From: Anaerolineae bacterium
GTDB lineage: Bacteria > Chloroflexota > Anaerolineae > Promineifilales > Promineifilaceae
Assembly (NCBI GenBank): GCA_023954475.1
Contig: JAMLHW010000004.1
Coordinates: 248,001 to 312,000, forward strand
Direction: 5' to 3'
DNA: 64,000 nt
Shown: piece after piece, positions 1 to 64,000 of the stretch
Layout: every line of letters begins with the position of its first letter
Numbering within the stretch: the first letter of the stretch is position 1
Notes under the pieces: generated by a model
The model's input: only the letters and a program-made list of their open reading frames with translations
Database searches by the model: none
What the model was told of the DNA's origin: nothing
Position numbers and translations under genes: made by a program

Positions 1-438
1 AAACCGTTGCCAAGTCTGGGTTGGGGTGCACTGCTCTACATTATCTTCCCGATTCTGCTTGTGACCCTCACTGGTGCAGTCATTTTCATCGGCCTGATTC
101 TGGGCTTGATCGGGTTGGGTTCCATCGGCACGTCAATTGTCGTGTTTACATTGATGGTCCTGGCACTGGCATTGCTGGCATTTATAGTCATTCTGGCATT
201 GCTGTCCAAAGTGGTCGCCGGTTATGCGCTGGGCAAGCTGATTTTCCGTTCGCGTCCCGCTACCAGCTTTTGGGTCGTCATGCTGATCGGGCTGGCAATC
301 GTGGCTTTACTGATCGCTTTGCCCTATGTCGGTTGGTTGTTCAACCTAGTCATTTCGATGCTGGGATTAGGCGCATTGTGGCTGGCGTATCGCGGCAACC
401 GTGCAGCAAATGCGGAAAGCGCCAAAGCCGCCGCCTGA
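1..438 (+). CDS. Membrane protein, C-terminal part (cut by window edge)
   Basis: The frame is open to the left edge, so the true start lies upstream; a TTG at 7 is only the first possible internal start. The visible 145 or so residues form four hydrophobic helices (roughly 7-35, 38-65, 84-105 and 108-125), joined by a short basic loop (KLIFRSRP) and ending in an Ala-rich hydrophilic tail. Hydrophobic C-terminal domains of this kind follow bactofilin-like polymer-forming domains in some Chloroflexota proteins, but no such domain is visible here, so the family is not assigned. Confidence 0.6.
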   Translation, partial: KPLPSLGWGALLYIIFPILLVTLTGAVIFIGLILGLIGLGSIGTSIVVFTLMVLALALLAFIVILALLSKVVAGYALGKLIFRSRPATSFWVVMLIGLAIVALLIALPYVGWLFNLVISMLGLGALWLAYRGNRAANAESAKAAA

Positions 439-455
439 TTGATGGTTATGGGGCA

Positions 456-486
456 ATGGGAAGTTGCGCTTGCCGCAATCTCCCAT
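456..486. terminator. Hairpin between convergent genes
   Basis: ATGGGAAGTTGCG pairs with CGCAATCTCCCAT across a 5-nt loop, with two internal mismatches. The hairpin sits between two convergent genes and a T-rich tract (CCCCTTTT) follows on the plus strand. It is probably the terminator of the left-edge membrane gene. Confidence 0.45.
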
Positions 487-510
487 TCTCCCCTTTTGTG
501 ATTCTCTTCC

Positions 511-1155
511 TCAGGTTTCGTTGCCAACTGCTGCAACGATATCTTGCGCCGCATCGATCTCGTCCTGAATGATCGTGTGGCCCATGCCCGGATAAATGCG
601 TTCGGTGACGTTTGCCCCCATGCGCGTCAGCGTGGCGGTCGTTTCGTGGACGCGCTCGACGGGAATGTGGAAATCGACGTCGCTACAGCCGATGAAAACC
701 GGCATGCCGGTCAGTGATCCGGTGTAATCGCGTGGCGTACCCGGTAGCCCAATCAGACCACCGCTGAAGACGAGCAGACCACCGTAACGTCGCGGATGAC
801 GTGCGACGTACTCCGCACTGAGACAGGCTCCCTGCGAAAAACCGCCGATGATGATGTTTTCGGCCGAAATGCCCGCCTCCTCCACCTGTTCAACCAGATC
901 AGCTATCGCCTGAATCCCCGACGAAATTCCCGGCTCGTTATTGGCCATCGGCGCGAGAAAACTATACGGATACCACGTATTGTTTGCGGCTTGTGGCGCC
1001 AGATACGCCATTGCGGGATGCGGCAGCGCCCGCGCCAAATCGAGGATACTGGTTGCTGTCGCCCCGCGTCCGTGTACCAGAATCATCACCGCATCAGCAG
1101 CATCGAGCGGCTTGCCTGCTGCAAACACAGACTGATTTTGATGTGGTCCGCTCAT
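511..1155 (-). CDS. Alpha/beta hydrolase, carboxylesterase/phospholipase family (MhqD-like)
   Basis: This 214-residue cytoplasmic serine hydrolase has a nucleophile elbow GFSQG at 105-109 (Ser107), a likely acidic residue at Asp159 or Asp161 (GCSDVDFHIP) and the catalytic His193 (GMGHTI). An HGRG oxyanion-hole segment lies near 29-32. The size and motifs match the carboxylesterase/phospholipase family that includes Bacillus subtilis MhqD. Its ATG overlaps the stop of the upstream dioxygenase by 4 nt, so the two are translationally coupled in one operon behind a MarR regulator. That context suggests a role in quinone or aromatic electrophile detoxification. The actual substrate cannot be read from sequence. 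Confidence 0.85.
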   Translation of the reverse strand: MSGPHQNQSVFAAGKPLDAADAVMILVHGRGATATSILDLARALPHPAMAYLAPQAANNTWYPYSFLAPMANNEPGISSGIQAIADLVEQVEEAGISAENIIIGGFSQGACLSAEYVARHPRRYGGLLVFSGGLIGLPGTPRDYTGSLTGMPVFIGCSDVDFHIPVERVHETTATLTRMGANVTERIYPGMGHTIIQDEIDAAQDIVAAVGNET

Positions 1156-2108
1156 GATTGTGCCGCCAATGCCGGATGATTAAACTTTGGCACAGCGTTC
1201 TCAATCGTCTCGCGGTGCTGCTCCAGCCACGGCGGCAGGCGCAGCGTCGTTCCCAACGTTTCAACCGGCTCATCATAGAGAAAACCGGGCGCATCAGTTG
1301 CGATTTCAAACAACACACCGTTCGGCTCGCGAAAGTAGATCGAGTGGAAATATTGCCGGTCCTTGACATCGGTGACGTGATAGCCGGCAAGGCGTAGTTG
1401 GCTCTGATACTCAGCTTGCTCGGTGTCATCGACGGTGCGGAAGGCAATGTGATGGACGGATCCGGCACCCTGGCTACCACGCGGCTGGCCGGGGCGTTCG
1501 AGTAGATCGATGTAGACACCAATGTCGTTGGATGCGCCTTTGTAACGATAGCGATTGCCTTCCTGCCCGACAAAGGTGTAGTTGAATTGGCCGAGTAGAA
1601 TAGCGGCGGTGTGTTCGGCCGAATCGACCCAGAGCGTGGCGCTGTGAAAGCCGCGAAGTTCGTGTTCAGCAGGAATAGGGCTGCCACGCCACGGCTGAAT
1701 CGTTGCCGGTTCGTCGCTGACAATCAGTTCCAACGCCATGCCGTCAGGATCACGGAACGGGATCACTTCCTGCCCAAAGCGCATATGTCTTGTACCAATC
1801 GTCACGCCGTTTTCAGTCAGTCGGTGGCGCCAGTAATCGGCCGAATTCGGCCGAATGGTGTATCCTGTCGCCGCCACTTCGCCGTTGCCCGGCGTGCCGC
1901 GGCGTGCGTGCGGCCACGGAAAAAACGTCATAACTGTGCCCGGCGTGCCGATTTCATCGGCAAAGTAGAAATGATACGTGCCGGGATCGTCGAAGTTGAT
2001 CGTCGTTTTGACCATGCGCTGGCCGAGCAGCGTATGGTAGAAATCGACGTTGCGCTGCGGATCGCTGGCGAATGCAGTGATATGGTGGATGCCTTGTATT
2101 GGTTGCAT
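1152..2108 (-). CDS. Ring-cleaving dioxygenase, two VOC domains (MhqO-like)
   Basis: The protein has 318 residues and two glyoxalase/bleomycin-resistance (VOC) modules, about 5-130 and 150-275. The first opens with GIHHIT (His8/His9) and the second with SVHHIAFR; a late FEIATD supplies the usual glutamate metal ligand. The overall pattern (HHITAFASDPQRNVDFY, then TVMTFFPWPHARRG) matches the ring-cleaving dioxygenase family that contains MhqO/MhqA of the 2-methylhydroquinone regulon. It lies 15 nt after the MarR gene and overlaps the hydrolase gene downstream. Function as an Fe(II)-dependent hydroquinone dioxygenase is inferred from the family and context. Confidence 0.85.
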   Translation of the reverse strand: MQPIQGIHHITAFASDPQRNVDFYHTLLGQRMVKTTINFDDPGTYHFYFADEIGTPGTVMTFFPWPHARRGTPGNGEVAATGYTIRPNSADYWRHRLTENGVTIGTRHMRFGQEVIPFRDPDGMALELIVSDEPATIQPWRGSPIPAEHELRGFHSATLWVDSAEHTAAILLGQFNYTFVGQEGNRYRYKGASNDIGVYIDLLERPGQPRGSQGAGSVHHIAFRTVDDTEQAEYQSQLRLAGYHVTDVKDRQYFHSIYFREPNGVLFEIATDAPGFLYDEPVETLGTTLRLPPWLEQHRETIENAVPKFNHPALAAQS

Positions 2109-2123
2109 GATACTCTCCAGATG

Positions 2124-2588
2124 TTAATTGATTAGCTGATCATTGTCTTGGCGTCCCAATCTGCGCAGCAAATCGCCGAGTTGACGCTGCTCATCGGCCG
2201 AAAGGACGCTCATTTCGTCTGTTACTTTGGCCACGTGGCCAGGGAAAATGGCAGCAATCAGGTCGTGCCCAGCTTCAGTGAGTTGCACATTGATACAGCG
2301 CCGGTCATTCAGATCGCGTTCACGGGTGACGAGACCGTGTTTGCTCAAGTTGTCGATGACGAGCGTCATATTGCCGCCACTCTTGAGAATTTTGCTGCCG
2401 AGTTGGTTTTGGTGCATCGGTCCAAGGTGGTAGAGCGCCTCCAGTACACCAAATTGACTGATGGTCAAATTGTGGTCGCCAAGATGGCGATTGATGCGTT
2501 CCGAGACGGCCGCCGCTGCCCGTTCGAGCTTAATGTAGACATCAAGGGCATTTTGTTCTGTTTGTGTGCCGCTGTAATGGGTCGCCAT
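2124..2588 (-). CDS. MarR-family transcriptional regulator (MhqR-like)
   Basis: This 154-residue winged-helix regulator has a dimerisation helix at about 12-38, a helix-turn-helix at about 59-88 (GPMHQNQLGSKILKSGGNMT) and a wing containing the family-typical DRR (94-97). The only cysteine is Cys98 in the wing, so a classic N-terminal thiol sensor is absent. It is the first gene of a three-gene operon with a dioxygenase and a hydrolase, the arrangement seen in MhqR-type quinone-stress loci. It probably represses its own operon, since a short inverted repeat lies just upstream. Confidence 0.9.
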   Translation of the reverse strand: MATHYSGTQTEQNALDVYIKLERAAAAVSERINRHLGDHNLTISQFGVLEALYHLGPMHQNQLGSKILKSGGNMTLVIDNLSKHGLVTRERDLNDRRCINVQLTEAGHDLIAAIFPGHVAKVTDEMSVLSADEQRQLGDLLRRLGRQDNDQLIN

Positions 2589-2593
2589 AGCAA

Positions 2594-2608
2594 TTAATTC
2601 GATATTAA
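2594..2608. promoter_or_regulatory. Candidate MarR operator (inverted repeat)
   Basis: TTAAT-TCGAT-ATTAA is a 5-5-5 inverted repeat starting 6 bp upstream of the MarR start codon. The position suits autorepression and the AT-rich dyad is typical of MarR sites. Only one copy was found, so the assignment is inferred. Confidence 0.4.
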
Positions 2609-2861
2609 ACTATTTGATGTTGAAATAATACCGATTTACATGGCTGTCGTCAATGATTTCGGCCGATTCTTACGCGTCATTGATAGATCATCATCCCCAA
2701 AAACCTTGACATGGCATATTTACCAACGTCACTTGCTGAGAACTCGACCGACTTTCCATCCGGATATGCCGCTTGTTCTGTTGCGGCACGCCGCATGCTA
2801 TCCAATCTGTGTTATCAACAATTCCATCGCGATTCCATTCCCCAGACCGTGTCTTCCCCTG

Positions 2862-2867
2862 TATAAT
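2862..2867 (+). promoter_or_regulatory. TATAAT -10 box upstream of icmF
   Basis: A perfect TATAAT lies 50 bp before the icmF start in a 329-bp divergent spacer. No convincing -35 box is seen at the usual distance. A consensus GGAG ribosome site (2905-2908) precedes the ATG. The rest of the spacer holds the MarR operator candidate and one copy of the iterated palindrome near 2660. Confidence 0.45.
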
Positions 2868-2917
2868 TCAATTAACACAATCTACGAAAACAGCGTCCAA
2901 ATCTGGAGACAGGCACC

Positions 2918-5900
2918 ATGGCACTGGCCGTACCAACCCAAGCCCCCTACAAACCAACCAACAAAATCCGCATCGTCACCGCCGGATCCCTCTTCGACGG
3001 CCACGACGCCGCGATCAACATCATGCGCCGCATTCTGCAAGCATCCGGCGCTGAAGTGATCCACCTCGGCCACAACCGCTCCGTCGACGAAATCGTCAAC
3101 TGTGCCATTCAGGAAGACGCACAGGCCATCGCCATCACCTCCTATCAAGGTGGCCACCTCGAATTCTTCAAATATATGGTCGATCTGCTTGTTGAAAAAG
3201 GATGTAGCCACATCAAGGTGTTCGGCGGTGGTGGCGGGACGATTCTGCCTGACGAAATCGACGAACTGCACGCATACGGTGTCGCCCGCATTTACTCGCC
3301 TGACGATGGCCGCGCAATGGGCTTGCAGGGCATGATCGACGATTTGCTGCAACAAGCCGACTTTCCCACGGGCAAGCTGGATGCTGACCGCTGGCTTGAG
3401 GCAATTGAAGCGGCGTACGGTTCGGCCGAATCGAGCCCCAACGGCCGATTAGCAGTCAAACACGAAATCAAGGAACGGATCGAAGCACGGGCAATCGGCC
3501 GACTCATTTCCGCCGTCGAAAACGAACCCGACCTCGTCGAACCGATCATGGAAGAACTACATCGCCGCATGGAAGGGCTGAAACTACCGCCCGTTCTGGG
3601 TATAACCGGCACAGGTGGTGCAGGCAAATCTTCGCTCGTCGACGAATTGGTACGTCGTTTCCTGATGGATTTCGACGACAAACACATCGCTATCGTCAGC
3701 GTCGATCCCAGCAAGCGCAAAACCGGCGGTGCTCTGCTCGGCGACCGCATCCGCATGAACGCCGTCAACCACCGACGCGTCTACATGCGTTCCGTCGCCA
3801 CGCGCCAATCCAACCTCGCGCTGTCCAAACACATGACCGAGGTGATGAATATCCTCAAAGCGGCCCAATTCGATCTGATCATTCTCGAAACCTCCGGTAT
3901 CGGCCAATCCGACACCGAAATCGTCGATTTTTCCGACGTGTCGCTCTACGTGATGACGCCGGAATACGGCGCGGCAACCCAGCTCGAAAAGATCGACATG
4001 CTCGACTACGCCGACATCATCGCCATCAACAAATTCGACAAACGCGGCGCACAAGATGCCCTGCGCGATGTCAAAAAGCAGTTCCAGCGCAATCATCGAC
4101 TATGGGATACGCCGAATGACCAACTGCCGGTTTTCGGCACGATTGCGTCGCAATTCAACGATCCCGGCACAAACAAGCTATATCGCGTCCTGATGCAAAC
4201 CATCGCTGAGCGGACAGGTGCCAATCTGCGCACATCGCTCAATCTCGAAGAAGGTGATTCGGAGAAAATTTACATCATCCCGCCACGGCGCGTGCGCTAT
4301 CTCTCTGAAATCGCCGAGACGATCCGCACATACGACCGCTGGACTGATGAACAGGCTACCATCGCCAACCGTCTCCAGCATTTGAGCGGCGCCGCCGAAG
4401 AACTCCGTAGCGCAGGTTTCCAACCTGCCGAACTCGACAATCTCCACGATCAACTCAGTCTCCAACTGGACAAGGCCAACCAACTCATTCTGGAAACGTG
4501 GGCAGAGAAAGTCGCCCGCTACAAAGTCGACGAATTCGTCTATCAGGTGCGTGGGCGCGACATCCGCGTACCGACCAAATTTGAAACGCTCTCGCGCAAC
4601 CGCATTGCGCGTGTCGCTATGCCGCGCTACACGGCCTGGGGCGACATCCTCAAGTGGAGCTTGCAGGAAAACGTACCCGGCGAATTCCCCTACACCGCCG
4701 GTGTCTTTCCGTTTAAGCGGCAAGGCGAAGACCCGACGCGCATGTTCGCCGGTGAAGGCGGTCCCGAGCGCACCAATAAACGCTTCCACTACGTCTCGCT
4801 CGGCATGCCCGCCAAACGGCTCTCAACCGCATTCGATTCGGTGACACTCTACGGCGAAGACCCGGCGTACCGGCCCGACATCTACGGCAAAATCGGCAAC
4901 TCCGGCGTCTCCATTCCCAGCCTCGACGACGCCAAGAAGCTTTACAGCGGCTTCGACTTGTGCAATCCGAAGACATCGGTGAGCATGACCATCAACGGCC
5001 CGGCAGCGACCGTGCTCGCGTTCTTCCTCAACGCCGCAATTGATCAACAATGTGAACGATTTATCCGCGAAAACGGCCTGGAACATCGGGTTGAAGCCAA
5101 ACTGGTTGAGGTTTACGACAATCGTGGCCTGGAGCGGCCCCGTTACAACGGCGAATTGCCCGAAGGCAACGACGGCCTCGGCCTGATGCTGCTCGGTTTG
5201 ACCGGCGATCAGGTACTCGATGCCGCGACGTATGGCGCAATCAAAGCGCGGACGTTATCGCAGGTGCGCGGCACCGTGCAGGCCGATATCCTCAAGGAAG
5301 ATCAGGCGCAAAACACATGCATATTCTCGACGGAATTCTCCTTGCGCTTGCAAGGTGATGTGCAGCAATATTTCATCGATCACACCGTGCGCAACTTCTA
5401 CTCGGTGTCGATTTCCGGCTATCACATCGCTGAAGCCGGGGCGAACCCGATATCGCAGCTCGCGTTTACGTTGGCGAACGGCTTCACGTTCCTCGAGTAT
5501 TATCTGGAACGGGATATGGATATCGATGCGTTTGCGCCGAATTTCTCGTTCTTTTTCTCGAACGGGATGGATCCGGAGTATGCGGTTATCGGCCGAGTTG
5601 CACGCCGCATTTGGGCCAAAGCACTCAAAAACAAATACAAAGCCGGCGAACGGGCGCAAAAGCTCAAATACCACATCCAGACATCGGGACGGTCACTGCA
5701 CGCGCAGGAAATCCAGTTCAACGACATCCGCACGACATTGCAGGCGCTGATGGCGATTTACGACAACGCCAATTCGCTGCACACCAACGCCTACGACGAA
5801 GCGATCACGACGCCGACCGAAGAATCGGTGCGACGTGCGATTGCAATCCAGATGATCATCAACCACGAACTCGGTCTGGCGCAAAACGAGAATTCACTGC

Positions 5901-6367
5901 AAGGGTCGTTTATCATCGAAGAGTTGACTGATCTGGTCGAGGAGGCGGTGCTGGCGGAGTTTGACCGCATTACGGAGCGCGGCGGCGTGCTAGGCGCGAT
6001 GGAACGCATGTATCAGCGCAGCAAGATTCAGGAAGAATCGCTCTATTACGAGCACAAAAAGCACACCGGCGAATTGCCCATTATCGGGGTCAACACCTTT
6101 TTGTCAGACGACGGGTCGCCGACGACGATTCCGAACGAGGTGATTCGCTCGACCGAAGCAGAGAAAGAATTCCAAATCACGCAGATTCAGGCATTGCAGC
6201 AACGCAATGCAGAACGTGGTACGGAAGCGTTGATTTCGTTGCAGCGAGCAGCGATCCGCAACGAGAATCTGTTTGAGGTGTTGATGGAAACAGTGAAGAC
6301 GTGTTCGCTGGGTCAGATTACGCACGCGATGTACGCAGTCGGCGGGCAATATCGACGCAATATGTAG
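2918..6367 (+). CDS. icmF: Fused isobutyryl-CoA mutase IcmF (B12 domain, G-protein chaperone, mutase)
   Basis: The 1149-residue protein carries three parts in the IcmF order. The first is a cobalamin-binding domain at 16-150 with the DxHxx signature at 27-31 (FDGHDAA). The second is a MeaB-type GTPase with P-loop GTGGAGKS at 231-238 and NKFD near 370. The third is a mutase barrel from about 560 to the end. At two substrate-determining positions it has Phe597 (GVFPF) and Gln798 (AQNT), where methylmalonyl-CoA mutases have Tyr and Arg; this favours isobutyryl-CoA/n-butyryl-CoA interconversion. GGAG lies 9 nt before the ATG. It is AdoCbl-dependent and linked to branched-chain acyl-CoA metabolism. 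No separate mutase or meaB gene is nearby, as expected for a fused form. Confidence 0.95.
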
Positions 6368-6434
6368 GTAGTAAAGGTTGAATCCATAACTGGAGGTTTC
6401 GGCCGAAAATACATCGAGCAAGAGGAAAAGGAGC

Positions 6435-7511
6435 ATGAAACCGATACAGATTGCCGGAGCTGGACCCTCCGGTTTGACAGCCGCCATCAACCTCGCAATG
6501 GCCGGTTACGAAGTCCACGTCTACGAAAAACGATCCGATGCCGGCAAACGTTTCCACGGTGATGTCCAGGGGTTGGAGAACTGGTCTGAACCGGTAAATG
6601 TCATTGAAGATATTGGGCAGATGAACATAGCGGTCAATTTCGACTGTGCACCGGTCAACGAACTGACCATCACCAACGGCAGTGCCGACCGCGTTTCACA
6701 TTATCCCGACGACCAACCACTGTGCTATGTCGTCAAACGTGGCGCTGTACCGGGCAGTTTGGACCAGGGCTTGAAGGAGCAGGCGTTGGCCGCCGGTGTT
6801 CATCTGCATTTCAAGCAGACGATTGCACTGAATTCGGCCGATATTGTAGCTACCGGCCCCATCTCACGCGAAATTTTCGCCGTCGATAAAGGCATCGTTT
6901 TTCACACCGACCACGAAGATGCGTACATTTTCCTCGTCAACGACGATGCAGCCTACAAAGGGTACTCCTATTTGCTGATCACCGACGGCTACGGCTGCAT
7001 GTGCACCGTTTTGTTTGACAAATTCGACCGTTTGGATGCATGCTACGAGACGACAGAAGTGATGATGCAGGAGCTATTTGACTTCGACATTCGCGAACCC
7101 CAAAAAGTGGCCGGCGTCGGTTGTTTTTCGACACAGAATATTTATCAGAAGGGCAGATCGCTGTTCGTCGGTGAAGCGGCCGGTTTGCAGGATTTAATGT
7201 GGGGTTTTGGCATACGGTCAGCGATCACTTCGGGGTATATGGCAGCCGATTGCATCATCAACGGTAAAGATTACACAACTGTCGCCACAGAAAAATTTGC
7301 GCCGCGCCAGAAAGCGACAGTGACGAGCCGGTTTCTGTGGGAATTGGTGCGTGTGAAAAACTATGCCGTCGTCGTTGCGGATCGCAAGACAGCCGTCCCT
7401 CGCAGCGCGCTCAATCTGGGGCAATTCTACAATTTTAGTACGCTAAATCGAATCATTTACCCTGTGGCGCGGCCGTTTATGCGCAAACGCTACCCCAACC
7501 TGCGTATCTAA
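6435..7511 (+). CDS. FAD-dependent oxidoreductase, geranylgeranyl reductase-like
   Basis: The 358-residue flavoprotein has an N-terminal Rossmann motif GAGPSG (8-13) followed by an acidic strand end (YEKR). A late motif GEAAGLQDLMWGFGIRSA resembles the GDAAG...G-GI--A segment of geranylgeranyl reductase and related group-A flavin monooxygenases. A good ribosome site (AAAGGAG) precedes the ATG. It lies 67 bp after icmF, perhaps co-transcribed, with one iterated palindrome in the gap. A role in reducing isoprenoid chains of lipids or quinones is plausible. The C-terminal region is short for that family, so the substrate remains open. Confidence 0.75.
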   Translation: MKPIQIAGAGPSGLTAAINLAMAGYEVHVYEKRSDAGKRFHGDVQGLENWSEPVNVIEDIGQMNIAVNFDCAPVNELTITNGSADRVSHYPDDQPLCYVVKRGAVPGSLDQGLKEQALAAGVHLHFKQTIALNSADIVATGPISREIFAVDKGIVFHTDHEDAYIFLVNDDAAYKGYSYLLITDGYGCMCTVLFDKFDRLDACYETTEVMMQELFDFDIREPQKVAGVGCFSTQNIYQKGRSLFVGEAAGLQDLMWGFGIRSAITSGYMAADCIINGKDYTTVATEKFAPRQKATVTSRFLWELVRVKNYAVVVADRKTAVPRSALNLGQFYNFSTLNRIIYPVARPFMRKRYPNLRI

Positions 7512-7572
7512 TAGGGGTCATGATCTCAAATTCAAGAACTAACGACCGGTGACAATGCTCTGCCACGGTTTT

Positions 7573-7587
7573 TGATATAAAATACCG
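7573..7587 (+). promoter_or_regulatory. Candidate Zur operator overlapping the -10 of the metal ABC operon
   Basis: TGATATAAAATACCG matches 13 of 15 bases of the dyad TGATATAAAATATCA found before the distant metal-binding lipoprotein gene (25724-25738). It ends 2 bp before the ABC ATPase ATG and contains TATAAA, so repressor binding would block the -10 box. No Shine-Dalgarno is present, suggesting a leaderless message. The link to the Fur/Zur gene of this operon is inferred. Confidence 0.55.
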
Positions 7588-7589
7588 AT

Positions 7590-8411
7590 ATGGCAAACGG
7601 TTTCACCTCCTTCCTGCAGCGCAGCAAACTCATCCACGACGCCACGCACCTGCCCGGCACGCCGCTGTTTCGCGCCGACAATGTGACTGTGCGTTACGGG
7701 GACACAGTTGCACTGGATGCCGTGTCGTTCGAATTAAACACGGGTGAGCAAGTTGCCGTCGTTGGCCCCAACGGTGCCGGCAAAAGCACGTTGTTCAGGT
7801 TGATGGTGGGCGAGATTCGGCCGAATTCAGGCACAGTCACGCTCTACGGCAGCACACCAACCGATCACCTTTGCGTCGCTTACGTGCCACAGCGCAAAGC
7901 CATCGACTGGCGTTTTCCTGTCACCGTTACCGATGTCGTCATGATGGGGCGCGTCCGCAAAATCGGCCTGTTCCGCCACCCCGGACGCCGTGATCGCGAT
8001 CTCGTGCGGGACAGTCTGGAACGGGTTAACATCGCACCGCTGGCCGACAAACAAATCGGCGAACTGTCCGGCGGCCAGCAGCAACGCGTCTTCATTGCGC
8101 GGGCATTGGCACAGGAAGCCGAATTGTTGTTGCTCGACGAGCCGTTGACCGGCCTCGATATGCCCAGTCAGGAACGGTTCTTCAATCTGCTCGACGCCGT
8201 CAGCGATTCGGGCGTGACGACGATCATCGCCACCCACGATCTCAATCTGGCAGCCCGGCAGTTCGATCAGGTGATGCTGCTCAACACGCATCTCGTCGCT
8301 ATTGGTGCGCCTGAACAGGTGCTTTCGGCCGAAAATCTAGCCGCTGCGTACGGCGGCCACCTGCACACTGTTGGCGATGTGATCATTGCCGACACCTGTT
8401 GTGAGGAGTGA
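7590..8411 (+). CDS. Metal (Zn/Mn) ABC transporter ATP-binding protein
   Basis: This 273-residue ABC ATPase has Walker A GPNGAGKST (59-67), the signature LSGGQQQR (159-166), Walker B LLLDEP (180-185) and a switch histidine in ATHDL. The segment VPQRKAIDWRFPVTVTDVVMMG is characteristic of the ZnuC/MntB/TroB metal importers. The first gene of an operon with a matching permease and a Fur-family repressor; no substrate-binding protein gene is present locally. Expression is probably controlled by the Zur-like box directly upstream. Zinc is more likely than manganese because of the Fur-type partner, but the sequence cannot settle this. Confidence 0.92.
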   Translation: MANGFTSFLQRSKLIHDATHLPGTPLFRADNVTVRYGDTVALDAVSFELNTGEQVAVVGPNGAGKSTLFRLMVGEIRPNSGTVTLYGSTPTDHLCVAYVPQRKAIDWRFPVTVTDVVMMGRVRKIGLFRHPGRRDRDLVRDSLERVNIAPLADKQIGELSGGQQQRVFIARALAQEAELLLLDEPLTGLDMPSQERFFNLLDAVSDSGVTTIIATHDLNLAARQFDQVMLLNTHLVAIGAPEQVLSAENLAAAYGGHLHTVGDVIIADTCCEE

Positions 8412-8413
8412 CA

Positions 8414-8442
8414 TGTAGGTCGGATTGACAATCCGACTTACA
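8414..8442. repeat. Short palindromic element between ABC and permease genes
   Basis: TGTAGGTCGGATT-GAC-AATCCGACTTACA forms a 13-bp stem with one G-T pair and a 3-nt loop. It fills most of the 38-bp gap between two co-directional operon genes. It resembles small dispersed palindromes (REP-like units) and could set the ratio of ATPase to permease by stabilising RNA. This is the only copy seen in the window. Confidence 0.55.
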
Positions 8443-8449
8443 AAAGATT

Positions 8450-9289
8450 ATGTCCTTCCTAACTGATCCGCTCGCCTTTGAATTCTTCCAACGCGCACTC
8501 GTGGCGGCGCTGCTGGTCGGCGTACTGTGTCCGATTGTCGGTAGTTACGTCGTGCTGCGCGGGATGGCGTTTCTCGGTGACGCCCTGGCACACATCATTT
8601 TGCCCGGCGTCGTCATTGCCTTTTTACTCGGTATTCCACTCGTCGTCGGTGCCCTGGTAATGGGAATCGTGACCGCCTTCGCCATTGGCGCGTTGAGCGA
8701 ACGCAACGTACTGCGCGAGGATTCGGCAATCGGCGTGATTTTTGCCGGAGCATTTGCGCTCGGCATTGCACTACTGTCAGCAACCGATGGCTACGCCGTC
8801 GATCTGGCGCATTTCCTGTTTGGCAACCTGCTCGGCGTCACCACGAGCGATTTGTGGGCGATGGGTGTGCTGAGCTTCATCGTCCTGACCGTGATCGTGC
8901 TGTTATTCAAGGAATTGCAGCTCGTCTCATTTGACCCGCTGTTGGCGCGGACGCTGCGCCTGCCGGTACGGGCGCTCGATTATTTGCTACTGTTGCTGAT
9001 TGCCGTCACCATCGTCGTGGCGTTGCAGGTAGTGGGCGTGGCGCTGATGCTGGCGATGTTGATCACGCCAGCGGCAGCGGCCTCGTTGTTCACGCGCCGC
9101 CTGCTGCCGATGATGTTGTGGGGTGCGGTAATTGGCGCTTCGTCCGGTGCCATCGGCCTCTATGCGTCGTTTTACCTGAATATTGCGTCCGGCCCGGCGG
9201 TTGTCCTCGTCGCCACGCTGATTTTTGGTCTGGTGTATCTCTTTGCGCCGGAGCGCGGCCTGATTTCGCGCAGGATGGCATCCGCATGA
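8450..9289 (+). CDS. Metal (Zn/Mn) ABC transporter permease
   Basis: The 279-residue integral membrane protein has seven or eight hydrophobic segments. Its N-terminus (FFQRALVAALLVGVLCPIVGSYVVLRGMAFLGDALAHIILPG) is the hallmark of the ABC-3 (ZnuB/TroC/MntC) permease family. A late AAAASLFTRRLLPMM loop matches the family coupling region. The stop overlaps the following fur-type gene by 4 nt (ATGA), so the repressor is translationally coupled to the transporter it probably regulates. It pairs with the ATPase immediately upstream. Confidence 0.92.
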   Translation: MSFLTDPLAFEFFQRALVAALLVGVLCPIVGSYVVLRGMAFLGDALAHIILPGVVIAFLLGIPLVVGALVMGIVTAFAIGALSERNVLREDSAIGVIFAGAFALGIALLSATDGYAVDLAHFLFGNLLGVTTSDLWAMGVLSFIVLTVIVLLFKELQLVSFDPLLARTLRLPVRALDYLLLLLIAVTIVVALQVVGVALMLAMLITPAAAASLFTRRLLPMMLWGAVIGASSGAIGLYASFYLNIASGPAVVLVATLIFGLVYLFAPERGLISRRMASA

Positions 9290-9717
9290 ATGTGGCTCAG
9301 ATAGAACACAAGCTGGCGGCGCAGGGGCATCGTGCGACGGCAGCGCGTCAGGAGGTGATCGCGGCACTGCTGGCGACGGATGCACATGTTTCGGCCGATA
9401 CACTCTACGAACAACTGCGCGCCGACGGATCACGCGTGGGACGGATGACGGTGTTTCGCACGCTCGACTTGTTGGCTGAGATTGGGGTGATTCGGCCGAT
9501 TTACCAGGGCAGCGGCGCGGCCCATTTCGTCGTGCTCGAAGACGGCCACCACCATCATCTGGTGTGCATGCACTGTGCACAGACAGTCGAATTTGACGAT
9601 TGTTCGCTGGCGGATGAAATGGTCGGGCAACTCGCAGCACGGCACGACTTCCAGATTGCCGGCCATTTGCTCGAAATCTACGGCTTCTGTCGCGATTGTC
9701 AGCCCACCAGCAAATGA
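9286..9717 (+). CDS. Fur-family metalloregulator, probably Zur
   Basis: A longer frame extends upstream, but the ATG at 9286 overlapping the permease stop fits the family length: 143 residues opening with AQIEHKLAAQGHRATAARQEVI. It has a winged helix at 1-80 and a dimer domain with the His-rich stretch HHHH (88-91). Structural zinc cysteines appear as two CxxC pairs (Cys94/Cys97 and Cys135/Cys138). Location inside a Zn/Mn importer operon argues for zinc-sensing repression. Its last 19 bp overlap the convergent TauE-like gene. Confidence 0.9.
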   Translation: MNVAQIEHKLAAQGHRATAARQEVIAALLATDAHVSADTLYEQLRADGSRVGRMTVFRTLDLLAEIGVIRPIYQGSGAAHFVVLEDGHHHHLVCMHCAQTVEFDDCSLADEMVGQLAARHDFQIAGHLLEIYGFCRDCQPTSK

Positions 9718-10463
9718 ATGCCGGCCGCCAGGACGAGAACAGCCACCAATGTCTTGGCTATCCGTCGGTCAATGCGATTCAATAATCGCGCACCCAGCCA
9801 CACGCCGGGAATCGAACCCAACAGCAAACTGAAGACAATCCCCCAATCGGTTTCCCCGGCCACGACATAGGAAATCGACGCAACGCCGGCCAGAATGGCA
9901 CCGTGGACAACGTCCATGCCAACCATTTCATTCAAGTGCATGCTGAAGAAGATGAGCAGCAGCGCCATGATCACGGTGCCGCCGCCGATAGAGGTCACCC
10001 CGACCAGAATACCACCCACGGCTCCAACAGCGACCAGGTTAAATGGTGTCGGCAACTGCACATGCTCGGTACCGCGCTCCGCAATGATGCCGAAGACGCG
10101 GGCGAGAAAGATCGCGGCAACGACGATCAGGACAACGCCGAGAATACGTGAGAGAATGGCTTCCATTTCGGCCGAATGCCCGAACCTGAGCATCGCCTGC
10201 GCTCCCAGCAGCGCAGCAGGCAGGCTGCCAAACGCCAGCCACATCACATTGCTGAAACGCACGTTCTTCTCGCGGATGTGCTGCGTGCCACCTACGATCT
10301 TTGTGATCGCGGCAAACACGAGATCCGTACCGACGGCTGTAACCGGGTGCATGCGCATGACAATGACCAGAAAAGGGGTTGTCAAAGCGCCGCCACCCAT
10401 GCCGGTGAGTCCGATAAGCACACCGATGACGAACCCGGCGACGACAGGAATGAGTCGTTCCAT
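9699..10463 (-). CDS. TauE/SafE-family permease (sulfite/sulfonate exporter type)
   Basis: The 254-residue membrane protein has about eight hydrophobic helices and two internal repeats. Each repeat carries the Gly-rich family signature: GLTGMGGGALTTPFL near the N-terminus and GVTSIGGGTVIMALLLIF in the middle. It is the usual length for TauE/SafE permeases, which move organosulfur or other small anions. Ribosome site GGAG lies 6 nt before the ATG. It is convergent with, and overlaps, the Fur-family gene by 19 nt and is not obviously part of an operon. The substrate is unknown. Confidence 0.85.
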   Translation of the reverse strand: MERLIPVVAGFVIGVLIGLTGMGGGALTTPFLVIVMRMHPVTAVGTDLVFAAITKIVGGTQHIREKNVRFSNVMWLAFGSLPAALLGAQAMLRFGHSAEMEAILSRILGVVLIVVAAIFLARVFGIIAERGTEHVQLPTPFNLVAVGAVGGILVGVTSIGGGTVIMALLLIFFSMHLNEMVGMDVVHGAILAGVASISYVVAGETDWGIVFSLLLGSIPGVWLGARLLNRIDRRIAKTLVAVLVLAAGIHLLVG

Positions 10464-10495
10464 CGTCTGCTCCTGCTCTGCTTCTTGAAAACAGT

Positions 10496-11071
10496 TTAAT
10501 CGAAATAGGCATCAATTTGCAATGCCTGTGTCAGACGAAAGCGGTAATCGGTGCGTGGAATAGTGATGAGACCGAACTGTTGCAGATGGGCGTTGTCGAA
10601 CTGGACATCGAGTAGCGCATAGCCGCGTTCGCGCAAACGCCGCACGAGATGGACAAGGGCTACTTTGCTGGCGTCGCGTGCCGTGCTAAACATGCTTTCA
10701 CCGGCAAACAAACCGCGAATCGCGACGCCGTACAACCCGCCGACCAATTCGCCATGCTGCCACACCTCAACGCTGTGCGCAAAGCCGAGTTCGTGCATAC
10801 GGGTGTAGGCAGCGATGATGTCGTCGTTGATCCAGCCGCCGTCACGCTCCGGCGCTGCACATTGTTCAATCACGTCGCGGAAGCACGTATTGATGCGCAC
10901 ATCGTAAATGCCTTTGCGCACCGTTCGGCCGAGACGGCGCGGGCAGTGAAAGCTGTCGAGCGGCAAAACGGCACGCGGATCGGGATCATACCAGTAGATG
11001 CCGTCATCGTGCGCCATCGGAAAAACGCCCTGCACGTAGGCTGAAAGCAGCAATTCCGGGGTCAGCTTCAT
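10496..11071 (-). CDS. aat: Leucyl/phenylalanyl-tRNA--protein transferase
   Basis: The 191-residue protein follows the Aat pattern: N-terminal LLLSAYVQGVFPMA, the acidic/aromatic YWYDPDPRAVLPLD, then GGLYGVAIRGLFAGESMFS and a C-terminal LLDVQFDNAHLQQFG. The enzyme adds Leu or Phe to N-terminal Arg/Lys of proteins, marking them for ClpS/ClpAP degradation by the N-end rule. It is slightly shorter than the E. coli enzyme, as is common outside Proteobacteria. It is monocistronic, with its start facing away from the downstream thioredoxin gene, and has a weak TACGAT box 11 nt before the ATG. Confidence 0.93.
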   Translation of the reverse strand: MKLTPELLLSAYVQGVFPMAHDDGIYWYDPDPRAVLPLDSFHCPRRLGRTVRKGIYDVRINTCFRDVIEQCAAPERDGGWINDDIIAAYTRMHELGFAHSVEVWQHGELVGGLYGVAIRGLFAGESMFSTARDASKVALVHLVRRLRERGYALLDVQFDNAHLQQFGLITIPRTDYRFRLTQALQIDAYFD

Positions 11072-11180
11072 GGGGCAATCATATCGTACTCTTACCCAAA
11101 TCCAACCGATTGTTTATTGGAATCTGATTTCGATGTGGGAAAATTGCTGGGTTAGATTATTGGAAGCGGGAGCAAAGCAC

Positions 11181-11939
11181 ATGAGCAATGTTATTGATGT
11201 CAGTCAGGCCACGTTTCAGCGCGATGTGATTACACGTTCGCAGACGACACCGGTCATCGTCGACTTTTGGGCACCCTGGTGTGGGCCGTGTCGCATGCTG
11301 GGACCGATTTTAGAGAAGGTCGCCAACGAGCCGAACAGCGGTATCGTCTTGGCCAAGGTCAATTCCGACCAGAATCAGCAGTTGTCAATGCAGTTCGGCA
11401 TTCGCGGCATTCCGGCGGTGAAAGCATTCTGGCAGGGGCGTGTCGTAGATGAATTTGTCGGAGCGCAGCCGGAGCCAACTGTGCGCCAGTTCGTACAACG
11501 CGTCAGAAGCAAGGCGGTGGCGACAGCGGCACAACCAAAAGCGCGCGCAAACGGATCACGCCCTTCGGCCGAAGCGACTCTGGCACAGGCAAAAAATCTA
11601 CTCAATCGGGGTCAGGGTTGTGATGCCGTGCCGTTGCTGCGCGGCGTGAATTCGGCCGAAGCGCAGAAATTGCTGCCGCTCGCTGAATTTGTGTGTGATG
11701 TGACTCAAGGGCGCAAGCAGACGGGCAATGCGGAACTGGACGATCTGTATCGGCAATCGGCCGATGCGCTCGCCACACGCCAGCCAACCGCCGCCCTTTA
11801 CATGCTGCTCATGGCGCTGCACCGCGAATCGCCGCAACAGCGTCCAGCCACCAAGAAGGTGATGGAAGGCCTCTTCGCCCTCATCGGTGAAAACGACCCG
11901 GCGGTGCAGTCGTACAAGCAACAGATCGCAACAATGTAG
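11181..11939 (+). CDS. Thioredoxin domain protein with C-terminal TPR-like helices (CnoX/YbbN type)
   Basis: The ATG at 11181 is preceded by GGGAG at a good distance; in-frame codons further upstream do not look coding. The 252-residue protein starts with a thioredoxin fold carrying active-site WCGPC (33-37) and the cis-proline GIPAVKAF. After a low-complexity linker (about 108-128) comes an all-helical region to the end that resembles TPR repeats. This layout matches CnoX/YbbN chaperedoxins, which hold unfolding proteins and protect cysteines under oxidative stress. Both catalytic cysteines are present, so oxidoreductase activity is possible. Confidence 0.85.
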   Translation: MSNVIDVSQATFQRDVITRSQTTPVIVDFWAPWCGPCRMLGPILEKVANEPNSGIVLAKVNSDQNQQLSMQFGIRGIPAVKAFWQGRVVDEFVGAQPEPTVRQFVQRVRSKAVATAAQPKARANGSRPSAEATLAQAKNLLNRGQGCDAVPLLRGVNSAEAQKLLPLAEFVCDVTQGRKQTGNAELDDLYRQSADALATRQPTAALYMLLMALHRESPQQRPATKKVMEGLFALIGENDPAVQSYKQQIATM

Positions 11940-12026
11940 ATTGATGGAAATACGGATGATGGAGATTAGTGCGAATATGTATCGAAGCTTTTTGATACGA
12001 TTCGCGCATTCCGCGTAATCTGCGTC

Positions 12027-12452
12027 CTATTTTTTACGCCGGTAGTGGATTTGCCATTGGGTCGTCCATGTTGCGCCGCCGTCGTCGGAGCGCTGCCAAT
12101 CCCATTCGAACGCATCGGCCGAAATATCGCGCCACACCATGCGCAGGATGAGCGGTTTGCCGTCGCGTTCGGTTTCCATGTGCAATTCCATTTTGTCGTC
12201 GTGGAATCGGCCGATAAAGTCCAGATACGTACCATTGCTGTCAACCCACGTCTGCTGCCAGACGCCGCGCTGCGCATGGTAAGCTGAAAGACTCCTGCCG
12301 TAGAACCCGTTGACCTCGTCGGCAAAATTCTCCTCGATCACCTTGTCGTTCCACAGCGCGGTGATGTGGTTTGTTGCCCTGCCGGCTTCGCCCCACTTCA
12401 AATCCCATGCGCCCAACCAGAAATCAAATTGTCGTTCCGGTGCAATGCCCAT
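12027..12452 (-). CDS. Conserved protein of unknown function, lipocalin-like
   Basis: The start is placed at the ATG at 12452 because GGAGAA lies 8 nt before it; the frame continues upstream without one. The 141 residues contain regularly spaced Trp residues (FDFWLGAWDLKW, WQQTWVDSNGTYLDF, RMVWRDISADAFEWDWQRS). They suggest an antiparallel beta-barrel or lipocalin-like fold like that of several small uncharacterised families. There is no signal peptide. It sits next to the AT-rich DUF4365 gene on the same strand, 42 bp from its end, but shows normal composition and two iterated palindromes. Confidence 0.6.
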   Translation of the reverse strand: MGIAPERQFDFWLGAWDLKWGEAGRATNHITALWNDKVIEENFADEVNGFYGRSLSAYHAQRGVWQQTWVDSNGTYLDFIGRFHDDKMELHMETERDGKPLILRMVWRDISADAFEWDWQRSDDGGATWTTQWQIHYRRKK

Positions 12453-12494
12453 AGTACGTTCTCCAAAAAGCTGATACATATGAATATCAACCAA

Positions 12495-14138
12495 TTATTG
12501 CACGAAATGATCGTTGATATCTTTCAATATGACTAATTGTGACTGCCCTTCATGTTGCTGTACCATTGCATTAAACAGAGACTGTTTAGCAGCACTATTG
12601 TCCTTGTGTCTGTCATACGCACGAACGTGACAGACCCTCGCTATAGTATGCCGAACATCAACAAGTTCGTGACCGTCCGCATATTCGCGCTCAAGATCAA
12701 CTTCTCCGCTAACGGTGAAAGCAAGAACTAGCTCATATTGTCCTAACCAAAGAGAGTTTACAATTGGAACATATACTCTGCTGAATTGAGACGTTTCTAC
12801 AGCGCTGGGAGGTAACTTGACCTTGAAGTTAGCGGCATCCAATGTGCTTGCATAAATTTGAAGCTTTTCGAAGCAGTCTAACAGTTCATCCGGTTGTACC
12901 ATAAGGGTCTCGTCTACATCAAATCGTCGGGTGATCTGCCACCCCATACGAACTGCCAAGACTAATTTGCGCAATTCTTCGGATTCAAACATGGAATCGG
13001 AAGGGTCGCGCATGGCCATGGAAAAACTTTTTCCGTCTACAGTTTGTAAATGTAAACGAATTATTGATGTCGTGGATTTTGCCTGCCAGCATATCCAAAC
13101 AAGATCAGACATTGGTCTTAGATCAAACAAAGGTACAGTTTCACCCCACGGTACTTTGAACGATATGCTAACTTTGTTTTGACGCTTTGTAGGTGCTGAA
13201 AGGATGAAGTCAAGATATGGTGCGGACAAACGAAGTTTCTGGTATTTTTTGTCAAGTTCAAAGGCGAAACCGGAGGGACCAATCACTTTGACTGGAAACT
13301 TGACAATCTCTGTTCCCTCAGCCAACTCCAACGCTAGAGTTGCTGCGATTTCAGACTCATTTCGGAGAAACTCTACTTCGCCACCCGGCCACTCCTTTCG
13401 AAGTCCGACCGCTTCTGTGCCAAATCTCAAATCTTTGAATCGAATCTTTTCTACTGTGAGCGGCCCTCGAAGTCCCATCGAATGATCAACAAGGATTTGT
13501 AGAGGATCTTCACCAGGTTGAACGGTCATTGTGAATTCGCCTATGTGGCCGCCATTTTCATAACCAACCTCCTCGACGTATTTTTGCTTTTTAACAACAT
13601 AATCATTGAAACTGGGACCAACATGAGCGACGATTGTAGCCCTTAATCCATTTCCATTCATCGGATAAATGCAATGCATTTCCTTATATGTCAGAGTAGA
13701 CTTGATTTGGTGAATAGGTCTGCTTTGAGCAGCATCGGCTTCCCTTAACCGCTTGAGTACCCGTCGAATGAGTCTTTCGTCAATGTGAATCAAGAAAGCA
13801 CGCTGGCATTCATTCAAGCCGTCAAATTCGCAAACCAGAAAAAATGCGGGAAGTGGACTTTTGACCAAACGCTCCCAGTTACTGAGCTTGATGTCACGTT
13901 TACCAGTTCGACTATCGGTTGACTTAACTTGAACTAGGCATTGAATAGGTGCAATCCTTTTGTCTAGAGATGTACGTGTTTGTGGTTGTTCAGAGTCTAA
14001 TGGAAACTCGACAACGAAATCCCAACCGGATTCATCCTCGTCTGACCGATTGATGATCAAATCTGCTTCCGTTGCCCATTTTGAAAGCGTTTTTTCGCCG
14101 AGCTTACCAATTTTTAGTGCGGATCTTTTCTTGCTCAT
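12495..14138 (-). CDS. DUF4365-type protein with PD-(D/E)xK-like N-terminus
   Basis: The N-terminus of this 547-residue protein (LGEKTLSKWA, SGWDFVVEF, QCLVQVKST) fits DUF4365 and a nuclease-like fold. Candidate catalytic residues are Glu15, Asp40 and the Q-x-K pair Gln70/Lys72. The remaining 400 residues are soluble and unrecognised. By eye the gene is clearly more AT-rich than its neighbours and contains no copy of the iterated palindrome, which suggests later acquisition. DUF4365 proteins often occur in defence islands, so a defence or DNA-cleavage role is possible but unproven. No partner gene is evident. Confidence 0.65.
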   Translation of the reverse strand: MSKKRSALKIGKLGEKTLSKWATEADLIINRSDEDESGWDFVVEFPLDSEQPQTRTSLDKRIAPIQCLVQVKSTDSRTGKRDIKLSNWERLVKSPLPAFFLVCEFDGLNECQRAFLIHIDERLIRRVLKRLREADAAQSRPIHQIKSTLTYKEMHCIYPMNGNGLRATIVAHVGPSFNDYVVKKQKYVEEVGYENGGHIGEFTMTVQPGEDPLQILVDHSMGLRGPLTVEKIRFKDLRFGTEAVGLRKEWPGGEVEFLRNESEIAATLALELAEGTEIVKFPVKVIGPSGFAFELDKKYQKLRLSAPYLDFILSAPTKRQNKVSISFKVPWGETVPLFDLRPMSDLVWICWQAKSTTSIIRLHLQTVDGKSFSMAMRDPSDSMFESEELRKLVLAVRMGWQITRRFDVDETLMVQPDELLDCFEKLQIYASTLDAANFKVKLPPSAVETSQFSRVYVPIVNSLWLGQYELVLAFTVSGEVDLEREYADGHELVDVRHTIARVCHVRAYDRHKDNSAAKQSLFNAMVQQHEGQSQLVILKDINDHFVQ

Positions 14139-14168
14139 GATTACCGATTTTTCTTCACGCTGACCATG

Positions 14169-15581
14169 TTAAACCTGTGACGAAAGGAAATCGAGAATGT
14201 CGATCTTGGTCAAAATACCCTCGACATGGCCGTCGGTGGCGATGACGGCGACGTTGCTGCTGCTGAAGATGCCCATCAATGTTTCGAGGGGCGTATTCGG
14301 CCGAACCACCGGTACATTGCGGTCGATCAGCGATTCAATTGTCTCGTCCGCCGTATGCTCGTGATCGGTCAGCAGCATGTGATTGAGCAAATCGATTTCC
14401 GTCACCAGTCCAACCAGTTGTTCTTCGGCATCGACAACCGGAACCTGCGAAATATCGTGCCGTTTGAGCAAGCCAATCACATCGACCATCCGTGCATCCG
14501 GCGCAATAGCGACGATGCCTGACATGCCCTTGGACGCATTGATGTCACTCGCCAGATGCTCGACCCACGTCGTCGCCAGGAAGCCGTTTTCGCGCATCCA
14601 GTCATCATCAAACACCTTGCTCAAGTAGCGCGAACCGGAGTCGGGCAAAATTACGACGACGACATCGTCCGGCCCGAGTTTATGCTCACGCGCATATTTG
14701 ATCGCGCCCACAACGGCCGAACCGCACGACCCGCCAACAAACATCCCCTCTTCGCGTACCAGACGCCGCGTCATCAGCAAGCTCTCGCGGTCATTGACCT
14801 GCACAATCGTATCGACAACGCTCAAATCAGTCGTACTCGGCAGGAAATCTTCACCGATGCCCTCAACCTTGTAACTTTCAGCCTTGGTATAACGACCTGA
14901 TCGGTGCAGCTCGTACAAAATAGAACCAATGGGATCGACGCCAACGATTTGTACGTCCGGATTTTGCTCTTTCAGATAGCGTCCACAGCCGGTAATCGTG
15001 CCACCCGTTCCCATGCCGACGATCAAATGGGTGATGCGACCCCCGGTTTGTTGCCATAATTCCGGGCCGGTGGTCTCGTAGTGCGCCTGTGGATTGGCCG
15101 GATTGTGGTATTGATTGGCGAGAATGGCGTTGGGCGTCTCCTCGACCAGCCGTTTGGCGACGGAATAGTAACTGCGCGGGTCTTCCGGCTCGACGGCGGT
15201 CGGTGTGACGACGACGCGCGCGCCAAATGCACGCAGGAGCATGATTTTTTCCTGCGACATTTTGTCGGGCATGACGAAAATGCATTTGTATCCTTTCAGC
15301 GCGGCGGCGATGGCGAGACCAACACCGGTATTGCCGGAGGTCGATTCGACGATCGTGCCGCCCGGCTTGAGCGTGCCGTTGCGCTCGGCGTCTTCGATGA
15401 TGTACGGGCCAATGCGATCTTTGATCGAGCCGCCGGGATTGAAGAATTCGACTTTGGCGAGGATGTCGCACGGCAGGTCACCGGCAACAGAGTTAAGCCG
15501 CACGAGGGGCGTATCGCCGATGGTTTGCAGGATGTTGTCATGGATGGTCATGGTCATTTCAGATTCGCGTGTCAGAGTCAT
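14169..15581 (-). CDS. Cystathionine beta-synthase (PLP domain plus two CBS domains)
   Basis: The 470-residue protein has a fold-type II PLP domain with the Schiff-base lysine in GGSIKDR (Lys54), the substrate loop STSGNTG (80-86) and a phosphate-binding GMGTGGT. A pair of CBS domains runs from about 345 to 470. This architecture is that of cystathionine beta-synthase rather than cysteine synthase, which lacks CBS domains. It condenses serine with homocysteine or makes H2S; the CBS pair usually binds an adenosyl ligand. The start is uncertain: ATGs occur at 15581, 15557 and 15551, and no clear ribosome site is seen. A stable hairpin lies in the upstream leader. Confidence 0.88.
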   Translation of the reverse strand: MTLTRESEMTMTIHDNILQTIGDTPLVRLNSVAGDLPCDILAKVEFFNPGGSIKDRIGPYIIEDAERNGTLKPGGTIVESTSGNTGVGLAIAAALKGYKCIFVMPDKMSQEKIMLLRAFGARVVVTPTAVEPEDPRSYYSVAKRLVEETPNAILANQYHNPANPQAHYETTGPELWQQTGGRITHLIVGMGTGGTITGCGRYLKEQNPDVQIVGVDPIGSILYELHRSGRYTKAESYKVEGIGEDFLPSTTDLSVVDTIVQVNDRESLLMTRRLVREEGMFVGGSCGSAVVGAIKYAREHKLGPDDVVVVILPDSGSRYLSKVFDDDWMRENGFLATTWVEHLASDINASKGMSGIVAIAPDARMVDVIGLLKRHDISQVPVVDAEEQLVGLVTEIDLLNHMLLTDHEHTADETIESLIDRNVPVVRPNTPLETLMGIFSSSNVAVIATDGHVEGILTKIDILDFLSSQV

Positions 15582-15604
15582 AGCTATGTTCTTCGGCCGA
15601 TGGG

Positions 15605-15657
15605 TGCAAAATAGTGACGTTTTCGGCCGAAATTCAGTCCATTCGTCACTATTTGCA
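15605..15657. promoter_or_regulatory. Long inverted repeat in the leader of the CBS gene
   Basis: TGCAAAATAGTGACG (15605-15619) pairs with CGTCACTATTTGCA (15644-15657), with a single bulged A. The 24-nt loop contains one TCGGCCGA palindrome. On the minus strand the dyad lies between a TATACT-like -10 (15680-15685) and the CBS start, so it would form a hairpin in the mRNA leader, or act as an operator. No target-site duplication flanks it. Confidence 0.5.
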
Positions 15658-15841
15658 ATTAAGGATGTGTGTTACTTGTAGTATACTGCAATTCGGCCGA
15701 ATCCTGATCGACTTTGTGCCGGACGCTGTGCGACATATAATTGTTAGATGGTTGGTTAGTACCTGGTAGGATGTCAAGACCCAAACAAACCAACAATCAA
15801 ATTATCAAACCGACAAACCACACTTCACAAGGAAGCGGGCA

Positions 15842-17170
15842 ATGAGCGAAGCAAAACATCTCGTAGCAGTTATCGGCGCCGGACCTGCCGGTCTTTATGC
15901 CGCCAGGCTTTTGGCGTCATCCGGGGCACATGTTGTATTGTTCAATCGCGACATCAAACCGGGCGGATTGGCCGAATACGGCATCTTTTTCGACAAATAC
16001 AAGATGAAATCGGGCTTGCGCAAGCAATTCAAGAAAATTCTCGATGACGACCACATCGCCTATTTTGGCAACGTCACCATTGGGCGCAACGCCGATTTCA
16101 CACTCGATCAGATTCGCGCGATGGGTTTTGACGCCATTCTTGTCACCGTCGGTGCACAGGGCACAAAATGGCTTGGTCTGCCGGGCGAGGAGTTGACCGG
16201 CGTCTATCACGCCAAAGATTTAGTCTACCACTATAACAAACTACCTCCGTTCAGTGAGGAACAGTACGCCATCGGCCGACGCGTCGCCATCATCGGCGCA
16301 GGCAACGTCATGCTCGACATCGCCAGTTGGTGCATCCGCTATCTCAAGGTGGACGAGGTCGTTTCTGTCGTGCGGCGTGATCCGGCAGCCGTAAAATTCA
16401 CAAAGAAAGAGATGTCAATTGTGTTTGAAAACCTCGACATCGCCGCACTCGATGCCGAGATCGAACGCACACGTCCCATCATGGAAGCAGTGGGCAACGA
16501 TCCGGAGGCAGCACGTGACTTCATCCTTTCGGCCGAAGCGCGTGCCTATCCCAAACTATCCGATACACGTTTCCGCTTCGAATTCCTCTCACAGCCACAG
16601 CGCATCATCGGCGACGGCAACGGGCGCGTCTCCGGCCTCGAAGTCGAAGACACGACGCTCGTCTTGCGCAGCGGCGGACGCACCAGCGCCGTCGGCACCG
16701 GCCACACACGCGTTATTGATGTCGATACGGTTGTGTTCGCCATCGGCGACAAGGTTGACAACGACTTTGGCCTCCCGGTGGAGTGGAACGAATACGTCAA
16801 GAGCAAGGCGCCGCAGTTCCCGATAGACGATATGTCCTACGAAGCATTTGATCCGGTAACCGGGCAGACGATTGACGGTGTGTTTGTCGCCGGATGGGCA
16901 CGATCCGCCAGTGACGGTCTGGTTGGCGCAGCACGCAAGGACGGCGAAAACGGAGCAAAGGCTTTGCTGGCGTACCTGGAGACAAAAGAGGCAGGAGGCG
17001 TTTCGGCCGAATCGATTGGCGAAACCATTCGCGCCAATGTCGCCAGCGTCGTCGACAAAGTCGCACTGGATCGTCTCGAAGCGGTTGAAGAAGCCCACGC
17101 GCTGGCCGACGGTCTCGAAGAGTTCAAATACAGCACCAACGAAGATATGCTCGCCGTGATTGCAGGCTAG
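15842..17170 (+). CDS. Ferredoxin/adrenodoxin-type NADP reductase (FprA-like)
   Basis: The 442-residue flavoprotein has an FAD-binding GAGPAG (12-17) and an NADP-binding GAGNV (152-156) placed as in the adrenodoxin-reductase/FprA family. The conserved GGLAEYGI segment follows the first motif, and VFVAGWARSASDGLVGAARKDGENGA is the late FAD contact typical of FprA. It transfers electrons between NADPH and ferredoxin. Ribosome site AAGGA lies before the ATG. A hairpin just after the stop probably ends the transcript. It may supply reductant to cobalamin, Fe-S or P450-type systems, but no ferredoxin gene is adjacent. Confidence 0.87.
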   Translation: MSEAKHLVAVIGAGPAGLYAARLLASSGAHVVLFNRDIKPGGLAEYGIFFDKYKMKSGLRKQFKKILDDDHIAYFGNVTIGRNADFTLDQIRAMGFDAILVTVGAQGTKWLGLPGEELTGVYHAKDLVYHYNKLPPFSEEQYAIGRRVAIIGAGNVMLDIASWCIRYLKVDEVVSVVRRDPAAVKFTKKEMSIVFENLDIAALDAEIERTRPIMEAVGNDPEAARDFILSAEARAYPKLSDTRFRFEFLSQPQRIIGDGNGRVSGLEVEDTTLVLRSGGRTSAVGTGHTRVIDVDTVVFAIGDKVDNDFGLPVEWNEYVKSKAPQFPIDDMSYEAFDPVTGQTIDGVFVAGWARSASDGLVGAARKDGENGAKALLAYLETKEAGGVSAESIGETIRANVASVVDKVALDRLEAVEEAHALADGLEEFKYSTNEDMLAVIAG

Positions 17171-17182
17171 AACTGTGCCGAT

Positions 17183-17208
17183 CCACCCGGGCATCATTGT
17201 CCGGGTGG
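17183..17208 (+). terminator. Hairpin after the ferredoxin-NADP reductase gene
   Basis: CCACCCGG and CCGGGTGG form an 8-bp GC-rich stem with a 10-nt loop, 12 bp after the stop codon. No strong T-tract follows. The hairpin covers an upstream TTG in the frame of the next gene, which argues for the ATG at 17230 as that gene's start. Confidence 0.5.
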
Positions 17209-17229
17209 CTGTCGTATCAACCAACGCCC

Positions 17230-18762
17230 ATGCCACTGATTTGCCGCAAAATCGATTCGTTGCCCAAATTGGCTTGGCTGGCTGAACTGCAATCCGGCCA
17301 CGCCGCTATTACGGTTTATCACGGGGCGTGGGTAGAAGTCAGTTCGGCCGAATTTTTTGAAGGTGCGTGGAACGGTGCTTACGACGCGCGCCGCTTCGAC
17401 ACTGCCACAACATTCCTCGGTTCCGGCGCACGTGAAGTCGCCGGCGGCATTCTGTTCTGCACGCCAACCCATCTGTTTGAACGCCTCTACACTGTTATCC
17501 ATGCGGGTTCACGACTGATCTCTAATTCGCTGATCTTCCTGCTCGAACACAGCAACGACGGCTTTGATCTCGGTTATCCCAATACGTATTTCGATCTGCT
17601 CGACTATGATCGGCAGGGCTACTACAAGACCGATAAAACGCTGCACACGCGCACCGGCGCGACTGTTGCGCTGCTGGAACACGGCAACTTCCTCATCGAC
17701 GCGCAACTGACCGTCCAACGCTCAGAAAAAACACAGGAACCGGCACCGGAGACTTACGGCGATTACAAACGAACGCTGATGGCAACGCTGGACGCGCTGC
17801 TAACGAATGCTGCCGATCCACGCCGCGTGCAGACGTTTCGGCCGATTGCTTCTGCATCACGCGGCTATGATTCGACCGCCATCACAGCGCTGGCACGTGA
17901 ACTCGGTGGCACGGAAGCAATCACATTCGCCACCAGCGACGGCAATCTGCTGGCCGATGACGGCAGCGACATTGCTCTGGCGCTGGGGTTGACAGTCGAA
18001 CGCTATGATCGCATGGGTTACAAAAAGCTGGCGCAACCGGCCGAGCCGGAATTTTGCGTCTGCCCGACGGGCACGACGATTCCGATTGCATCGGCCGAAG
18101 CACAGTTGCGCGGCGGTATCTACATGACAGGGCGTTACGCCGATCTGGCCTGGGCGATGGACGAGAAAGATATGCTGCCATATTTGCTCTGGCCGACGCT
18201 GTTTAACCGTTCCGGCTCGACTTACGAAGAATTTCGGCTACGTGTCGGTTTTTTACACTTGCCTGTACCAGGCATCATGATTGCTCACAGTCGGCGGTTG
18301 TATGAGATGAGCAATTCGGCCGAAATGCGTCCCTGGTCACTCAACTCCGACTATAACAAGCCTATCCCGCGCCGCATCGCCGAAGAAGGCGGTGTGCCAC
18401 GTGACCAGTTCGGCATGGTCAAAATGGCGTCGGCACACTCGATTTTGTTTGAGCAGCACACCTTTCATCCGGACAGTTGGACTAGCTTCAACACATTCCT
18501 GACCGAACATCCTGAAATCAACGCGACGTTACAAGCACAAACTGCGCCACTGCTGAAACAATGGCATCGCGTCAAGAAAGGCGCCGTGCGCACGGCACGA
18601 AAGCGACTGCCATACAATCTTTATCTGCGTACCGTTTTGTTGCCCAACGCACTCACACACCGCGTCAATTCGCCGCTGTGGGGGTCGCGTTTTCTCTATA
18701 CGCTGCATTGGGGTTTTGAGCAAATCCGTGATCGCTACCAATTTGATCAAACAAAACCGTAG
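17230..18762 (+). CDS. PP-loop ATPase domain protein, asparagine-synthase-like
   Basis: The 510-residue protein carries a PP-loop-like motif SASRGYDSTA (208-217), followed by the AITFATSDG strand seen in asparagine-synthase-type AMP-forming domains. The region before it resembles a degenerate glutaminase half without the N-terminal catalytic Cys (Cys is at position 5, not 2). In the motif, Arg-Gly-Tyr replaces the usual Gly-Gly-x. The C-terminus is basic (VKKGAVRTARKRLPY). Such proteins are common in surface-polymer and peptide-modification loci. The reaction is unknown. The start is set by the hairpin over the alternative upstream TTG. Confidence 0.6.
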   Translation: MPLICRKIDSLPKLAWLAELQSGHAAITVYHGAWVEVSSAEFFEGAWNGAYDARRFDTATTFLGSGAREVAGGILFCTPTHLFERLYTVIHAGSRLISNSLIFLLEHSNDGFDLGYPNTYFDLLDYDRQGYYKTDKTLHTRTGATVALLEHGNFLIDAQLTVQRSEKTQEPAPETYGDYKRTLMATLDALLTNAADPRRVQTFRPIASASRGYDSTAITALARELGGTEAITFATSDGNLLADDGSDIALALGLTVERYDRMGYKKLAQPAEPEFCVCPTGTTIPIASAEAQLRGGIYMTGRYADLAWAMDEKDMLPYLLWPTLFNRSGSTYEEFRLRVGFLHLPVPGIMIAHSRRLYEMSNSAEMRPWSLNSDYNKPIPRRIAEEGGVPRDQFGMVKMASAHSILFEQHTFHPDSWTSFNTFLTEHPEINATLQAQTAPLLKQWHRVKKGAVRTARKRLPYNLYLRTVLLPNALTHRVNSPLWGSRFLYTLHWGFEQIRDRYQFDQTKP

Positions 18763-19094
18763 AATTCGTGGAAAGAATCGGCACAGAAAGCGCGTCATTA
18801 CAAGCAGAATACACAAATCCATAAACCGCGAGAACCCAAAAGATCAGACGCGAACCGTGTCGGTCGTTGGAAGATGCAGACGGAAACGAGTTAGCTTTCG
18901 TTTCGACGGTCAATGAATCCTGCCCAACGCCACACAAACAATTGTTAACAGGCGTTCTCGCGGTTTTTTGCCTTACACGATTCCCTCTACTTTGCGATTC
19001 CTATCCCAAAACGGCCAGACAACTTGTAAACGTACCCAAGCTATTGGACAGACGAGTAGCTACAGCAGCCTATGTCAGCTAGAATCGCCGCCAA
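18763..19094. other. 332-bp intergenic region before murJ
   Basis: No credible gene is present. AACGCC (18926-18931) can pair with GGCGTT (18951-18956) around an AACAATTGTT palindrome (18937-18946), and a T6 run follows. This may be a terminator for the PP-loop gene or an operator. A TAGAAT box (19080-19085) lies 9 nt before the murJ ATG and no ribosome site is visible, suggesting a leaderless or near-leaderless murJ message. No iterated palindrome occurs here. Confidence 0.5.
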
Positions 19095-20741
19095 ATGACC
19101 GCGCCGACTGAACCTGACTTGAAGCAGCACAAGACACTCAGCGAAAACAAGGGTGTCATTCGCGCTGCAACGGTACTGTCAATCGGCAACATTGTTAGCC
19201 GCATCATGGGGATGGTGCGCGATGCTGTCCTCAGCAGCGTTTTTGGTGCGCCGACAATCAGCGCCTATGAAACGGCAGCATTGATTCCCAACCAACTGTA
19301 TGAATTGATTGTCGGCGGCATGGTCAACTCGTCGCTTGTGCCAGTGTTCAGTGAATATGCCCTGCCGGAACGGCGCAAAGAGCTGTGGGCGATTGTCAGT
19401 GCCTTTCTGAGTGTGATGATCGTTGTATTGGCTGGTATCGTGTTGCTGGTCGAACTATTCGCGGTACCGATTGCACGGTTGGCCGGCGCAAATAATTTTG
19501 ACGATCCACAGTTGACCATTATTACGATAGAACTGCTGCGCCTGGCTGCACCGGCGATATTCACACTGGGCATTGCCAGCATTATTACAGGCGTACTGTA
19601 TGCGCGCAAGCAGTTTACGATTCCGGCGTTTCTGCCTGCCTTGTTTAATGGGGCGATTGTGGTGATGGTCATGATTCGGCCGAATTCCATCTCCAGCGCC
19701 GTTATAGGGTTGCTCATCGGTTCCACCTTGCAGATCATCATTCAGCTGCCCGCCATCCGCGACGCCAAACTGCGCTGGGATTTCAACTGGCGCCATCCTG
19801 TCATCCGACGCATCGTCAAATTATATATCCCAATCGTTGCCGGATTGGCTATCAGTTCCGTCGTCATCACCATCAGTATCAATCTCGCCAATCGCACCGG
19901 CGACTCCAGCGTTACTTACATGCGTCGCGCCACGACCCTGATGCAGTTTCCGCTAGGCCTCGTCGTCACCGCGCTCTCCATCGCTATCCTGCCCACCCTG
20001 TCTCAACAATCGTTGACAGACGGCGCGGCATTCAAAGACACACTGGCCGGCGGCATTCGTCTTGTGTTGGCACTGATCATGCCGGCCACATTCGGATTAT
20101 TCGCATTGGCCGTACCGATTGTCGATTTGTTGTTTGGCCACGGGGCATTCTTGCCGAGTGACGTTGAAATGACCGCTCTCGTTTTGCGTGTGTACTTGAT
20201 TGGGCTGCCGTTTGCCGCCGTCGATCAAATGTTGATTTTTGCCTTTTACGCCAGTAAAGATACGTGGCGACCGGCTATAGTCGGCGTGATCAGCCTCGTC
20301 GTCTACATGATTTTTGCGGTTGGCACGTTGTGGGTGCTCAGCGGTCCCCGATTTCACACACAGATGGAACAATTAGCAGCATTGCTGGGCGTTTCCTCAA
20401 CCGAACAGTTGGGCTTGCTGAGTCTGATGATCGCCGACGCAGTAAAACATGTCTCGCATTTGCTTATGATGGTGTGGCTATTGCGACAGCGGATGGGAGG
20501 TTTGGCGGGTTACGGCGTGTGGGCGACGCTGTTCAAGGCTACCAGCGCTGCCGCTGTCACTGGCGTGGCAGCCTATGGTGTGGCACGTTGGGCGGCGACC
20601 AATTTACCGTTGTCCGGATTTCTGCAGGAATTAGCGGTCGTTGGTCTTGCCGGCGCGGTCGGGGTGACCGTTTATTTAGTACTGGCTTTTCTGCTTGATT
20701 TGCGCGAGGTAAAGGTGTTGCTGCAGCGCATCAAAAGGTGA
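19095..20741 (+). CDS. murJ: Lipid II flippase MurJ (MviN)
   Basis: This 548-residue, 14-helix membrane protein belongs to the MOP superfamily. The N-terminal pattern RAATVLSIGNIVSRIMGMVRDAVLSSVFGA and the LIPNQLYELIVGG-MVNSSLVPVFSEY segment are diagnostic of MviN/MurJ. It flips the lipid-linked peptidoglycan precursor across the plasma membrane. Its presence is consistent with a peptidoglycan-containing cell despite the absence of lipopolysaccharide genes. It is transcribed alone, followed by a possible large stem. The start ATG lacks a ribosome site but has a -10-like box 9 nt upstream. Confidence 0.93.
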   Translation: MTAPTEPDLKQHKTLSENKGVIRAATVLSIGNIVSRIMGMVRDAVLSSVFGAPTISAYETAALIPNQLYELIVGGMVNSSLVPVFSEYALPERRKELWAIVSAFLSVMIVVLAGIVLLVELFAVPIARLAGANNFDDPQLTIITIELLRLAAPAIFTLGIASIITGVLYARKQFTIPAFLPALFNGAIVVMVMIRPNSISSAVIGLLIGSTLQIIIQLPAIRDAKLRWDFNWRHPVIRRIVKLYIPIVAGLAISSVVITISINLANRTGDSSVTYMRRATTLMQFPLGLVVTALSIAILPTLSQQSLTDGAAFKDTLAGGIRLVLALIMPATFGLFALAVPIVDLLFGHGAFLPSDVEMTALVLRVYLIGLPFAAVDQMLIFAFYASKDTWRPAIVGVISLVVYMIFAVGTLWVLSGPRFHTQMEQLAALLGVSSTEQLGLLSLMIADAVKHVSHLLMMVWLLRQRMGGLAGYGVWATLFKATSAAAVTGVAAYGVARWAATNLPLSGFLQELAVVGLAGAVGVTVYLVLAFLLDLREVKVLLQRIKR

Positions 20742-20788
20742 CAGCCGTTGCGAGGGGACAAACAGCGCCGCTGCCGGCGACTGTCACC
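20737..20788 (+). terminator. Possible stem-loop at the murJ 3' end
   Basis: GGTGACAG (20737-20744) pairs with CTGTCACC (20781-20788) across a long GC-rich loop, and the stem overlaps the murJ stop codon. There is no U-tract. It lies between convergent genes, so it may act in both directions, but the large loop makes this uncertain. Confidence 0.3.
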
Positions 20789-20794
20789 CGGATG

Positions 20795-21229
20795 CTAGTG
20801 GTAGCCGTTTATTTTATCCGGGTTGAGAATGATGATTTCGTCCAGCGGATCGATAGTGTCGTCACCGGTTTCGATGGTCTCAAACTCCCCATCGACGACA
20901 TTGGCTTGTGGCACGTCTTCGGCCGAATTCGGCCGACCAGCCATCTTCGCCTCGTATTTCGCAACCACATGGGGCGGTGCCAGTTGCAGGAATGTCGTGA
21001 TACTGACCACAAACAGGGCAATATCATCGACCGGCGTCAACAACAACGGGTTGACGACACCTTCAAACGGGAACAACCAATACGCCACAGCCGTAAACGG
21101 AATGACTTTCAAATAAAACGGTACCTCAGGGTCTCTGAGCAGATACAATGCTAACCGCACTTTGCCAAACATCTCACCTAGAAATCCGGGGTCACGCCAG
21201 TTAAATTTTTTGTTTGTTGCCTCACTCAT
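20795..21229 (-). CDS. DUF1232 (YkvA-like) membrane protein
   Basis: The start is set at 21229, where AAGGATG precedes the ATG; an in-frame extension upstream lacks such a site. The 144-residue protein has a segment DPEVPFYLKVIPFTAVAYWLFPFEGVVNP...TPVDDIALF that fits the DUF1232/YkvA pattern (helix, short turn, Pro-rich loop, acidic VDDI). The tail after residue 110 is acidic and poorly conserved in appearance. It encodes a tandem pair of the iterated palindrome (20919-20936), read as the protein segment NSAEDV. Function is unknown; such proteins are membrane-associated. Confidence 0.7.
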   Translation of the reverse strand: MSEATNKKFNWRDPGFLGEMFGKVRLALYLLRDPEVPFYLKVIPFTAVAYWLFPFEGVVNPLLLTPVDDIALFVVSITTFLQLAPPHVVAKYEAKMAGRPNSAEDVPQANVVDGEFETIETGDDTIDPLDEIIILNPDKINGYH

Positions 21230-21429
21230 GCATTCACATCCTTTTATCGAACCGCTCGCCAGACGTACCATACGCCTGTTCGCATTCGGTTGGTTCTATT
21301 GACTCTGTCACTGACCACTACGCAAGAGTCACACATCTGGTTGCATGATGACGGCGATCTAATCATATGTCAATGATTTAGTGCTTTCAGCCACACTGAC
21401 GTAGCGTTTGCACAAGTGCGTTGCAATGT

Positions 21430-21435
21430 TACAAT
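21430..21435 (+). promoter_or_regulatory. TACAAT -10 box directly upstream of a leaderless-type start
   Basis: TACAAT lies 8 nt before the ATG at 21444, which places the expected transcription start at or next to the start codon. No ribosome-binding site is present. This favours the ATG at 21444 over earlier in-frame codons, including an ATG at 21426 that would put the box inside the gene. Confidence 0.45.
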
Positions 21436-21443
21436 CCCGCCTT

Positions 21444-22241
21444 ATGTTGCTGATACTGAAGCTAGCCGTTGTTGCCTTTTTCCTGATCATGTTCGTGCGC
21501 CGCGCTTCGTTGGCGTGGGGTATCGGTTTATTGACCGTGGTCGTGGCGCTGCTGCTGGACGCGTTTGCGACTGTTTTCGGCCGAACCGAACTACTCGAAT
21601 CGCTGGGCGCCTTCACCTGGGTAATTGGCGGTGGGCTGGCAGCCGGTGCATTCCTGTGGCTGGTCGGTTTACTGCGGGGGCAAGTCAGCAGTTCGACAGC
21701 CGTTGCCGTCGATCGCTTTGCGCCACGTGCATCGGCCGAAAAAAAGGAACCATCCAACCTCAGTATCGCCGGCTTTGACCGTCCCTTCATCTACGCCCAA
21801 ATGCGCGACAATCTCGGACCTGATGATTTGCTCGACGTGATTTTCGATATGGGTCTCAACGAAAACGCTGTCATCTCACCCGGCATGAACAGCGGACAGG
21901 CGATCAACCGCATCATCGATGACGCCATCGAGCGCGGTGACACGATGCTGCTGGCAACGTCAGTCGAACGCTGCTTAACTCCGATTGCACCCGATCATCT
22001 GCCGCGCCTTGCCAAAATATCAGACGAAACGCCGCTGATGGTGCTGCGCCAATTCATCATCGCCCATTACGATTTGGCAGGCTTGCAGGAAATGGCGCGC
22101 AAACTGGGGATTGATTGGGAATCGCTGGGCACAGGTCCCAAAAAGACACGTGTTCGCCTGATGATGCTTTATCTCAAACGGCGTAATCGCATGGATGAAG
22201 TGGTGAGACTCGTCAAATCGGCCGACACCTCAGCCGTCTGA
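21444..22241 (+). CDS. Membrane protein with two effector-associated (death-like) domains, candidate
   Basis: The 265-residue protein has about three N-terminal membrane helices (2-18, 22-44, 56-77) and a cytoplasmic part. Residues 118-180 (PDDLLDVIFDMGLNENA...INRIIDDAIERGD) look like effector-associated domain 1. Residues 198-258 (LRQFIIAHYDLAGLQEMARK-LGIDW...YLKRRNRMDEVV) look strongly like effector-associated domain 7. These small helical adaptors recruit effectors in bacterial conflict systems. It is co-directional with, and 133 bp upstream of, a MoxR ATPase and a VWA gene. It carries two iterated palindromes, so it is not a recent arrival. Domain calls are from pattern recognition only. 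Confidence 0.6.
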   Translation: MLLILKLAVVAFFLIMFVRRASLAWGIGLLTVVVALLLDAFATVFGRTELLESLGAFTWVIGGGLAAGAFLWLVGLLRGQVSSSTAVAVDRFAPRASAEKKEPSNLSIAGFDRPFIYAQMRDNLGPDDLLDVIFDMGLNENAVISPGMNSGQAINRIIDDAIERGDTMLLATSVERCLTPIAPDHLPRLAKISDETPLMVLRQFIIAHYDLAGLQEMARKLGIDWESLGTGPKKTRVRLMMLYLKRRNRMDEVVRLVKSADTSAV

Positions 22242-22374
22242 TCCATCCTTCATCCTTTTCTCACATCCTCTTTACCTTTCACCTCACATTGTCTACAATG
22301 CGCATGTGTTCTGACGTAAGACACAACTTCCGCCAACCGTGGGTCATTACCCCGCTTTGATTTTGGAGCCTCCC

Positions 22375-23301
22375 ATGTTCAAAGACATCGCTGATGTTCG
22401 CAAAGGTCTTAATCAACAACAATACATCGCTTCTCAGGAAATCTCGACTGTCGTTTTTCTGTCACAAAATCTGTGCAAACCAATTTTGACAGAAGGGCCG
22501 CCCGGCGTCGGCAAAACCGAATTGGCCAAAGCCGCCGCCAAAGCATTGGGCCGTCCGCTGATCCGGCTGCAATGTTACGAAGGGCTGGACGAGAGCAAAG
22601 CGCTCTACGAATGGGAATACGCCAAGCAGATGCTCTACACGCAGCTATTGCGCGACACATTACGCGGCATACTGAGCGATACAGCCTCGTTGACCGATGC
22701 AGTGACACGACTTTCGGCCGAAGAGGATGTCTTTTTCTCCGAGAACTTCCTGCTGCCGCGTCCTCTTTTGACCGCACTGATGGCCGACGAGCCGGTCGTC
22801 CTGCTCATCGATGAAATCGACCGCGCCGACGTCGAGTTTGAGGCATTTCTGCTTGAAATCCTCAGTGATTTTCAGGTCAGCATTCCCGAACTGGGCACGA
22901 TTTCCGCCAAACACGAGCCGATGGTGTTGCTCACCAGCAACAACACACGCGAATTAGGCGAAGCACTCAAACGGCGCTGCCTCTATCTCTACGTCGATTA
23001 TCCTGTGTTTGATGAAGAATTGGAAATCGTGCGGCTCAAAGTGCCTGGTCTCGATCAGGAACTGGCGCGACAGGCGGTACAAACGGTGCAACAATTGCGG
23101 CGCATGGATTTGCGTAAAGTGCCCAGCATCAGCGAAACACTCGACTGGGCACGGGCGTTGATCGCCATCAATGCCCGTCAAATCGACGAGGAAACACTCG
23201 CCAATACGCTAACCGTTTTACTCAAGTATGAAGCCGATGTTGCCAAAGCAAAACGCATGATGGGACGTGGCGACAATCCGCCGCGTCGCCGCCGGGGATA
23301 A
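22375..23301 (+). CDS. MoxR-family AAA+ ATPase
   Basis: The ATG at 22375 has GGAG 6 nt upstream, preferred to an earlier in-frame GTG at 22339. The 308-residue protein has Walker A EGPPGVGKTE (40-49), Walker B VVLLIDEID (141-149), sensor I LTSNNTRELGEAL and an arginine-finger region LKRRCLYLYVDYP. These are CoxD/MoxR hallmarks. MoxR ATPases act as chaperones or remodelers together with VWA proteins, and the next gene 6 bp downstream encodes one. No CO dehydrogenase or other classical client is nearby. The membrane protein with effector-associated-like domains upstream may be a partner. Confidence 0.9.
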   Translation: MFKDIADVRKGLNQQQYIASQEISTVVFLSQNLCKPILTEGPPGVGKTELAKAAAKALGRPLIRLQCYEGLDESKALYEWEYAKQMLYTQLLRDTLRGILSDTASLTDAVTRLSAEEDVFFSENFLLPRPLLTALMADEPVVLLIDEIDRADVEFEAFLLEILSDFQVSIPELGTISAKHEPMVLLTSNNTRELGEALKRRCLYLYVDYPVFDEELEIVRLKVPGLDQELARQAVQTVQQLRRMDLRKVPSISETLDWARALIAINARQIDEETLANTLTVLLKYEADVAKAKRMMGRGDNPPRRRRG

Positions 23302-23307
23302 GCAACG

Positions 23308-24693
23308 ATGGACGATCGCATAACGGAATTTGCGCGGGGGCTGCGGGCTGCCGGTGTGCGTGTTTCAGTAGCGGAATCGGCCGATGCGCTGCTCGCCACG
23401 CGCCTGCTCGGTATTCAGGATAAAGAGACATTTCGCGACGCCCTGCGCACGACGCTGGTAAAAGAAGGTAAGGATTTTCCTGTTTTCGACAAGCTGTTTC
23501 CGCTCTATTTCGGCAGCGGCGGCCAACCGCTGCAAGATGCCACCGAAGACCTGACGCCCGGTGAGCAAAACATGCTGCAGCAGGCGCTGGAATCGTTCGA
23601 CGACCGTTTGCAACAGTTGCTCGACTGGCTAACCAGTGGCGACGGCCCCACACCGGAAGAGTTACAGGCTATGGCTCAGGAAACGGCCGATCGCTGGGCC
23701 GATAGTCCCCACAAGGCAATGTGGGTAACACAAAGCATGTTGCGCGAAATGGGTTTCAGCCAGCTTGAGCAAAAGTTGCAGGAGTTGATCGAAAAACTGC
23801 AACAGATGGGCATGAGTCAGGAGTCTATCGAAAATTTACTCGGTATTGTGCGCACCAATGCGACCAGCTTGCGGGAACAGGTAGCCGAAGCGGTTGGCCT
23901 GGAAGTGCAGCGGGAAAGATCGAATCGGCCGAGTGACCTCAACACCTCCGACATCATGCACAAACCGTTCGGCGCGTTATCCGAGGCCGACGTAGAACGC
24001 CTGCGCATCGAAATACGCAAACTCGTCAACCAGTTGCGCAGCCGCGTCGCTCTGCGCCACAAACGCGGCAAAGACGGTCGTTTCGACCCCAAAGGCACCA
24101 TACGCGCCAATTTGCGCTACGGGGGCGTGCCGGTCGAACTCAAATTCAAGCGCAACAAGCTCAAACCCAGCCTCGTATTGTTGATGGATGTATCGCGCTC
24201 GATGGAACCGGTTGTCGAGTTCATGTTGCGCCTGATGTACGAACTCAATGACCAGATTTCCAAAATACGCCTGTTTGCCTACTACGCCGATTTGACCGAA
24301 CTCGACCCGCACATCGCCACTATGATCGGCAACGATCAGGTGGACGATGCGTTTTTCGCCATCCGCCATATACATCCATACCAACCGTACGCCACCGATT
24401 TGGGCAACGGATTGGAGACTTTTTTCCACAAGCATCTCAACGCAGTCGATGGCCGCACAACGGTACTTTTCCTCGGTGATGGACGCAATAACTACAACGC
24501 ATCGCGGGCCGATCTGATCAAGGAATTGCAGCGACGCGTCAAGCGGCTGGTGTGGTTTACACCAGAGCGTGAAATACAGTGGTTTGATGGGGATTGCGAC
24601 ATGCACGCCTACGAACCGTATTGCGATTCGGTGGCCGTTGTCGGCAATTTGGCTCAGCTTTCGGCTGCTGTCGACAATCTGCTGACGAGCTAG
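23308..24693 (+). CDS. VWA domain protein (CoxE/YehP type), partner of MoxR ATPase
   Basis: The 461-residue soluble protein has a helical, Gln/Leu-rich N-terminal half (about 85-190, probably coiled) and a C-terminal von Willebrand A domain. The metal-ion-dependent adhesion motif is DVSRS (294-298), with further acidic residues in the LGDGRNNY segment. A basic stretch (RLRIEIRKLVNQLRSRVALRHKRGKDGRFD) precedes the domain, as in CoxE-type proteins. It starts 6 bp after the MoxR stop and ends at a hairpin, so the two form a tight pair. It probably binds a client protein and presents it to the ATPase. Confidence 0.88.
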   Translation: MDDRITEFARGLRAAGVRVSVAESADALLATRLLGIQDKETFRDALRTTLVKEGKDFPVFDKLFPLYFGSGGQPLQDATEDLTPGEQNMLQQALESFDDRLQQLLDWLTSGDGPTPEELQAMAQETADRWADSPHKAMWVTQSMLREMGFSQLEQKLQELIEKLQQMGMSQESIENLLGIVRTNATSLREQVAEAVGLEVQRERSNRPSDLNTSDIMHKPFGALSEADVERLRIEIRKLVNQLRSRVALRHKRGKDGRFDPKGTIRANLRYGGVPVELKFKRNKLKPSLVLLMDVSRSMEPVVEFMLRLMYELNDQISKIRLFAYYADLTELDPHIATMIGNDQVDDAFFAIRHIHPYQPYATDLGNGLETFFHKHLNAVDGRTTVLFLGDGRNNYNASRADLIKELQRRVKRLVWFTPEREIQWFDGDCDMHAYEPYCDSVAVVGNLAQLSAAVDNLLTS

Positions 24694-24717
24694 CCGGGTG
24701 ACGGCGCCGCCACCCGG
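24694..24717. terminator. GC-rich hairpin between convergent genes
   Basis: CCGGGTG and CACCCGG form a 7-bp stem with a 10-nt loop right after the VWA stop codon. The hairpin lies between the convergent VWA and metal-binding lipoprotein genes and could end both transcripts. There is no clear U-tract on either side. Confidence 0.5.
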
Positions 24718-24729
24718 TTGCCGGTTGGT

Positions 24730-25719
24730 TCAACGCAGTCCGTTGACGATAGCTTTCACATTGCTGCGGAACATGCCGACGTAGGTGGCGGCTTCTCCCA
24801 CACCCAGTGAACCGGAGTAAAGCGGCATGATTTGCACTGTGTCGCACTGATCCAATTCGGCCGATATTGTTTCAGCCAGATCCGTCCTGCTGGTCGTTTC
24901 GGTAAAAATCGTACACACACCTGCCTGTTGCATAGCGTCGATCAGCGCTGCCATATCGCCGGCAGACGGCTCGGCGCTGGTGCTGAAACCGGGCATAACA
25001 GTCCCCACCAATTCAAATCCGTACGTATCAGCGAAGTAGCCGAGTGAATGGTGGTTGGTAACCAATTTGCGTTGATCCTGCGGGATAGCAGCAAGCAATT
25101 GATCGGCTTCAGACGCGACTGTCGCTAATTCGGCCGAATAAGCGGCGCGATTGGCCGCGTAACGGGTCGCGTTGGCGGGATCGAGTTGACTCAAGACGCT
25201 TTCCACATTGCTCGCCCATTGTGCCACGTTGTCAATCGCAAACCAGACATGCGGATCGGCGCTGACAGAACCAGTCTCCTCATTTTCAAAGACGCGCGGT
25301 GTAATTTCGGCCGAAATCGGCACCACTTTGGCCCCATAAGCAGCTTCGATCTGTGAGGCTAATCGTTCTTCCAAATCCCAGCCGTTGACAAAGATGACAT
25401 CGGCTTCTTCCAGCGCGATCAGGTCACTCGGCGTCGCTTCGTAGCTGTGCGGGTCAGCGCTGGTGTTGAGCAATGTTGTCAATGTGATAGCGTCGCCACC
25501 GACGTTATGGACAACATCACCGATGATAGTCGTCGTCGCAACGACATTGAGCTTAGCTCCCGCATGGTCAACGGCAGCCAGGTCAGGTAAACCCAAGATG
25601 TCATTTTGCGTTTGGGCAGGTGATGAGGCGGCATTACCGTCGCCACACGCAACCAGCAGCAGAAACGCAAGGAACAGAAACAAGAACGTGAAGATGTGTT
25701 TGGGAAGCAAGGTAATCAC
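24730..25719 (-). CDS. Metal (Zn/Mn) ABC transporter substrate-binding lipoprotein
   Basis: The 329-residue protein has a lipoprotein signal ending LLVAC (Cys25). Its mature part is of the ZnuA/TroA cluster A-I type. Likely metal ligands are His90 (ADPHSYEATPSD), His156 (DPHVWFA), His222 or His223 (NHHSLGYFADTYG) and a late acidic residue. It lacks the His-rich loop of some zinc binders. Translation appears to start at GTG 25719 without a ribosome site. It is an orphan: the likely ATPase, permease and Zur genes are 15 kb away and share its operator-like box. Zinc or manganese cannot be told apart. Confidence 0.9.
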   Translation of the reverse strand: MITLLPKHIFTFLFLFLAFLLLVACGDGNAASSPAQTQNDILGLPDLAAVDHAGAKLNVVATTTIIGDVVHNVGGDAITLTTLLNTSADPHSYEATPSDLIALEEADVIFVNGWDLEERLASQIEAAYGAKVVPISAEITPRVFENEETGSVSADPHVWFAIDNVAQWASNVESVLSQLDPANATRYAANRAAYSAELATVASEADQLLAAIPQDQRKLVTNHHSLGYFADTYGFELVGTVMPGFSTSAEPSAGDMAALIDAMQQAGVCTIFTETTSRTDLAETISAELDQCDTVQIMPLYSGSLGVGEAATYVGMFRSNVKAIVNGLR

Positions 25720-25723
25720 AAAT

Positions 25724-25738
25724 TGATATTTTATATCA
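25724..25738 (-). promoter_or_regulatory. Candidate Zur operator before the metal-binding lipoprotein gene
   Basis: TGATAT-TTT-ATATCA is a perfect 6-3-6 inverted repeat ending 5 bp before the GTG start. On the minus strand it includes TATAAA, a -10-like box 10 nt before the start codon. The same sequence, 13 of 15 bases, precedes the ABC ATPase operon at 7573-7587. Shared, specific placement supports one common repressor. Confidence 0.6.
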
Positions 25739-25762
25739 GAAAGGGTTGGAAATCAATTGTAT

Positions 25763-26233
25763 TTACAGTGGACTCGATGCAACGCGATCGAGGGCAAATG
25801 CAAACGTCACCAGCTTGAGCGGCGTAAAAACGGTCAAGCCGAGGCAGGTGGCGTCATCGACGCGGCGCAATTCGTCGATCAACCACGGCCACGGCCACGG
25901 TGAGGCCGGCGGATAGACAATCACCAATGATGGTTTGCCGTCCAGTAAAGAGGGGCACTCTTCCAACAACATGGGCAATGTGGTGCGCCAACGGCCACGC
26001 CGCTGCACAATATTGATCCCTTGGTCGGTCGTTTCGAACTGCTTGCCCCACCAACCACCGAGTCGCGTTAGGAAGAGTGACGGACGGGAAATGAACCGGT
26101 GTAGTTTTCGGCCGATGATCATCCCTCTGTGTGTACCGAGCAGTGATTCGGCCGAAGGGGGTGTCAACTGCTCATAAACTAAGCGATAGTTGCGAATGGC
26201 TTGTTCCCGATCGAGTTGCTTTGTCATATCCAC
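25763..26233 (-). CDS. Hypothetical protein
   Basis: The 156-residue protein has no recognised family. Features include a basic stretch (GRKLHRFISRPSLFLTRLGGWWGKQF), a Pro/Trp-rich motif (YPPASPWPWPWLIDELRR) and no signal peptide or clear membrane helix. GAGG lies 6 nt before a GTG at 26233; an ATG two codons later is the alternative start. Two iterated palindromes lie in its 5' half. It runs in the same direction as the metal-binding lipoprotein gene and 44 bp upstream of it, but that gene has its own operator-like box. Confidence 0.6.
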   Translation of the reverse strand: MDMTKQLDREQAIRNYRLVYEQLTPPSAESLLGTHRGMIIGRKLHRFISRPSLFLTRLGGWWGKQFETTDQGINIVQRRGRWRTTLPMLLEECPSLLDGKPSLVIVYPPASPWPWPWLIDELRRVDDATCLGLTVFTPLKLVTFAFALDRVASSPL

Positions 26234-26372
26234 GACTCACCTCGCCAGGATCATAACACATTTGCAGCTTCACCGAACAAGATCAACACGTACGCCACAA
26301 TGCAAAAAGCGCACCAAACGGCACGCTTTGTCACTTTTCAGGGTGATGCAGAGACTTGATTTTGTGTACAAA

Positions 26373-26663
26373 TCAGGCTGCCAGCAACAGCCCAACGCCG
26401 ATCAGGGAAAAAACTTGACCGCCAACCAAATAGGCCCACAGCAGTTCGCCACGCGATTTGCCACCGATTAGCGCGATGACAAAGGCAGCGGCAGCAAGAC
26501 CCAACAGCCACAAGGCGGCAAAGGCAGCACCACTCAAATGCGGCAATGCAGCACCGGCGGCAAGCGCAAAAGTAATCCCCAACATCACGGTTGCTAGAGG
26601 CCATACGGGCAGATATGTGCGGGTCGTTTCGGCGTTTGTGGTGCGTGTTGACTGTGCTAACAT
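26373..26663 (-). CDS. Small membrane protein with three helices
   Basis: The ATG at 26663 follows GGAG at 8 nt. The 96-residue product has a short polar N-terminus and three hydrophobic helices (about 24-40, 46-66 and 78-94), with a basic GGKSRGELLWAY turn before the last. It resembles in size and layout the 97-residue protein encoded at 29558-29851 (three helices, same strand), so the two may be distant paralogs flanking the glycosidase gene. Function is unknown. Confidence 0.6.
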   Translation of the reverse strand: MLAQSTRTTNAETTRTYLPVWPLATVMLGITFALAAGAALPHLSGAAFAALWLLGLAAAAFVIALIGGKSRGELLWAYLVGGQVFSLIGVGLLLAA

Positions 26664-26815
26664 GAGTGTCTCCAATCCCAAACAGTGACTATCTTACACT
26701 AAACATGATAGCGGATTGAACCGGTCTTATCTTGACCGGACACTGACCACTTACCGTCTGGTTCCCTACGGACTACGCAGAAAACGACGATATTGCCTGA
26801 TTTTGCACGGGTAGC

Positions 26816-29401
26816 TTAGGTGCTACCTAAAGTGACCGTTGTCAAGCCACAATAATTGACGGTGAGTTGCCAGTCACCTTGCGGCTTGTCTGCTTCAAAC
26901 AACTGCACGATGCGAGGGGAATCTTGTGCCGCAGACTGAATTGTAAACTGTTGGTCTTCGGCCGAATTCCACAATATGACCAAATCAGGCGTACCCATGT
27001 TTTGCACGTGATGGACACCGATACCGTGCGTTACCTCAACTAACGCCCGCATTTGGCTCGGCGTCAGCGCCGTTTTGTAACCAGCCAACACGTGCGCATC
27101 GGCCGAAATCTCATCTAGACGGGTGGAAATTGCCAGTTTGGTAAACGAAGGCAAATGGAACGTATCGAGCATCGCCCAAGCGCGTTCGGCAAAACGATTG
27201 CGATGCGACAGAAGCGTCGACCAGTGCGTTTGCAGATGGATCACCAATTCGGCCGAAACTGACACCTCATATACCGCTACCGTCAATTGCTCGCAAACCG
27301 GATCATAGTCGCTGCCGACAGCAAGCGGCATTCCGTCCACTGTTACATGCACATCCGCTTCCGACAGACCGAAAAAGCGAATGATATAGTCACGCTGCGC
27401 CGGAATCTGGTTGGTGTCACCTGTCGCCGCGCCGATAGTGAAGGTCAATTCATTGTCCTGCCAGTTTTGCACCATCTGTGTCGTGCAAATCGTGTCGATA
27501 ACATGGACACCGTCATCTTCAACCAGTGTAAATTGGCTGTCAGCACCGGCGTAGACACGAATCTCAAACGCGTCAGGGTTATCGACACTGCCCCAACCTG
27601 TCGCCGCATTGAGTGGCAAAATCGCGCCTGCTCTAGCAAAAACAGGCATATCGCCCAACTTGCCGTAGACAACGTGCCACCTGCCACCATTGTAATATTC
27701 GCCGCTTTCAAAATGATACCAATCCCCTGCCGGTAGCCAGACCACCTGACGTGTCAAGCGTGTGTCGGGAGCGGCCGGTTCGATAAACGGTGCGGCGATG
27801 ATTTGCTCGCCGAACGTATACTGCCAGGGACAATGGTAGGCTTGCTCGGCTGTGGGGTAATCGTGATACATCGGCCGAAGCGGAGCAACCCCGCTGCGAT
27901 GGTAATGCCACGCCAACGTATACAAGTACGGGATCAATTGATGGCGCAGTTGCAACGCATGTCGCGTCACGCGCAGCGTCTCCGCATCAAACCCCCACGG
28001 TCGACGCTCGTGAAACGGGTTGTTTGTCGAGTGCAAGCGCAAAATAGGACTAAATACGCCAAACTGCACCCAACGCGCATACAGTTCCGGATCCTCAACA
28101 CCAAACATGTGGCCGCCAATGTCATGACTCCACCAGCCATAACCGACATTGGCAGCCGTTGCTGTAAAGTACGGCTGGAACGCCAGCGATTCCCAGTTGA
28201 CCCATGTATCGCCGGAAAAGCCAATCGGATAACGGTGATTGCCCAATCCACCCCAGCGCGAAAAAACAAACGGTCGCGTTGCGCCGTTACGTGCCAGATC
28301 GTAATAGTGCAAGTGATTGAGCCACCAGAGCGGATCGAGGCCGGGCAAACCGCTAAGCTCGCCCTGCTGCCAGTCGATCCACCAGAAATCGACACCATGC
28401 GCTTCTTGTGGATGATGCAAGAGTTCAAAATACGCTCTGGCAAACTGTGGATCGGCAAGATCAAATGCGATAGTTTCGCCAGTCGCGGGATCGAGACCCA
28501 GCCGTTCAGCCATTTGTGTGTACATGGCTTCATACGGGCGGACGCCAAGCGCTGGGTGCAAATTGAGTGCCGTACGCAAGCCGCGTTCGTGCAAGGCGGC
28601 CAGAAACGCAGGCGGATCGGGAAACAAATCACGATTCCACGTATAGCCAGTCCAACCGTTGTAAGGTGCGACTGCGGTCAAATGCCAATCCATATCGACG
28701 ATGCAAACGCTGAGCGGCACATCATGGTCACGGAAATCATCCATCAGGTCGAGCAGTTCCTGTGCCGTGTAAGCCCAGTAACGGCTCCACCAGTTACCCA
28801 GGATATAGCGCGGAATCGGCGGAACGCGCCCGGCAATCTTGAAATAATCATTGAGACACGCCTGATAATCGAATCCGTAACCGATGAAGTAGTAATCAAG
28901 CGCGTCATTGTTTTTTCGGAGTTCCAGCCAGCCATCGTCATTGAACAGCAGCGTTGCAGAATCGTCGATCACGGCCCAGCCATCGCGAGAGATCAAGCCA
29001 TCTTCAAGCCGGGTTGCGCCGCTAACCTGGTCAAGTGTGCGTGTTGTTCCGAGCAGATTTCCGGTTGGTCTGTCTCCGAAATGCCATTCGGTTCCAGTCG
29101 CTTTGACGGTGATGGTGAGTGTTTCGGCCGAAAATTCGCTTCCAACATCCAGCTTCAACACCAGCGCACCGGTCTCCAATTCAAACTGATCGCCGTCTTG
29201 ATTGGTGCGATACGTCGGCACAGGTTGTTGGCGATACCACACCACCTGACTGGTGCGATCTTCAAATTGACCGTCGGCTGCATATTCCAGGCGCAACAGG
29301 CGTTCGGTCAATACGGTGATGCGCATGGTGGCGAATGTGATGACGGCGTCAGGGTGGGCAACTGGCGCTGTTTTCGGCCGAAAATAGTGTGGGATGTCCA
29401 T
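26816..29401 (-). CDS. Glycoside hydrolase family 31 (alpha-glucosidase/alpha-xylosidase type)
   Basis: From the ATG at 29401 (AGGA 9 nt upstream; a GTG two codons earlier is also in frame) the protein has about 861 residues. It begins with a beta-sandwich N-domain, then the catalytic barrel. The likely nucleophile is Asp343 in WWIDWQQG and the acid/base Asp398 in GFSGDTW. The family segment ILGNWWSRYW precedes them. A C-terminal DUF5110-like beta domain follows the barrel. No signal peptide is present, so it acts inside the cell, probably on imported alpha-linked oligosaccharides. Linkage specificity is not evident. Confidence 0.92.
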   Translation of the reverse strand: MDIPHYFRPKTAPVAHPDAVITFATMRITVLTERLLRLEYAADGQFEDRTSQVVWYRQQPVPTYRTNQDGDQFELETGALVLKLDVGSEFSAETLTITVKATGTEWHFGDRPTGNLLGTTRTLDQVSGATRLEDGLISRDGWAVIDDSATLLFNDDGWLELRKNNDALDYYFIGYGFDYQACLNDYFKIAGRVPPIPRYILGNWWSRYWAYTAQELLDLMDDFRDHDVPLSVCIVDMDWHLTAVAPYNGWTGYTWNRDLFPDPPAFLAALHERGLRTALNLHPALGVRPYEAMYTQMAERLGLDPATGETIAFDLADPQFARAYFELLHHPQEAHGVDFWWIDWQQGELSGLPGLDPLWWLNHLHYYDLARNGATRPFVFSRWGGLGNHRYPIGFSGDTWVNWESLAFQPYFTATAANVGYGWWSHDIGGHMFGVEDPELYARWVQFGVFSPILRLHSTNNPFHERRPWGFDAETLRVTRHALQLRHQLIPYLYTLAWHYHRSGVAPLRPMYHDYPTAEQAYHCPWQYTFGEQIIAAPFIEPAAPDTRLTRQVVWLPAGDWYHFESGEYYNGGRWHVVYGKLGDMPVFARAGAILPLNAATGWGSVDNPDAFEIRVYAGADSQFTLVEDDGVHVIDTICTTQMVQNWQDNELTFTIGAATGDTNQIPAQRDYIIRFFGLSEADVHVTVDGMPLAVGSDYDPVCEQLTVAVYEVSVSAELVIHLQTHWSTLLSHRNRFAERAWAMLDTFHLPSFTKLAISTRLDEISADAHVLAGYKTALTPSQMRALVEVTHGIGVHHVQNMGTPDLVILWNSAEDQQFTIQSAAQDSPRIVQLFEADKPQGDWQLTVNYCGLTTVTLGST

Positions 29402-29486
29402 GGTCACGGTCCTGCGAAGATTGGTTTCGGTTAATTACCGACCCCATTTTCTACCGAAACAAGATTGAGCGCAAAAAGGCGGAATA

Positions 29487-29518
29487 AAAGCGGGCGGTTC
29501 AGATGAACCGCCCGCTTT
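29487..29518 (-). terminator. Strong intrinsic terminator
   Basis: AAAGCGGGCGGTTC and GAACCGCCCGCTTT form a perfect 14-bp stem with a 4-nt AGAT loop. On the minus strand it is followed by TTTTATT. It lies 40 bp after the stop of the small membrane protein gene on that strand and upstream of the GH31 gene. Confidence 0.85.
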
Positions 29519-29557
29519 CACAAAAGGAGGAGAAGAAACGTGGTTAAAACAGTCTGC

Positions 29558-29851
29558 TCAAATGACTAGTAGCAGCAGGCCAAGCAACGTCATTATCTGT
29601 CCGGCAATCAGCACCAGCCACAACGGAATGCGCGTCACTTGCGACCCAATCAAGGCGATGAGGACAACACCAACGGCAAAGCCGAGCAAGAAGATACCCA
29701 GGGCATCGCTACCGTGCAGGTTACTAAACAGCCACTCAACCAGTACTGTGCCAATGATCAGCCCGACAATTAGCGCAATTACAGCGACGATGTAAGGTGC
29801 GACGCGCTGTCCTAAATGTGTCTGCTGCATTTCAGTTTGAGGATGAACCAT
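29558..29851 (-). CDS. Small membrane protein with three helices
   Basis: The 97-residue product has a 17-residue polar N-terminus and three long hydrophobic helices (about 20-42, 50-68 and 74-96). Hydrophobicity, length and strand match the protein at 26373-26663, but sequence identity looks low. A perfect terminator hairpin follows it. It is followed by the GH31 gene but separated from it by that terminator. No family or function is recognised. Confidence 0.6.
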   Translation of the reverse strand: MVHPQTEMQQTHLGQRVAPYIVAVIALIVGLIIGTVLVEWLFSNLHGSDALGIFLLGFAVGVVLIALIGSQVTRIPLWLVLIAGQIMTLLGLLLLVI

Positions 29852-30156
29852 GACTGATATTCCGTTAGTCGCCGCTTAGGCCGACTATGTAACCTAATTA
29901 TCGCTTGCCCGCCAGACGATTCGACCTTGCTGGTAATTATCTGACGCTGAAGATCGTCGCGCACCTTGCTCTATAATGATTAGAGTCGGAAAATTGCGGA
30001 CAATGACACCTCTATTTCATTAAAACCCAAAATCGGCCGAAAAGTTGGTGAAGATGGTGTGAAACTGCCTATGAGAAACTGATTGTCATCAGGGAACTTT
30101 TACACTGGGTGAAACGTTTGCTAATCAGACCAACACCTAATCGTTTGGAGGAAAAG
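29852..30156. other. 305-bp divergent intergenic region
   Basis: No credible gene is present. A TATAAT box (29972-29977) on the plus strand could serve the DUF4349 lipoprotein gene with a leader of about 175 nt, but no good -35 box pairs with it. One iterated palindrome lies near 30033. The last bases carry GGAGGA, a strong ribosome site for the lipoprotein gene. Confidence 0.4.
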
Positions 30157-31140
30157 ATGAAAACCCGCAACACCTTGTTATTGGCAATATTATTACTGCT
30201 CACGATCCAACTCGCTGCCTGTAGTGAAGATAGTACATCTTCGTCTAGTATGCGGATGCTTGCAGCGGCTGATTCGGCCGATTTTGCCGATGAAGCCTAC
30301 TACTTCGAACAAGCCGAATCTGCCGCAGAACCCATGCCGGTACTCGCCACACCCGCTTTCGACGGCAAGGCAGCCGCTAATCAAGCACCTGACCAGCGTC
30401 TGATCATCAAAGACGGCAACATCACACTCGAGGTCGAGGACACTGAAATCGCCGTCGATAGTGCCACCGACATCATAACCAGCATGGGCGGCTACATCGT
30501 CAGCCAGAACATGTACACGGCGGACGACCAGATCTATGCCAACATCCGCTTTGGCGTGCCTTCTGCACAATTCGAGACGGCCATGCGCCAATTAGGCACG
30601 CTGGGCGAAGTTCTGGGCGAATCGGCATCCGGTCAGGATGTAACCGAGGAGTACATTGATCTCGAATCACGGCTGGAGAATCTCGAAGCGACCCAGGAAC
30701 GGCTGCGCGTTTTCCTCGAAGAAGCTCAAACAACAGAAGAAGCATTGATGGTGCATCGCGAACTGCGCCAGATCGAGGAAGAAATCAATGTCATCATTGG
30801 CCGGATGGAATATTTATCAGATCGGGCTTCGTTTTCATCAATCAACGTGGAAATTCGGCCGATATTTGCTCCTTCCGTCAATGAACCGGATGAATGGCGT
30901 CCCGGCTACACCATTGAAAACGCGTGGGCACAATTCATCTCGTTCACACAAGACATTCTCGATGCATTGATCTACTTCGGTATTGTCTGCGTACCCTGGC
31001 TGCTGGTCGTGGGTATTGTCGTCTTCGTCGTCTGGCGCATTGTCCGTCGTCTTCGCCGCCGCAGACATGCATCAGAAGCGGAAAGCGGTGCTACGTTGCC
31101 CTCCAGCACGGATGAACCGCAAGCAGACATACATGATTGA
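30157..31140 (+). CDS. DUF4349 lipoprotein
   Basis: The ATG at 30157 follows a strong GGAGGA, preferred to an earlier in-frame start. The 327-residue protein has a signal ending LAAC (lipobox). Next come an acidic Ala/Glu-rich linker and the DUF4349 domain, with ITLEVEDTEIAV...MGGYIVSQNMYTADDQIYANIRFGVP. A long coiled coil follows (YIDLESRLENLEATQERLRVFLEEA...REIEEEINVI). A membrane helix near 272-295 and a basic tail end it. Such proteins sit at the cell surface and their function is unknown. It overlaps the NUDIX gene start by 8 nt. Confidence 0.85.
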   Translation: MKTRNTLLLAILLLLTIQLAACSEDSTSSSSMRMLAAADSADFADEAYYFEQAESAAEPMPVLATPAFDGKAAANQAPDQRLIIKDGNITLEVEDTEIAVDSATDIITSMGGYIVSQNMYTADDQIYANIRFGVPSAQFETAMRQLGTLGEVLGESASGQDVTEEYIDLESRLENLEATQERLRVFLEEAQTTEEALMVHRELRQIEEEINVIIGRMEYLSDRASFSSINVEIRPIFAPSVNEPDEWRPGYTIENAWAQFISFTQDILDALIYFGIVCVPWLLVVGIVVFVVWRIVRRLRRRRHASEAESGATLPSSTDEPQADIHD

Positions 31141-31780
31141 AAAAGTTACCGCATTTATTGTGCGCGGTTATAGCTCAGAGGTGTCCATACCCGCCGCTTT
31201 GGGCGGGGCACCCTCTGAGCTTTTGTTGTTGCGCCACCGGTTTGCCGGGCTTCAGATGCCAGCCGGGACAGTCGAGGTAGGGGAAAGTGCGGAAGAAGCG
31301 GTGATCAGGGAATCGGCCGAAGAAACCGGCCTTGCTGACTGTACCATCGTCACGAAACTGGGCGTCGCAGAGACAAAACTCCCTGCTGATCAACGCATCA
31401 TCGCCGCGTCAGCAACCGTCTTCGCACGACCCGATGCTACCAGCTTCGATTGGGCACGCATTCGGCGCGGCATCCGCGTCACAACGACAGGCCGCAGACA
31501 AGCCGGATTTACGCAAATCAGCTATGTCGAACACGATCAGATGCCCGATCCTAACTACGTTACACTGCAAATCACCGGTTGGGTCCGCAACGAACTCCTA
31601 ACCGACACGCAAATTCGCCACTTCTTTCTACTCAAAACTGACAGCGCAACCCCGTCCGAATGGCAAAGCCATACCGACAACCATACGTTTACTTTGTTCT
31701 GGACACCGCTTTCACAAATACCACCCCTCGTCACCTCACAACAGCATTGGCTCAAGTGGCTGGAGCATCTTCAAGGTTAA
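31133..31780 (+). CDS. NUDIX hydrolase
   Basis: The 215-residue protein carries the NUDIX box GTVEVGESAEEAVIRESAEETGL, with the conserved Gly, Glu, the RE-x-x-EE-x-G metal-binding helix and preceding beta strand (LLLLRHRFAGLQMPAG). The fourth box residues are encoded through an iterated palindrome (ESAEE). A C-terminal extension after about residue 120 is not recognised. It overlaps the lipoprotein gene, so both are likely co-transcribed. NUDIX enzymes split nucleoside diphosphates linked to another group. The specific substrate is unknown. Confidence 0.85.
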   Translation: MIEKVTAFIVRGYSSEVSIPAALGGAPSELLLLRHRFAGLQMPAGTVEVGESAEEAVIRESAEETGLADCTIVTKLGVAETKLPADQRIIAASATVFARPDATSFDWARIRRGIRVTTTGRRQAGFTQISYVEHDQMPDPNYVTLQITGWVRNELLTDTQIRHFFLLKTDSATPSEWQSHTDNHTFTLFWTPLSQIPPLVTSQQHWLKWLEHLQG

Positions 31781-31804
31781 AGGCTCCGGCAAAATGGCGG
31801 CGGA

Positions 31805-33679
31805 TCAATCCAGATGCGCCTTCACCGATTCGGCTACCTCAACCGGAATGCCGGGTACCGAAGCGATTTCTTCAACCGTCGCGTCGCGTATGCCATCCAG
31901 CGACTCGAACTGATCGATCAATAATTTACGTCGTTTAGGACCAACACCTGGAATACTGTCTAATATTGACGCCGTTCCCGCCTTTGAACGCCGTTTGCGA
32001 TGGCCTTCGTTGGCGAAACGATGTGCTTCATCGCGTACGCGCTGCACCAGATACAAACCCTGCGAACGCCGATCCAAAAGCACTGAGACCGGATTATTGG
32101 GCAAAAACAGTTCTTCCTCCCGTTTTGCCAACCCAACCACAGGCACTTCGTCCTGCAAGTCGAACTGCTCCAAAATCTCCACTGCCATCGCCAATTGCCC
32201 TTTGCCGCCGTCGACAATCAGCAAATCAGGTAGCAGTGCCCACGCTGTTTCGCGGCGCGGCTTGCCGATCTGATTGGGATCGGTCAATTCGCCGTTGCTC
32301 GCGTCCTTATAGCGCTCAAAACGGCGCGTCAGCACCTCTTTCATCGCACCGTAATCGTCATTTGTAACGCTTTTGACGTTGAATCGACGGTAATCGCTCT
32401 TGCGCGGAGCACCTTGCACAAAAACGACCATCGAGCCAACGGTGTTCGTTCCCTGCGTGTGGCTGATGTCGTAGCACTCAATGCGCGACGGCTGTGTCGG
32501 TAAATCGAGCGCTTCCTTCAATTCGTTCATGGCGGTGACGTGCTTGGAGCGGTCGGCAGCCCATTGCTGTCGCAAAGTGGCCAGCGTGTCGGCTGCATTG
32601 GTAGCAGCCATATCGACCAATTCTTTTTTCTGGCCACGTTGCGGGATTTGCAACGATACCTTGGTGCCGCGTTTCTGCTTGAGCCACTGCTCGATAATGC
32701 GCGCTTCTTCCACTTCACTAGGTAACAACACTTCTTTCGGCACATGGGCAGCACTGTCGTAAAACTGGGTCAGGAAGTCACCAAGCACCGTTTCATCATT
32801 TTCACCATCGGTATTTTCGAGCAGGAAGTATTCTCGGCCGATTAGCTTCCCATGACGAATAAAGAAGATTTGGACACACGCGTCTCCTTCATCGCGGGCG
32901 AAGGCAACGACATCTTGATCAGCTTTGGCGGCACTGATTACTTTTTGTTTTTCGACGATTTTCTCAATTGCCCGCAGCTGATCGCGATAGCGGGCGGCAC
33001 GCTCAAAGTCGAGGTTTTCGGAAGCGACCAGCATTTTGCGTTTGATGTCGCGGGTGATGTGTTCGGATTTACCGTTGAGGAAATCCATCAACTGTTTGAT
33101 CATCGCCCTGTATTCTTCCTGGTTGACTGCGCCAATGCACGGGCCGTTGCACAGTTTGATGTCGAAGTAGAGACAAGCGCGGGGGTCGTTGCCGGTAATG
33201 GTGCGATCACAACTGAGAAACGGAAAGATGCGGCGCAGCATGTCGAGTGTTTGATGCACCGCCCATACCGATGTGTAAGGCCCAAAGTACCGCGCCCCAT
33301 CACGCACCATACGCCGCGTTACGGTCACTTTGGGAAACGGATCGCCCCAGTGTACTTTGATGTACGGGTAGCGCTTGTCGTCTTTGAGCCGGATGTTGTA
33401 GTATGGCTTGTACTTTTTTATGAGCGTATTTTCGAGCAGCAGCGCTTCGAGTTCGCTTTCTGTCGTGATGATTTCGAGGTCGGCGATCTTGTCGCGCAGT
33501 CGTTCGGTTTTGAACGAGTCAACTTTCGGCCGAAAATAGCTCCTCACCCGGCTGCGTAAATTGATCGCTTTGCCGACATAAATTACCTTGCCGTTTTTGT
33601 CTTTGTGCAAATACACACCGGGTACAGTCGGCAGATTTTTCAACACCGTTTCGATACGCTCAGGGACTTCATAGCTCAT
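31805..33679 (-). CDS. uvrC: Excinuclease ABC subunit C (UvrC)
   Basis: The ATG at 33679 is chosen because a perfect TATAAT lies 7 nt upstream; the open frame extends 16 codons further and would include the box. The 624-residue protein has an N-terminal GIY-YIG nuclease domain (GVY 21-23, YVG 34-36) and a UVR helical motif (FERAARYRDQLRAIEKI). It also has a C-terminal RNase-H-like endonuclease domain (IECYDISHTQGTNTVGSMVVF) and a tandem helix-hairpin-helix end. It makes both incisions in nucleotide excision repair with UvrA and UvrB, which are not in this window. Transcription appears leaderless. Confidence 0.97.
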   Translation of the reverse strand: MSYEVPERIETVLKNLPTVPGVYLHKDKNGKVIYVGKAINLRSRVRSYFRPKVDSFKTERLRDKIADLEIITTESELEALLLENTLIKKYKPYYNIRLKDDKRYPYIKVHWGDPFPKVTVTRRMVRDGARYFGPYTSVWAVHQTLDMLRRIFPFLSCDRTITGNDPRACLYFDIKLCNGPCIGAVNQEEYRAMIKQLMDFLNGKSEHITRDIKRKMLVASENLDFERAARYRDQLRAIEKIVEKQKVISAAKADQDVVAFARDEGDACVQIFFIRHGKLIGREYFLLENTDGENDETVLGDFLTQFYDSAAHVPKEVLLPSEVEEARIIEQWLKQKRGTKVSLQIPQRGQKKELVDMAATNAADTLATLRQQWAADRSKHVTAMNELKEALDLPTQPSRIECYDISHTQGTNTVGSMVVFVQGAPRKSDYRRFNVKSVTNDDYGAMKEVLTRRFERYKDASNGELTDPNQIGKPRRETAWALLPDLLIVDGGKGQLAMAVEILEQFDLQDEVPVVGLAKREEELFLPNNPVSVLLDRRSQGLYLVQRVRDEAHRFANEGHRKRRSKAGTASILDSIPGVGPKRRKLLIDQFESLDGIRDATVEEIASVPGIPVEVAESVKAHLD

Positions 33680-33686
33680 ATGTTTG

Positions 33687-33692
33687 ATTATA
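33687..33692 (-). promoter_or_regulatory. TATAAT -10 box giving a leaderless uvrC message
   Basis: Read on the minus strand, TATAAT is 7 nt from the uvrC ATG. Transcription usually starts about 7 nt after the -10 box, so the message would begin at the start codon. No ribosome-binding site is visible. Confidence 0.6.
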
Positions 33693-33909
33693 GCCAATTT
33701 GACCAGTTTGACCGACACATTTGGCAAAACACTTCGACTGTATTGTGTGTTCGGCCAAAAACAATTCGCATCTGGATTGTAAAACTAACCTGCGAAACCT
33801 TTACCGCGGCGCTTACCCGGCACTCATGCCACATGGTTTGAATTGATGAGTTATGGACAGACCCAAAAGCCATCGGTAAACTATTGTGGATGAATTCTGC
33901 TTACACCTT

Positions 33910-34010
33910 CTTTGTACACTGTAACGGGAGTTTTCAGAAGCCTAGCTTTTGCTATGAGTAGCGTTTGCACCAGACGAAAAGCCAGGCTTCTTTTGTTACA
34001 GAGTACTTTG
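33910..34010. mobile_element. MITE-like element, 91 bp with terminal inverted repeats and target duplication
   Basis: TACACTGTAAC (33915-33925) and GTTACAGAGTA (33995-34005) are 11-bp terminal inverted repeats with one mismatch. They are flanked on both outer sides by the direct repeat CTTTG (33910-33914 and 34006-34010), as expected for a 5-bp target-site duplication. Inside, GAAGCCTAGCTTTT pairs with AAAAGCCAGGCTTC, so the transcript folds into a long hairpin. It codes for nothing. It lies in the spacer between uvrC and the delta-60 protein gene. No parent transposase is in this window. A structured RNA or terminator is the alternative. Confidence 0.55.
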
Positions 34011-34123
34011 TCCGCTAACAAATGTAAACTTCACTATTTTCGGATTCAGACCACTGATTTTGCCTAAAACACTAGCACAGAAGCAATCTTAACCGCCTGC
34101 AACAGGGAAAGGAGCAATCTGAT

Positions 34124-35836
34124 ATGCATACAGAAGTCAACAGCCAACACAAGTTACCAATTTGGAGTATTGTCATCGGGTTACTGCTCATGCTTGGCAT
34201 AACCACCACGCTCGTTTTTGCGGTAGCAGACGGCAATCTGGACCCCACTTTTGACGGTGATGGTATTGCCGTGACTGAAGTGAGCGGCCTCGACAATGAG
34301 GCGCACGCCATTGCGACACAGCAAGACCTCAAAACAGTGGTCGTCGGACTTGTAACAAACGGCGACGGCACAACCGATTTATTGCTGATACGGTACAGAG
34401 AAAACGGCACGCTGGATACGACGTTCGGCAGTGGCGGCAAGGTCATCAGTACGCTCATGGACGCAGGAAACGGCATCGCGATCCGCCAGGACGGCAAAAT
34501 CGTCGTAGCAGGCTATAAACAAGTCGGCGCAAATACCCAGTTTGCCGTTGCCCGCTTCAATTCAAACGGATCGCCAGACACAAGTTTTGGCACCAACGGT
34601 GTCACTTTAACGCCGGTTGGAAGCGGCGATGCGGTTGCACATGGCATTTATTTGCAACTGGATGAACAGATCGTCGTTGCCGGCTCAAGCGAGAATGCGT
34701 CACAAGACATGGCTATCATACGCTATTCGGCCGATGGCGTACTTGACAGCACATTTGGCACAGGCGGTATCGTCCAGGTCGATTTCCCGCTCGGGCTCGC
34801 CGATGTCGCCAACGGTGTCGTCGTACAACTGGACGGCAAAATCGTCGCGGCCGGCGCAACTAGAACTGACCGGCCACGTCAAGACGAAGACTTTGCTCTG
34901 GTGCGCCTGAATACAAACGGATCGTTGGATACCAGTTTCGGCAGCGCGGGGACAGGATTAGTGCAGACGCCTATTTCCAAACCCAATCCTACGGACAATC
35001 GCAATGACGGTGCTTTTGCTGTTACGATTCAATCCGACGGCAAAATTGTGGCTGCCGGCTATTCTGAAATCAATCAATGGACGGTCATGGTAGCTGTTGT
35101 GCGCTATTTGGAAAACGGGACATTGGATACAGAAGATTACGGTGGCTTTGCCAATCAGGCTAATGGCTATGTTCAGTACAATACCGGTGACAACAGATCG
35201 ATTGCACGCGGCGTCTCCATCCAAACAGACGGTAAAAGTGTCGTTTTCACAACGGCCGAAGCCAGCACCAGTGCCAGCATCAACGTCGGATTCATCGTTA
35301 TGCGTCTGGAATTGAACGGGATGTTTGATTTCGGTTTCAAAAATGGTTATCTTGTGGTTGATTTGCCTGATGCGGAGAGAGAATCTGCTTATGGCGTCGC
35401 GCTGCAACGCGACGGCAAAATTGTCGTCACCGGACTTTCCGAGTTTAGCGGTGAAACACGTACAACGACAATGCGTGTCATTTCCGGTGCTCCCCTCATG
35501 GCTGTCGATCCCAGTATCCTCAACTATGTCATATTGCCCAACGACAACCGCATTCAGTCCAAGTCATTCAGCATCAGTGGCTATAATGAGACCAGCTCAG
35601 CAGATGAACTGCGCTGGTCAGTCGTCTCAACGGAGGAATGGCTGACAATCAACGAGGCAAACGGTGTCGGTGACGTCACACTACAGGCAACAGTTGATGC
35701 GACCGGTATGGAAAACGGCATTTACTCGGCCAAGATCGTTGTATTTGCCGGCAGCGCCACACGACAGGAAGTTGAAGTCATTCTCGAAATTGCGGATGAA
35801 GCACTGACCTATGCTCCGTTAGTGTTGAGCAATTAG
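34124..35836 (+). CDS. Secreted delta-60-repeat protein
   Basis: The ATG follows AAAGGAG. The 570-residue protein has an N-terminal export helix (about 13-35). About seven delta-60 repeats follow, each with LDxxFGxxG and a following DGKIVVAG-type strand (for example GTLDTTFGSGGKV, GSPDTSFGTNG, GVLDSTFGTGG). The repeats probably form a beta-propeller. A C-terminal Ig- or BACON-like domain (LRWSVVSTEEWLTINEANGVGDVTLQATVD) completes it. There is no sortase motif or membrane anchor at the end, so it is probably secreted or loosely surface-bound. A good terminator follows. Ligand unknown. Confidence 0.87.
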   Translation: MHTEVNSQHKLPIWSIVIGLLLMLGITTTLVFAVADGNLDPTFDGDGIAVTEVSGLDNEAHAIATQQDLKTVVVGLVTNGDGTTDLLLIRYRENGTLDTTFGSGGKVISTLMDAGNGIAIRQDGKIVVAGYKQVGANTQFAVARFNSNGSPDTSFGTNGVTLTPVGSGDAVAHGIYLQLDEQIVVAGSSENASQDMAIIRYSADGVLDSTFGTGGIVQVDFPLGLADVANGVVVQLDGKIVAAGATRTDRPRQDEDFALVRLNTNGSLDTSFGSAGTGLVQTPISKPNPTDNRNDGAFAVTIQSDGKIVAAGYSEINQWTVMVAVVRYLENGTLDTEDYGGFANQANGYVQYNTGDNRSIARGVSIQTDGKSVVFTTAEASTSASINVGFIVMRLELNGMFDFGFKNGYLVVDLPDAERESAYGVALQRDGKIVVTGLSEFSGETRTTTMRVISGAPLMAVDPSILNYVILPNDNRIQSKSFSISGYNETSSADELRWSVVSTEEWLTINEANGVGDVTLQATVDATGMENGIYSAKIVVFAGSATRQEVEVILEIADEALTYAPLVLSN

Positions 35837-35876
35837 CAACAGATACGCACAAATACCTGCTGCCTACTAGACATCG

Positions 35877-35909
35877 ATAGCCCGTTTATCCTGTGGATAG
35901 ACGGGCTAT
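35877..35909 (+). terminator. Intrinsic terminator after the delta-60 protein gene
   Basis: ATAGCCCGTTTATCC pairs with GGATAGACGGGCTAT with one mismatch (15-bp stem, 3-nt loop), followed by TTTGTCT. It lies about 40 bp after the stop codon. Confidence 0.8.
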
Positions 35910-36058
35910 TTTGTCTAGCTACGCCCGATTTTTTATAACTCGTAGCAAAACCAACACCTTGCGCCACAATCTCGTGGCAATGCAATCGCATCTCCGCTAA
36001 ACTTGCGTGAAGAATTTTGCCTGAATCAGGCAACTACTTTCATAATACGTGAACGACT

Positions 36059-36436
36059 ATGAGTAAAAATCCCACCAGAAACAGTCCGAATGTGCTTTTC
36101 GGACTATTTTCAATACTCTTCGCGGTGCTCCTTACCCTGGTATTGATGCAATTATTCCAGTCAACCGGTTTTCTCTGGCCGTGGCTGTTATCGATCAATA
36201 TTGTCACATTTCTGGTCTACGGCTACGACAAATTGATTGCGGGATCGGAGCGTCGCACCCGAACACCTGAGTCCATTCTGTTGCTGCTGGCTCTGATTGG
36301 CGGCACATTCGGCGCGGTTGTGGCGATGGTACTGTTCAGGCACAAAACGGCCAAGCGCAGCTTTCAGTTGAAATTCGCCATTGTCCTCATCGTTCAAGTT
36401 GTCGCTATCATGTTGTATTTTTGGCGAAATCAGTAG
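36059..36436 (+). CDS. DUF1294 membrane protein
   Basis: The 125-residue protein has four hydrophobic helices. The family core is visible as NIVTFLVYGYDKLIAGSERRTRTPE...LLLLALIGGTFGAVVAMVLFRHKTAKRSFQ, typical of DUF1294, although that family more often begins with a nucleic-acid-binding CspA-like domain, absent here. A CATAAT box lies 12 nt before the ATG with no ribosome site, so the message has at most a very short leader. Function is unknown. Confidence 0.8.
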   Translation: MSKNPTRNSPNVLFGLFSILFAVLLTLVLMQLFQSTGFLWPWLLSINIVTFLVYGYDKLIAGSERRTRTPESILLLLALIGGTFGAVVAMVLFRHKTAKRSFQLKFAIVLIVQVVAIMLYFWRNQ

Positions 36437-36520
36437 TCTTATGGCTATCCCAGGCAAGCTGCGCAACGCATGAATCGCTGATTGACTCACTTCGGCCGAT
36501 TCTGCCCCTAAACCGATTTG

Positions 36521-38896
36521 ATGGATAATACACGTTCACCTGGTTTGAATGACAACACGCTTTTCGGCCGAATAGTGCGCTGGGGATCACTCTTTGTCGC
36601 CATTCTCGCCGCCCTGTGGCTCACAACACAAAGCACCGCCGCTCCCCAACTCATCCTGCTCGTTCTCGTCTACGTCATCGTCATCAATTTCAGCATCCCG
36701 CTCTCAGTGGGCTATATGGGCCTCGCTCCGTTAGTCGCTATCGGCGCCTTTTGGACGCTCGACTTTGAGTCAGCTTTGTTTACCGCGTTAATTGGATTGA
36801 CATTAGCCGAATTGATCAGTCCGGTCTGGGAACCCTTATGGCGTGCTACTGCATCGCAACAAGGCGAACGGCGACAACGCCTATTACAAGGCGTCGCACT
36901 GCTGATCACGATTGCTGCGACCGGTTGGATTTTTCGCAAACAAGTGGGCCAGCCATCACTGGCCGCCAACTGGCTGGGCGAGCTGGCCGAGTCAGATTTC
37001 CAATTCTATGCGCCGCTGCTTTATGCAGCCTTGTTTCTGCTCAGTTACAACGTGCTGGTCGCGCTGATTTGGCTGGTATACAGACGGTCATTGCTGGATT
37101 TTATCAACGAGAGCGGATTGACGACATTGGCTCTGCTGCTCGTGTCCCTGCCGTTGTCGCTCATCGTGGCTACATCGGCCGTTACATTGCCGGTTTTCGT
37201 CATGTTGTGTGTCGGTATGGGTGGCGCTGCGATTATCAGTTGGGCAGCATGGCGACAGCGTTTTCTCATGGCACGCCGCTTACAGGAGTTTGCCGATCTC
37301 AACCGGATCGGCGCCACGTTGCGCGAAACACTGGATTACGGGCTGGTGCTGCGCCAAACATACGACATGGTGCAGGCGCTGATTCCATCGGCCGAATCCA
37401 TTTCCATCGTCTTGCACAATGCCGACGGGCAATGGGAACAAGCCTTGCCCAACGCAACCGGTTCGGCCGAATTGATAAAGCCCTATACACCCGATGATTT
37501 CACCCTGCACGTCGTCAATCGCAACAAACTGCTCGACCTCGATCCCGACAACATGCACTTCGCTGCACGTCACAATTTGATCCCGCCCTCTCCCCAGCCG
37601 CGCGTATGGCTCGGTGCACCATTGACTAGCGCCGAACAAGTGACCGGTGCTATCGTCGTGCAAAAAATTAATAACGACGAACCGTTTACGCGTTGGAATC
37701 GCGAAGTACTGGTCGCCATTGCCGGTCAGGTCAGTGCTGCCATCCAAAACGCCCGACTCTACGGCGAAACGGTACGTCTCTACAACTTGACCGATGAGGC
37801 ATTGGCACAGCGCCTCGAACAGCTCCAGGCACTGCTCAACGCCACGACCGATGGGGTATTAATGGTTGATCGCAACGGACAAATCGTTCTGGTCAACCCC
37901 ACAGCAGCGCAGTTTATGGGGCAACCACTGGCTGCATTGCACAATAGCCAACTGGAGCCGGAAACGGCAGCAACGGTGCTTGGCTATGATCGCGATCAGC
38001 TCAAAACCACTCTGGCCCAACTGGAAACGGGCCACGATCCGGACACAACGCGTGTCATTTTTGAGCTTAACGGGCAGGGAGAACGACGTTTCATCGAGCG
38101 TGAAGAACTCCCGGTTTCGGCCGAAAATCAGCAACTCATGGGCTGGTTAATCATCTTGCGTGACGTCACGGAAGAACGTGAACGCGCTGAGTGGCGTGCC
38201 GACCTGACCCGCATGATCGTCCACGATCTGCGCAATCCCGTCACCACTTTGAGTAGCACCGTCACCCAAATCGAAAAACGGCTTCCTGATCCAGAGCGTG
38301 CCGACATCAGTCACCTGTTATTTACAGCGCGACGCGGCTGCGACAACATGCTTGAAATGGTCGATGCCATGATGGACATCAATCGCGCCGAAGCCGGTAA
38401 ACTAATCGCCGATCCCGACGCTATCCGCCTCACCAACCTCACCGAACACGTCTTCGATTACATCCGTCCACTGGCAGAACGACGCAACATTGAACTGAAC
38501 TACACAATCGACCATGAGGCCCCGCCGGCCTGGGCTGACATGGAGTTGACGCGCCGTATTCTCACCAATCTGCTCGACAATGCCCTGAAATTCACACCGT
38601 CCGGCGGCCACGTTACCGGCCTCGTGCAAACTGAGCCGGCTCTGCCCGGCCATGAACCCGGAAACCGCGTCACCATTCTCGATACTGGCCCTGGCATTCC
38701 GGAGTCATTACGCGCCCGGATTTTTGAGCGCTTTGTTACGTTTAATCGGGGCGGTGGCCAGATTCGCGGCACAGGTCTGGGATTGACATTCTGCAAAATG
38801 GCAGTAGAGGCACAGGGCGGCGCGATTTGGGTTGAAGAAGGGCCAGACGGCGGCAGCGCCTTCGTCTTTACCCTGCCCGGCATTCCTGAGTTTTAA
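36521..38896 (+). CDS. Membrane sensor histidine kinase with GAF and PAS domains
   Basis: The protein has about 791 residues. The N-terminal 250 residues hold seven or eight membrane helices. A GAF-like domain follows (about 265-415), then a PAS domain (about 430-540). The dimerisation helix has phospho-acceptor His568 in IVHDLRNP. The ATPase part shows ILTNLLDNALKFTP, DTGPGIP and GTGLGLTFC boxes, so it should be active. No response regulator lies nearby, making it an orphan kinase. A TTG one codon earlier is also in frame and no ribosome site is seen. One iterated palindrome lies in the spacer and another in codons 12-14. Confidence 0.92.
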   Translation: MDNTRSPGLNDNTLFGRIVRWGSLFVAILAALWLTTQSTAAPQLILLVLVYVIVINFSIPLSVGYMGLAPLVAIGAFWTLDFESALFTALIGLTLAELISPVWEPLWRATASQQGERRQRLLQGVALLITIAATGWIFRKQVGQPSLAANWLGELAESDFQFYAPLLYAALFLLSYNVLVALIWLVYRRSLLDFINESGLTTLALLLVSLPLSLIVATSAVTLPVFVMLCVGMGGAAIISWAAWRQRFLMARRLQEFADLNRIGATLRETLDYGLVLRQTYDMVQALIPSAESISIVLHNADGQWEQALPNATGSAELIKPYTPDDFTLHVVNRNKLLDLDPDNMHFAARHNLIPPSPQPRVWLGAPLTSAEQVTGAIVVQKINNDEPFTRWNREVLVAIAGQVSAAIQNARLYGETVRLYNLTDEALAQRLEQLQALLNATTDGVLMVDRNGQIVLVNPTAAQFMGQPLAALHNSQLEPETAATVLGYDRDQLKTTLAQLETGHDPDTTRVIFELNGQGERRFIEREELPVSAENQQLMGWLIILRDVTEERERAEWRADLTRMIVHDLRNPVTTLSSTVTQIEKRLPDPERADISHLLFTARRGCDNMLEMVDAMMDINRAEAGKLIADPDAIRLTNLTEHVFDYIRPLAERRNIELNYTIDHEAPPAWADMELTRRILTNLLDNALKFTPSGGHVTGLVQTEPALPGHEPGNRVTILDTGPGIPESLRARIFERFVTFNRGGGQIRGTGLGLTFCKMAVEAQGGAIWVEEGPDGGSAFVFTLPGIPEF

Positions 38897-38916
38897 CAGC
38901 TGCCAGCTAACAGCTT

Positions 38917-40254
38917 CTAAGGCGTCAACCGCGTGAGCGTGCGCGGGAAGGCGATAGTTTGGCGAATATGCGGAATGCCGCACAGCCAGGTTACCATACG
39001 CTCCAGACCCAAGCCAAACCCACTGTGCGGCGCACTGCCGTACTTGCGCAAGTCGATGTACCATGCGTAGGCTGACAGCGGCAGCTCGTGTTTTTCGATG
39101 GCAGCAACGAGCAAATCGGGATCGCTCATGCGTTCACTGCCGCCGATAATCTCGCCGTATCCTTCCGGCGCGAGCAAATCGACGCTCTTGCACACTTCGG
39201 GACGACCGGGCCACGGCTCCATGTAGAACGCTTTCACCTGCGTCGGATAACCGTAGATGAATACTGGCCGATCGAACTGCTGGGTCAATTCCGTCTCGTG
39301 CGGTGCACCAAAATCGTCGCCCCATTCGATTTGAAGCATTTCCTTGCGTTCCGGATCGGTTTCGGCCGATTGCAAGGCGTGCAGCCGTTCGATAGCTTCG
39401 TCGTAACTGATGCGCGGGAATGGTGCCTGCACCTTTTCAAGAGCACTGACGTCGCGTTCCAGGGCTTCCAGTTCGGCGCGGCGTTCTTTGAGCGTTGTCT
39501 GCACAATATAGCTGACAAATTGCTCCTCGATTTCCATGAGTTGATCGAGGTCGCAAAAGGCTATTTCCGGTTCAACCATCCAGAATTCAGAGAGATGGCG
39601 ACGGGTTTTTGACTTTTCCGCACGGAATGTGGGGCCAAAACAATACACTTTGCCAAAGGCAAAAATATTGGCTTCATTGTAAAGTTGGCCGGTTTGTGCG
39701 AGATACGCCGTTTCGTCATAATAACCAACTTCAAACAAGGTACTCGTACCTTCAGCGGCGCTTGGTGTGATGATCGGTGTATCGATGTTGACAAAGCCAT
39801 TGCCGTCGAGCCAGTCGATGATGGCGCGTTTGACTGTGGCCCGAACGCGCAAAACCGCCCATTGCTTGCGCGAACGCAAATGCAAATGACGGTTGTCCAT
39901 CAGGAATTCGATGCCGTGCTCTTTCGGCGTGATGGGGTAATCGGAGACGCTCTGCAAAACTTCGGCCGATTGGATATCGATCTCGTAGCCGCCGGGGATA
40001 CCGGGTGCACGGTCATTTTGCTTGACTGTGCCGTGGATGATCAACGAGGCTTCCTGCCCAGCGTAGCGCAACGCGTCGAACAATTCCTCGCCCAAATTGG
40101 GCTTAAACGCGACGCATTGGCAAATGCCCGATCCGTCGCGCACGCGCAAAAACATGAGGCGTCCTTTGCGCGTACTCTGGTAAATCCAACCTTTGATTGT
40201 TACTTCCTGACCTTCGTATTGTGCAATGTCTTGTATGGAGATTACCGACGCCAT
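38917..40254 (-). CDS. asnS: Asparaginyl-tRNA synthetase
   Basis: This 445-residue class II synthetase has an OB-fold anticodon-binding domain at 1-105 (EGQEVTIKGWIYQSTRKGRLMFLRVRDGSG). Motif 2 is FRAEKSKTRRHLSEFWMVEPE and motif 3 is GFGLGLERMVTWLCG. The EFWMVEPE segment and the absence of a GAD insertion fit AsnRS rather than AspRS. It charges tRNA-Asn with asparagine. AGGA lies 8 nt before the ATG. Convergent with the histidine kinase gene, with only 20 bp between them. Not part of an evident operon. Confidence 0.95.
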   Translation of the reverse strand: MASVISIQDIAQYEGQEVTIKGWIYQSTRKGRLMFLRVRDGSGICQCVAFKPNLGEELFDALRYAGQEASLIIHGTVKQNDRAPGIPGGYEIDIQSAEVLQSVSDYPITPKEHGIEFLMDNRHLHLRSRKQWAVLRVRATVKRAIIDWLDGNGFVNIDTPIITPSAAEGTSTLFEVGYYDETAYLAQTGQLYNEANIFAFGKVYCFGPTFRAEKSKTRRHLSEFWMVEPEIAFCDLDQLMEIEEQFVSYIVQTTLKERRAELEALERDVSALEKVQAPFPRISYDEAIERLHALQSAETDPERKEMLQIEWGDDFGAPHETELTQQFDRPVFIYGYPTQVKAFYMEPWPGRPEVCKSVDLLAPEGYGEIIGGSERMSDPDLLVAAIEKHELPLSAYAWYIDLRKYGSAPHSGFGLGLERMVTWLCGIPHIRQTIAFPRTLTRLTP

Positions 40255-40305
40255 TAACTTTATCCTACATTGTGAGTTGATTATCGTAAGGTTATCACCC
40301 TTATT

Positions 40306-41082
40306 CTACACCAGAGTGGACGAACGGTCGTCTTTCGTCACGCGCCAGATTGTGCTGTTGGCTGCTATTCGGCCGAAAACATTGCCACCCGCCACCGCTT
40401 CCAGCCAACGATTCTGCCATGCTGACCAACGAAAAAACCAGCGCCCATTACCGTACGTGATAGCACGGCATTCATCAATACAAAAACCCGACTGCGCCAA
40501 CAGACGGTGCAGCGCAGGCAGCGACATCATCCGGGTTGATGAGGGAGGCGTCGTTTGCGACAAATAGCGACGTGCAGTGCGACGCAAAATCGACGGCACA
40601 CCGTTCGCATTGGGGTAAGTAAAGATAAACGGCGCTCCAGACGCCAAAACGCGATTTACTTCAGCCAATACCGGCGCAAGTCGCTCAAATTTGTCCAGCA
40701 ATCCCAGCGCAACGACACCGTCAAACTGTCCGGCGGTAAAAGGCAACTGCTCGGCATCTGCCACCGCGTAGTCGCCGTACTGCGCGTAGTGGGTACGGGC
40801 AAATTGCAACATAGTCGGCGCAAAATCGACACCGACAATATGGGAAAATGGTAACCCGGCGGCGATTTGCCAGACACCGACACCCGGTCCGCAGCCCACA
40901 TCGAGTACGCGACGCGAACCCGCCTGCTGCAACCATGCCACAGCAAGCTCCAGCCGTCGGCGCTTTTCCAAACTGAATAAAGAGGTAGGCAAGTAGGTTG
41001 TGTAGTAGGTGGCGCCAACGCCATCATAGGCCGCACGGACGAGCGCTTTGTTTTGTGATGATTGTTCGGAATCGCGATTCAT
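40306..41082 (-). CDS. SAM-dependent methyltransferase, class I
   Basis: The 258-residue protein has SAM-binding motif I VLDVGCGPGVGVW, motif II acidic residue in IVGVDFAPTML, and DAEQLPFTAGQFDGVVALGLLDKF as motif III/IV. The C-terminal third carries FTYPNANGVPSILRRTARRYL, common in methyltransferases of surface-glycan and small-molecule pathways. No partner gene indicates the substrate. It precedes asnS on the same strand, 51 bp away. Confidence 0.85.
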   Translation of the reverse strand: MNRDSEQSSQNKALVRAAYDGVGATYYTTYLPTSLFSLEKRRRLELAVAWLQQAGSRRVLDVGCGPGVGVWQIAAGLPFSHIVGVDFAPTMLQFARTHYAQYGDYAVADAEQLPFTAGQFDGVVALGLLDKFERLAPVLAEVNRVLASGAPFIFTYPNANGVPSILRRTARRYLSQTTPPSSTRMMSLPALHRLLAQSGFCIDECRAITYGNGRWFFRWSAWQNRWLEAVAGGNVFGRIAANSTIWRVTKDDRSSTLV

Positions 41083-41208
41083 ACGCTACAGGCAAACGCG
41101 TCTATGGGGAAAATCGGTATAATGGGAGGCGCGTTTGGTTTTGCTGTCAAGTATAGCCGACGCGTATGAAAAGTGTCGAAACTACCTTTCGGCCGAGGAC
41201 AGACCTAC

Positions 41209-43242
41209 ATGAGTAATCATCTGACCGATGATCAAATCAATGATTATGTGGCGGCGACAACGACGAGCGATGAACGCGTCGCCATACAACAACATTTGAC
41301 GTTTTGTGCCGACTGTCGTACCCGTGTGGAAACGGCCAGAAGCAATAAAATAGCACCTAAAAAGCCTGCATCGACAGCTTCCGTGACGCCCGATAAGAAA
41401 TCGCCGCCGCGTACTGTTTTAATCATCGGATTGGGCATCGTTTTCATTCTGGCTGTCGCGGCATTTTTCGTGCTGCGTCAGGACGACAACAATACTGTGG
41501 CCGCACCACAGGTTGAGAATGGTGCGCCACAGCCGATCGGGTTGACGGAAGGCGACCGCCCGTGGCTCAACGCGCCCGGGTGGGGACGCGCCCGTCTCGT
41601 GGCCGCTGCCTCTACGACTGATGCCGTCTCGATTGCCGTTGATGACAACGGTGATTCGTATCTCTTGATATTTGTCCGTATTGGAGAAGAGCAGTTTCCG
41701 TATGTCGTTGCGCTTAACCGTTCGGCCGAAATCATTTGGACACAGATCGTCGACGTACCACCGTTAATCGTGCCCGATTTACCGCAAATCGTGTGGAACG
41801 GCTCACAACTCGATCTGTTCTGGATTAGTGACGAACAACTCGTGACGGCTCAAATGAACACGGACGGCACCTTGAGCAAGGAGCCGCGTGTATTGTCCGG
41901 TGACCGCATTGTGGGCAGCTTTGATGTCGTCAGTGGGCCGGATAACACTGTCACGCTCTGGTATTCGGGAACACGCCGTGATCCGGGATTGTATGCGTTC
42001 TTGCCCGGTGACCTTTCGGCCGAACCGACCCTGATCGACCCCGAAGGATTCCGTCCATCCATCCGCTACGATGCTGACGGCGTCCTGCATGTCTCCTGGC
42101 TGAACTATCCGCTCGGCTTCGAGACTACGACGTATTACTATGCCGCGTATCCGCAAGGTGTAGCCGTGCCGGGCAGCGAATCAGCCGTGCGCACACGATC
42201 ACTGGGCACAAACAAGCGGCTGCAAGGTCCCGTACTGGGCGTAGACGCAGACAATGTCTATCTTTTCTGGAGTGAAGAAACGACTTCCGGCCCCAGTGCC
42301 GGTGACATTGACACCGAATACCTAACGTTTCCGCTCGGCCGACCGGAGCTTGTAGGCAGCCCTGCGCAAATCCAGGTTCCGGCAACATACGATCTGGCGT
42401 ATGATGACCCAGGCACGGATGGTGTGTCCGCCGGCTCACGTGTTTCGCTACAACCGCTAACTTATCCCGGCACATCACGCTTGTCGAGTATCGCCACCAA
42501 TGTGTTTCCGCAATCAGAACTGGTGATCGGGTACCGCACCGACCTGCCCTATTTGTGGCGCAATACGCAGATGCAAGTCGGTACGGCGTTTTTGAGCGCT
42601 GGTGTACCTGTCGGGCATCAACTGGTCACTTTTTCGTCAGCGTTCTCAACCTCGCCGTTTGTAACCAGCGAAGACAGGTTTCTAGCGATGACGTGGCTGG
42701 AACAGAATGATGAAAGCGCCTGGAACGTCTACTATGCCACAACACGTCCGGAAACACGCCAAGCCATTCGTGCCTTATCCGGCAGCGACATCGCAGGCAT
42801 GGCTACCGACTCGATTTTTGGCCTGTTGTCAGGGATGGTGCTGGCACCGATTGCTGTCGGCATCTGGATGATCGTTCCGGCGTTGCTGCTATTTGGCATG
42901 ATGCGCTTTGTGCGGGGAGATGACAACAACGAGTTTACCATCGGCATGATCCTTGTCATTATCGTGTTTGTCGTGCTGTACAAAGTGATTCAAATAGGGA
43001 GTCTACCTACAACTGACATTACACCGTTTGCGGCCTGGATCCCCATTTTGACGCCGACTTTCGGCCGAATATTGCAACTGTTTATGCCGTTTATCATTGC
43101 GGCCATTGCGCTCGCCGTCTCATACTATCTGACCTACGGCAGAGGACGCCAGTCATTGCTCTATTTCATGTTGCTCTATGCGGCACTGGACGGCGTGATG
43201 ATGATGGCGGTATACGGAAGCTGGTTTTTCGGTGCGTTGTAG
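41209..43242 (+). CDS. Anti-sigma-like zinc-finger membrane protein with a beta-propeller and four C-terminal helices
   Basis: The ATG at 41209 gives 677 residues. The N-terminus is an anti-sigma zinc-finger: His29, Cys33, Cys36 in HLTFCADC, within DDQINDYVAATTTSDERVAIQQH. A Pro/Lys-rich linker and a membrane helix (69-89) follow. The next 430 residues look like an extracellular beta-propeller. Four more membrane helices end it. This would couple an outside sensor to cytoplasmic sigma control, but no ECF sigma gene is adjacent. A TATAAT (41118-41123) lies upstream. A 16-codon frame (41166-41216) ends just inside its start and may couple translation. Confidence 0.7.
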   Translation: MSNHLTDDQINDYVAATTTSDERVAIQQHLTFCADCRTRVETARSNKIAPKKPASTASVTPDKKSPPRTVLIIGLGIVFILAVAAFFVLRQDDNNTVAAPQVENGAPQPIGLTEGDRPWLNAPGWGRARLVAAASTTDAVSIAVDDNGDSYLLIFVRIGEEQFPYVVALNRSAEIIWTQIVDVPPLIVPDLPQIVWNGSQLDLFWISDEQLVTAQMNTDGTLSKEPRVLSGDRIVGSFDVVSGPDNTVTLWYSGTRRDPGLYAFLPGDLSAEPTLIDPEGFRPSIRYDADGVLHVSWLNYPLGFETTTYYYAAYPQGVAVPGSESAVRTRSLGTNKRLQGPVLGVDADNVYLFWSEETTSGPSAGDIDTEYLTFPLGRPELVGSPAQIQVPATYDLAYDDPGTDGVSAGSRVSLQPLTYPGTSRLSSIATNVFPQSELVIGYRTDLPYLWRNTQMQVGTAFLSAGVPVGHQLVTFSSAFSTSPFVTSEDRFLAMTWLEQNDESAWNVYYATTRPETRQAIRALSGSDIAGMATDSIFGLLSGMVLAPIAVGIWMIVPALLLFGMMRFVRGDDNNEFTIGMILVIIVFVVLYKVIQIGSLPTTDITPFAAWIPILTPTFGRILQLFMPFIIAAIALAVSYYLTYGRGRQSLLYFMLLYAALDGVMMMAVYGSWFFGAL

Positions 43243-43279
43243 ATGGTAATGGTGCCGAATTGACGATTTGCTCGATGAG

Positions 43280-44020
43280 TCAGGATGAGCGACTGAAGAC
43301 AACCTTGAGTACAAAACGCGGTAGTGCCAGCATCCGCCGCCAGCGCCACGGTTCGCGGAGCAGACGATACAACCATTCCAGATGTACCATTTGCACCTGT
43401 TTGGGCGCACGAATGGCTTTACCGGTGACGAAATCGAGTGCGCCGCCGACGCCGATAGCGACGCGCACAGTTGACAATGCTGCGCGATTGCGGGCAATCC
43501 ATTTGTCCTGATTGGGCGCTCCGTAAGCGACGAAGAGCATATCGGCCGAAACAGCATTGATGCGCGCTACAATCGCATCATTTTCCGCCGGCGCAGGTGA
43601 TCCCGCATAACTTCCGGCAATCACCAATCCCGGGTAACGCGCTTGCAACACGGTCCCAGCCGCAGCGGCGACACCGGGCGCGGCACCCAGCAGAAACAAA
43701 CGCCATCCATGCCTGGCACACCGTTCCGCCAAATCGTAAATCAAATCGGAACCGGGAACACGCTGCGGCAGCGGTGTGTGCAGCCACCGTGCCGCGTAGA
43801 GCAGACCAATACCGTCCGGCAAACATAAATCGGCCGAATGCAACACGGCGCGAAACGCGGCATCCGTCTGCGCGGTCATGACGAATTCAGGGTTCACGGT
43901 GGCGAGCTGGTGCAGGTGCGGTTCCTGCATGTATGCGTCCACCAAAGCCAGTGTTTCCTCTGTGGTGACGGCATGGATAGGAACGCCGAGGATGTTGACG
44001 GTGCGCACAGGTTGCATCAT
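43280..44020 (-). CDS. WecG/TagA/CpsF-family glycosyltransferase (GT26)
   Basis: The 246-residue protein shows the GT26 signatures HQLATVNPEFVMTAQ, LCLPDGIGLLYAARW, the GSDLIYDLAERCARHGWRLFLLGA loop and FVAYGAPNQDKWIARN with a late VGGALDFVTGK. Such enzymes transfer ManNAc or related N-acetyl-hexosaminyl groups to a lipid-linked precursor of teichoic acid, enterobacterial common antigen or capsule. It is the last gene of the prmC-tsaC-SH3-GT4-wecG operon, overlapping the GT4 gene by 4 nt. It is membrane-associated through a C-terminal amphipathic basic stretch. Confidence 0.92.
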   Translation of the reverse strand: MMQPVRTVNILGVPIHAVTTEETLALVDAYMQEPHLHQLATVNPEFVMTAQTDAAFRAVLHSADLCLPDGIGLLYAARWLHTPLPQRVPGSDLIYDLAERCARHGWRLFLLGAAPGVAAAAGTVLQARYPGLVIAGSYAGSPAPAENDAIVARINAVSADMLFVAYGAPNQDKWIARNRAALSTVRVAIGVGGALDFVTGKAIRAPKQVQMVHLEWLYRLLREPWRWRRMLALPRFVLKVVFSRSS

Positions 44021-45132
44021 GTCGCTGCTTTTTCGAGTAGGTCGAGCGTTCGTTCGGCCGATTGCTGCCAGTCAAAGCGCTGTACGTTGCGCTGCCCGGC
44101 TGCGATGAGGTTGGCTTGTAATGCGGTGTCGGCAACAATTCGGCCGATGCCGTCAGCCAACGCCGCTACATCAAGCGGATTCACTGTCAGCGCCCCATCC
44201 CCGGCAATTTCCGGCAGAGAACTGCTGTCAGCACACAGCACCGGCGTGCCACACTGCTGCGCCTCGACAACCGGAAATCCGAATCCCTCGTAGAGTGACG
44301 GAAAAAGCAGCGCCGCTGCGCCGGAGAGCAATGCCGCTTTATCTTCGTCAGCCATGTATCCGGTCAAAATAATCCGTTGACGCAGCGACGAGGGCAATTG
44401 ATCCAGGGTGTCGCGGATGGGATCGGCCATCCAGCCGGCTTTGCCTGCGAGGACGAGGTGGTGAGGAATGTGCGCAGCAATCTGACCGAAAGCGGTGATC
44501 AAGCGTGTCAGATTTTTGCGTGGCTGAATGGTGCCGATATGCAGGCAATAAGGTTGGATGATGCCGTAACGGGTGCAAACACGATTGATTTCGGCCGAAT
44601 CCGTCACACGTTGCAATGTCGGATCTTTACCGGGATAAACGACAGCTACTTTTTCCGGTGACGCCGCCATCAAACGCACCACATCATCACGCGTGGCACG
44701 TGAATCAGCCAAAACGACACGACTGCGGCGCACATTGTGGCGTGAGCTCCAATCGAGATACAGCCGCTGACGACGCGTATGCATTTCCGGAAAAGCGAGA
44801 TACCCCAGATCGTGTACTGTAGCGACTGCGGGGCCACGGTAACTGGCTGGAATAACGTGCGCCGGTGTAAAAAACAGGTCGGGCGGTCGCCGGTGTAGCT
44901 CTGCGGCCAGGCGCACATGCGTCCAGAGGCGGGGAAACGGAATCACAACAGATGTGATCAGGGGTGACATGGATTGCAGCGCAGCGGGGAGCGGCCCATT
45001 GCTGTACAATCGCACATGATGCCCTCGCTGTTCCGCGAGCGGCAGCAACGCTGTAATCAAGCGATAGGCATACGCTTCTGTTCCGGTACGCTCCGTATCA
45101 ACAGCACGACTGGCGTCAATTCCAAATAACAT
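44017..45132 (-). CDS. Glycosyltransferase family 4
   Basis: The start is set at ATG 45132, giving the usual N-terminus MLFGIDASRAV and 371 residues; a GTG at 45162 overlapping the previous gene is an alternative. The GT-B fold is evident from ATVHDLGYLAFPE, IGTIQPRKNLTRLI and the C-terminal donor site SLYEGFGFPVVEAQQCGTPVL. It probably uses a nucleotide sugar to extend a surface glycan with retention of configuration. It sits between an SH3 protein gene and the GT26 gene with 4-nt overlap downstream. Confidence 0.92.
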   Translation of the reverse strand: MLFGIDASRAVDTERTGTEAYAYRLITALLPLAEQRGHHVRLYSNGPLPAALQSMSPLITSVVIPFPRLWTHVRLAAELHRRPPDLFFTPAHVIPASYRGPAVATVHDLGYLAFPEMHTRRQRLYLDWSSRHNVRRSRVVLADSRATRDDVVRLMAASPEKVAVVYPGKDPTLQRVTDSAEINRVCTRYGIIQPYCLHIGTIQPRKNLTRLITAFGQIAAHIPHHLVLAGKAGWMADPIRDTLDQLPSSLRQRIILTGYMADEDKAALLSGAAALLFPSLYEGFGFPVVEAQQCGTPVLCADSSSLPEIAGDGALTVNPLDVAALADGIGRIVADTALQANLIAAGQRNVQRFDWQQSAERTLDLLEKAAT

Positions 45133-45151
45133 GGGTGTGCAGCGACAAACG

Positions 45152-45736
45152 CTAACGATCACTCACGGCTAAATACAGATCAGCCACCCACCCTTCATCA
45201 CCGGCAATCGTGCGCACCTTGACCCAAATAAACCCATTTGCATCGACCGGTTCTTCGCTGTCAACAAGCGTCACAATCGCGCCGTCATCGAGAATTTCGA
45301 TGGTGTTGGAATTTGTGCCCGGTGCGTCGCGCAAATAAGCACCGCTGCCTCCTGTGCCCTCAATCACACCGCGTCGGATAAACGGTGTCGGCGTCGGCTG
45401 CGGCGCATTGGGGTCTGGTGTCGGCGTCGGTGTGAAGGTCGGCGGTACGTTTTCGACAAAAACCGTGGGGGTCAGTGTCGGCTCACCCGGTTCCGCCGTC
45501 ACTTCTTCCGGCGTTTCAAGTACGGTTGTTAACTGCTGTTGATTGTAAATGAGTAGTGCTATTGCCGCGAGAAAGAGAAATATGGCGGCTATCAGTGTAA
45601 AGCCGGCGCGGCGTAAAATCGATTCGCGTTCGAGCGAGTAAAATCGGGCACTACCGCGACGAATACCGCGATAGGCGGCCATTGCGGCGAGCAAGGCGGC
45701 AACGGTCAGTCCCAGCGGAATTAACAAACTGCTCAT
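45152..45736 (-). CDS. Membrane-anchored SH3 domain protein
   Basis: The 194-residue protein has two N-terminal membrane helices (about 4-22 and 45-66), a Pro/Thr-rich linker (FTPTPTPDPNAPQPTPTP) and a C-terminal bacterial SH3 domain (AYLRDAPGTNSNTIEILDDGAIVTLVD...WVKVRTIAGDEGWV). The linker composition is typical of Chloroflexota surface proteins. Bacterial SH3 domains generally bind cell-wall peptides or glycan. It overlaps tsaC by 4 nt and lies between translation-factor genes and glycosyltransferase genes. Confidence 0.85.
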   Translation of the reverse strand: MSSLLIPLGLTVAALLAAMAAYRGIRRGSARFYSLERESILRRAGFTLIAAIFLFLAAIALLIYNQQQLTTVLETPEEVTAEPGEPTLTPTVFVENVPPTFTPTPTPDPNAPQPTPTPFIRRGVIEGTGGSGAYLRDAPGTNSNTIEILDDGAIVTLVDSEEPVDANGFIWVKVRTIAGDEGWVADLYLAVSDR

Positions 45737-46371
45737 GCGAGTTGTTCAAACTCAGGGCGTAACGCTTGCATGGGAATTGGGCCATCGCGAAGTATATGTG
45801 GCGGCACGACGGTACAATCGAGAATAGTGCTGGGTGTGCCACCGCCGACATAACCGCCGTCCAGAATGGCGGCAGCAATGCCGTCAAATATGGCGAACGC
45901 ATTTTCGGCCGATTGGATGGGCGGTTCGCCAGAGCGGTTGGCACTACTGGCAGCCACGGCTCCACCCGCCGCTCGAATCAAGCGTCGGGCAACGCTGTTA
46001 TCGGGAATGCGCACAGCAATGCCGTCATTGGGTGTCAAATTATCAGGCAAATCGGCGCTGCGGGGCAAGACAAGTGTCAATGGGCCAGGCCAGTAGGTCG
46101 CGACATAAATATCGATCCATGCCCTTTGTGCTGCACTCATGTCGGTCAGGTCATCCAATGCCACTGCATCGGCGATCAGGATCGGGATACCTTTGTCACG
46201 AGCGCGCTGTTTTGCACTGTAAAGACGCTCTACGGCAGCCCTTTGCCATGCATCAACACCAATTCCATAAACTGTATCAGTGGGAAAGACAACCATTTGG
46301 CCGTCACGTAGCAGGGCGGCAGCATAATCAATGGCATCAGATTGGGTTGCGTCAAGGTGAATGGTCTTCAT
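45733..46371 (-). CDS. tsaC: Threonylcarbamoyl-AMP synthase (TsaC/Sua5/YrdC family)
   Basis: The 212-residue protein shows the YrdC fold signatures: DGQMVVFPTDTVYGIGVDAW, LYSAKQRARDKGIPILI, YWPGPLTLVLPRS, AVRIPDN and AASSANRSGEPP. It makes threonylcarbamoyl-AMP for the universal t6A37 modification of ANN-decoding tRNAs. It lacks the extra Sua5 domain. It overlaps the prmC 3' end by 20 nt; the prmC-tsaC pairing is conserved in many bacteria. The other t6A genes (tsaB, tsaD, tsaE) are not in the window. Confidence 0.93.
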   Translation of the reverse strand: MKTIHLDATQSDAIDYAAALLRDGQMVVFPTDTVYGIGVDAWQRAAVERLYSAKQRARDKGIPILIADAVALDDLTDMSAAQRAWIDIYVATYWPGPLTLVLPRSADLPDNLTPNDGIAVRIPDNSVARRLIRAAGGAVAASSANRSGEPPIQSAENAFAIFDGIAAAILDGGYVGGGTPSTILDCTVVPPHILRDGPIPMQALRPEFEQLA

Positions 46372-47248
46372 GATAATGGTTTGTATGAGCTAATATTGCG
46401 TTGCCGTTACCGCCACACTCGATGACGATGATTCGATCAAGTCCGGCGTAATCACGCAAACAGGTAATTTTTGCTTCAGGAAAATTCTGCCGGGCTAACT
46501 TTGTGGTTGCTTCGCGCTGACGCCAACCAATTTCAAGCAGAATAACGCCATCACGGCGCAGTTTTTGCGGCGCCTGGGCCAGTAGAGCTCGAATCAATTG
46601 CAGTCCATCTGCGCCACCGTGCAGGGCTAACTCCGGCTCATATAATTTTACACGGCGATCAAGCTGTGTCCACTCGCTGGATGAGATATAAGGCAGGTTG
46701 GCAATGATAATATCGGCCGAATCCGGCATTGGCTCAAGTAAAGAACCATGAATGAACTGCACGTTTTCAACTCTATTTTCATCCGCATTGCGTCGGGCGA
46801 CGGCTAGTGCCGCTGCGGAAACATCGATGGCTGTGATCGTGGCGTGCGGCAGCTCACATGCCAGACTGACTGCGATGCAACCGCTACCTGTTCCCACATC
46901 GACGATGTGCGGCTGCTCGCGTCCGGCAGCAAAATGCAGTGCCTGTGCCACCAGCAACTCAGTTTCTGCACGCGGGATGAGGACATCGGGGGTAACGTGC
47001 AAGGTGATGTGGCGGAACGGCATTCGGCCGATGATGTAGGCGACCGGTTCGCCGGCAGCGGCGCGTTGCACCTGTTGTGCGTAAGTTTGACACTGTGCCG
47101 GTGTCAGTATCTGATCGCTGTGGGCAATCAGATAGGCGTGATCGACTCCAAGCAGATGTGTCAACAAGAGGCGGGCGTCAATGTGCGGCGTCGGTGAGTT
47201 GTCGAGTTGTTTTCGGCCGAATGCCAGCGCGTCATCAATCGATTGCAT
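46352..47248 (-). CDS. prmC: Release-factor glutamine methyltransferase PrmC (HemK)
   Basis: The second of two consecutive ATGs (47248) is preferred, with GGAG 5 nt before it. The 298-residue protein has a helical N-domain and a methyltransferase domain with motif I VDVGTGSGCIAVSLA and the substrate-binding NLPYIS. The last is a variant of the usual NPPY with Leu in the second place. It methylates the GGQ glutamine of release factors RF1 and RF2. It is the first gene of an operon continuing with tsaC, an SH3 protein and glycosyltransferases. prfA is not adjacent. Confidence 0.93.
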   Translation of the reverse strand: MQSIDDALAFGRKQLDNSPTPHIDARLLLTHLLGVDHAYLIAHSDQILTPAQCQTYAQQVQRAAAGEPVAYIIGRMPFRHITLHVTPDVLIPRAETELLVAQALHFAAGREQPHIVDVGTGSGCIAVSLACELPHATITAIDVSAAALAVARRNADENRVENVQFIHGSLLEPMPDSADIIIANLPYISSSEWTQLDRRVKLYEPELALHGGADGLQLIRALLAQAPQKLRRDGVILLEIGWRQREATTKLARQNFPEAKITCLRDYAGLDRIIVIECGGNGNAILAHTNHYHEDHSP

Positions 47249-47327
47249 CATCGCTCCGGACTTCCTAACACTGCGACAAGTTCCAGCCACCCGTCCGACC
47301 ACATTACCGTGTGAATCACCAAATAAA

Positions 47328-47355
47328 ACCGCCGCAAGGATTCCCTTACGGCGGT
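47328..47355. terminator. Intrinsic terminator, mainly minus strand
   Basis: ACCGCCGCAAGG and CCTTACGGCGGT pair with one mismatch across a 4-nt ATTC loop. On the minus strand it is followed by TTTTATTT, so it ends the lipoprotein transcript before prmC. Confidence 0.8.
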
Positions 47356-47379
47356 TACCAGTACCATTAAGACTGAATC

Positions 47380-47946
47380 CTACCCTTCAGACACTAGATC
47401 CGAATCGAATAGCAATCCAATATTGGGGATGTTAAGAGCACCATCACCGATGAAGGGGAAATATTTGTCTAACGTCTCTTGATAAGTCAAGCCCGTATCA
47501 GCTTCAGCAAGCAAAATGCCGATCCTGTGCCCGGCTGGAAGTGCTGTCACTTGAATCTCAAACAATCCTTCCTCGTCGCTGCGTCCATTACCCAACACAG
47601 CGCCATTGAAAGTCATATCGACAACACTAAGTGTCAAATTAGGCGGCGCCTGACCCGTAACCACTGTTGCACCGGGATTTAGCGGCGTATCCAAATCAAA
47701 CACGGTTTGTCCGCTCGAATCAGCATTGTCTTCAGCGGGATACGGATCTGGAATAGTTACGGCGGCATCTGTGTTACTCGTCACCGGGTACGACTCCGCA
47801 TTGGCATCATCTACCGTAAGTGATGCACCTGCCGGATAAGCAGGTGCTCCCAAATTGCCCGGAGTAGTTTCATTACTCCCGGCAGATCCACAAGCTGCCA
47901 GAAACAAAATCATACCAAACAGCACAACACTGCCGCCGGTTTTCAC
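47380..47946 (-). CDS. Putative lipoprotein, unknown function
   Basis: The open frame runs to 48018 but contains no good start there. GTG 47946, with TACAAT 10 nt upstream, gives a clean lipoprotein signal: KTGGSVVLFGMILFLAAC, Cys at 20. An ATG at 47973 is the alternative. The 188-residue product has a Thr/Asn/Asp-rich linker and a C-terminal region with beta character (LTLSVVDMTFNGAVLGNGRSDEEGLFEIQV). No family is recognised. It follows the secreted repeat-protein gene after a terminator. No iterated palindrome occurs. Confidence 0.6.
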   Translation of the reverse strand: MKTGGSVVLFGMILFLAACGSAGSNETTPGNLGAPAYPAGASLTVDDANAESYPVTSNTDAAVTIPDPYPAEDNADSSGQTVFDLDTPLNPGATVVTGQAPPNLTLSVVDMTFNGAVLGNGRSDEEGLFEIQVTALPAGHRIGILLAEADTGLTYQETLDKYFPFIGDGALNIPNIGLLFDSDLVSEG

Positions 47947-47980
47947 TAGAACTGAAATTGTATTTCGGTACATACGAACA

Positions 47981-48014
47981 AAAACAGAAGTTGCCAAATG
48001 ACAACTTCTGTTTT
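47981..48014 (-). terminator. Intrinsic terminator after the secreted repeat protein
   Basis: AAAACAGAAGTTG and CAACTTCTGTTTT form a perfect 13-bp stem with an 8-nt loop, followed on the minus strand by TTTTTGTT. It lies between the secreted repeat-protein gene and the lipoprotein gene, which therefore needs its own promoter. Confidence 0.85.
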
Positions 48015-48041
48015 CCATTGAAAGCTGATAGTTTTCAGAAA

Positions 48042-49454
48042 CTACGGACTAACGTTGAATCCTTCGTAGTTCTTGGTGTCCTGGATAGCACCAGTTAATG
48101 AACTTTCATTCGCAATCGCAACGATCGGCTCAGATGCTGTAATGGTCACACCATTCACTGTGGCGTTGAGTGAGGCAAGCGATCCGGAAACAACAGTCAA
48201 GTTGGATGTGCCACCATTGGCAACACGGTAGAACGTCTTGCTTGCACCCGGTGCAATTGGATCTGTATGGCTGAGTTGAACAGTACCACCAGTGGTAGGT
48301 TGATATTTCAACGTCACGATCACGGAGGATGTACCCACGTTCTGTACCTGGATGCCGGTCGTATTGACGACACTGCTACCAAAGTCTTCTTTCACCAAAG
48401 GTAGATTGATTGCCGCTGTAGCGCTGACATCGGCGAAGCAGGCATAGGTGGTAAGACGTTGTGGTGTGCTTGCAACCGCTTTATCATTGACGATAGCTGC
48501 AATTTTACCGTTGGCTGTGATAGTACCTGAGGCCAATGTCCCTACAGGCAAGTCATTGGCTTGCAAGAAGTTTGCCGATGCGCCAGGCTGAACGTTATTG
48601 ACTGATGATGAGCTAGATCCACCACCGACATAGTCATAGGAAACAGTAATGTTCACAGGAATTGTGTCTACGTTCTGCACCTGAAGACCAGTTGTGGTTT
48701 GTTTGCTGCCGTACGCATTGCGGAGCAACGGGCAGTAAGCTTCCGTAGCATATTCATTCGGTGTAAATGCTTTGGAACCTTGCAGGTTTTCTGCAACAGA
48801 TGTTACAGTCGGATGCTCGAGTGAAGCACCAGCTAAGGCCGCGGTTCCGGTCACGGTCAAACCACCAAATTTACCGGTACCAGTCGGTGCGCCGGCATCT
48901 GCAGGAACAACAACAACCATCGCATTGGCCGGTACATTGTTAAACACTTTTGTGTATTCGGTTCCGTCGATGCTGAACTTGGCTGTAATGTTGTTTGTCC
49001 CGGCGCTGGCATTCTGAATATAGAATGTTGTGGTTCGGCCGGAGTGGTCGCTCTTGGCCAACGGGAAAGCGATGGACATGCTTGCATCACTGCCGCTCGT
49101 GCCGCGATATTGGCCGGATGCTGCCCCGACTCCCTTGTTGTTGACATTGACGACTGCTGCCACAGGTTGATCGGCGCTGACAACTGCAGACCCGATAAAG
49201 CCGGCGCTAACCGGGCAATCGACGTCAGTCAGATATGTATATGACTGACCAGGCTGCAATGTCTGGTTGCCACAATCCGTGGAGACTCCGGCTTGATCGT
49301 AAGCCTGGAATGAGATGATGCCCTCGTCTGTGCCAATATTCTGAATTTGCTGGCCGGAAGTCCACCCCGATCCGGGGAGGCCTTGTGCAGCCACAAAGCT
49401 GAATGTTATGATGAGGCCCACGATGAGCAAAAGTAATACAGCGAGTCTTTTCAT
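48042..49454 (-). CDS. Secreted repeat protein of unknown function
   Basis: The ATG follows TTAGGAG. The 470-residue protein has a classical signal peptide (MKRLAVLLLLIVGLIITFSFVAA) and three copies of a beta-rich module. The modules open with QQIQNIGTDEGIISFQAYD (about 34), LQVQNVDTIPVNITVSYDY (about 262) and IQVQNVGTSSVIVTLKYQ (about 374). Each is followed by a Pro-Gly strand of the type LQPGQSYTYL, VQPGASANFL or IAPGASKTFYR. No anchor is visible. Its composition is rich in Ser/Thr/Ala and it lacks the iterated palindrome. It may form a surface layer or an extracellular matrix component; no family was recognised. Confidence 0.75.
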   Translation of the reverse strand: MKRLAVLLLLIVGLIITFSFVAAQGLPGSGWTSGQQIQNIGTDEGIISFQAYDQAGVSTDCGNQTLQPGQSYTYLTDVDCPVSAGFIGSAVVSADQPVAAVVNVNNKGVGAASGQYRGTSGSDASMSIAFPLAKSDHSGRTTTFYIQNASAGTNNITAKFSIDGTEYTKVFNNVPANAMVVVVPADAGAPTGTGKFGGLTVTGTAALAGASLEHPTVTSVAENLQGSKAFTPNEYATEAYCPLLRNAYGSKQTTTGLQVQNVDTIPVNITVSYDYVGGGSSSSSVNNVQPGASANFLQANDLPVGTLASGTITANGKIAAIVNDKAVASTPQRLTTYACFADVSATAAINLPLVKEDFGSSVVNTTGIQVQNVGTSSVIVTLKYQPTTGGTVQLSHTDPIAPGASKTFYRVANGGTSNLTVVSGSLASLNATVNGVTITASEPIVAIANESSLTGAIQDTKNYEGFNVSP

Positions 49455-49732
49455 TTCTGTTTTCTCCTAAATGTAAGCATGTTTGTGTTTTGAGACAGTG
49501 CTATAGTGTAATTCTATCAGTCACACCCATGACATCACAATACCTCGATTGATGTATTTACAGGTAGTAGCATGCGGATTTTCGGCCGAAAACGGCTTCT
49601 AACCCGTCTAATACCGGTGACTATCTCTAGTGCTGCGACTTTTGACAGCAAACAACATCTAAAATCATGGTGTGCAACTGGCATAAACCGGATCGGCAAC
49701 GTTTATGTGTGCTTAACCTTTCTCAAGCCGTT

Positions 49733-51415
49733 TCAACGCAAATAACCGAGTTTGCGCAGCCGCTCAGCGATTTCATCTTCTTGCGCCTGACTCCATCCAC
49801 TGTCCTGATCATCGCGCACCTTATGCGGTACCTCAGTTGTTCGTGGTGGATGTGTGCGCAAAAGGGTGGGATCAATAATCGGCCGAAGCAGTTCGCCATC
49901 CAAATGAGTCGGAATACCGCAATCCAACAAATAGAGAATTGTCGGCGTCAGATCAATAATACCAGCCGCAGGCGCATCAGACGTTGCCGCAAAATCAGGC
50001 CCGGCAGCAATCAGGATACCTTCCGGCCGATGACTTCCTGACTCATCCGTATAAGGTTCACGGAATAACACACCGCGCTGCGCCGCAAATTCGTACCCTT
50101 TTCGCGTAATATAAGTGTGATCACGCATGACGCAGACTATGTCCGGTGCAGACGCCGCACGCTCACCGTGATACAGGTCTTCACGAAAGTAAATCGTGTC
50201 GATGACCGGCAGCCCATCCGCCGGATCGATCAGTTGGCGCAAGCGAGTGGCAATCTCCTGACGCAGCGCTTCGTATTGCTCTGCCGGCACGATGCCCTGC
50301 GGTTCCCGGCCTTGCAGGTTAATGAAAATCTGTCCGTAGTAACCAAAGCTGTACACTTGTGTCCTTGACCAATTGATGGCCTGATTGAATTCCGGGCGCT
50401 CGTCGCGTGGTAAAACATTAATACGTCCACCAAGTGCCCGTTTAATCATCACTTCAACGCGATGGAGTCGCAATCGTGTCAACGTGTCCGAAATGCGTTT
50501 ACGCGTAATTCCCAGTCGGCGTGCCCAGGAATGCACTTCTGTGGCCTCGTTGAGTTGCAGCCAACCTTGCTGCCACAACCATTCGTTCAGGAACACATCG
50601 CGATAAAGTGGGCCGGCACCGTGATCAGACATGATAACGATGTTGGTGTCTTCATCGGCAGCGGCGACTAATTGCCCTACCCAATAGTCAAGCCGTTGAT
50701 AGAGATCGAGGATGGCGCTCTTGTAATGGTCCGGTGCGTGCGGGTCGTGGCGCGGATGTGTCGGATCCATGTGCCGCCAAAAGAAATGACAAATTTCGTC
50801 GCTGTTGCGGAAAACAATCATGAAAAAGTCGGACTGATCGGTTTTCAGAAGTCTTACTGCTGCCTCACCCTGAATGTCGGAAATGGCATGCATATCCTGC
50901 AACCATTCATCATCGCGCCCCGGCTCGTAAAAGAACTTCTTGTTTACGCGGTAGCCCTGAGCATTTAGGGCTTTGGTCATTTCCGGCGGATAGGTATAAG
51001 CGACATAATCGGGTGTACCCAGCCCGGTAACGAGAAATCCATTGACCGCTTCCGGCGGATAGGTCATGGGCACATTCATCACGCCCACACGCCGGCCACC
51101 GTCGCTCAACATGCGCCACAGAGATGTGCCGTTGATGTGGTTGGCGCGGACGACACGAAAATCATAACTGTCCTTGCGACGCTCGACAAAGTCGAGTACG
51201 CCGTGCTGGCCGGGATTGACGCCGGTAATAAAACTGGCCCAGGCGGGTGGCGAATGGGCAGGAATCGTTGAGTTCAATACTGTCAGCGAGCCGCGTGTGA
51301 TGAGCGACGCCATATGGGGCAACTGCCCTGCGGCTACCCATGTTTCTATTAAGGGATGGGGTGCGCCGTCCAGCCCAATCACGAGCATCTTGTGTGGCGT
51401 TTTTTCTGTTGTCAT
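49733..51415 (-). CDS. Alkaline-phosphatase-superfamily phosphodiesterase/nucleotide pyrophosphatase
   Basis: The 560-residue enzyme begins with the metal-binding strand MLVIGLDGAPHPLIETW, followed by the nucleophile region STIPAHSPPAWASFITG and HGVLDF. Other metal ligands are in NIVIMSDHGAGP and the late PEGILIAAGPDF region. This is the type I phosphodiesterase/AlkP-like superfamily. It has no signal peptide and overlaps the flippase gene by 4 nt. Its role is likely processing of phosphorylated or nucleotide-linked intermediates of the glycan made by this cluster, but the substrate is unknown. Confidence 0.85.
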   Translation of the reverse strand: MTTEKTPHKMLVIGLDGAPHPLIETWVAAGQLPHMASLITRGSLTVLNSTIPAHSPPAWASFITGVNPGQHGVLDFVERRKDSYDFRVVRANHINGTSLWRMLSDGGRRVGVMNVPMTYPPEAVNGFLVTGLGTPDYVAYTYPPEMTKALNAQGYRVNKKFFYEPGRDDEWLQDMHAISDIQGEAAVRLLKTDQSDFFMIVFRNSDEICHFFWRHMDPTHPRHDPHAPDHYKSAILDLYQRLDYWVGQLVAAADEDTNIVIMSDHGAGPLYRDVFLNEWLWQQGWLQLNEATEVHSWARRLGITRKRISDTLTRLRLHRVEVMIKRALGGRINVLPRDERPEFNQAINWSRTQVYSFGYYGQIFINLQGREPQGIVPAEQYEALRQEIATRLRQLIDPADGLPVIDTIYFREDLYHGERAASAPDIVCVMRDHTYITRKGYEFAAQRGVLFREPYTDESGSHRPEGILIAAGPDFAATSDAPAAGIIDLTPTILYLLDCGIPTHLDGELLRPIIDPTLLRTHPPRTTEVPHKVRDDQDSGWSQAQEDEIAERLRKLGYLR

Positions 51416-52881
51416 GTCGGTTTAGTTTGTGATTTTCTGTTTATCCGGAAGAGATGTTGTTTCAGGAAGGCGCGATCTTCGGCCGAAAATGCACCTAACA
51501 CTACGATTGCACCCAGGTAAACGCCGGCACCAACCATCACTGGAATGAACAGCATCAGGTCGCGCAATGGATAGACGACCAGCGCCATGATGACCGTGGC
51601 TAATATCGGCCGAAAAAGTTGCGGCAACAAAGACGAGCGCAGCAAATAACGCTGCACAAACCAATACAGGCTGAGATAAAAGACCAACGTCGCCGCAGTG
51701 CGCGCCAAGCCGGCACCGACGATGCCTAACACGGGTATCAATGCCAGATTGAAAACGACATTGGTTACCATGCCGGTACCGGTCAGCCAGCCCGCTTCGC
51801 GTTGCCTGTGCAAAATGAGTATGAGGCGTGCGTTGGGAACCATGAGAAAAGCAAACAACACCGCCCAAATCATGACCTGAAGCACCGGAACAGCCGGTGC
51901 AAAGCCATCGCCGTAAACCAAAGCGATGATCGGCTCAGCCAGCAACGAGACGCCAGCCACAATCGGCAGACTGAGCAAGAGCAGATAATGATTCGCCTGA
52001 TTGTAAATCCACGGCAGTTTATCCGGTTCAGCCTCTGCGTAGCGTGCCATCACCGGATAAAGCGCGGTGCGTACGGCGCCGGCCAACATCCAAAAACCCA
52101 GCACAATCGTCTGAGCCGCACCATACCAACCCAACTGCGTTTCAGAAAGCATGATCGATATTAAAAACGCATCGAGCTGAAAATCGATAGTTGAAAAGAA
52201 ACTGATCATGACAAACCCAGGCGCCTGGCGCAGCTGGTCCCGTGAAAAGTGCAGGTCGATTCGCGAAAGCAACGGTTGACCCGACGAACGGAACAGCCAA
52301 TACAAACCAGGCAGGAAAACCAGAAGTCCGATGAAGCTGCCCAACGGCACAACCCAGGCGATTGTCACCACATCTGCACCCTGGCTCAGCAGCCAAAATC
52401 CGCCCCCCAACTTGATCGCACTGCAGACAAGCGCGGCCAACGTGGGCAACGCCAATCGTTCGTGTGCTACGAAAACGGCCTGACATAACATGAACGCAGC
52501 TTCCGGGAACAGGGCAAGCGTCAATATCCGGATGACCTGCGCTGTTGTCGCCGAATAGGGCAGAATTGTGGACAGCAACAACAGGATTACGGCGTACGTC
52601 AGCACAGCAAACAGCATGCGCATGGCCAGGTAATTGCTGAAGTAGCGGCTGCTCTCACGACGGCGTGGGGCTGCTTCGCGAATCAGCAATTCATTGAGAC
52701 CGACTGCGGACAGGGCCAGCGCAATGGTGAAGTAAGTGATGCCCAGATTGAACGTGCCGGCCTCAGTGGGGCCAAGCTGACGCGCCAGCGCAATGAAAAT
52801 CAACGCATTGCTGGCTTTGACCACCAGATTGGCAGCGTAAGCCATCAACGTGTTGCTCAGTAGGCGCTGGAGTGTGTTCAT
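51412..52881 (-). CDS. Flippase of the MOP superfamily (Wzx-type)
   Basis: The 489-residue membrane protein has about 14 helices. The N-terminus (LLSNTLMAYAANLVVKASNALIFIALARQLGPTEAGTFNLGITYF) and the polysaccharide-biosynthesis pattern of loops match Wzx/RfbX-type flippases. It should move a lipid-linked oligosaccharide across the plasma membrane. It overlaps the phosphodiesterase gene downstream and is 20 bp after the methyltransferase gene upstream, within an operon of glycosyltransferases. Confidence 0.92.
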   Translation of the reverse strand: MNTLQRLLSNTLMAYAANLVVKASNALIFIALARQLGPTEAGTFNLGITYFTIALALSAVGLNELLIREAAPRRRESSRYFSNYLAMRMLFAVLTYAVILLLLSTILPYSATTAQVIRILTLALFPEAAFMLCQAVFVAHERLALPTLAALVCSAIKLGGGFWLLSQGADVVTIAWVVPLGSFIGLLVFLPGLYWLFRSSGQPLLSRIDLHFSRDQLRQAPGFVMISFFSTIDFQLDAFLISIMLSETQLGWYGAAQTIVLGFWMLAGAVRTALYPVMARYAEAEPDKLPWIYNQANHYLLLLSLPIVAGVSLLAEPIIALVYGDGFAPAVPVLQVMIWAVLFAFLMVPNARLILILHRQREAGWLTGTGMVTNVVFNLALIPVLGIVGAGLARTAATLVFYLSLYWFVQRYLLRSSLLPQLFRPILATVIMALVVYPLRDLMLFIPVMVGAGVYLGAIVVLGAFSAEDRAFLKQHLFRINRKSQTKPT

Positions 52882-52900
52882 GGGGACTGTTGGCTTCCGG

Positions 52901-53653
52901 CTAAACGGATTCTGCGTTATCTGGACCGGTTTTCTCGCTGATGCAGACCCAGCCCAGCGTGGCGTCTTTCTGTGTATCGAGCCGATCCAGGTAGTAGAGC
53001 GGGATCGGCATGATCAGAAAGAAGAATCCATGCACAGCGAGTTGGAAAGGGCGCTGCAGCAGTTGCAGCCAGCGGTTTTTGCGTTTGGGAAACAACCAAT
53101 ATTCCATCATTTGCAGGTTAAATGAAAGAAACCAGAAGTAACCGCCCCACGGGCGCATCTCGACGACGCGCATGCCACTGGCTTCCATCAACGTCTGGAA
53201 GCCGAATGATGTATAGCGAAAGAAGTCGTGCGGTTTTTGGTGCTGGTGCCAGTTCATCGGGGCAGCCAGATAATAACGCCCGCCCGGTTTGAGAACGCGT
53301 CCAATTTCGGCCGAAACCTCAAACGGCTGATTGACATGTTCCATGGTCTGGATACACACTGCGGCATCAAAACTGGCGTCAGGAAATGGCAGTTGGCGTA
53401 GATTTCCAACAGTGTCCAGGCCGGTATAATCCCATGTATCGTCACCCACAGCCAGATCAACACCCACGTAATGAGTGTGGTCAAAGTAATGTTTGTAGCG
53501 CCCTTCACCTGATCCCGCATCGAGCACATGAGCGCCATGCGGGATTTCGGCTCGCGCCTGATCGAGCATGCGCAGCGTTTCGATGCGGTTGACTTCAATC
53601 CGGTGACTGAGCCACTTGGGCAGTCGTTCGAGAAGTTCTCTACGTCCCGGCAT
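52901..53653 (-). CDS. SAM-dependent methyltransferase
   Basis: The ATG at 53653 is favoured by AAAGGA 7 nt upstream; an earlier frame extends five codons. The 250-residue protein has motif I HVLDAGSGEGRYKHYF and the class I core (AVCIQTMEHVNQPFEVSAEIGRVLKPGGRYYLAAP). The C-terminal end is hydrophobic (FFFLIMPIPLYYLDRL), suggesting membrane association. Position between a GT2 and the flippase implies it methylates a sugar or the lipid-linked glycan. Confidence 0.87.
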   Translation of the reverse strand: MPGRRELLERLPKWLSHRIEVNRIETLRMLDQARAEIPHGAHVLDAGSGEGRYKHYFDHTHYVGVDLAVGDDTWDYTGLDTVGNLRQLPFPDASFDAAVCIQTMEHVNQPFEVSAEIGRVLKPGGRYYLAAPMNWHQHQKPHDFFRYTSFGFQTLMEASGMRVVEMRPWGGYFWFLSFNLQMMEYWLFPKRKNRWLQLLQRPFQLAVHGFFFLIMPIPLYYLDRLDTQKDATLGWVCISEKTGPDNAESV

Positions 53654-53668
53654 AGCAGTTCCTTTCAA

Positions 53669-54571
53669 TTATTCGTTAACAGAAGTCGCCGACACCAGTT
53701 GGCGTGACGCGATCCACCCGTTGTGCAGCCCATGCACGTATGCGCGCGCCGCTTCCCATTGACGATGCCAAGCCAATTTGGCGAGTGTCTTCATGGCACT
53801 GCCAATACGAAACAAGACGATGATCCAGGTTGTCCCGGCATCACGATGTACGCGGTAAAATATCACACTGCTGCGTGCAAGGTAAAACCGGCGCAGTGGC
53901 GATTCTACACCACCCGTACTGACAGCGACGCGATGATAGAGTTTTGCCGATGCCACTAACCGCAACCGATATCCAGCCGACTGAAAGCGCAGCGACCAAT
54001 CCAAATCTTCAAAATACATGAAGTAACGCTCGTCCAACAAGCCAACTTTTGCGACTGCAGCCAGATTGACAAGCACACACGTACCCAACACGTAGTCAAC
54101 ATCATGCGTCGTGATCTGACCGCTATCGATCTGGTTTTGCAACCGATCGCGCAAGTCCAGGGTGTGCTTGTGCCGCCGCGCTCCACCGTACCAAATGCGG
54201 TTGGGCTGCGCTTCGTAATAGATCACAGGTGTTAGCAGCGCGGTGTCGTCGCTCGTTTCTGCCAACAACTGGTCGAGCATGTCTGCCGACGGGAATGCGT
54301 CGTTGTTGAGTAACAGTGCATAGGTGTAACCCTGCTCTATCGCATAGCGCAGCCCGTGATTGCTGCCGGCTGCGAACCCGACATTATTCGGTAAGCACAC
54401 TAATTCGGCGGGTGCTAGACCGGCGGCGAGGATTTCGGCCGAATTGTCGCCTGAGCCATTATCGATCACCAAAATATCGACATGCGTATGCAGGGAACGC
54501 AACGCCTGCACACATTCGAGCGTCAGCTGCGGCTGTCGCCAGTTCAACGTAATAGCCAGAATACGCATCAT
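53669..54571 (-). CDS. Glycosyltransferase family 2, rhamnosyltransferase-like
   Basis: The open frame is longer, but TATAAT lies 10 nt before the ATG at 54571, and the product then begins MMRILAITLNWRQPQLTLE, the usual GT2 start. The 300-residue protein has the nucleotide-sugar site LVIDNGSGDNS, the metal-binding LLNNDA and an acceptor segment YFEDLDWSLR. It resembles dTDP-rhamnosyltransferases of surface glycan clusters. The promoter makes it the first gene of the downstream half of the cluster (with methyltransferase, flippase and phosphodiesterase genes). Confidence 0.88.
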   Translation of the reverse strand: MMRILAITLNWRQPQLTLECVQALRSLHTHVDILVIDNGSGDNSAEILAAGLAPAELVCLPNNVGFAAGSNHGLRYAIEQGYTYALLLNNDAFPSADMLDQLLAETSDDTALLTPVIYYEAQPNRIWYGGARRHKHTLDLRDRLQNQIDSGQITTHDVDYVLGTCVLVNLAAVAKVGLLDERYFMYFEDLDWSLRFQSAGYRLRLVASAKLYHRVAVSTGGVESPLRRFYLARSSVIFYRVHRDAGTTWIIVLFRIGSAMKTLAKLAWHRQWEAARAYVHGLHNGWIASRQLVSATSVNE

Positions 54572-54581
54572 CAAGGGCGCG

Positions 54582-54587
54582 ATTATA
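54582..54587 (-). promoter_or_regulatory. TATAAT -10 box of the internal promoter in the glycan cluster
   Basis: On the minus strand TATAAT lies 10 nt before the ATG at 54571. It sits in the 98-bp gap between two GT2 genes, splitting the cluster into two transcription units with short or absent leaders. Confidence 0.5.
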
Positions 54588-54669
54588 GCAGACGGCAGGC
54601 AGACAGCGATGTAGCCGGAGCACGATGTGGACGCCATGTGAGCAAACGTAGAAAGCATTCATGTGGCAT

Positions 54670-55551
54670 TTATCGATTCGTACCCGGTGCTGTGGGGCGG
54701 CTGGCACCCCAAGCCCAGGCCAGCTTGGTGAGATAAATTGCTGGGATGGTAGTCAGATTTCGGCCGAAAACACGCCATTCTTTAAGTAAAATCCGAGCCG
54801 TCGTCACCAGCGCCAGCAACGGCGCCAACAACAGCGTTGCTGACCGGTAACGCAAAAAATGCGGCGCAGTTAACATGTCTGCCTGCGCCAGTCGAATCTG
54901 GCGCGAGTAATATCCCGAACGCGCACAGTCACGCCAGACGGCGGCCAAATCACGACGATTGTGATCGTGGTAGACGGTCGCCGCCGGCCAGAAATAAGGT
55001 TGAAAACCGGCACGACGCATGCGAGTCGTCCATTCCATATCCTGACCGCGCCGCAGCCTTTCGTTTAGCAATCCGACCTGCTCAATGACGGTGCGTTTCA
55101 CTGCCAGATTGAGCGTGGGCAGCAGCGGGCGGGTTGCCGGTCGGCCGGTGCTGAACACCTCGTGGAAGTTGGATAAATTGTAACTGCGATGCCAATACCC
55201 TTCCCCAGTGGGTACAACGCCGCCGCCGACAACTGCGTGTGTTTGCAATGCTTGCATGTGTTCGCTCAACCAATTGGGCTGCGGGATACAATCTGAATCG
55301 AGGAAAATAAGCCATTCGGCCGAACTGTAGGCAATGCCCAAATTGCGTGCCGTGCCTGGCGGCACAGGAATCTTCGTATCCACCAACTGCACGTTGGGAT
55401 AATCAGGCAACAATCCGGCGTCGTCTTTACCGATGACAAACACACGCAAGACATGGTGAAACGCCTCCTGCCGGATAATTGCGTCGATGACGCGATCAAT
55501 GACCGGTGAATTCAGACTGGGAATAATGATGTCTACAGATGGCATGTTCAT
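54670..55551 (-). CDS. Glycosyltransferase family 2
   Basis: The 293-residue protein has a GT-A fold with IIIPSLNSPVIDRVIDAII at the N-terminus, the DSD motif in LIFLDSDCIPQP and the acceptor signature RRGQDMEWTTRMRRAGF. A C-terminal hydrophobic segment (LLLAPLLALVTTARILL) suggests a membrane anchor. It overlaps the preceding GT4 gene by 4 nt. It probably adds a sugar to the lipid-linked surface glycan; donor and acceptor are unknown. Confidence 0.88.
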   Translation of the reverse strand: MNMPSVDIIIPSLNSPVIDRVIDAIIRQEAFHHVLRVFVIGKDDAGLLPDYPNVQLVDTKIPVPPGTARNLGIAYSSAEWLIFLDSDCIPQPNWLSEHMQALQTHAVVGGGVVPTGEGYWHRSYNLSNFHEVFSTGRPATRPLLPTLNLAVKRTVIEQVGLLNERLRRGQDMEWTTRMRRAGFQPYFWPAATVYHDHNRRDLAAVWRDCARSGYYSRQIRLAQADMLTAPHFLRYRSATLLLAPLLALVTTARILLKEWRVFGRNLTTIPAIYLTKLAWAWGASRPTAPGTNR

Positions 55552-56696
55552 GACTTAAGCACTGTACGTAGAATATGCTCAAACTGCGCACCGAGTGCGG
55601 CAGGCGTATGGCCGCTCAAATAAACAGCATGACCGCTTTTAGCCAATGCTTCACGCAAATCAGGTTGTGCACGCAGGGTTCGGATGGCGTCCGCCAGAGC
55701 AGCACCGTCTTCGCGCGGAATGAGCCAAACGTCGCGACCATGTTGCAGCACTTCGCTCACAGCGGTGGAATCACCGGAAATGAGGGGACGGCGCATTGCC
55801 AAAGTTTCCCATACTTTGTTTTGCACTGTCATGAGCGCCTGCGGGGTTGTCCCGAAAACACCTAAACAGATGTGCGCCTGCGCAATGGCCGTGTGCAGTA
55901 CATCCCAATCGACAAAGCCGTGAAATTTGATGTGAGATAATGCATGGTTTTCGGCCGAATCGATGATCCGTTGTTGCTCCGGGCCGGCACCGTAAAGGTG
56001 AAAAACGATGCCGGGATCGTCACGTAAAATAACGGCAGCGTCGATAATGACATCCAACCCGTGCGACGGCAGGAAACCGCCGAAATACACGACGCGAAAT
56101 GGCTCGCTGTCAGTTGGCACCGCCTGTGGCTGATACGTCGAGTTATCTGCGCCGTGCGGCACATAGCGGAACCGCATCGCAGGCAGATCGTATTTGGCAC
56201 TGACATAGCGTTGATAAGCGCGATTCTCCATGATGAGCAGGTCGGGCCGATGCAGCCCCCCCTTCTCCAATGCAAACAGCAGCCGAGCTGTCGTCGGGCT
56301 TTTGTTTGTCAGGCTCCGTTCTTCAGCGACCAGATGCAGCGACATGAGGACATCGAGAACAAGCGGTTTGCGACGCAGACGGGTAAGAATTCGGCCGAAA
56401 TACGCATCAAATTGCCCCGGATAGCCGATCACCATCACATCATAATCCGGCGCACGCCTGTATGCACGCCACAATTGCCAGTACGCCTTGACAACTCGCC
56501 ACACAAAACCGACACTGCGCCAACTGCCGCCGGCAGTCGCCACCCGATCTGCGATGCCGCGCCAGAGCGTAGCGTGGCATTCGTACACGTCAACGCCCTG
56601 CAAGCGCAATCCATCGATCAGAATGCGGTTGCGTGTATAGCTTTCGCGATAGGTGCCAAAATAACAGACACGCAGGGGATCGTGATCAATCGTCAT
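55548..56696 (-). CDS. Glycosyltransferase family 4
   Basis: The 382-residue protein has a GT-B fold: N-terminal VCYFGTYRESYTRNRILIDGLRLQGVDVYEC, FRVVYFGGFLPSHGLDVIIDAA in the middle and KVWETLAMRRPLISGDSTAVSEVLQHG at the donor site, with Glu in the expected place. It is the first gene of the minus-strand glycan cluster and overlaps the GT2 gene by 4 nt. The 268-bp divergent spacer upstream holds its promoter, which I cannot pinpoint. Confidence 0.88.
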   Translation of the reverse strand: MTIDHDPLRVCYFGTYRESYTRNRILIDGLRLQGVDVYECHATLWRGIADRVATAGGSWRSVGFVWRVVKAYWQLWRAYRRAPDYDVMVIGYPGQFDAYFGRILTRLRRKPLVLDVLMSLHLVAEERSLTNKSPTTARLLFALEKGGLHRPDLLIMENRAYQRYVSAKYDLPAMRFRYVPHGADNSTYQPQAVPTDSEPFRVVYFGGFLPSHGLDVIIDAAVILRDDPGIVFHLYGAGPEQQRIIDSAENHALSHIKFHGFVDWDVLHTAIAQAHICLGVFGTTPQALMTVQNKVWETLAMRRPLISGDSTAVSEVLQHGRDVWLIPREDGAALADAIRTLRAQPDLREALAKSGHAVYLSGHTPAALGAQFEHILRTVLKS

Positions 56697-56964
56697 GGTG
56701 TCGTGAGGCTAGCGGGAAGCAATCCTCGGGTTTTCGGGATCAATACTATTTTGGTAAGCAAGAGGAGCCATTTTATCCTGCCGATCAATCAGGTAGAATT
56801 CACTGTCTGGACAGATTGAATTGTTCAATTGGTCTAGCCATGGTTGTTTAACCAGCTTCTGCTTGGCGGCAATGGGAAGTTGCTTGAGCATAGGCTAGAT
56901 TGTAACACCGAGTTGGAGAGAGTTGTAAACGGCGAGGCGATGGCGCACCGCCGCTGTGGGTACG

Positions 56965-57870
56965 ATGATTGTAGTGACCGGTGCAACCGGGTTTATCGGC
57001 CGATCCGTCATGCGTCAACTCAACGGGCGCGGCATTGCAGCGCGTCCGTATATCGGCCGCATAAACGATGCCGCCGCCCTGCGTGACCAACTGGCCGATG
57101 TAGAAACCGTGATCCATCTCGCGGGAGCCGAAACGCGGGGTCGCAAACAACTGCTGCATCAAGTCGACGTACTCGGCACGGAGCAAGTTGTCAAAAGCGC
57201 CCAGTTCCGCAACGTGCAGCGCATCATCCTGCTCAGCCGACTCAATGCCAATCCCAACGCACTCTTTACGGTATTGCGTGTTAAGGGCCGCGCGGAGCAA
57301 CTTGTCAGCCAAAGCAACCTCGATTACACCATCATTCGTAGCGCCACAGTCTTCGGTCACGATGACCGGTTCACCAACATGATCGCCGCTCTGGCGAAGT
57401 GGACCTGGCCGTTTGCATGGATACCCGGCCACGGCACAAATCCGATGCAGCCATTATGGGTCGAAGATTTGGCACGCATCCTGGCCGATACGGTTACACG
57501 CACCGATTTGGACAAGCGCACAATTGAGGTTGCAGGAGAAGAACGGCTGCGTTATGAAGACATCTTGCAGCAAGTTCTCACCGCGAGCGGCATGCAGCGC
57601 CTTGCAATTCGTCCCAGGCCCCAAATTGTCCGCACAATTCATTCCCTGCTGTTCAATTGGTGGTATTATCCTCCTGTCACGCGCTTTGAATTGTCACTCT
57701 ACTCGGCAATTCCGGATGTCACTCAGGTTGATAGTGTACGCAGCACGTTTGGATTTCACCCACAACGTCTGGGACAAAATCTGGCTCATCTGCGCCGCCG
57801 CCGTCTGCGTTGGTATCTTTTTGCACTGCCGCCATCACGCTATGAGGCGCGCCGCAGACACAAGGCGTGA
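56965..57870 (+). CDS. NAD(P)-binding SDR-like protein (NDUFA9/NmrA type)
   Basis: The start at ATG 56965 gives MIVVTGATGFIGRSVMRQL, with the extended-SDR nucleotide motif GATGFIG at 6-12; an upstream GTG adds only three codons. The 301-residue protein lacks the usual YxxxK catalytic pair, having LRVKGRAEQLVSQSNLDYTIIRSATVFG instead, as in the complex I NDUFA9-like and NmrA-like atypical SDR families. It may bind NAD(P) without being an epimerase. It is divergent from the GT4 gene and begins the plus-strand set with an epimerase. Confidence 0.8.
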   Translation: MIVVTGATGFIGRSVMRQLNGRGIAARPYIGRINDAAALRDQLADVETVIHLAGAETRGRKQLLHQVDVLGTEQVVKSAQFRNVQRIILLSRLNANPNALFTVLRVKGRAEQLVSQSNLDYTIIRSATVFGHDDRFTNMIAALAKWTWPFAWIPGHGTNPMQPLWVEDLARILADTVTRTDLDKRTIEVAGEERLRYEDILQQVLTASGMQRLAIRPRPQIVRTIHSLLFNWWYYPPVTRFELSLYSAIPDVTQVDSVRSTFGFHPQRLGQNLAHLRRRRLRWYLFALPPSRYEARRRHKA

Positions 57871-57956
57871 TAGAGTGGATGAAGGTAACTATTCGGCCGA
57901 AACCAAACCCATTCGCGCAGGGCTTACCCAAGTCAAAACTGCACTGGACAACTCAT

Positions 57957-58925
57957 ATGCATATACTCATCACCGGCTCCAGCGGCCAAATCGGAACGAA
58001 CCTCGGCTTGCGCTTGCAATCTGAAGGCCACACCGTCCTGGGCGTTGATATACGACGCAACACCTGGACCAACGACATCGAAACCGTTTATCAGGATTTG
58101 AGCATGCCCTACCGCGATTTCACGCGGGGCATCGGCAATGTCGTCTATCCTCATGACATCGATATCGTCGTCCATTTTGCCGCCCATGCCAAAGTCCACG
58201 AACTGGTCGAGCAACCCTATCGCGCCATGGAAAACATCACCATGACGTTTAACACGCTCGAATTTTGTCGCTCACGCAGTTTACCAATCATTTTTGGCAG
58301 CACGCGGGAAGTTTACGGCGACATTCATCGCTACATCACCGAGGAATCACACGCTGATTTTGCGTTTACCGAAAGCCCGTACGCTGCCAGCAAAATCAGC
58401 AGTGAGGCACTCGTCTACTCCTACGCCGCCTGCTACGACATCCCGTATCTTGTGATGCGCTTCAGCAATGTCTATGGCCGCTACGACAACGATTTGGAAC
58501 GCATGGAGCGTGTCATTCCCCTGTTCATCCGCAAAATCAACCGGGACGAACCGATCATCGTTTACGGTGAGGAAAAAGTGCTTGACTTCACGTACGTCGA
58601 TGATTGTGTGGCCGGTGTGCGTGCGGGTATCGATTTGTTGGTTGAGCGGCGGGACAAGAATCACACAGTCAATCTGGCTTACGGACAGGGCAACAGCCTG
58701 GTCAACATGGCACACTTTATCGGTGAAGCGCTGGGCAAAACACCCGACATCACCATTCAACCGTCACGGGTAGGTGAAGTGACCCACTACATCGCCAATA
58801 TCGGCAAGGCGCGGGCGTTGCTCGGCTACAACCCGCAGACGCCGCTGCGTGAGGGCATTCACAAGTCGGTTGCGTGGTCGATGAATTGGTGGCGAGAACA
58901 CGGTGAAGCGGACGGCAAAGCGTAG
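57957..58925 (+). CDS. NAD-dependent epimerase/dehydratase, extended SDR
   Basis: The ATG at 57957 places the nucleotide motif GSSGQIG near residue 7. The 322-residue protein has a complete SDR active site, including SPYAASKISSEALVYSYA (catalytic Tyr and Lys spaced YxxxK) and VHFAAHAKVHELV. It resembles UDP-glucose 4-epimerase/dTDP-glucose 4,6-dehydratase relatives that prepare nucleotide sugars. It lies 86 bp after the atypical SDR gene and before a GT4 gene, so it probably supplies a donor for the surface glycan. Confidence 0.9.
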   Translation: MHILITGSSGQIGTNLGLRLQSEGHTVLGVDIRRNTWTNDIETVYQDLSMPYRDFTRGIGNVVYPHDIDIVVHFAAHAKVHELVEQPYRAMENITMTFNTLEFCRSRSLPIIFGSTREVYGDIHRYITEESHADFAFTESPYAASKISSEALVYSYAACYDIPYLVMRFSNVYGRYDNDLERMERVIPLFIRKINRDEPIIVYGEEKVLDFTYVDDCVAGVRAGIDLLVERRDKNHTVNLAYGQGNSLVNMAHFIGEALGKTPDITIQPSRVGEVTHYIANIGKARALLGYNPQTPLREGIHKSVAWSMNWWREHGEADGKA

Positions 58926-58946
58926 GATTGATTTCGGCCGAAACGG

Positions 58947-58952
58947 TATAAT
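58947..58952 (+). promoter_or_regulatory. TATAAT -10 box giving a leaderless GT4 message
   Basis: TATAAT lies 6 nt before the ATG at 58959 and no ribosome site exists. One iterated palindrome occupies the stretch just upstream (about 58933-58942), inside the usual -35/-10 spacer. Confidence 0.55.
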
Positions 58953-58958
58953 CGCACT

Positions 58959-60095
58959 ATGACTGGACGTATATACATCGATATTTCAGCCGCCGTACAC
59001 AGTCGCGCCGGGCTGGGACGCTACTGTGAACGGTTGGCACGGGCCATCATTGCCACCGACCCGAAACGCTACGCTATTTTTTACAATTACGGTTCTAGTG
59101 GACGTCTGCCCGGCAGCATGATCGGCGTTTACAATCGATCAGTCCGTTGGGGATACAAACCCTGGCGCTCCCTCGTTTTGGCCGGACACCTGGCGCATCT
59201 TTCGTATCGACACCTCGTGCGCGACGCTGAATTGTTTCACGCGACTGAGCATCTTCTCATACCGTTGCGTGGCGTGCCGACGGTTTTGACCGTCCACGAT
59301 CTGATCTTCCAGTTATTTCCCGAATACCACAAAAAGCTCAATCATGCGTATCTCAATTGGGCGATGCCGCTTTTTTGCGAACGTGCCGATGCCATTATCG
59401 CTATATCAGAGGCGACGAAACGCGATCTGATGGCTGCCTACAATGTTCCGGCTGATAAGGTGACTGTGATCTATGAAGCAGCGGCTGAGCTGTTTGCGCC
59501 GCCTTCGGCCGAAGAAATCGCCTCCGTCCGGCAACGCTACGACTTACCCGAGCAATTCCTAATCCATCTCAGCGTGATCGAGCCGCGCAAGAATCTGCTA
59601 CGCCTGCTCGACGCGCTCAAACGGCTGCGCCTCACTCACCCCAACCTGAACCTTGTGCTGGTAGGTAGCCGTGGTTGGCTTTACGATGATTTTTTTGCCA
59701 AGATCGAGTCTGAAGGATTAAACGACGCCGTCCAACCATTGGGTTGGGTTCCTGACCAGGATTTGCCGGCCGTGATTGCCGCTGCCACGTTGGCTGTGCA
59801 ACCCAGCCTGTATGAAGGATTCGGCTTGCCTATTCTGGAGCACATGGCAACGGGACAGGTGGTCGCGGCCAGCAGCACGAGCAGCCACCCCGAAATCGGC
59901 GGTGATGCGGCTCTGTATTTTGATCCGACCAACGTGGATGATATGGTGGCCGTTATCGGCCGAATTCTGAACGATCCCGACGAATACGCTCACCGTCGCG
60001 AACTGGGCCTCAAACAGGCGGCTCAGTTCAGTTGGGATCGCACCGCCCGCGAAACCATCGCCATTTATGACCGCCTTCTTCAATCGCGTAGCTGA
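58959..60095 (+). CDS. Glycosyltransferase family 4
   Basis: The 378-residue protein starts RIYIDISAAVHSRAGLGRYCERLA, a typical GT4 opening. It has TVLTVHDLIFQLFPEYHKK, the acceptor-side SVIEPRKNLLRLLDAL, and the donor site QPSLYEGFGLPILEHMATG. The arrangement fits a retaining glycosyltransferase of an exopolysaccharide or glycolipid pathway. The message is apparently leaderless. Its 3' end overlaps the DUF2723 gene by 29 nt, so the two are expressed together. Confidence 0.92.
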   Translation: MTGRIYIDISAAVHSRAGLGRYCERLARAIIATDPKRYAIFYNYGSSGRLPGSMIGVYNRSVRWGYKPWRSLVLAGHLAHLSYRHLVRDAELFHATEHLLIPLRGVPTVLTVHDLIFQLFPEYHKKLNHAYLNWAMPLFCERADAIIAISEATKRDLMAAYNVPADKVTVIYEAAAELFAPPSAEEIASVRQRYDLPEQFLIHLSVIEPRKNLLRLLDALKRLRLTHPNLNLVLVGSRGWLYDDFFAKIESEGLNDAVQPLGWVPDQDLPAVIAAATLAVQPSLYEGFGLPILEHMATGQVVAASSTSSHPEIGGDAALYFDPTNVDDMVAVIGRILNDPDEYAHRRELGLKQAAQFSWDRTARETIAIYDRLLQSRS

Positions 60096-62520
60096 CACAG
60101 CGCGTTCTGAATCCGGGCAAGGCCAACGGCTACGCCTGATTGGAGCCGTGCTGATTCTGTTGATCGTGCCGCTGCTCTATCTCGGCTCGATGGCAACCGG
60201 TCTCGTCGTCGGCGACCCGACTGAGTACACCTTTGTCGCCAACGTGCTCGGCATCGCCCACCCACCCGGCTATGCATTTCTCACCTTGCTCGGCCACGTG
60301 TATCAAAAGCTGATTCCGTTCGGCGGCTATCCGTGGCGGATGCATCTGGTGAGCGTCACAGCGGCGACTGTTGCCGTCTTTTGTGTGTTTGGCATCGTAC
60401 GCACGATTGGGGAAATGGTTCGGCCGAATCGCTATGTCCTCATTTCGGCCCTGTTTGGCGCCATTGCTGTCGGCACCGCCGCCAATTTCTGGCAACACGC
60501 CATCCACGCCAATCCGCACATCATCACGGCGCTGTTTCTCGCCGTCAATCTGTATGCCCTGACCAAATGGTTTGCCGCTGAGCGCAGCGAGCGGCGCAAC
60601 AACGGCTGGCTCTACCTGTTCTGCCTGTCGGTCGGTTTTGGCGTTACCCACCACCCGTTGACCGTTTTTGCCCTAGTGGCGTGTGTGCTGTTTGTGCTGT
60701 GGATTCGGCCGAAAATCATTCTTGACTGGCGCACCTTGCTCAAAGGCACAGCATTCGTTTTGCTCGGCCTGGCTGTGTGGCTCTACTTCCCATTGCGTGC
60801 GTCTGCCCTTGTCGGCACACAGTTTCCCGGCGACATGAACACGCTTGACGGCTTTCTCAATCTGGCATTGGCACGCGGCCTGCGCGTCAACCTGTTCCAC
60901 TTCGGCCTTGCGGACCAACTTAATCGTCTGACTGTCTTCTGGACACTGCTGCGCCTGCAGTACGCGTTGCCGCTGATCTTTCTGGCTGTTTTGGGCTTTT
61001 TCTGGCTGATTTTTGCCAACCGCACTGCCCCAAAAACCGAGTTTCTGGCAGAAACTCGGTTTTTAAGCTCGCTCAAGCCGTTGGCATTTCTTTACGGTGG
61101 CGCATTCTTGCTCAACTACGTCTTTGTGATCAATACGGTTCAGGACGTGATGGCGTATTTGTTGGGGCCGTTTTTAATCGTCGGTATGTTGAGCGGCGTC
61201 GGCCTGTTTGGCTTATTGTATTGGATGCAAACACGTTTACGGGTAAAACGCAGAGCCGGATTGCTCTTTGGTCTGTTAATTGCCGCTCTGTTTCTGCTCG
61301 GCCCGATGCTGCAAATTGCACGCAACGGCTCGCTGGTTTCTCTGCGCGATTACAGTGAAGGTGACGACTATGTGGCAGCCGCTTTCGATTATTTTGATGG
61401 TCAGGGTGAGGGTGCGGTGCTGCTCAACGATTGGGAACGGATGACGCCATTGTATTACACGCAGTTGGTCGAAGGACAGTGGCCGGATGAGCGGGATATT
61501 CGGCCGATATTCGTCTCGTCGGCCAAACCGTGGATCGATCACGTCTACGAAAACCTGCCCGGCGGCCCTGTCTATCTCAATGGCTACCGCGCCGAAATCC
61601 CGGCGGCGGGTTTTCGCCTGCGGCCCCGTGGCCCGTTTTATCAGGTCGTTGAACCGGGCGACACAGCGATTCCACCTGAACTGACACTAGTCAGCGCCGC
61701 AATTGACGATTTTGAACTGGTCGCCTTTGCTCTGCCTGAAACCGCTGTGCAAGCCGGTGATTACGTGCCGTTGACCTTGGCGCTGCGGACGCCGACGGGG
61801 ACGGAGAACTACTACGTGCCTGTGCTGCATGTCGGCGATATAGTCATGCCGTTCACAACCGACAGTCATCTGACGACAAATCTATACGAGCCGGGCGAAG
61901 TCATCGTTGAGCGTTTCGATTTTGCGCTGCCCCACAATCTTGCGCCCGGCACATACCCGGTGACGGTGCGCGTGCAACAGCTCATTGAGGATGTCGACAC
62001 CGGTATTGACGTGTTTTTGGGTGAATTGACCGTTACCGCCAATCCCGATGCCCCACGCGTAGACGGCTTGCTCGCCAATTTCCGGCAGCGGGTCGGTTTG
62101 GCGGGCGCAACTGCCCGCGACGGATTTGAGCGCCGCACTGCACCGTGGGCGGAGCCGATCTATGCGGCACCCGGCGATGTGATCGATTTGACCCTGGAAT
62201 GGAAAAGCCTGGCGCCGACTGAGGAGAGTTACACCATTTTTGTGCATTTGATCGATCTGGCTAATCGGCCGATTCTATCACTCGACTACACACCGCTCGG
62301 CGGCGCGACGCCGACCCATCTCTGGTTTCCCAAATGGTTGCCCGGCCAGCAAATGCTCGATCCGTACCGTATGGAACTACCTGAAGACCTGGCACCGGGT
62401 CAATATTTGATCGAAGTCGGTCTTTACGAAATGACCGGACGCCGGCGCCTGCTCATGTCTGATGCTAACGGCAATCACATTGGTGACCGCACTATTCTCG
62501 GCAGCGTCATCGTCGAATAG
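60067..62520 (+). CDS. DUF2723 membrane protein, PMT-like glycosyltransferase candidate
   Basis: The 817-residue protein has about ten membrane helices in its first 430 residues and a soluble extracytoplasmic C-terminal part of beta character. The N-terminal VVGDPTEYTFVANVLGIAHPPGYAFLTLLGHVY is the DUF2723 signature, with the acidic residue and HPPGYPL-like motif found in protein O-mannosyltransferase-like GT-C enzymes. It would use a lipid-linked sugar outside the membrane. It overlaps the GT4 gene. Between helices it contains a perfect palindrome that adds about 11 codons in frame (61032-61064). Confidence 0.87.
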   Translation: MTAFFNRVADTARSESGQGQRLRLIGAVLILLIVPLLYLGSMATGLVVGDPTEYTFVANVLGIAHPPGYAFLTLLGHVYQKLIPFGGYPWRMHLVSVTAATVAVFCVFGIVRTIGEMVRPNRYVLISALFGAIAVGTAANFWQHAIHANPHIITALFLAVNLYALTKWFAAERSERRNNGWLYLFCLSVGFGVTHHPLTVFALVACVLFVLWIRPKIILDWRTLLKGTAFVLLGLAVWLYFPLRASALVGTQFPGDMNTLDGFLNLALARGLRVNLFHFGLADQLNRLTVFWTLLRLQYALPLIFLAVLGFFWLIFANRTAPKTEFLAETRFLSSLKPLAFLYGGAFLLNYVFVINTVQDVMAYLLGPFLIVGMLSGVGLFGLLYWMQTRLRVKRRAGLLFGLLIAALFLLGPMLQIARNGSLVSLRDYSEGDDYVAAAFDYFDGQGEGAVLLNDWERMTPLYYTQLVEGQWPDERDIRPIFVSSAKPWIDHVYENLPGGPVYLNGYRAEIPAAGFRLRPRGPFYQVVEPGDTAIPPELTLVSAAIDDFELVAFALPETAVQAGDYVPLTLALRTPTGTENYYVPVLHVGDIVMPFTTDSHLTTNLYEPGEVIVERFDFALPHNLAPGTYPVTVRVQQLIEDVDTGIDVFLGELTVTANPDAPRVDGLLANFRQRVGLAGATARDGFERRTAPWAEPIYAAPGDVIDLTLEWKSLAPTEESYTIFVHLIDLANRPILSLDYTPLGGATPTHLWFPKWLPGQQMLDPYRMELPEDLAPGQYLIEVGLYEMTGRRRLLMSDANGNHIGDRTILGSVIVE
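61032..61064. repeat. Perfect 33-bp palindrome inside a coding sequence
   Basis: AAAAACCGAGTTTCT-GGC-AGAAACTCGGTTTTT is a 15-3-15 perfect inverted repeat, exactly 11 codons long. It lies in frame within the DUF2723 gene and encodes KTEFLAETRF in a loop between hydrophobic helices. Its length and perfection suggest insertion of a mobile palindromic unit that keeps the frame open, rather than chance. Confidence 0.65.
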
Positions 62521-62634
62521 ATTGCAGGCGGGTGATCCAAATTTACCATGATTTTCGTGAGAGACAGTCGGCCGAATCCAAACAATCCCGCTCTTTACAA
62601 ACTCCATATGTTTATGTAATTCCTATACAAATAG

Positions 62635-62663
62635 TTAGAACATTCGGTCTAATATGATATAAT
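62635..62663 (+). promoter_or_regulatory. Promoter with overlapping inverted repeat before the VOC gene
   Basis: TGATATAAT (62655-62663) is a perfect extended -10 box. TTAGAA (62635-62640) sits 17 bp upstream as a weak -35. TTAGA and TCTAA (62635-62639, 62648-62652) form an inverted repeat over the -35, which could be an operator. The leader of about 60 nt ends in AAGGAGA before the ATG. Confidence 0.6.
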
Positions 62664-62729
62664 ATTTGTACTTGGGATGGGCGCCGGAAAATTACCTTCA
62701 TCATTCATTTTGAACAAGGAGAACACACG

Positions 62730-63512
62730 ATGCACGTAGTTAAAAAATATCCTGATGGCGTCTTCAGTTGGGTTGACCTGTCTACCCAGGACCAAGAAGG
62801 AGCGAAAGCATTTTACTCTGGATTGTTCGGTTGGTCATTCCTCGATATTCCAATCAGCGACGATTCAGTGTACTCGATGGCGCAGATTGACGGTTATAAT
62901 GTCGCCGGACTTGGTCAGGCAATGGATCCCAATATGCCCACCTTTTGGGCCAGCTATGTCAATCACAGCGATATTGATACGATAGCTGATCGCGCCGCAA
63001 AGGCCGGTGGCGTTGTCATGATGCCGCCGATGGACGTGATGGATTCGGGTCGCATGACGATGATTCAAGACCCGTCCGGTGCTGTCGTAGGAGTCTGGCA
63101 ACCGAAAAATCACACTGGCGCACAACTGGTCAATATGCCCAATACGCTGGTGTGGAACGAATTGCAGACCCGCGATCCCGAAGCGGCAAAAGCATTTTAT
63201 GCCGCAACGTTTGGCTGGACAGATTCGTCTGATCCCAATGGCTACGTCATGTACTCGGTTGATGAACGCATTCAGGCTGGCATGATAACCATGGATGAGT
63301 CCTGGGGTCCTGTACCGCCAAACTGGGCAGTTTATTTTATGGTGGAAGACGTGGATGCGAGTGTAGCGAAGGCGCAGAGTTTAGGTGGAACTATCATGGT
63401 TCCGCCGACGGCTGCCGGGGAAATGGGCCGGTTTGCGGCTGTGCAAGACCCACAGGGTGGTGTCTTCACTGTCATGCAATTCAATGGTCCGGTCGATACG
63501 CCGCCCGGATAA
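62730..63512 (+). CDS. Two-domain VOC family protein (glyoxalase-like)
   Basis: The 260-residue protein has two homologous VOC modules. The first starts GVFSWVDLSTQDQEGAKAFYSGLFGW and the second LVWNELQTRDPEAAKAFYAATFGW; each ends with a DPxGxxxG/F-type strand (MIQDPSGAVVGVWQ and VQDPQGGVFTVMQ). This pattern matches the COG3324-type proteins related to hydroxylases of antibiotic pathways and lactoylglutathione lyases. Metal ligands are not complete, so activity is uncertain. AAGGAGA precedes the ATG. It is a single-gene unit with its own promoter and terminator. Confidence 0.88.
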   Translation: MHVVKKYPDGVFSWVDLSTQDQEGAKAFYSGLFGWSFLDIPISDDSVYSMAQIDGYNVAGLGQAMDPNMPTFWASYVNHSDIDTIADRAAKAGGVVMMPPMDVMDSGRMTMIQDPSGAVVGVWQPKNHTGAQLVNMPNTLVWNELQTRDPEAAKAFYAATFGWTDSSDPNGYVMYSVDERIQAGMITMDESWGPVPPNWAVYFMVEDVDASVAKAQSLGGTIMVPPTAAGEMGRFAAVQDPQGGVFTVMQFNGPVDTPPG

Positions 63513-63531
63513 ATCACCGTTCTATGTCATC

Positions 63532-63563
63532 AAAGCCCGACTCTCAGCAGCGAGTCGGGCTTT
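63532..63563 (+). terminator. Intrinsic terminator after the VOC gene
   Basis: AAAGCCCGACTC and GAGTCGGGCTTT form a perfect 12-bp stem with an 8-nt loop, followed by TTTCGTTT. It lies 19 bp after the stop codon. Confidence 0.85.
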
Positions 63564-63585
63564 TTCGTTTCGGCCGAAAACACGC

Positions 63586-63771
63586 TCAATCATCGACTTC
63601 GGCGCGAAAATCAACAACCTCGTCATCAATCACGCGAAACGAGACGTTGACCGGATTGCAGCACACTTCACAATCCTCAACATACGCCTGTTTCGCTACA
63701 GACAAATCCAGCAACATCGAAACCGAGACACCGCAATACGGACAGTCGAAAAAATATTCTTCCTCAAACAT
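63586..63771 (-). CDS. CPXCG-motif cysteine-rich mini-protein
   Basis: The 61-residue protein has an N-terminal acidic patch (MFEEEYFFD) then CPYCG and a later CEVCC, giving two Cys-x-x-Cys pairs in the layout of the CPXCG-motif family. It probably binds zinc. Function is unknown. The small size, full family motif and ATG start support a real gene. It faces the VOC gene across that gene's terminator. Confidence 0.85.
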   Translation of the reverse strand: MFEEEYFFDCPYCGVSVSMLLDLSVAKQAYVEDCEVCCNPVNVSFRVIDDEVVDFRAEVDD

Positions 63772-63843
63772 TGCTTAAGACCATCTCCTTGTGCTGATTG
63801 AACAAAAAGATTCGAGATAGCGTATCCGGCTCTGCCGCGACAC

Positions 63844-64000
63844 TCAATCCGGTTGAAAATAAGAATAGGTCAGCGTCATCACTGCGGCGATGTGTTCCGG
63901 GTCGCGGCTGTAACCGGATGAACTGACCATGTGCGTCGAGTCGTCGAAGTAGGCACCCGTTGTCGTGCGCACATCGGCCGAAGTTGCCAGATAAGTATAC
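63844..64000 (-). CDS. Short-chain dehydrogenase/reductase, C-terminal fragment (cut by window edge)
   Basis: On the minus strand the frame is open from the window edge to a TGA at 63844-63846. The visible 51 residues read YLATSADVRTTTGAYFDDS, a stretch found near the C-terminus of SDR oxidoreductases (YLATSPE...TGRYF), and end in SYFQPD. Only this end is visible, so the cofactor site and active residues cannot be checked. It contains the last iterated palindrome of the window (63974-63981). Confidence 0.5.
   Translation of the reverse strand, partial: YTYLATSADVRTTTGAYFDDSTHMVSSSGYSRDPEHIAAVMTLTYSYFQPD

Follow-up and report, generated by a model that had tools for sequence, protein, structure and literature searches.

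A 5-bp target duplication in a MITE family of an Anaerolineae bacterium and in a clade of IS630-type elements with similar ends

Introduction

Among the systems closest to the element described here, Methanosarcina mazei carries an 89-bp MITE that is paired with the IS630-type element ISMma9 (PMC3852290). ISY100 and IS630 insert into TA and duplicate only that dinucleotide, and the same account treats bacterial and eukaryotic members of IS630/Tc1/mariner as mechanistically alike, with “no fundamental differences” (PMC2170065). The eukaryotic Fot and Fot-like pogo transposons generate TAA or TAAA duplications (PMC7386202). A 5-bp duplication in IS630-type elements was not reported in the open-access literature searched. 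Here, we analyse a MITE found in a 64,000-nucleotide stretch of an Anaerolineae genome (the window), together with its copies and the IS630-type elements that share its ends.

Results

The element occupies positions 33915 to 34005 of the window (91 bp), with CTTTG directly outside both ends, exactly where the earlier note had placed a MITE with terminal inverted repeats and a CTTTG duplication. It is short, has no coding capacity, and comprises the following features:

33910-33914, + strand: target duplication, left copy CTTTG (sequence; exact 5-bp duplications at 15/27 two-ended family copies)
33915-34005, + strand: MITE, 91 bp (family consensus 92 bp; 34 dispersed copies in its own genome)
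33915-33925, + strand: left terminal inverted repeat TACACTGTAAC (sequence; the 11-mer TACWCTGTAAC also ends three IS630-type elements)
33936-33950, + strand: inner hairpin, left arm AGAAGCCTAGCTTTT (folding; family consensus)
33977-33991, - strand: inner hairpin, right arm AGAAGCCTGGCTTTT (family consensus)
33995-34005, - strand: right terminal inverted repeat, GTTACAGAGTA on the + strand and TACTCTGTAAC on the - strand (sequence)
34006-34010, + strand: target duplication, right copy CTTTG (sequence)

The 11-bp ends differ from each other by a single mismatch, and relative to the 92-bp consensus, the window copy lacks one A from an A5 run. The long interior hairpin that had been proposed is also borne out: the arm at 33936-33950 meets a near complement at 33977-33991, forming a second inverted repeat inside the first, and the element folds as single-stranded DNA at -19.9 kcal/mol, versus -10.8 +/- 2.6 for shuffles (z = -3.5). 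A default-seed repeat search of the region missed these inverted repeats. The MITE lies in the spacer between a divergent uvrC (Pfam UvrC domains) and the DUF5122 beta-propeller (“delta-60”) gene, upstream of which it had been described; the start of the latter, at 34124, is 118 bp past the element. The suggestion that the insertion may add regulation fared less well. A consensus scan found neither a terminator nor a promoter inside the MITE, and the single promoter-like site, at 33854-33882, is upstream of the element and at chance level; hence, a regulatory role on the neighbouring gene has no support.

A search of the element's own genome (5.12 Mb, 26 contigs, 98% complete) recovered 34 distinct copies, with identities of up to 98% and E values down to 1e-38, and thus the hairpin in the window is not a chance structure. 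The copies lie in both orientations, with unrelated flanks, almost all between ORFs; 27 of the 34 retain both ends, and the mean distance from the consensus is 4.7%. None of 58 related genomes, a set without members of the same genus, contained a copy. Likewise, a search of ten genomes carrying related IS630-type elements for MITEs with TACNCYGTAA ends around a 50-80 bp interior gave none, indicating that relatives do not generally carry MITEs like these.

This distribution bears on the possibility that the hairpin is a structured RNA gene or an intrinsic terminator held at a conserved place, which the earlier note would have favoured had there been a single copy with a conserved position in relatives. 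The hairpin is indeed strong and well kept among copies. However, such an RNA does not fit a sequence present 34 times, between unrelated flanks and with target duplications, and in none of the 58 relatives. Moreover, Rfam yielded no family above threshold (the best match, E 4.5, is at chance level), a scan of the element found no terminator, and the target duplications, along with the interruption of a gene described below, refute this explanation, which we regard as highly improbable. As to compensatory change in the hairpin, only one pair has changes in both partners, with A-T, G-C, A-C and G-T all represented, and this is not enough to infer selection on the hairpin structure.

Target duplications were not peculiar to the window copy. 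Exact 5-bp direct repeats flank 15 of the 27 two-ended copies, versus 1.1 expected from random pairings of left with right flanks, and allowing one mismatch raises the number to 19 (4.9 expected); duplications of 6-9 bp were found at none of the 27. The duplicated sequence follows a symmetric N-T-N-A-N consensus, with T at position 2 in 15/15 and A at position 4 in 14/15. These duplications also speak against a palindrome of the REP/REPIN type that a RAYT transposase had dispersed, a description that would suit a short, hairpin-forming element found mostly between genes. REPINs are not known to produce a target duplication, whereas here there are clear 5-bp duplications and ends that match those of an IS630-type element, leaving this origin with a negligible probability.

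The earlier note had also called for empty sites, and one could be inferred. The copy at L023:1503-1594 (contig C12, about 416246-416337) splits an ORF, and a 440-codon frame is restored by deleting the 92-bp element together with just one of its 5-bp repeats, while deleting 0, 3, 4, 6 or 7 flanking bases instead does not restore it. In the related genome G021, a homologue (41% identity) is uninterrupted at the insertion site. The same locus helps to decide whether the true duplication might be the TA inside each end (TA/CACTG...CAGAG/TA), as in canonical IS630, with the outer 5-bp repeats reflecting mere target preference. Nearly every element starts with TA and ends with TA, as that scheme would have it. 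Nevertheless, the outer 5-mers vary between copies yet agree on the two sides of a given copy far more often than chance would allow, and the empty C12 site would retain seven extra bases (TA plus the second CTAAA) and be frameshifted, whereas removing the element and one 5-bp repeat keeps the frame open. We therefore consider a TA duplication very unlikely, and treat the 5-bp repeats as the target duplication in what follows.

Several copies have unusual arrangements. The copy at L044:1484-1578 (contig C20:518833-518923) has an inner core that runs opposite to its ends, as though recombination had flipped the stretch lying between the two hairpin arms. At L008:1502-1689 (contig C8:33927-34114), two MITEs lie head to tail with a common 5-bp repeat between them (flanks ACTAG, CTTAG and CTAG), and on contig C2, a MITE directly abuts the right end of an IS630-type element (L054). 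The C8 tandem and the C2 pair read as insertions beside an earlier duplication.

The exact 11-mer TACWCTGTAAC occurs at 46 sites in the genome, versus 7 for a reversed control pattern. Only 5 of the 46 lie outside MITEs, and four of these five are the ends of three IS630-type elements of about 1.25 kb, which have the same terminal inverted repeat (TACTCTGTAAC) and an IS630-type DDE_3 transposase. The autonomous element with matching ends that the earlier note had recommended looking for is thus represented by three copies, all of them decayed:

L056:2940-4185: IS630-type element, 1246 bp, with its own 5-bp duplication CTCAG; damaged
L055, 4090 to about 5337: IS630-type element with TACWCTGTAAC end(s) and transposase; damaged
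L054 (contig C2), about 1025 to 3519: IS630-type element split by another insertion; damaged

The insertion that splits the last of these is about 1.2 kb and contains transposase-like fragments. The transposase matches Pfam DDE_3 (PF13358) at 1e-20, and the C-terminal ORF of one decayed copy matches NCBIfam transpos_IS630 (NF033545) at 4.4e-29 (101.9 bits, against a cut-off of 100); no intact transposase was seen in the assembly. From its shared terminal repeats, this element is likely the parent of the MITE. Beyond about 15 bp at the ends, the two have little similarity, and the MITE is therefore not a simple internal deletion of the three parent copies. The parent has the DDE_3 transposase of the IS630 family but not the family's 2-bp TA duplication, with the 5-bp N-T-N-A-N pattern instead seen in the MITE and in relatives of the element.

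These relatives, at 48-66% identity, come from Chloroflexota, Latescibacterota, Bacteroidota, Acidobacteriota and Cyanobacteriota, mostly measure 1.19-1.23 kb, and have TAC(A/T)C(C/T)GTAA-like (TACWCYGTAA-like) ends and a two-ORF layout. The closest relatives of the transposase in the Anaerolineae genome, together with gene content, point to Chloroflexota as the phylum of the host. With element boundaries fixed by the inverted repeats and not by the duplication, 31 of 54 have exact 5-bp duplications (2.3 expected) and none has a longer one; T is at position 2 in 30/31 and A at position 4 in 31/31, again giving N-T-N-A-N. Without the Latescibacterial copies, exact 5-bp duplications remain at 11 of 30 (1.4 expected; 0 of 5000 shuffles), and a further four are 4 bp long (0.65 expected). 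In a tree, the 5-bp group forms one side of a branch (support 100/99) against distant IS630 controls, and the element from the Anaerolineae genome falls inside it, although the bootstrap of the tree did not settle fully and this decayed query sits on a long branch. Most of the controls (mostly 34-40% identity) lacked clear ends; those that had them (G085 copies and L155) can be read as TA within CTAG or TAGTACTA, targets whose palindromic flanks make the duplication length ambiguous. An A7-A8 run, about 455-490 bp into the element, was present in 10 of 11 relatives examined (L148, L149 and L085 among them), near the two-ORF junction in most, and in all three copies of the Anaerolineae genome; it fits a predicted -1 frameshift site of the clade's transposases.

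Discussion

We consider it highly probable that the window element is a non-autonomous MITE that spread by cut-and-paste, moved in trans by the transposase of an IS630-type element whose terminal repeats it shares. At the level of sequence, this reading draws on the copies, their ends and duplications, the unrelated flanks, the one restored frame, and a same-ended transposase element in the same genome. The transposase would bind the TACWCTGTAAC ends, excise the MITE, and insert it at nicks in the target DNA that are 5 bp apart (sometimes 4) and centred on T-N-A; repair of the gaps would then leave the 5-bp N-T-N-A-N duplication. We infer that the enzyme was the IS630-type transposase of this genome, or a close relative now lost, and that it worked by cut-and-paste. 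The family is probably immobile now, given that all three parent copies are broken and that MITE copies lie about 5% from the consensus on average.

The MITE alone is ordinary, a new sequence family of a known sort; what is less ordinary is the 5-bp IS630-type clade behind it. Duplication of TA is the supposed hallmark of IS630/Tc1/mariner, and a clade in at least five phyla makes 5 bp. We consider it likely that the IS630-type DDE_3 transposases of a broad bacterial clade have moved from a 2-bp strand-transfer stagger at TA to one of 5 bp (sometimes 4) around T-N-A, that the former TA has become part of the element ends, and that this clade feeds MITE families, including that of the window. 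Provisionally, as judged against the open-access literature searched, the clade is a new IS630 variant. Boundary calls based on TA will misplace element ends in it, and its members lend themselves to comparison when asking what determines the target stagger of the superfamily.

Set against the M. mazei MITE and ISMma9 (PMC3852290), the window MITE is similar in its length of about 90 bp, its inverted-repeat ends and its IS630-family partner, but it differs in being a new sequence, with 34 host-restricted copies and 5-bp N-T-N-A-N duplications instead of TA. Like ISY100 and IS630 (PMC2170065), the clade has a DDE domain with conserved D, D and E, an N-terminal helix-turn-helix and short inverted repeats; unlike them, it makes duplications of 5 bp (occasionally 4) in which position 2 is T and position 4 is A, and its ORF is broken in two at a conserved A7-A8 run. 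Finally, as with the Fot and Fot-like elements (PMC7386202), the clade is another IS630-Tc1-mariner branch that departs from TA, but where those elements are eukaryotic and duplicate 3 or 4 bp beginning with TA, the clade described here is bacterial and duplicates 5 bp in a symmetric N-T-N-A-N pattern.
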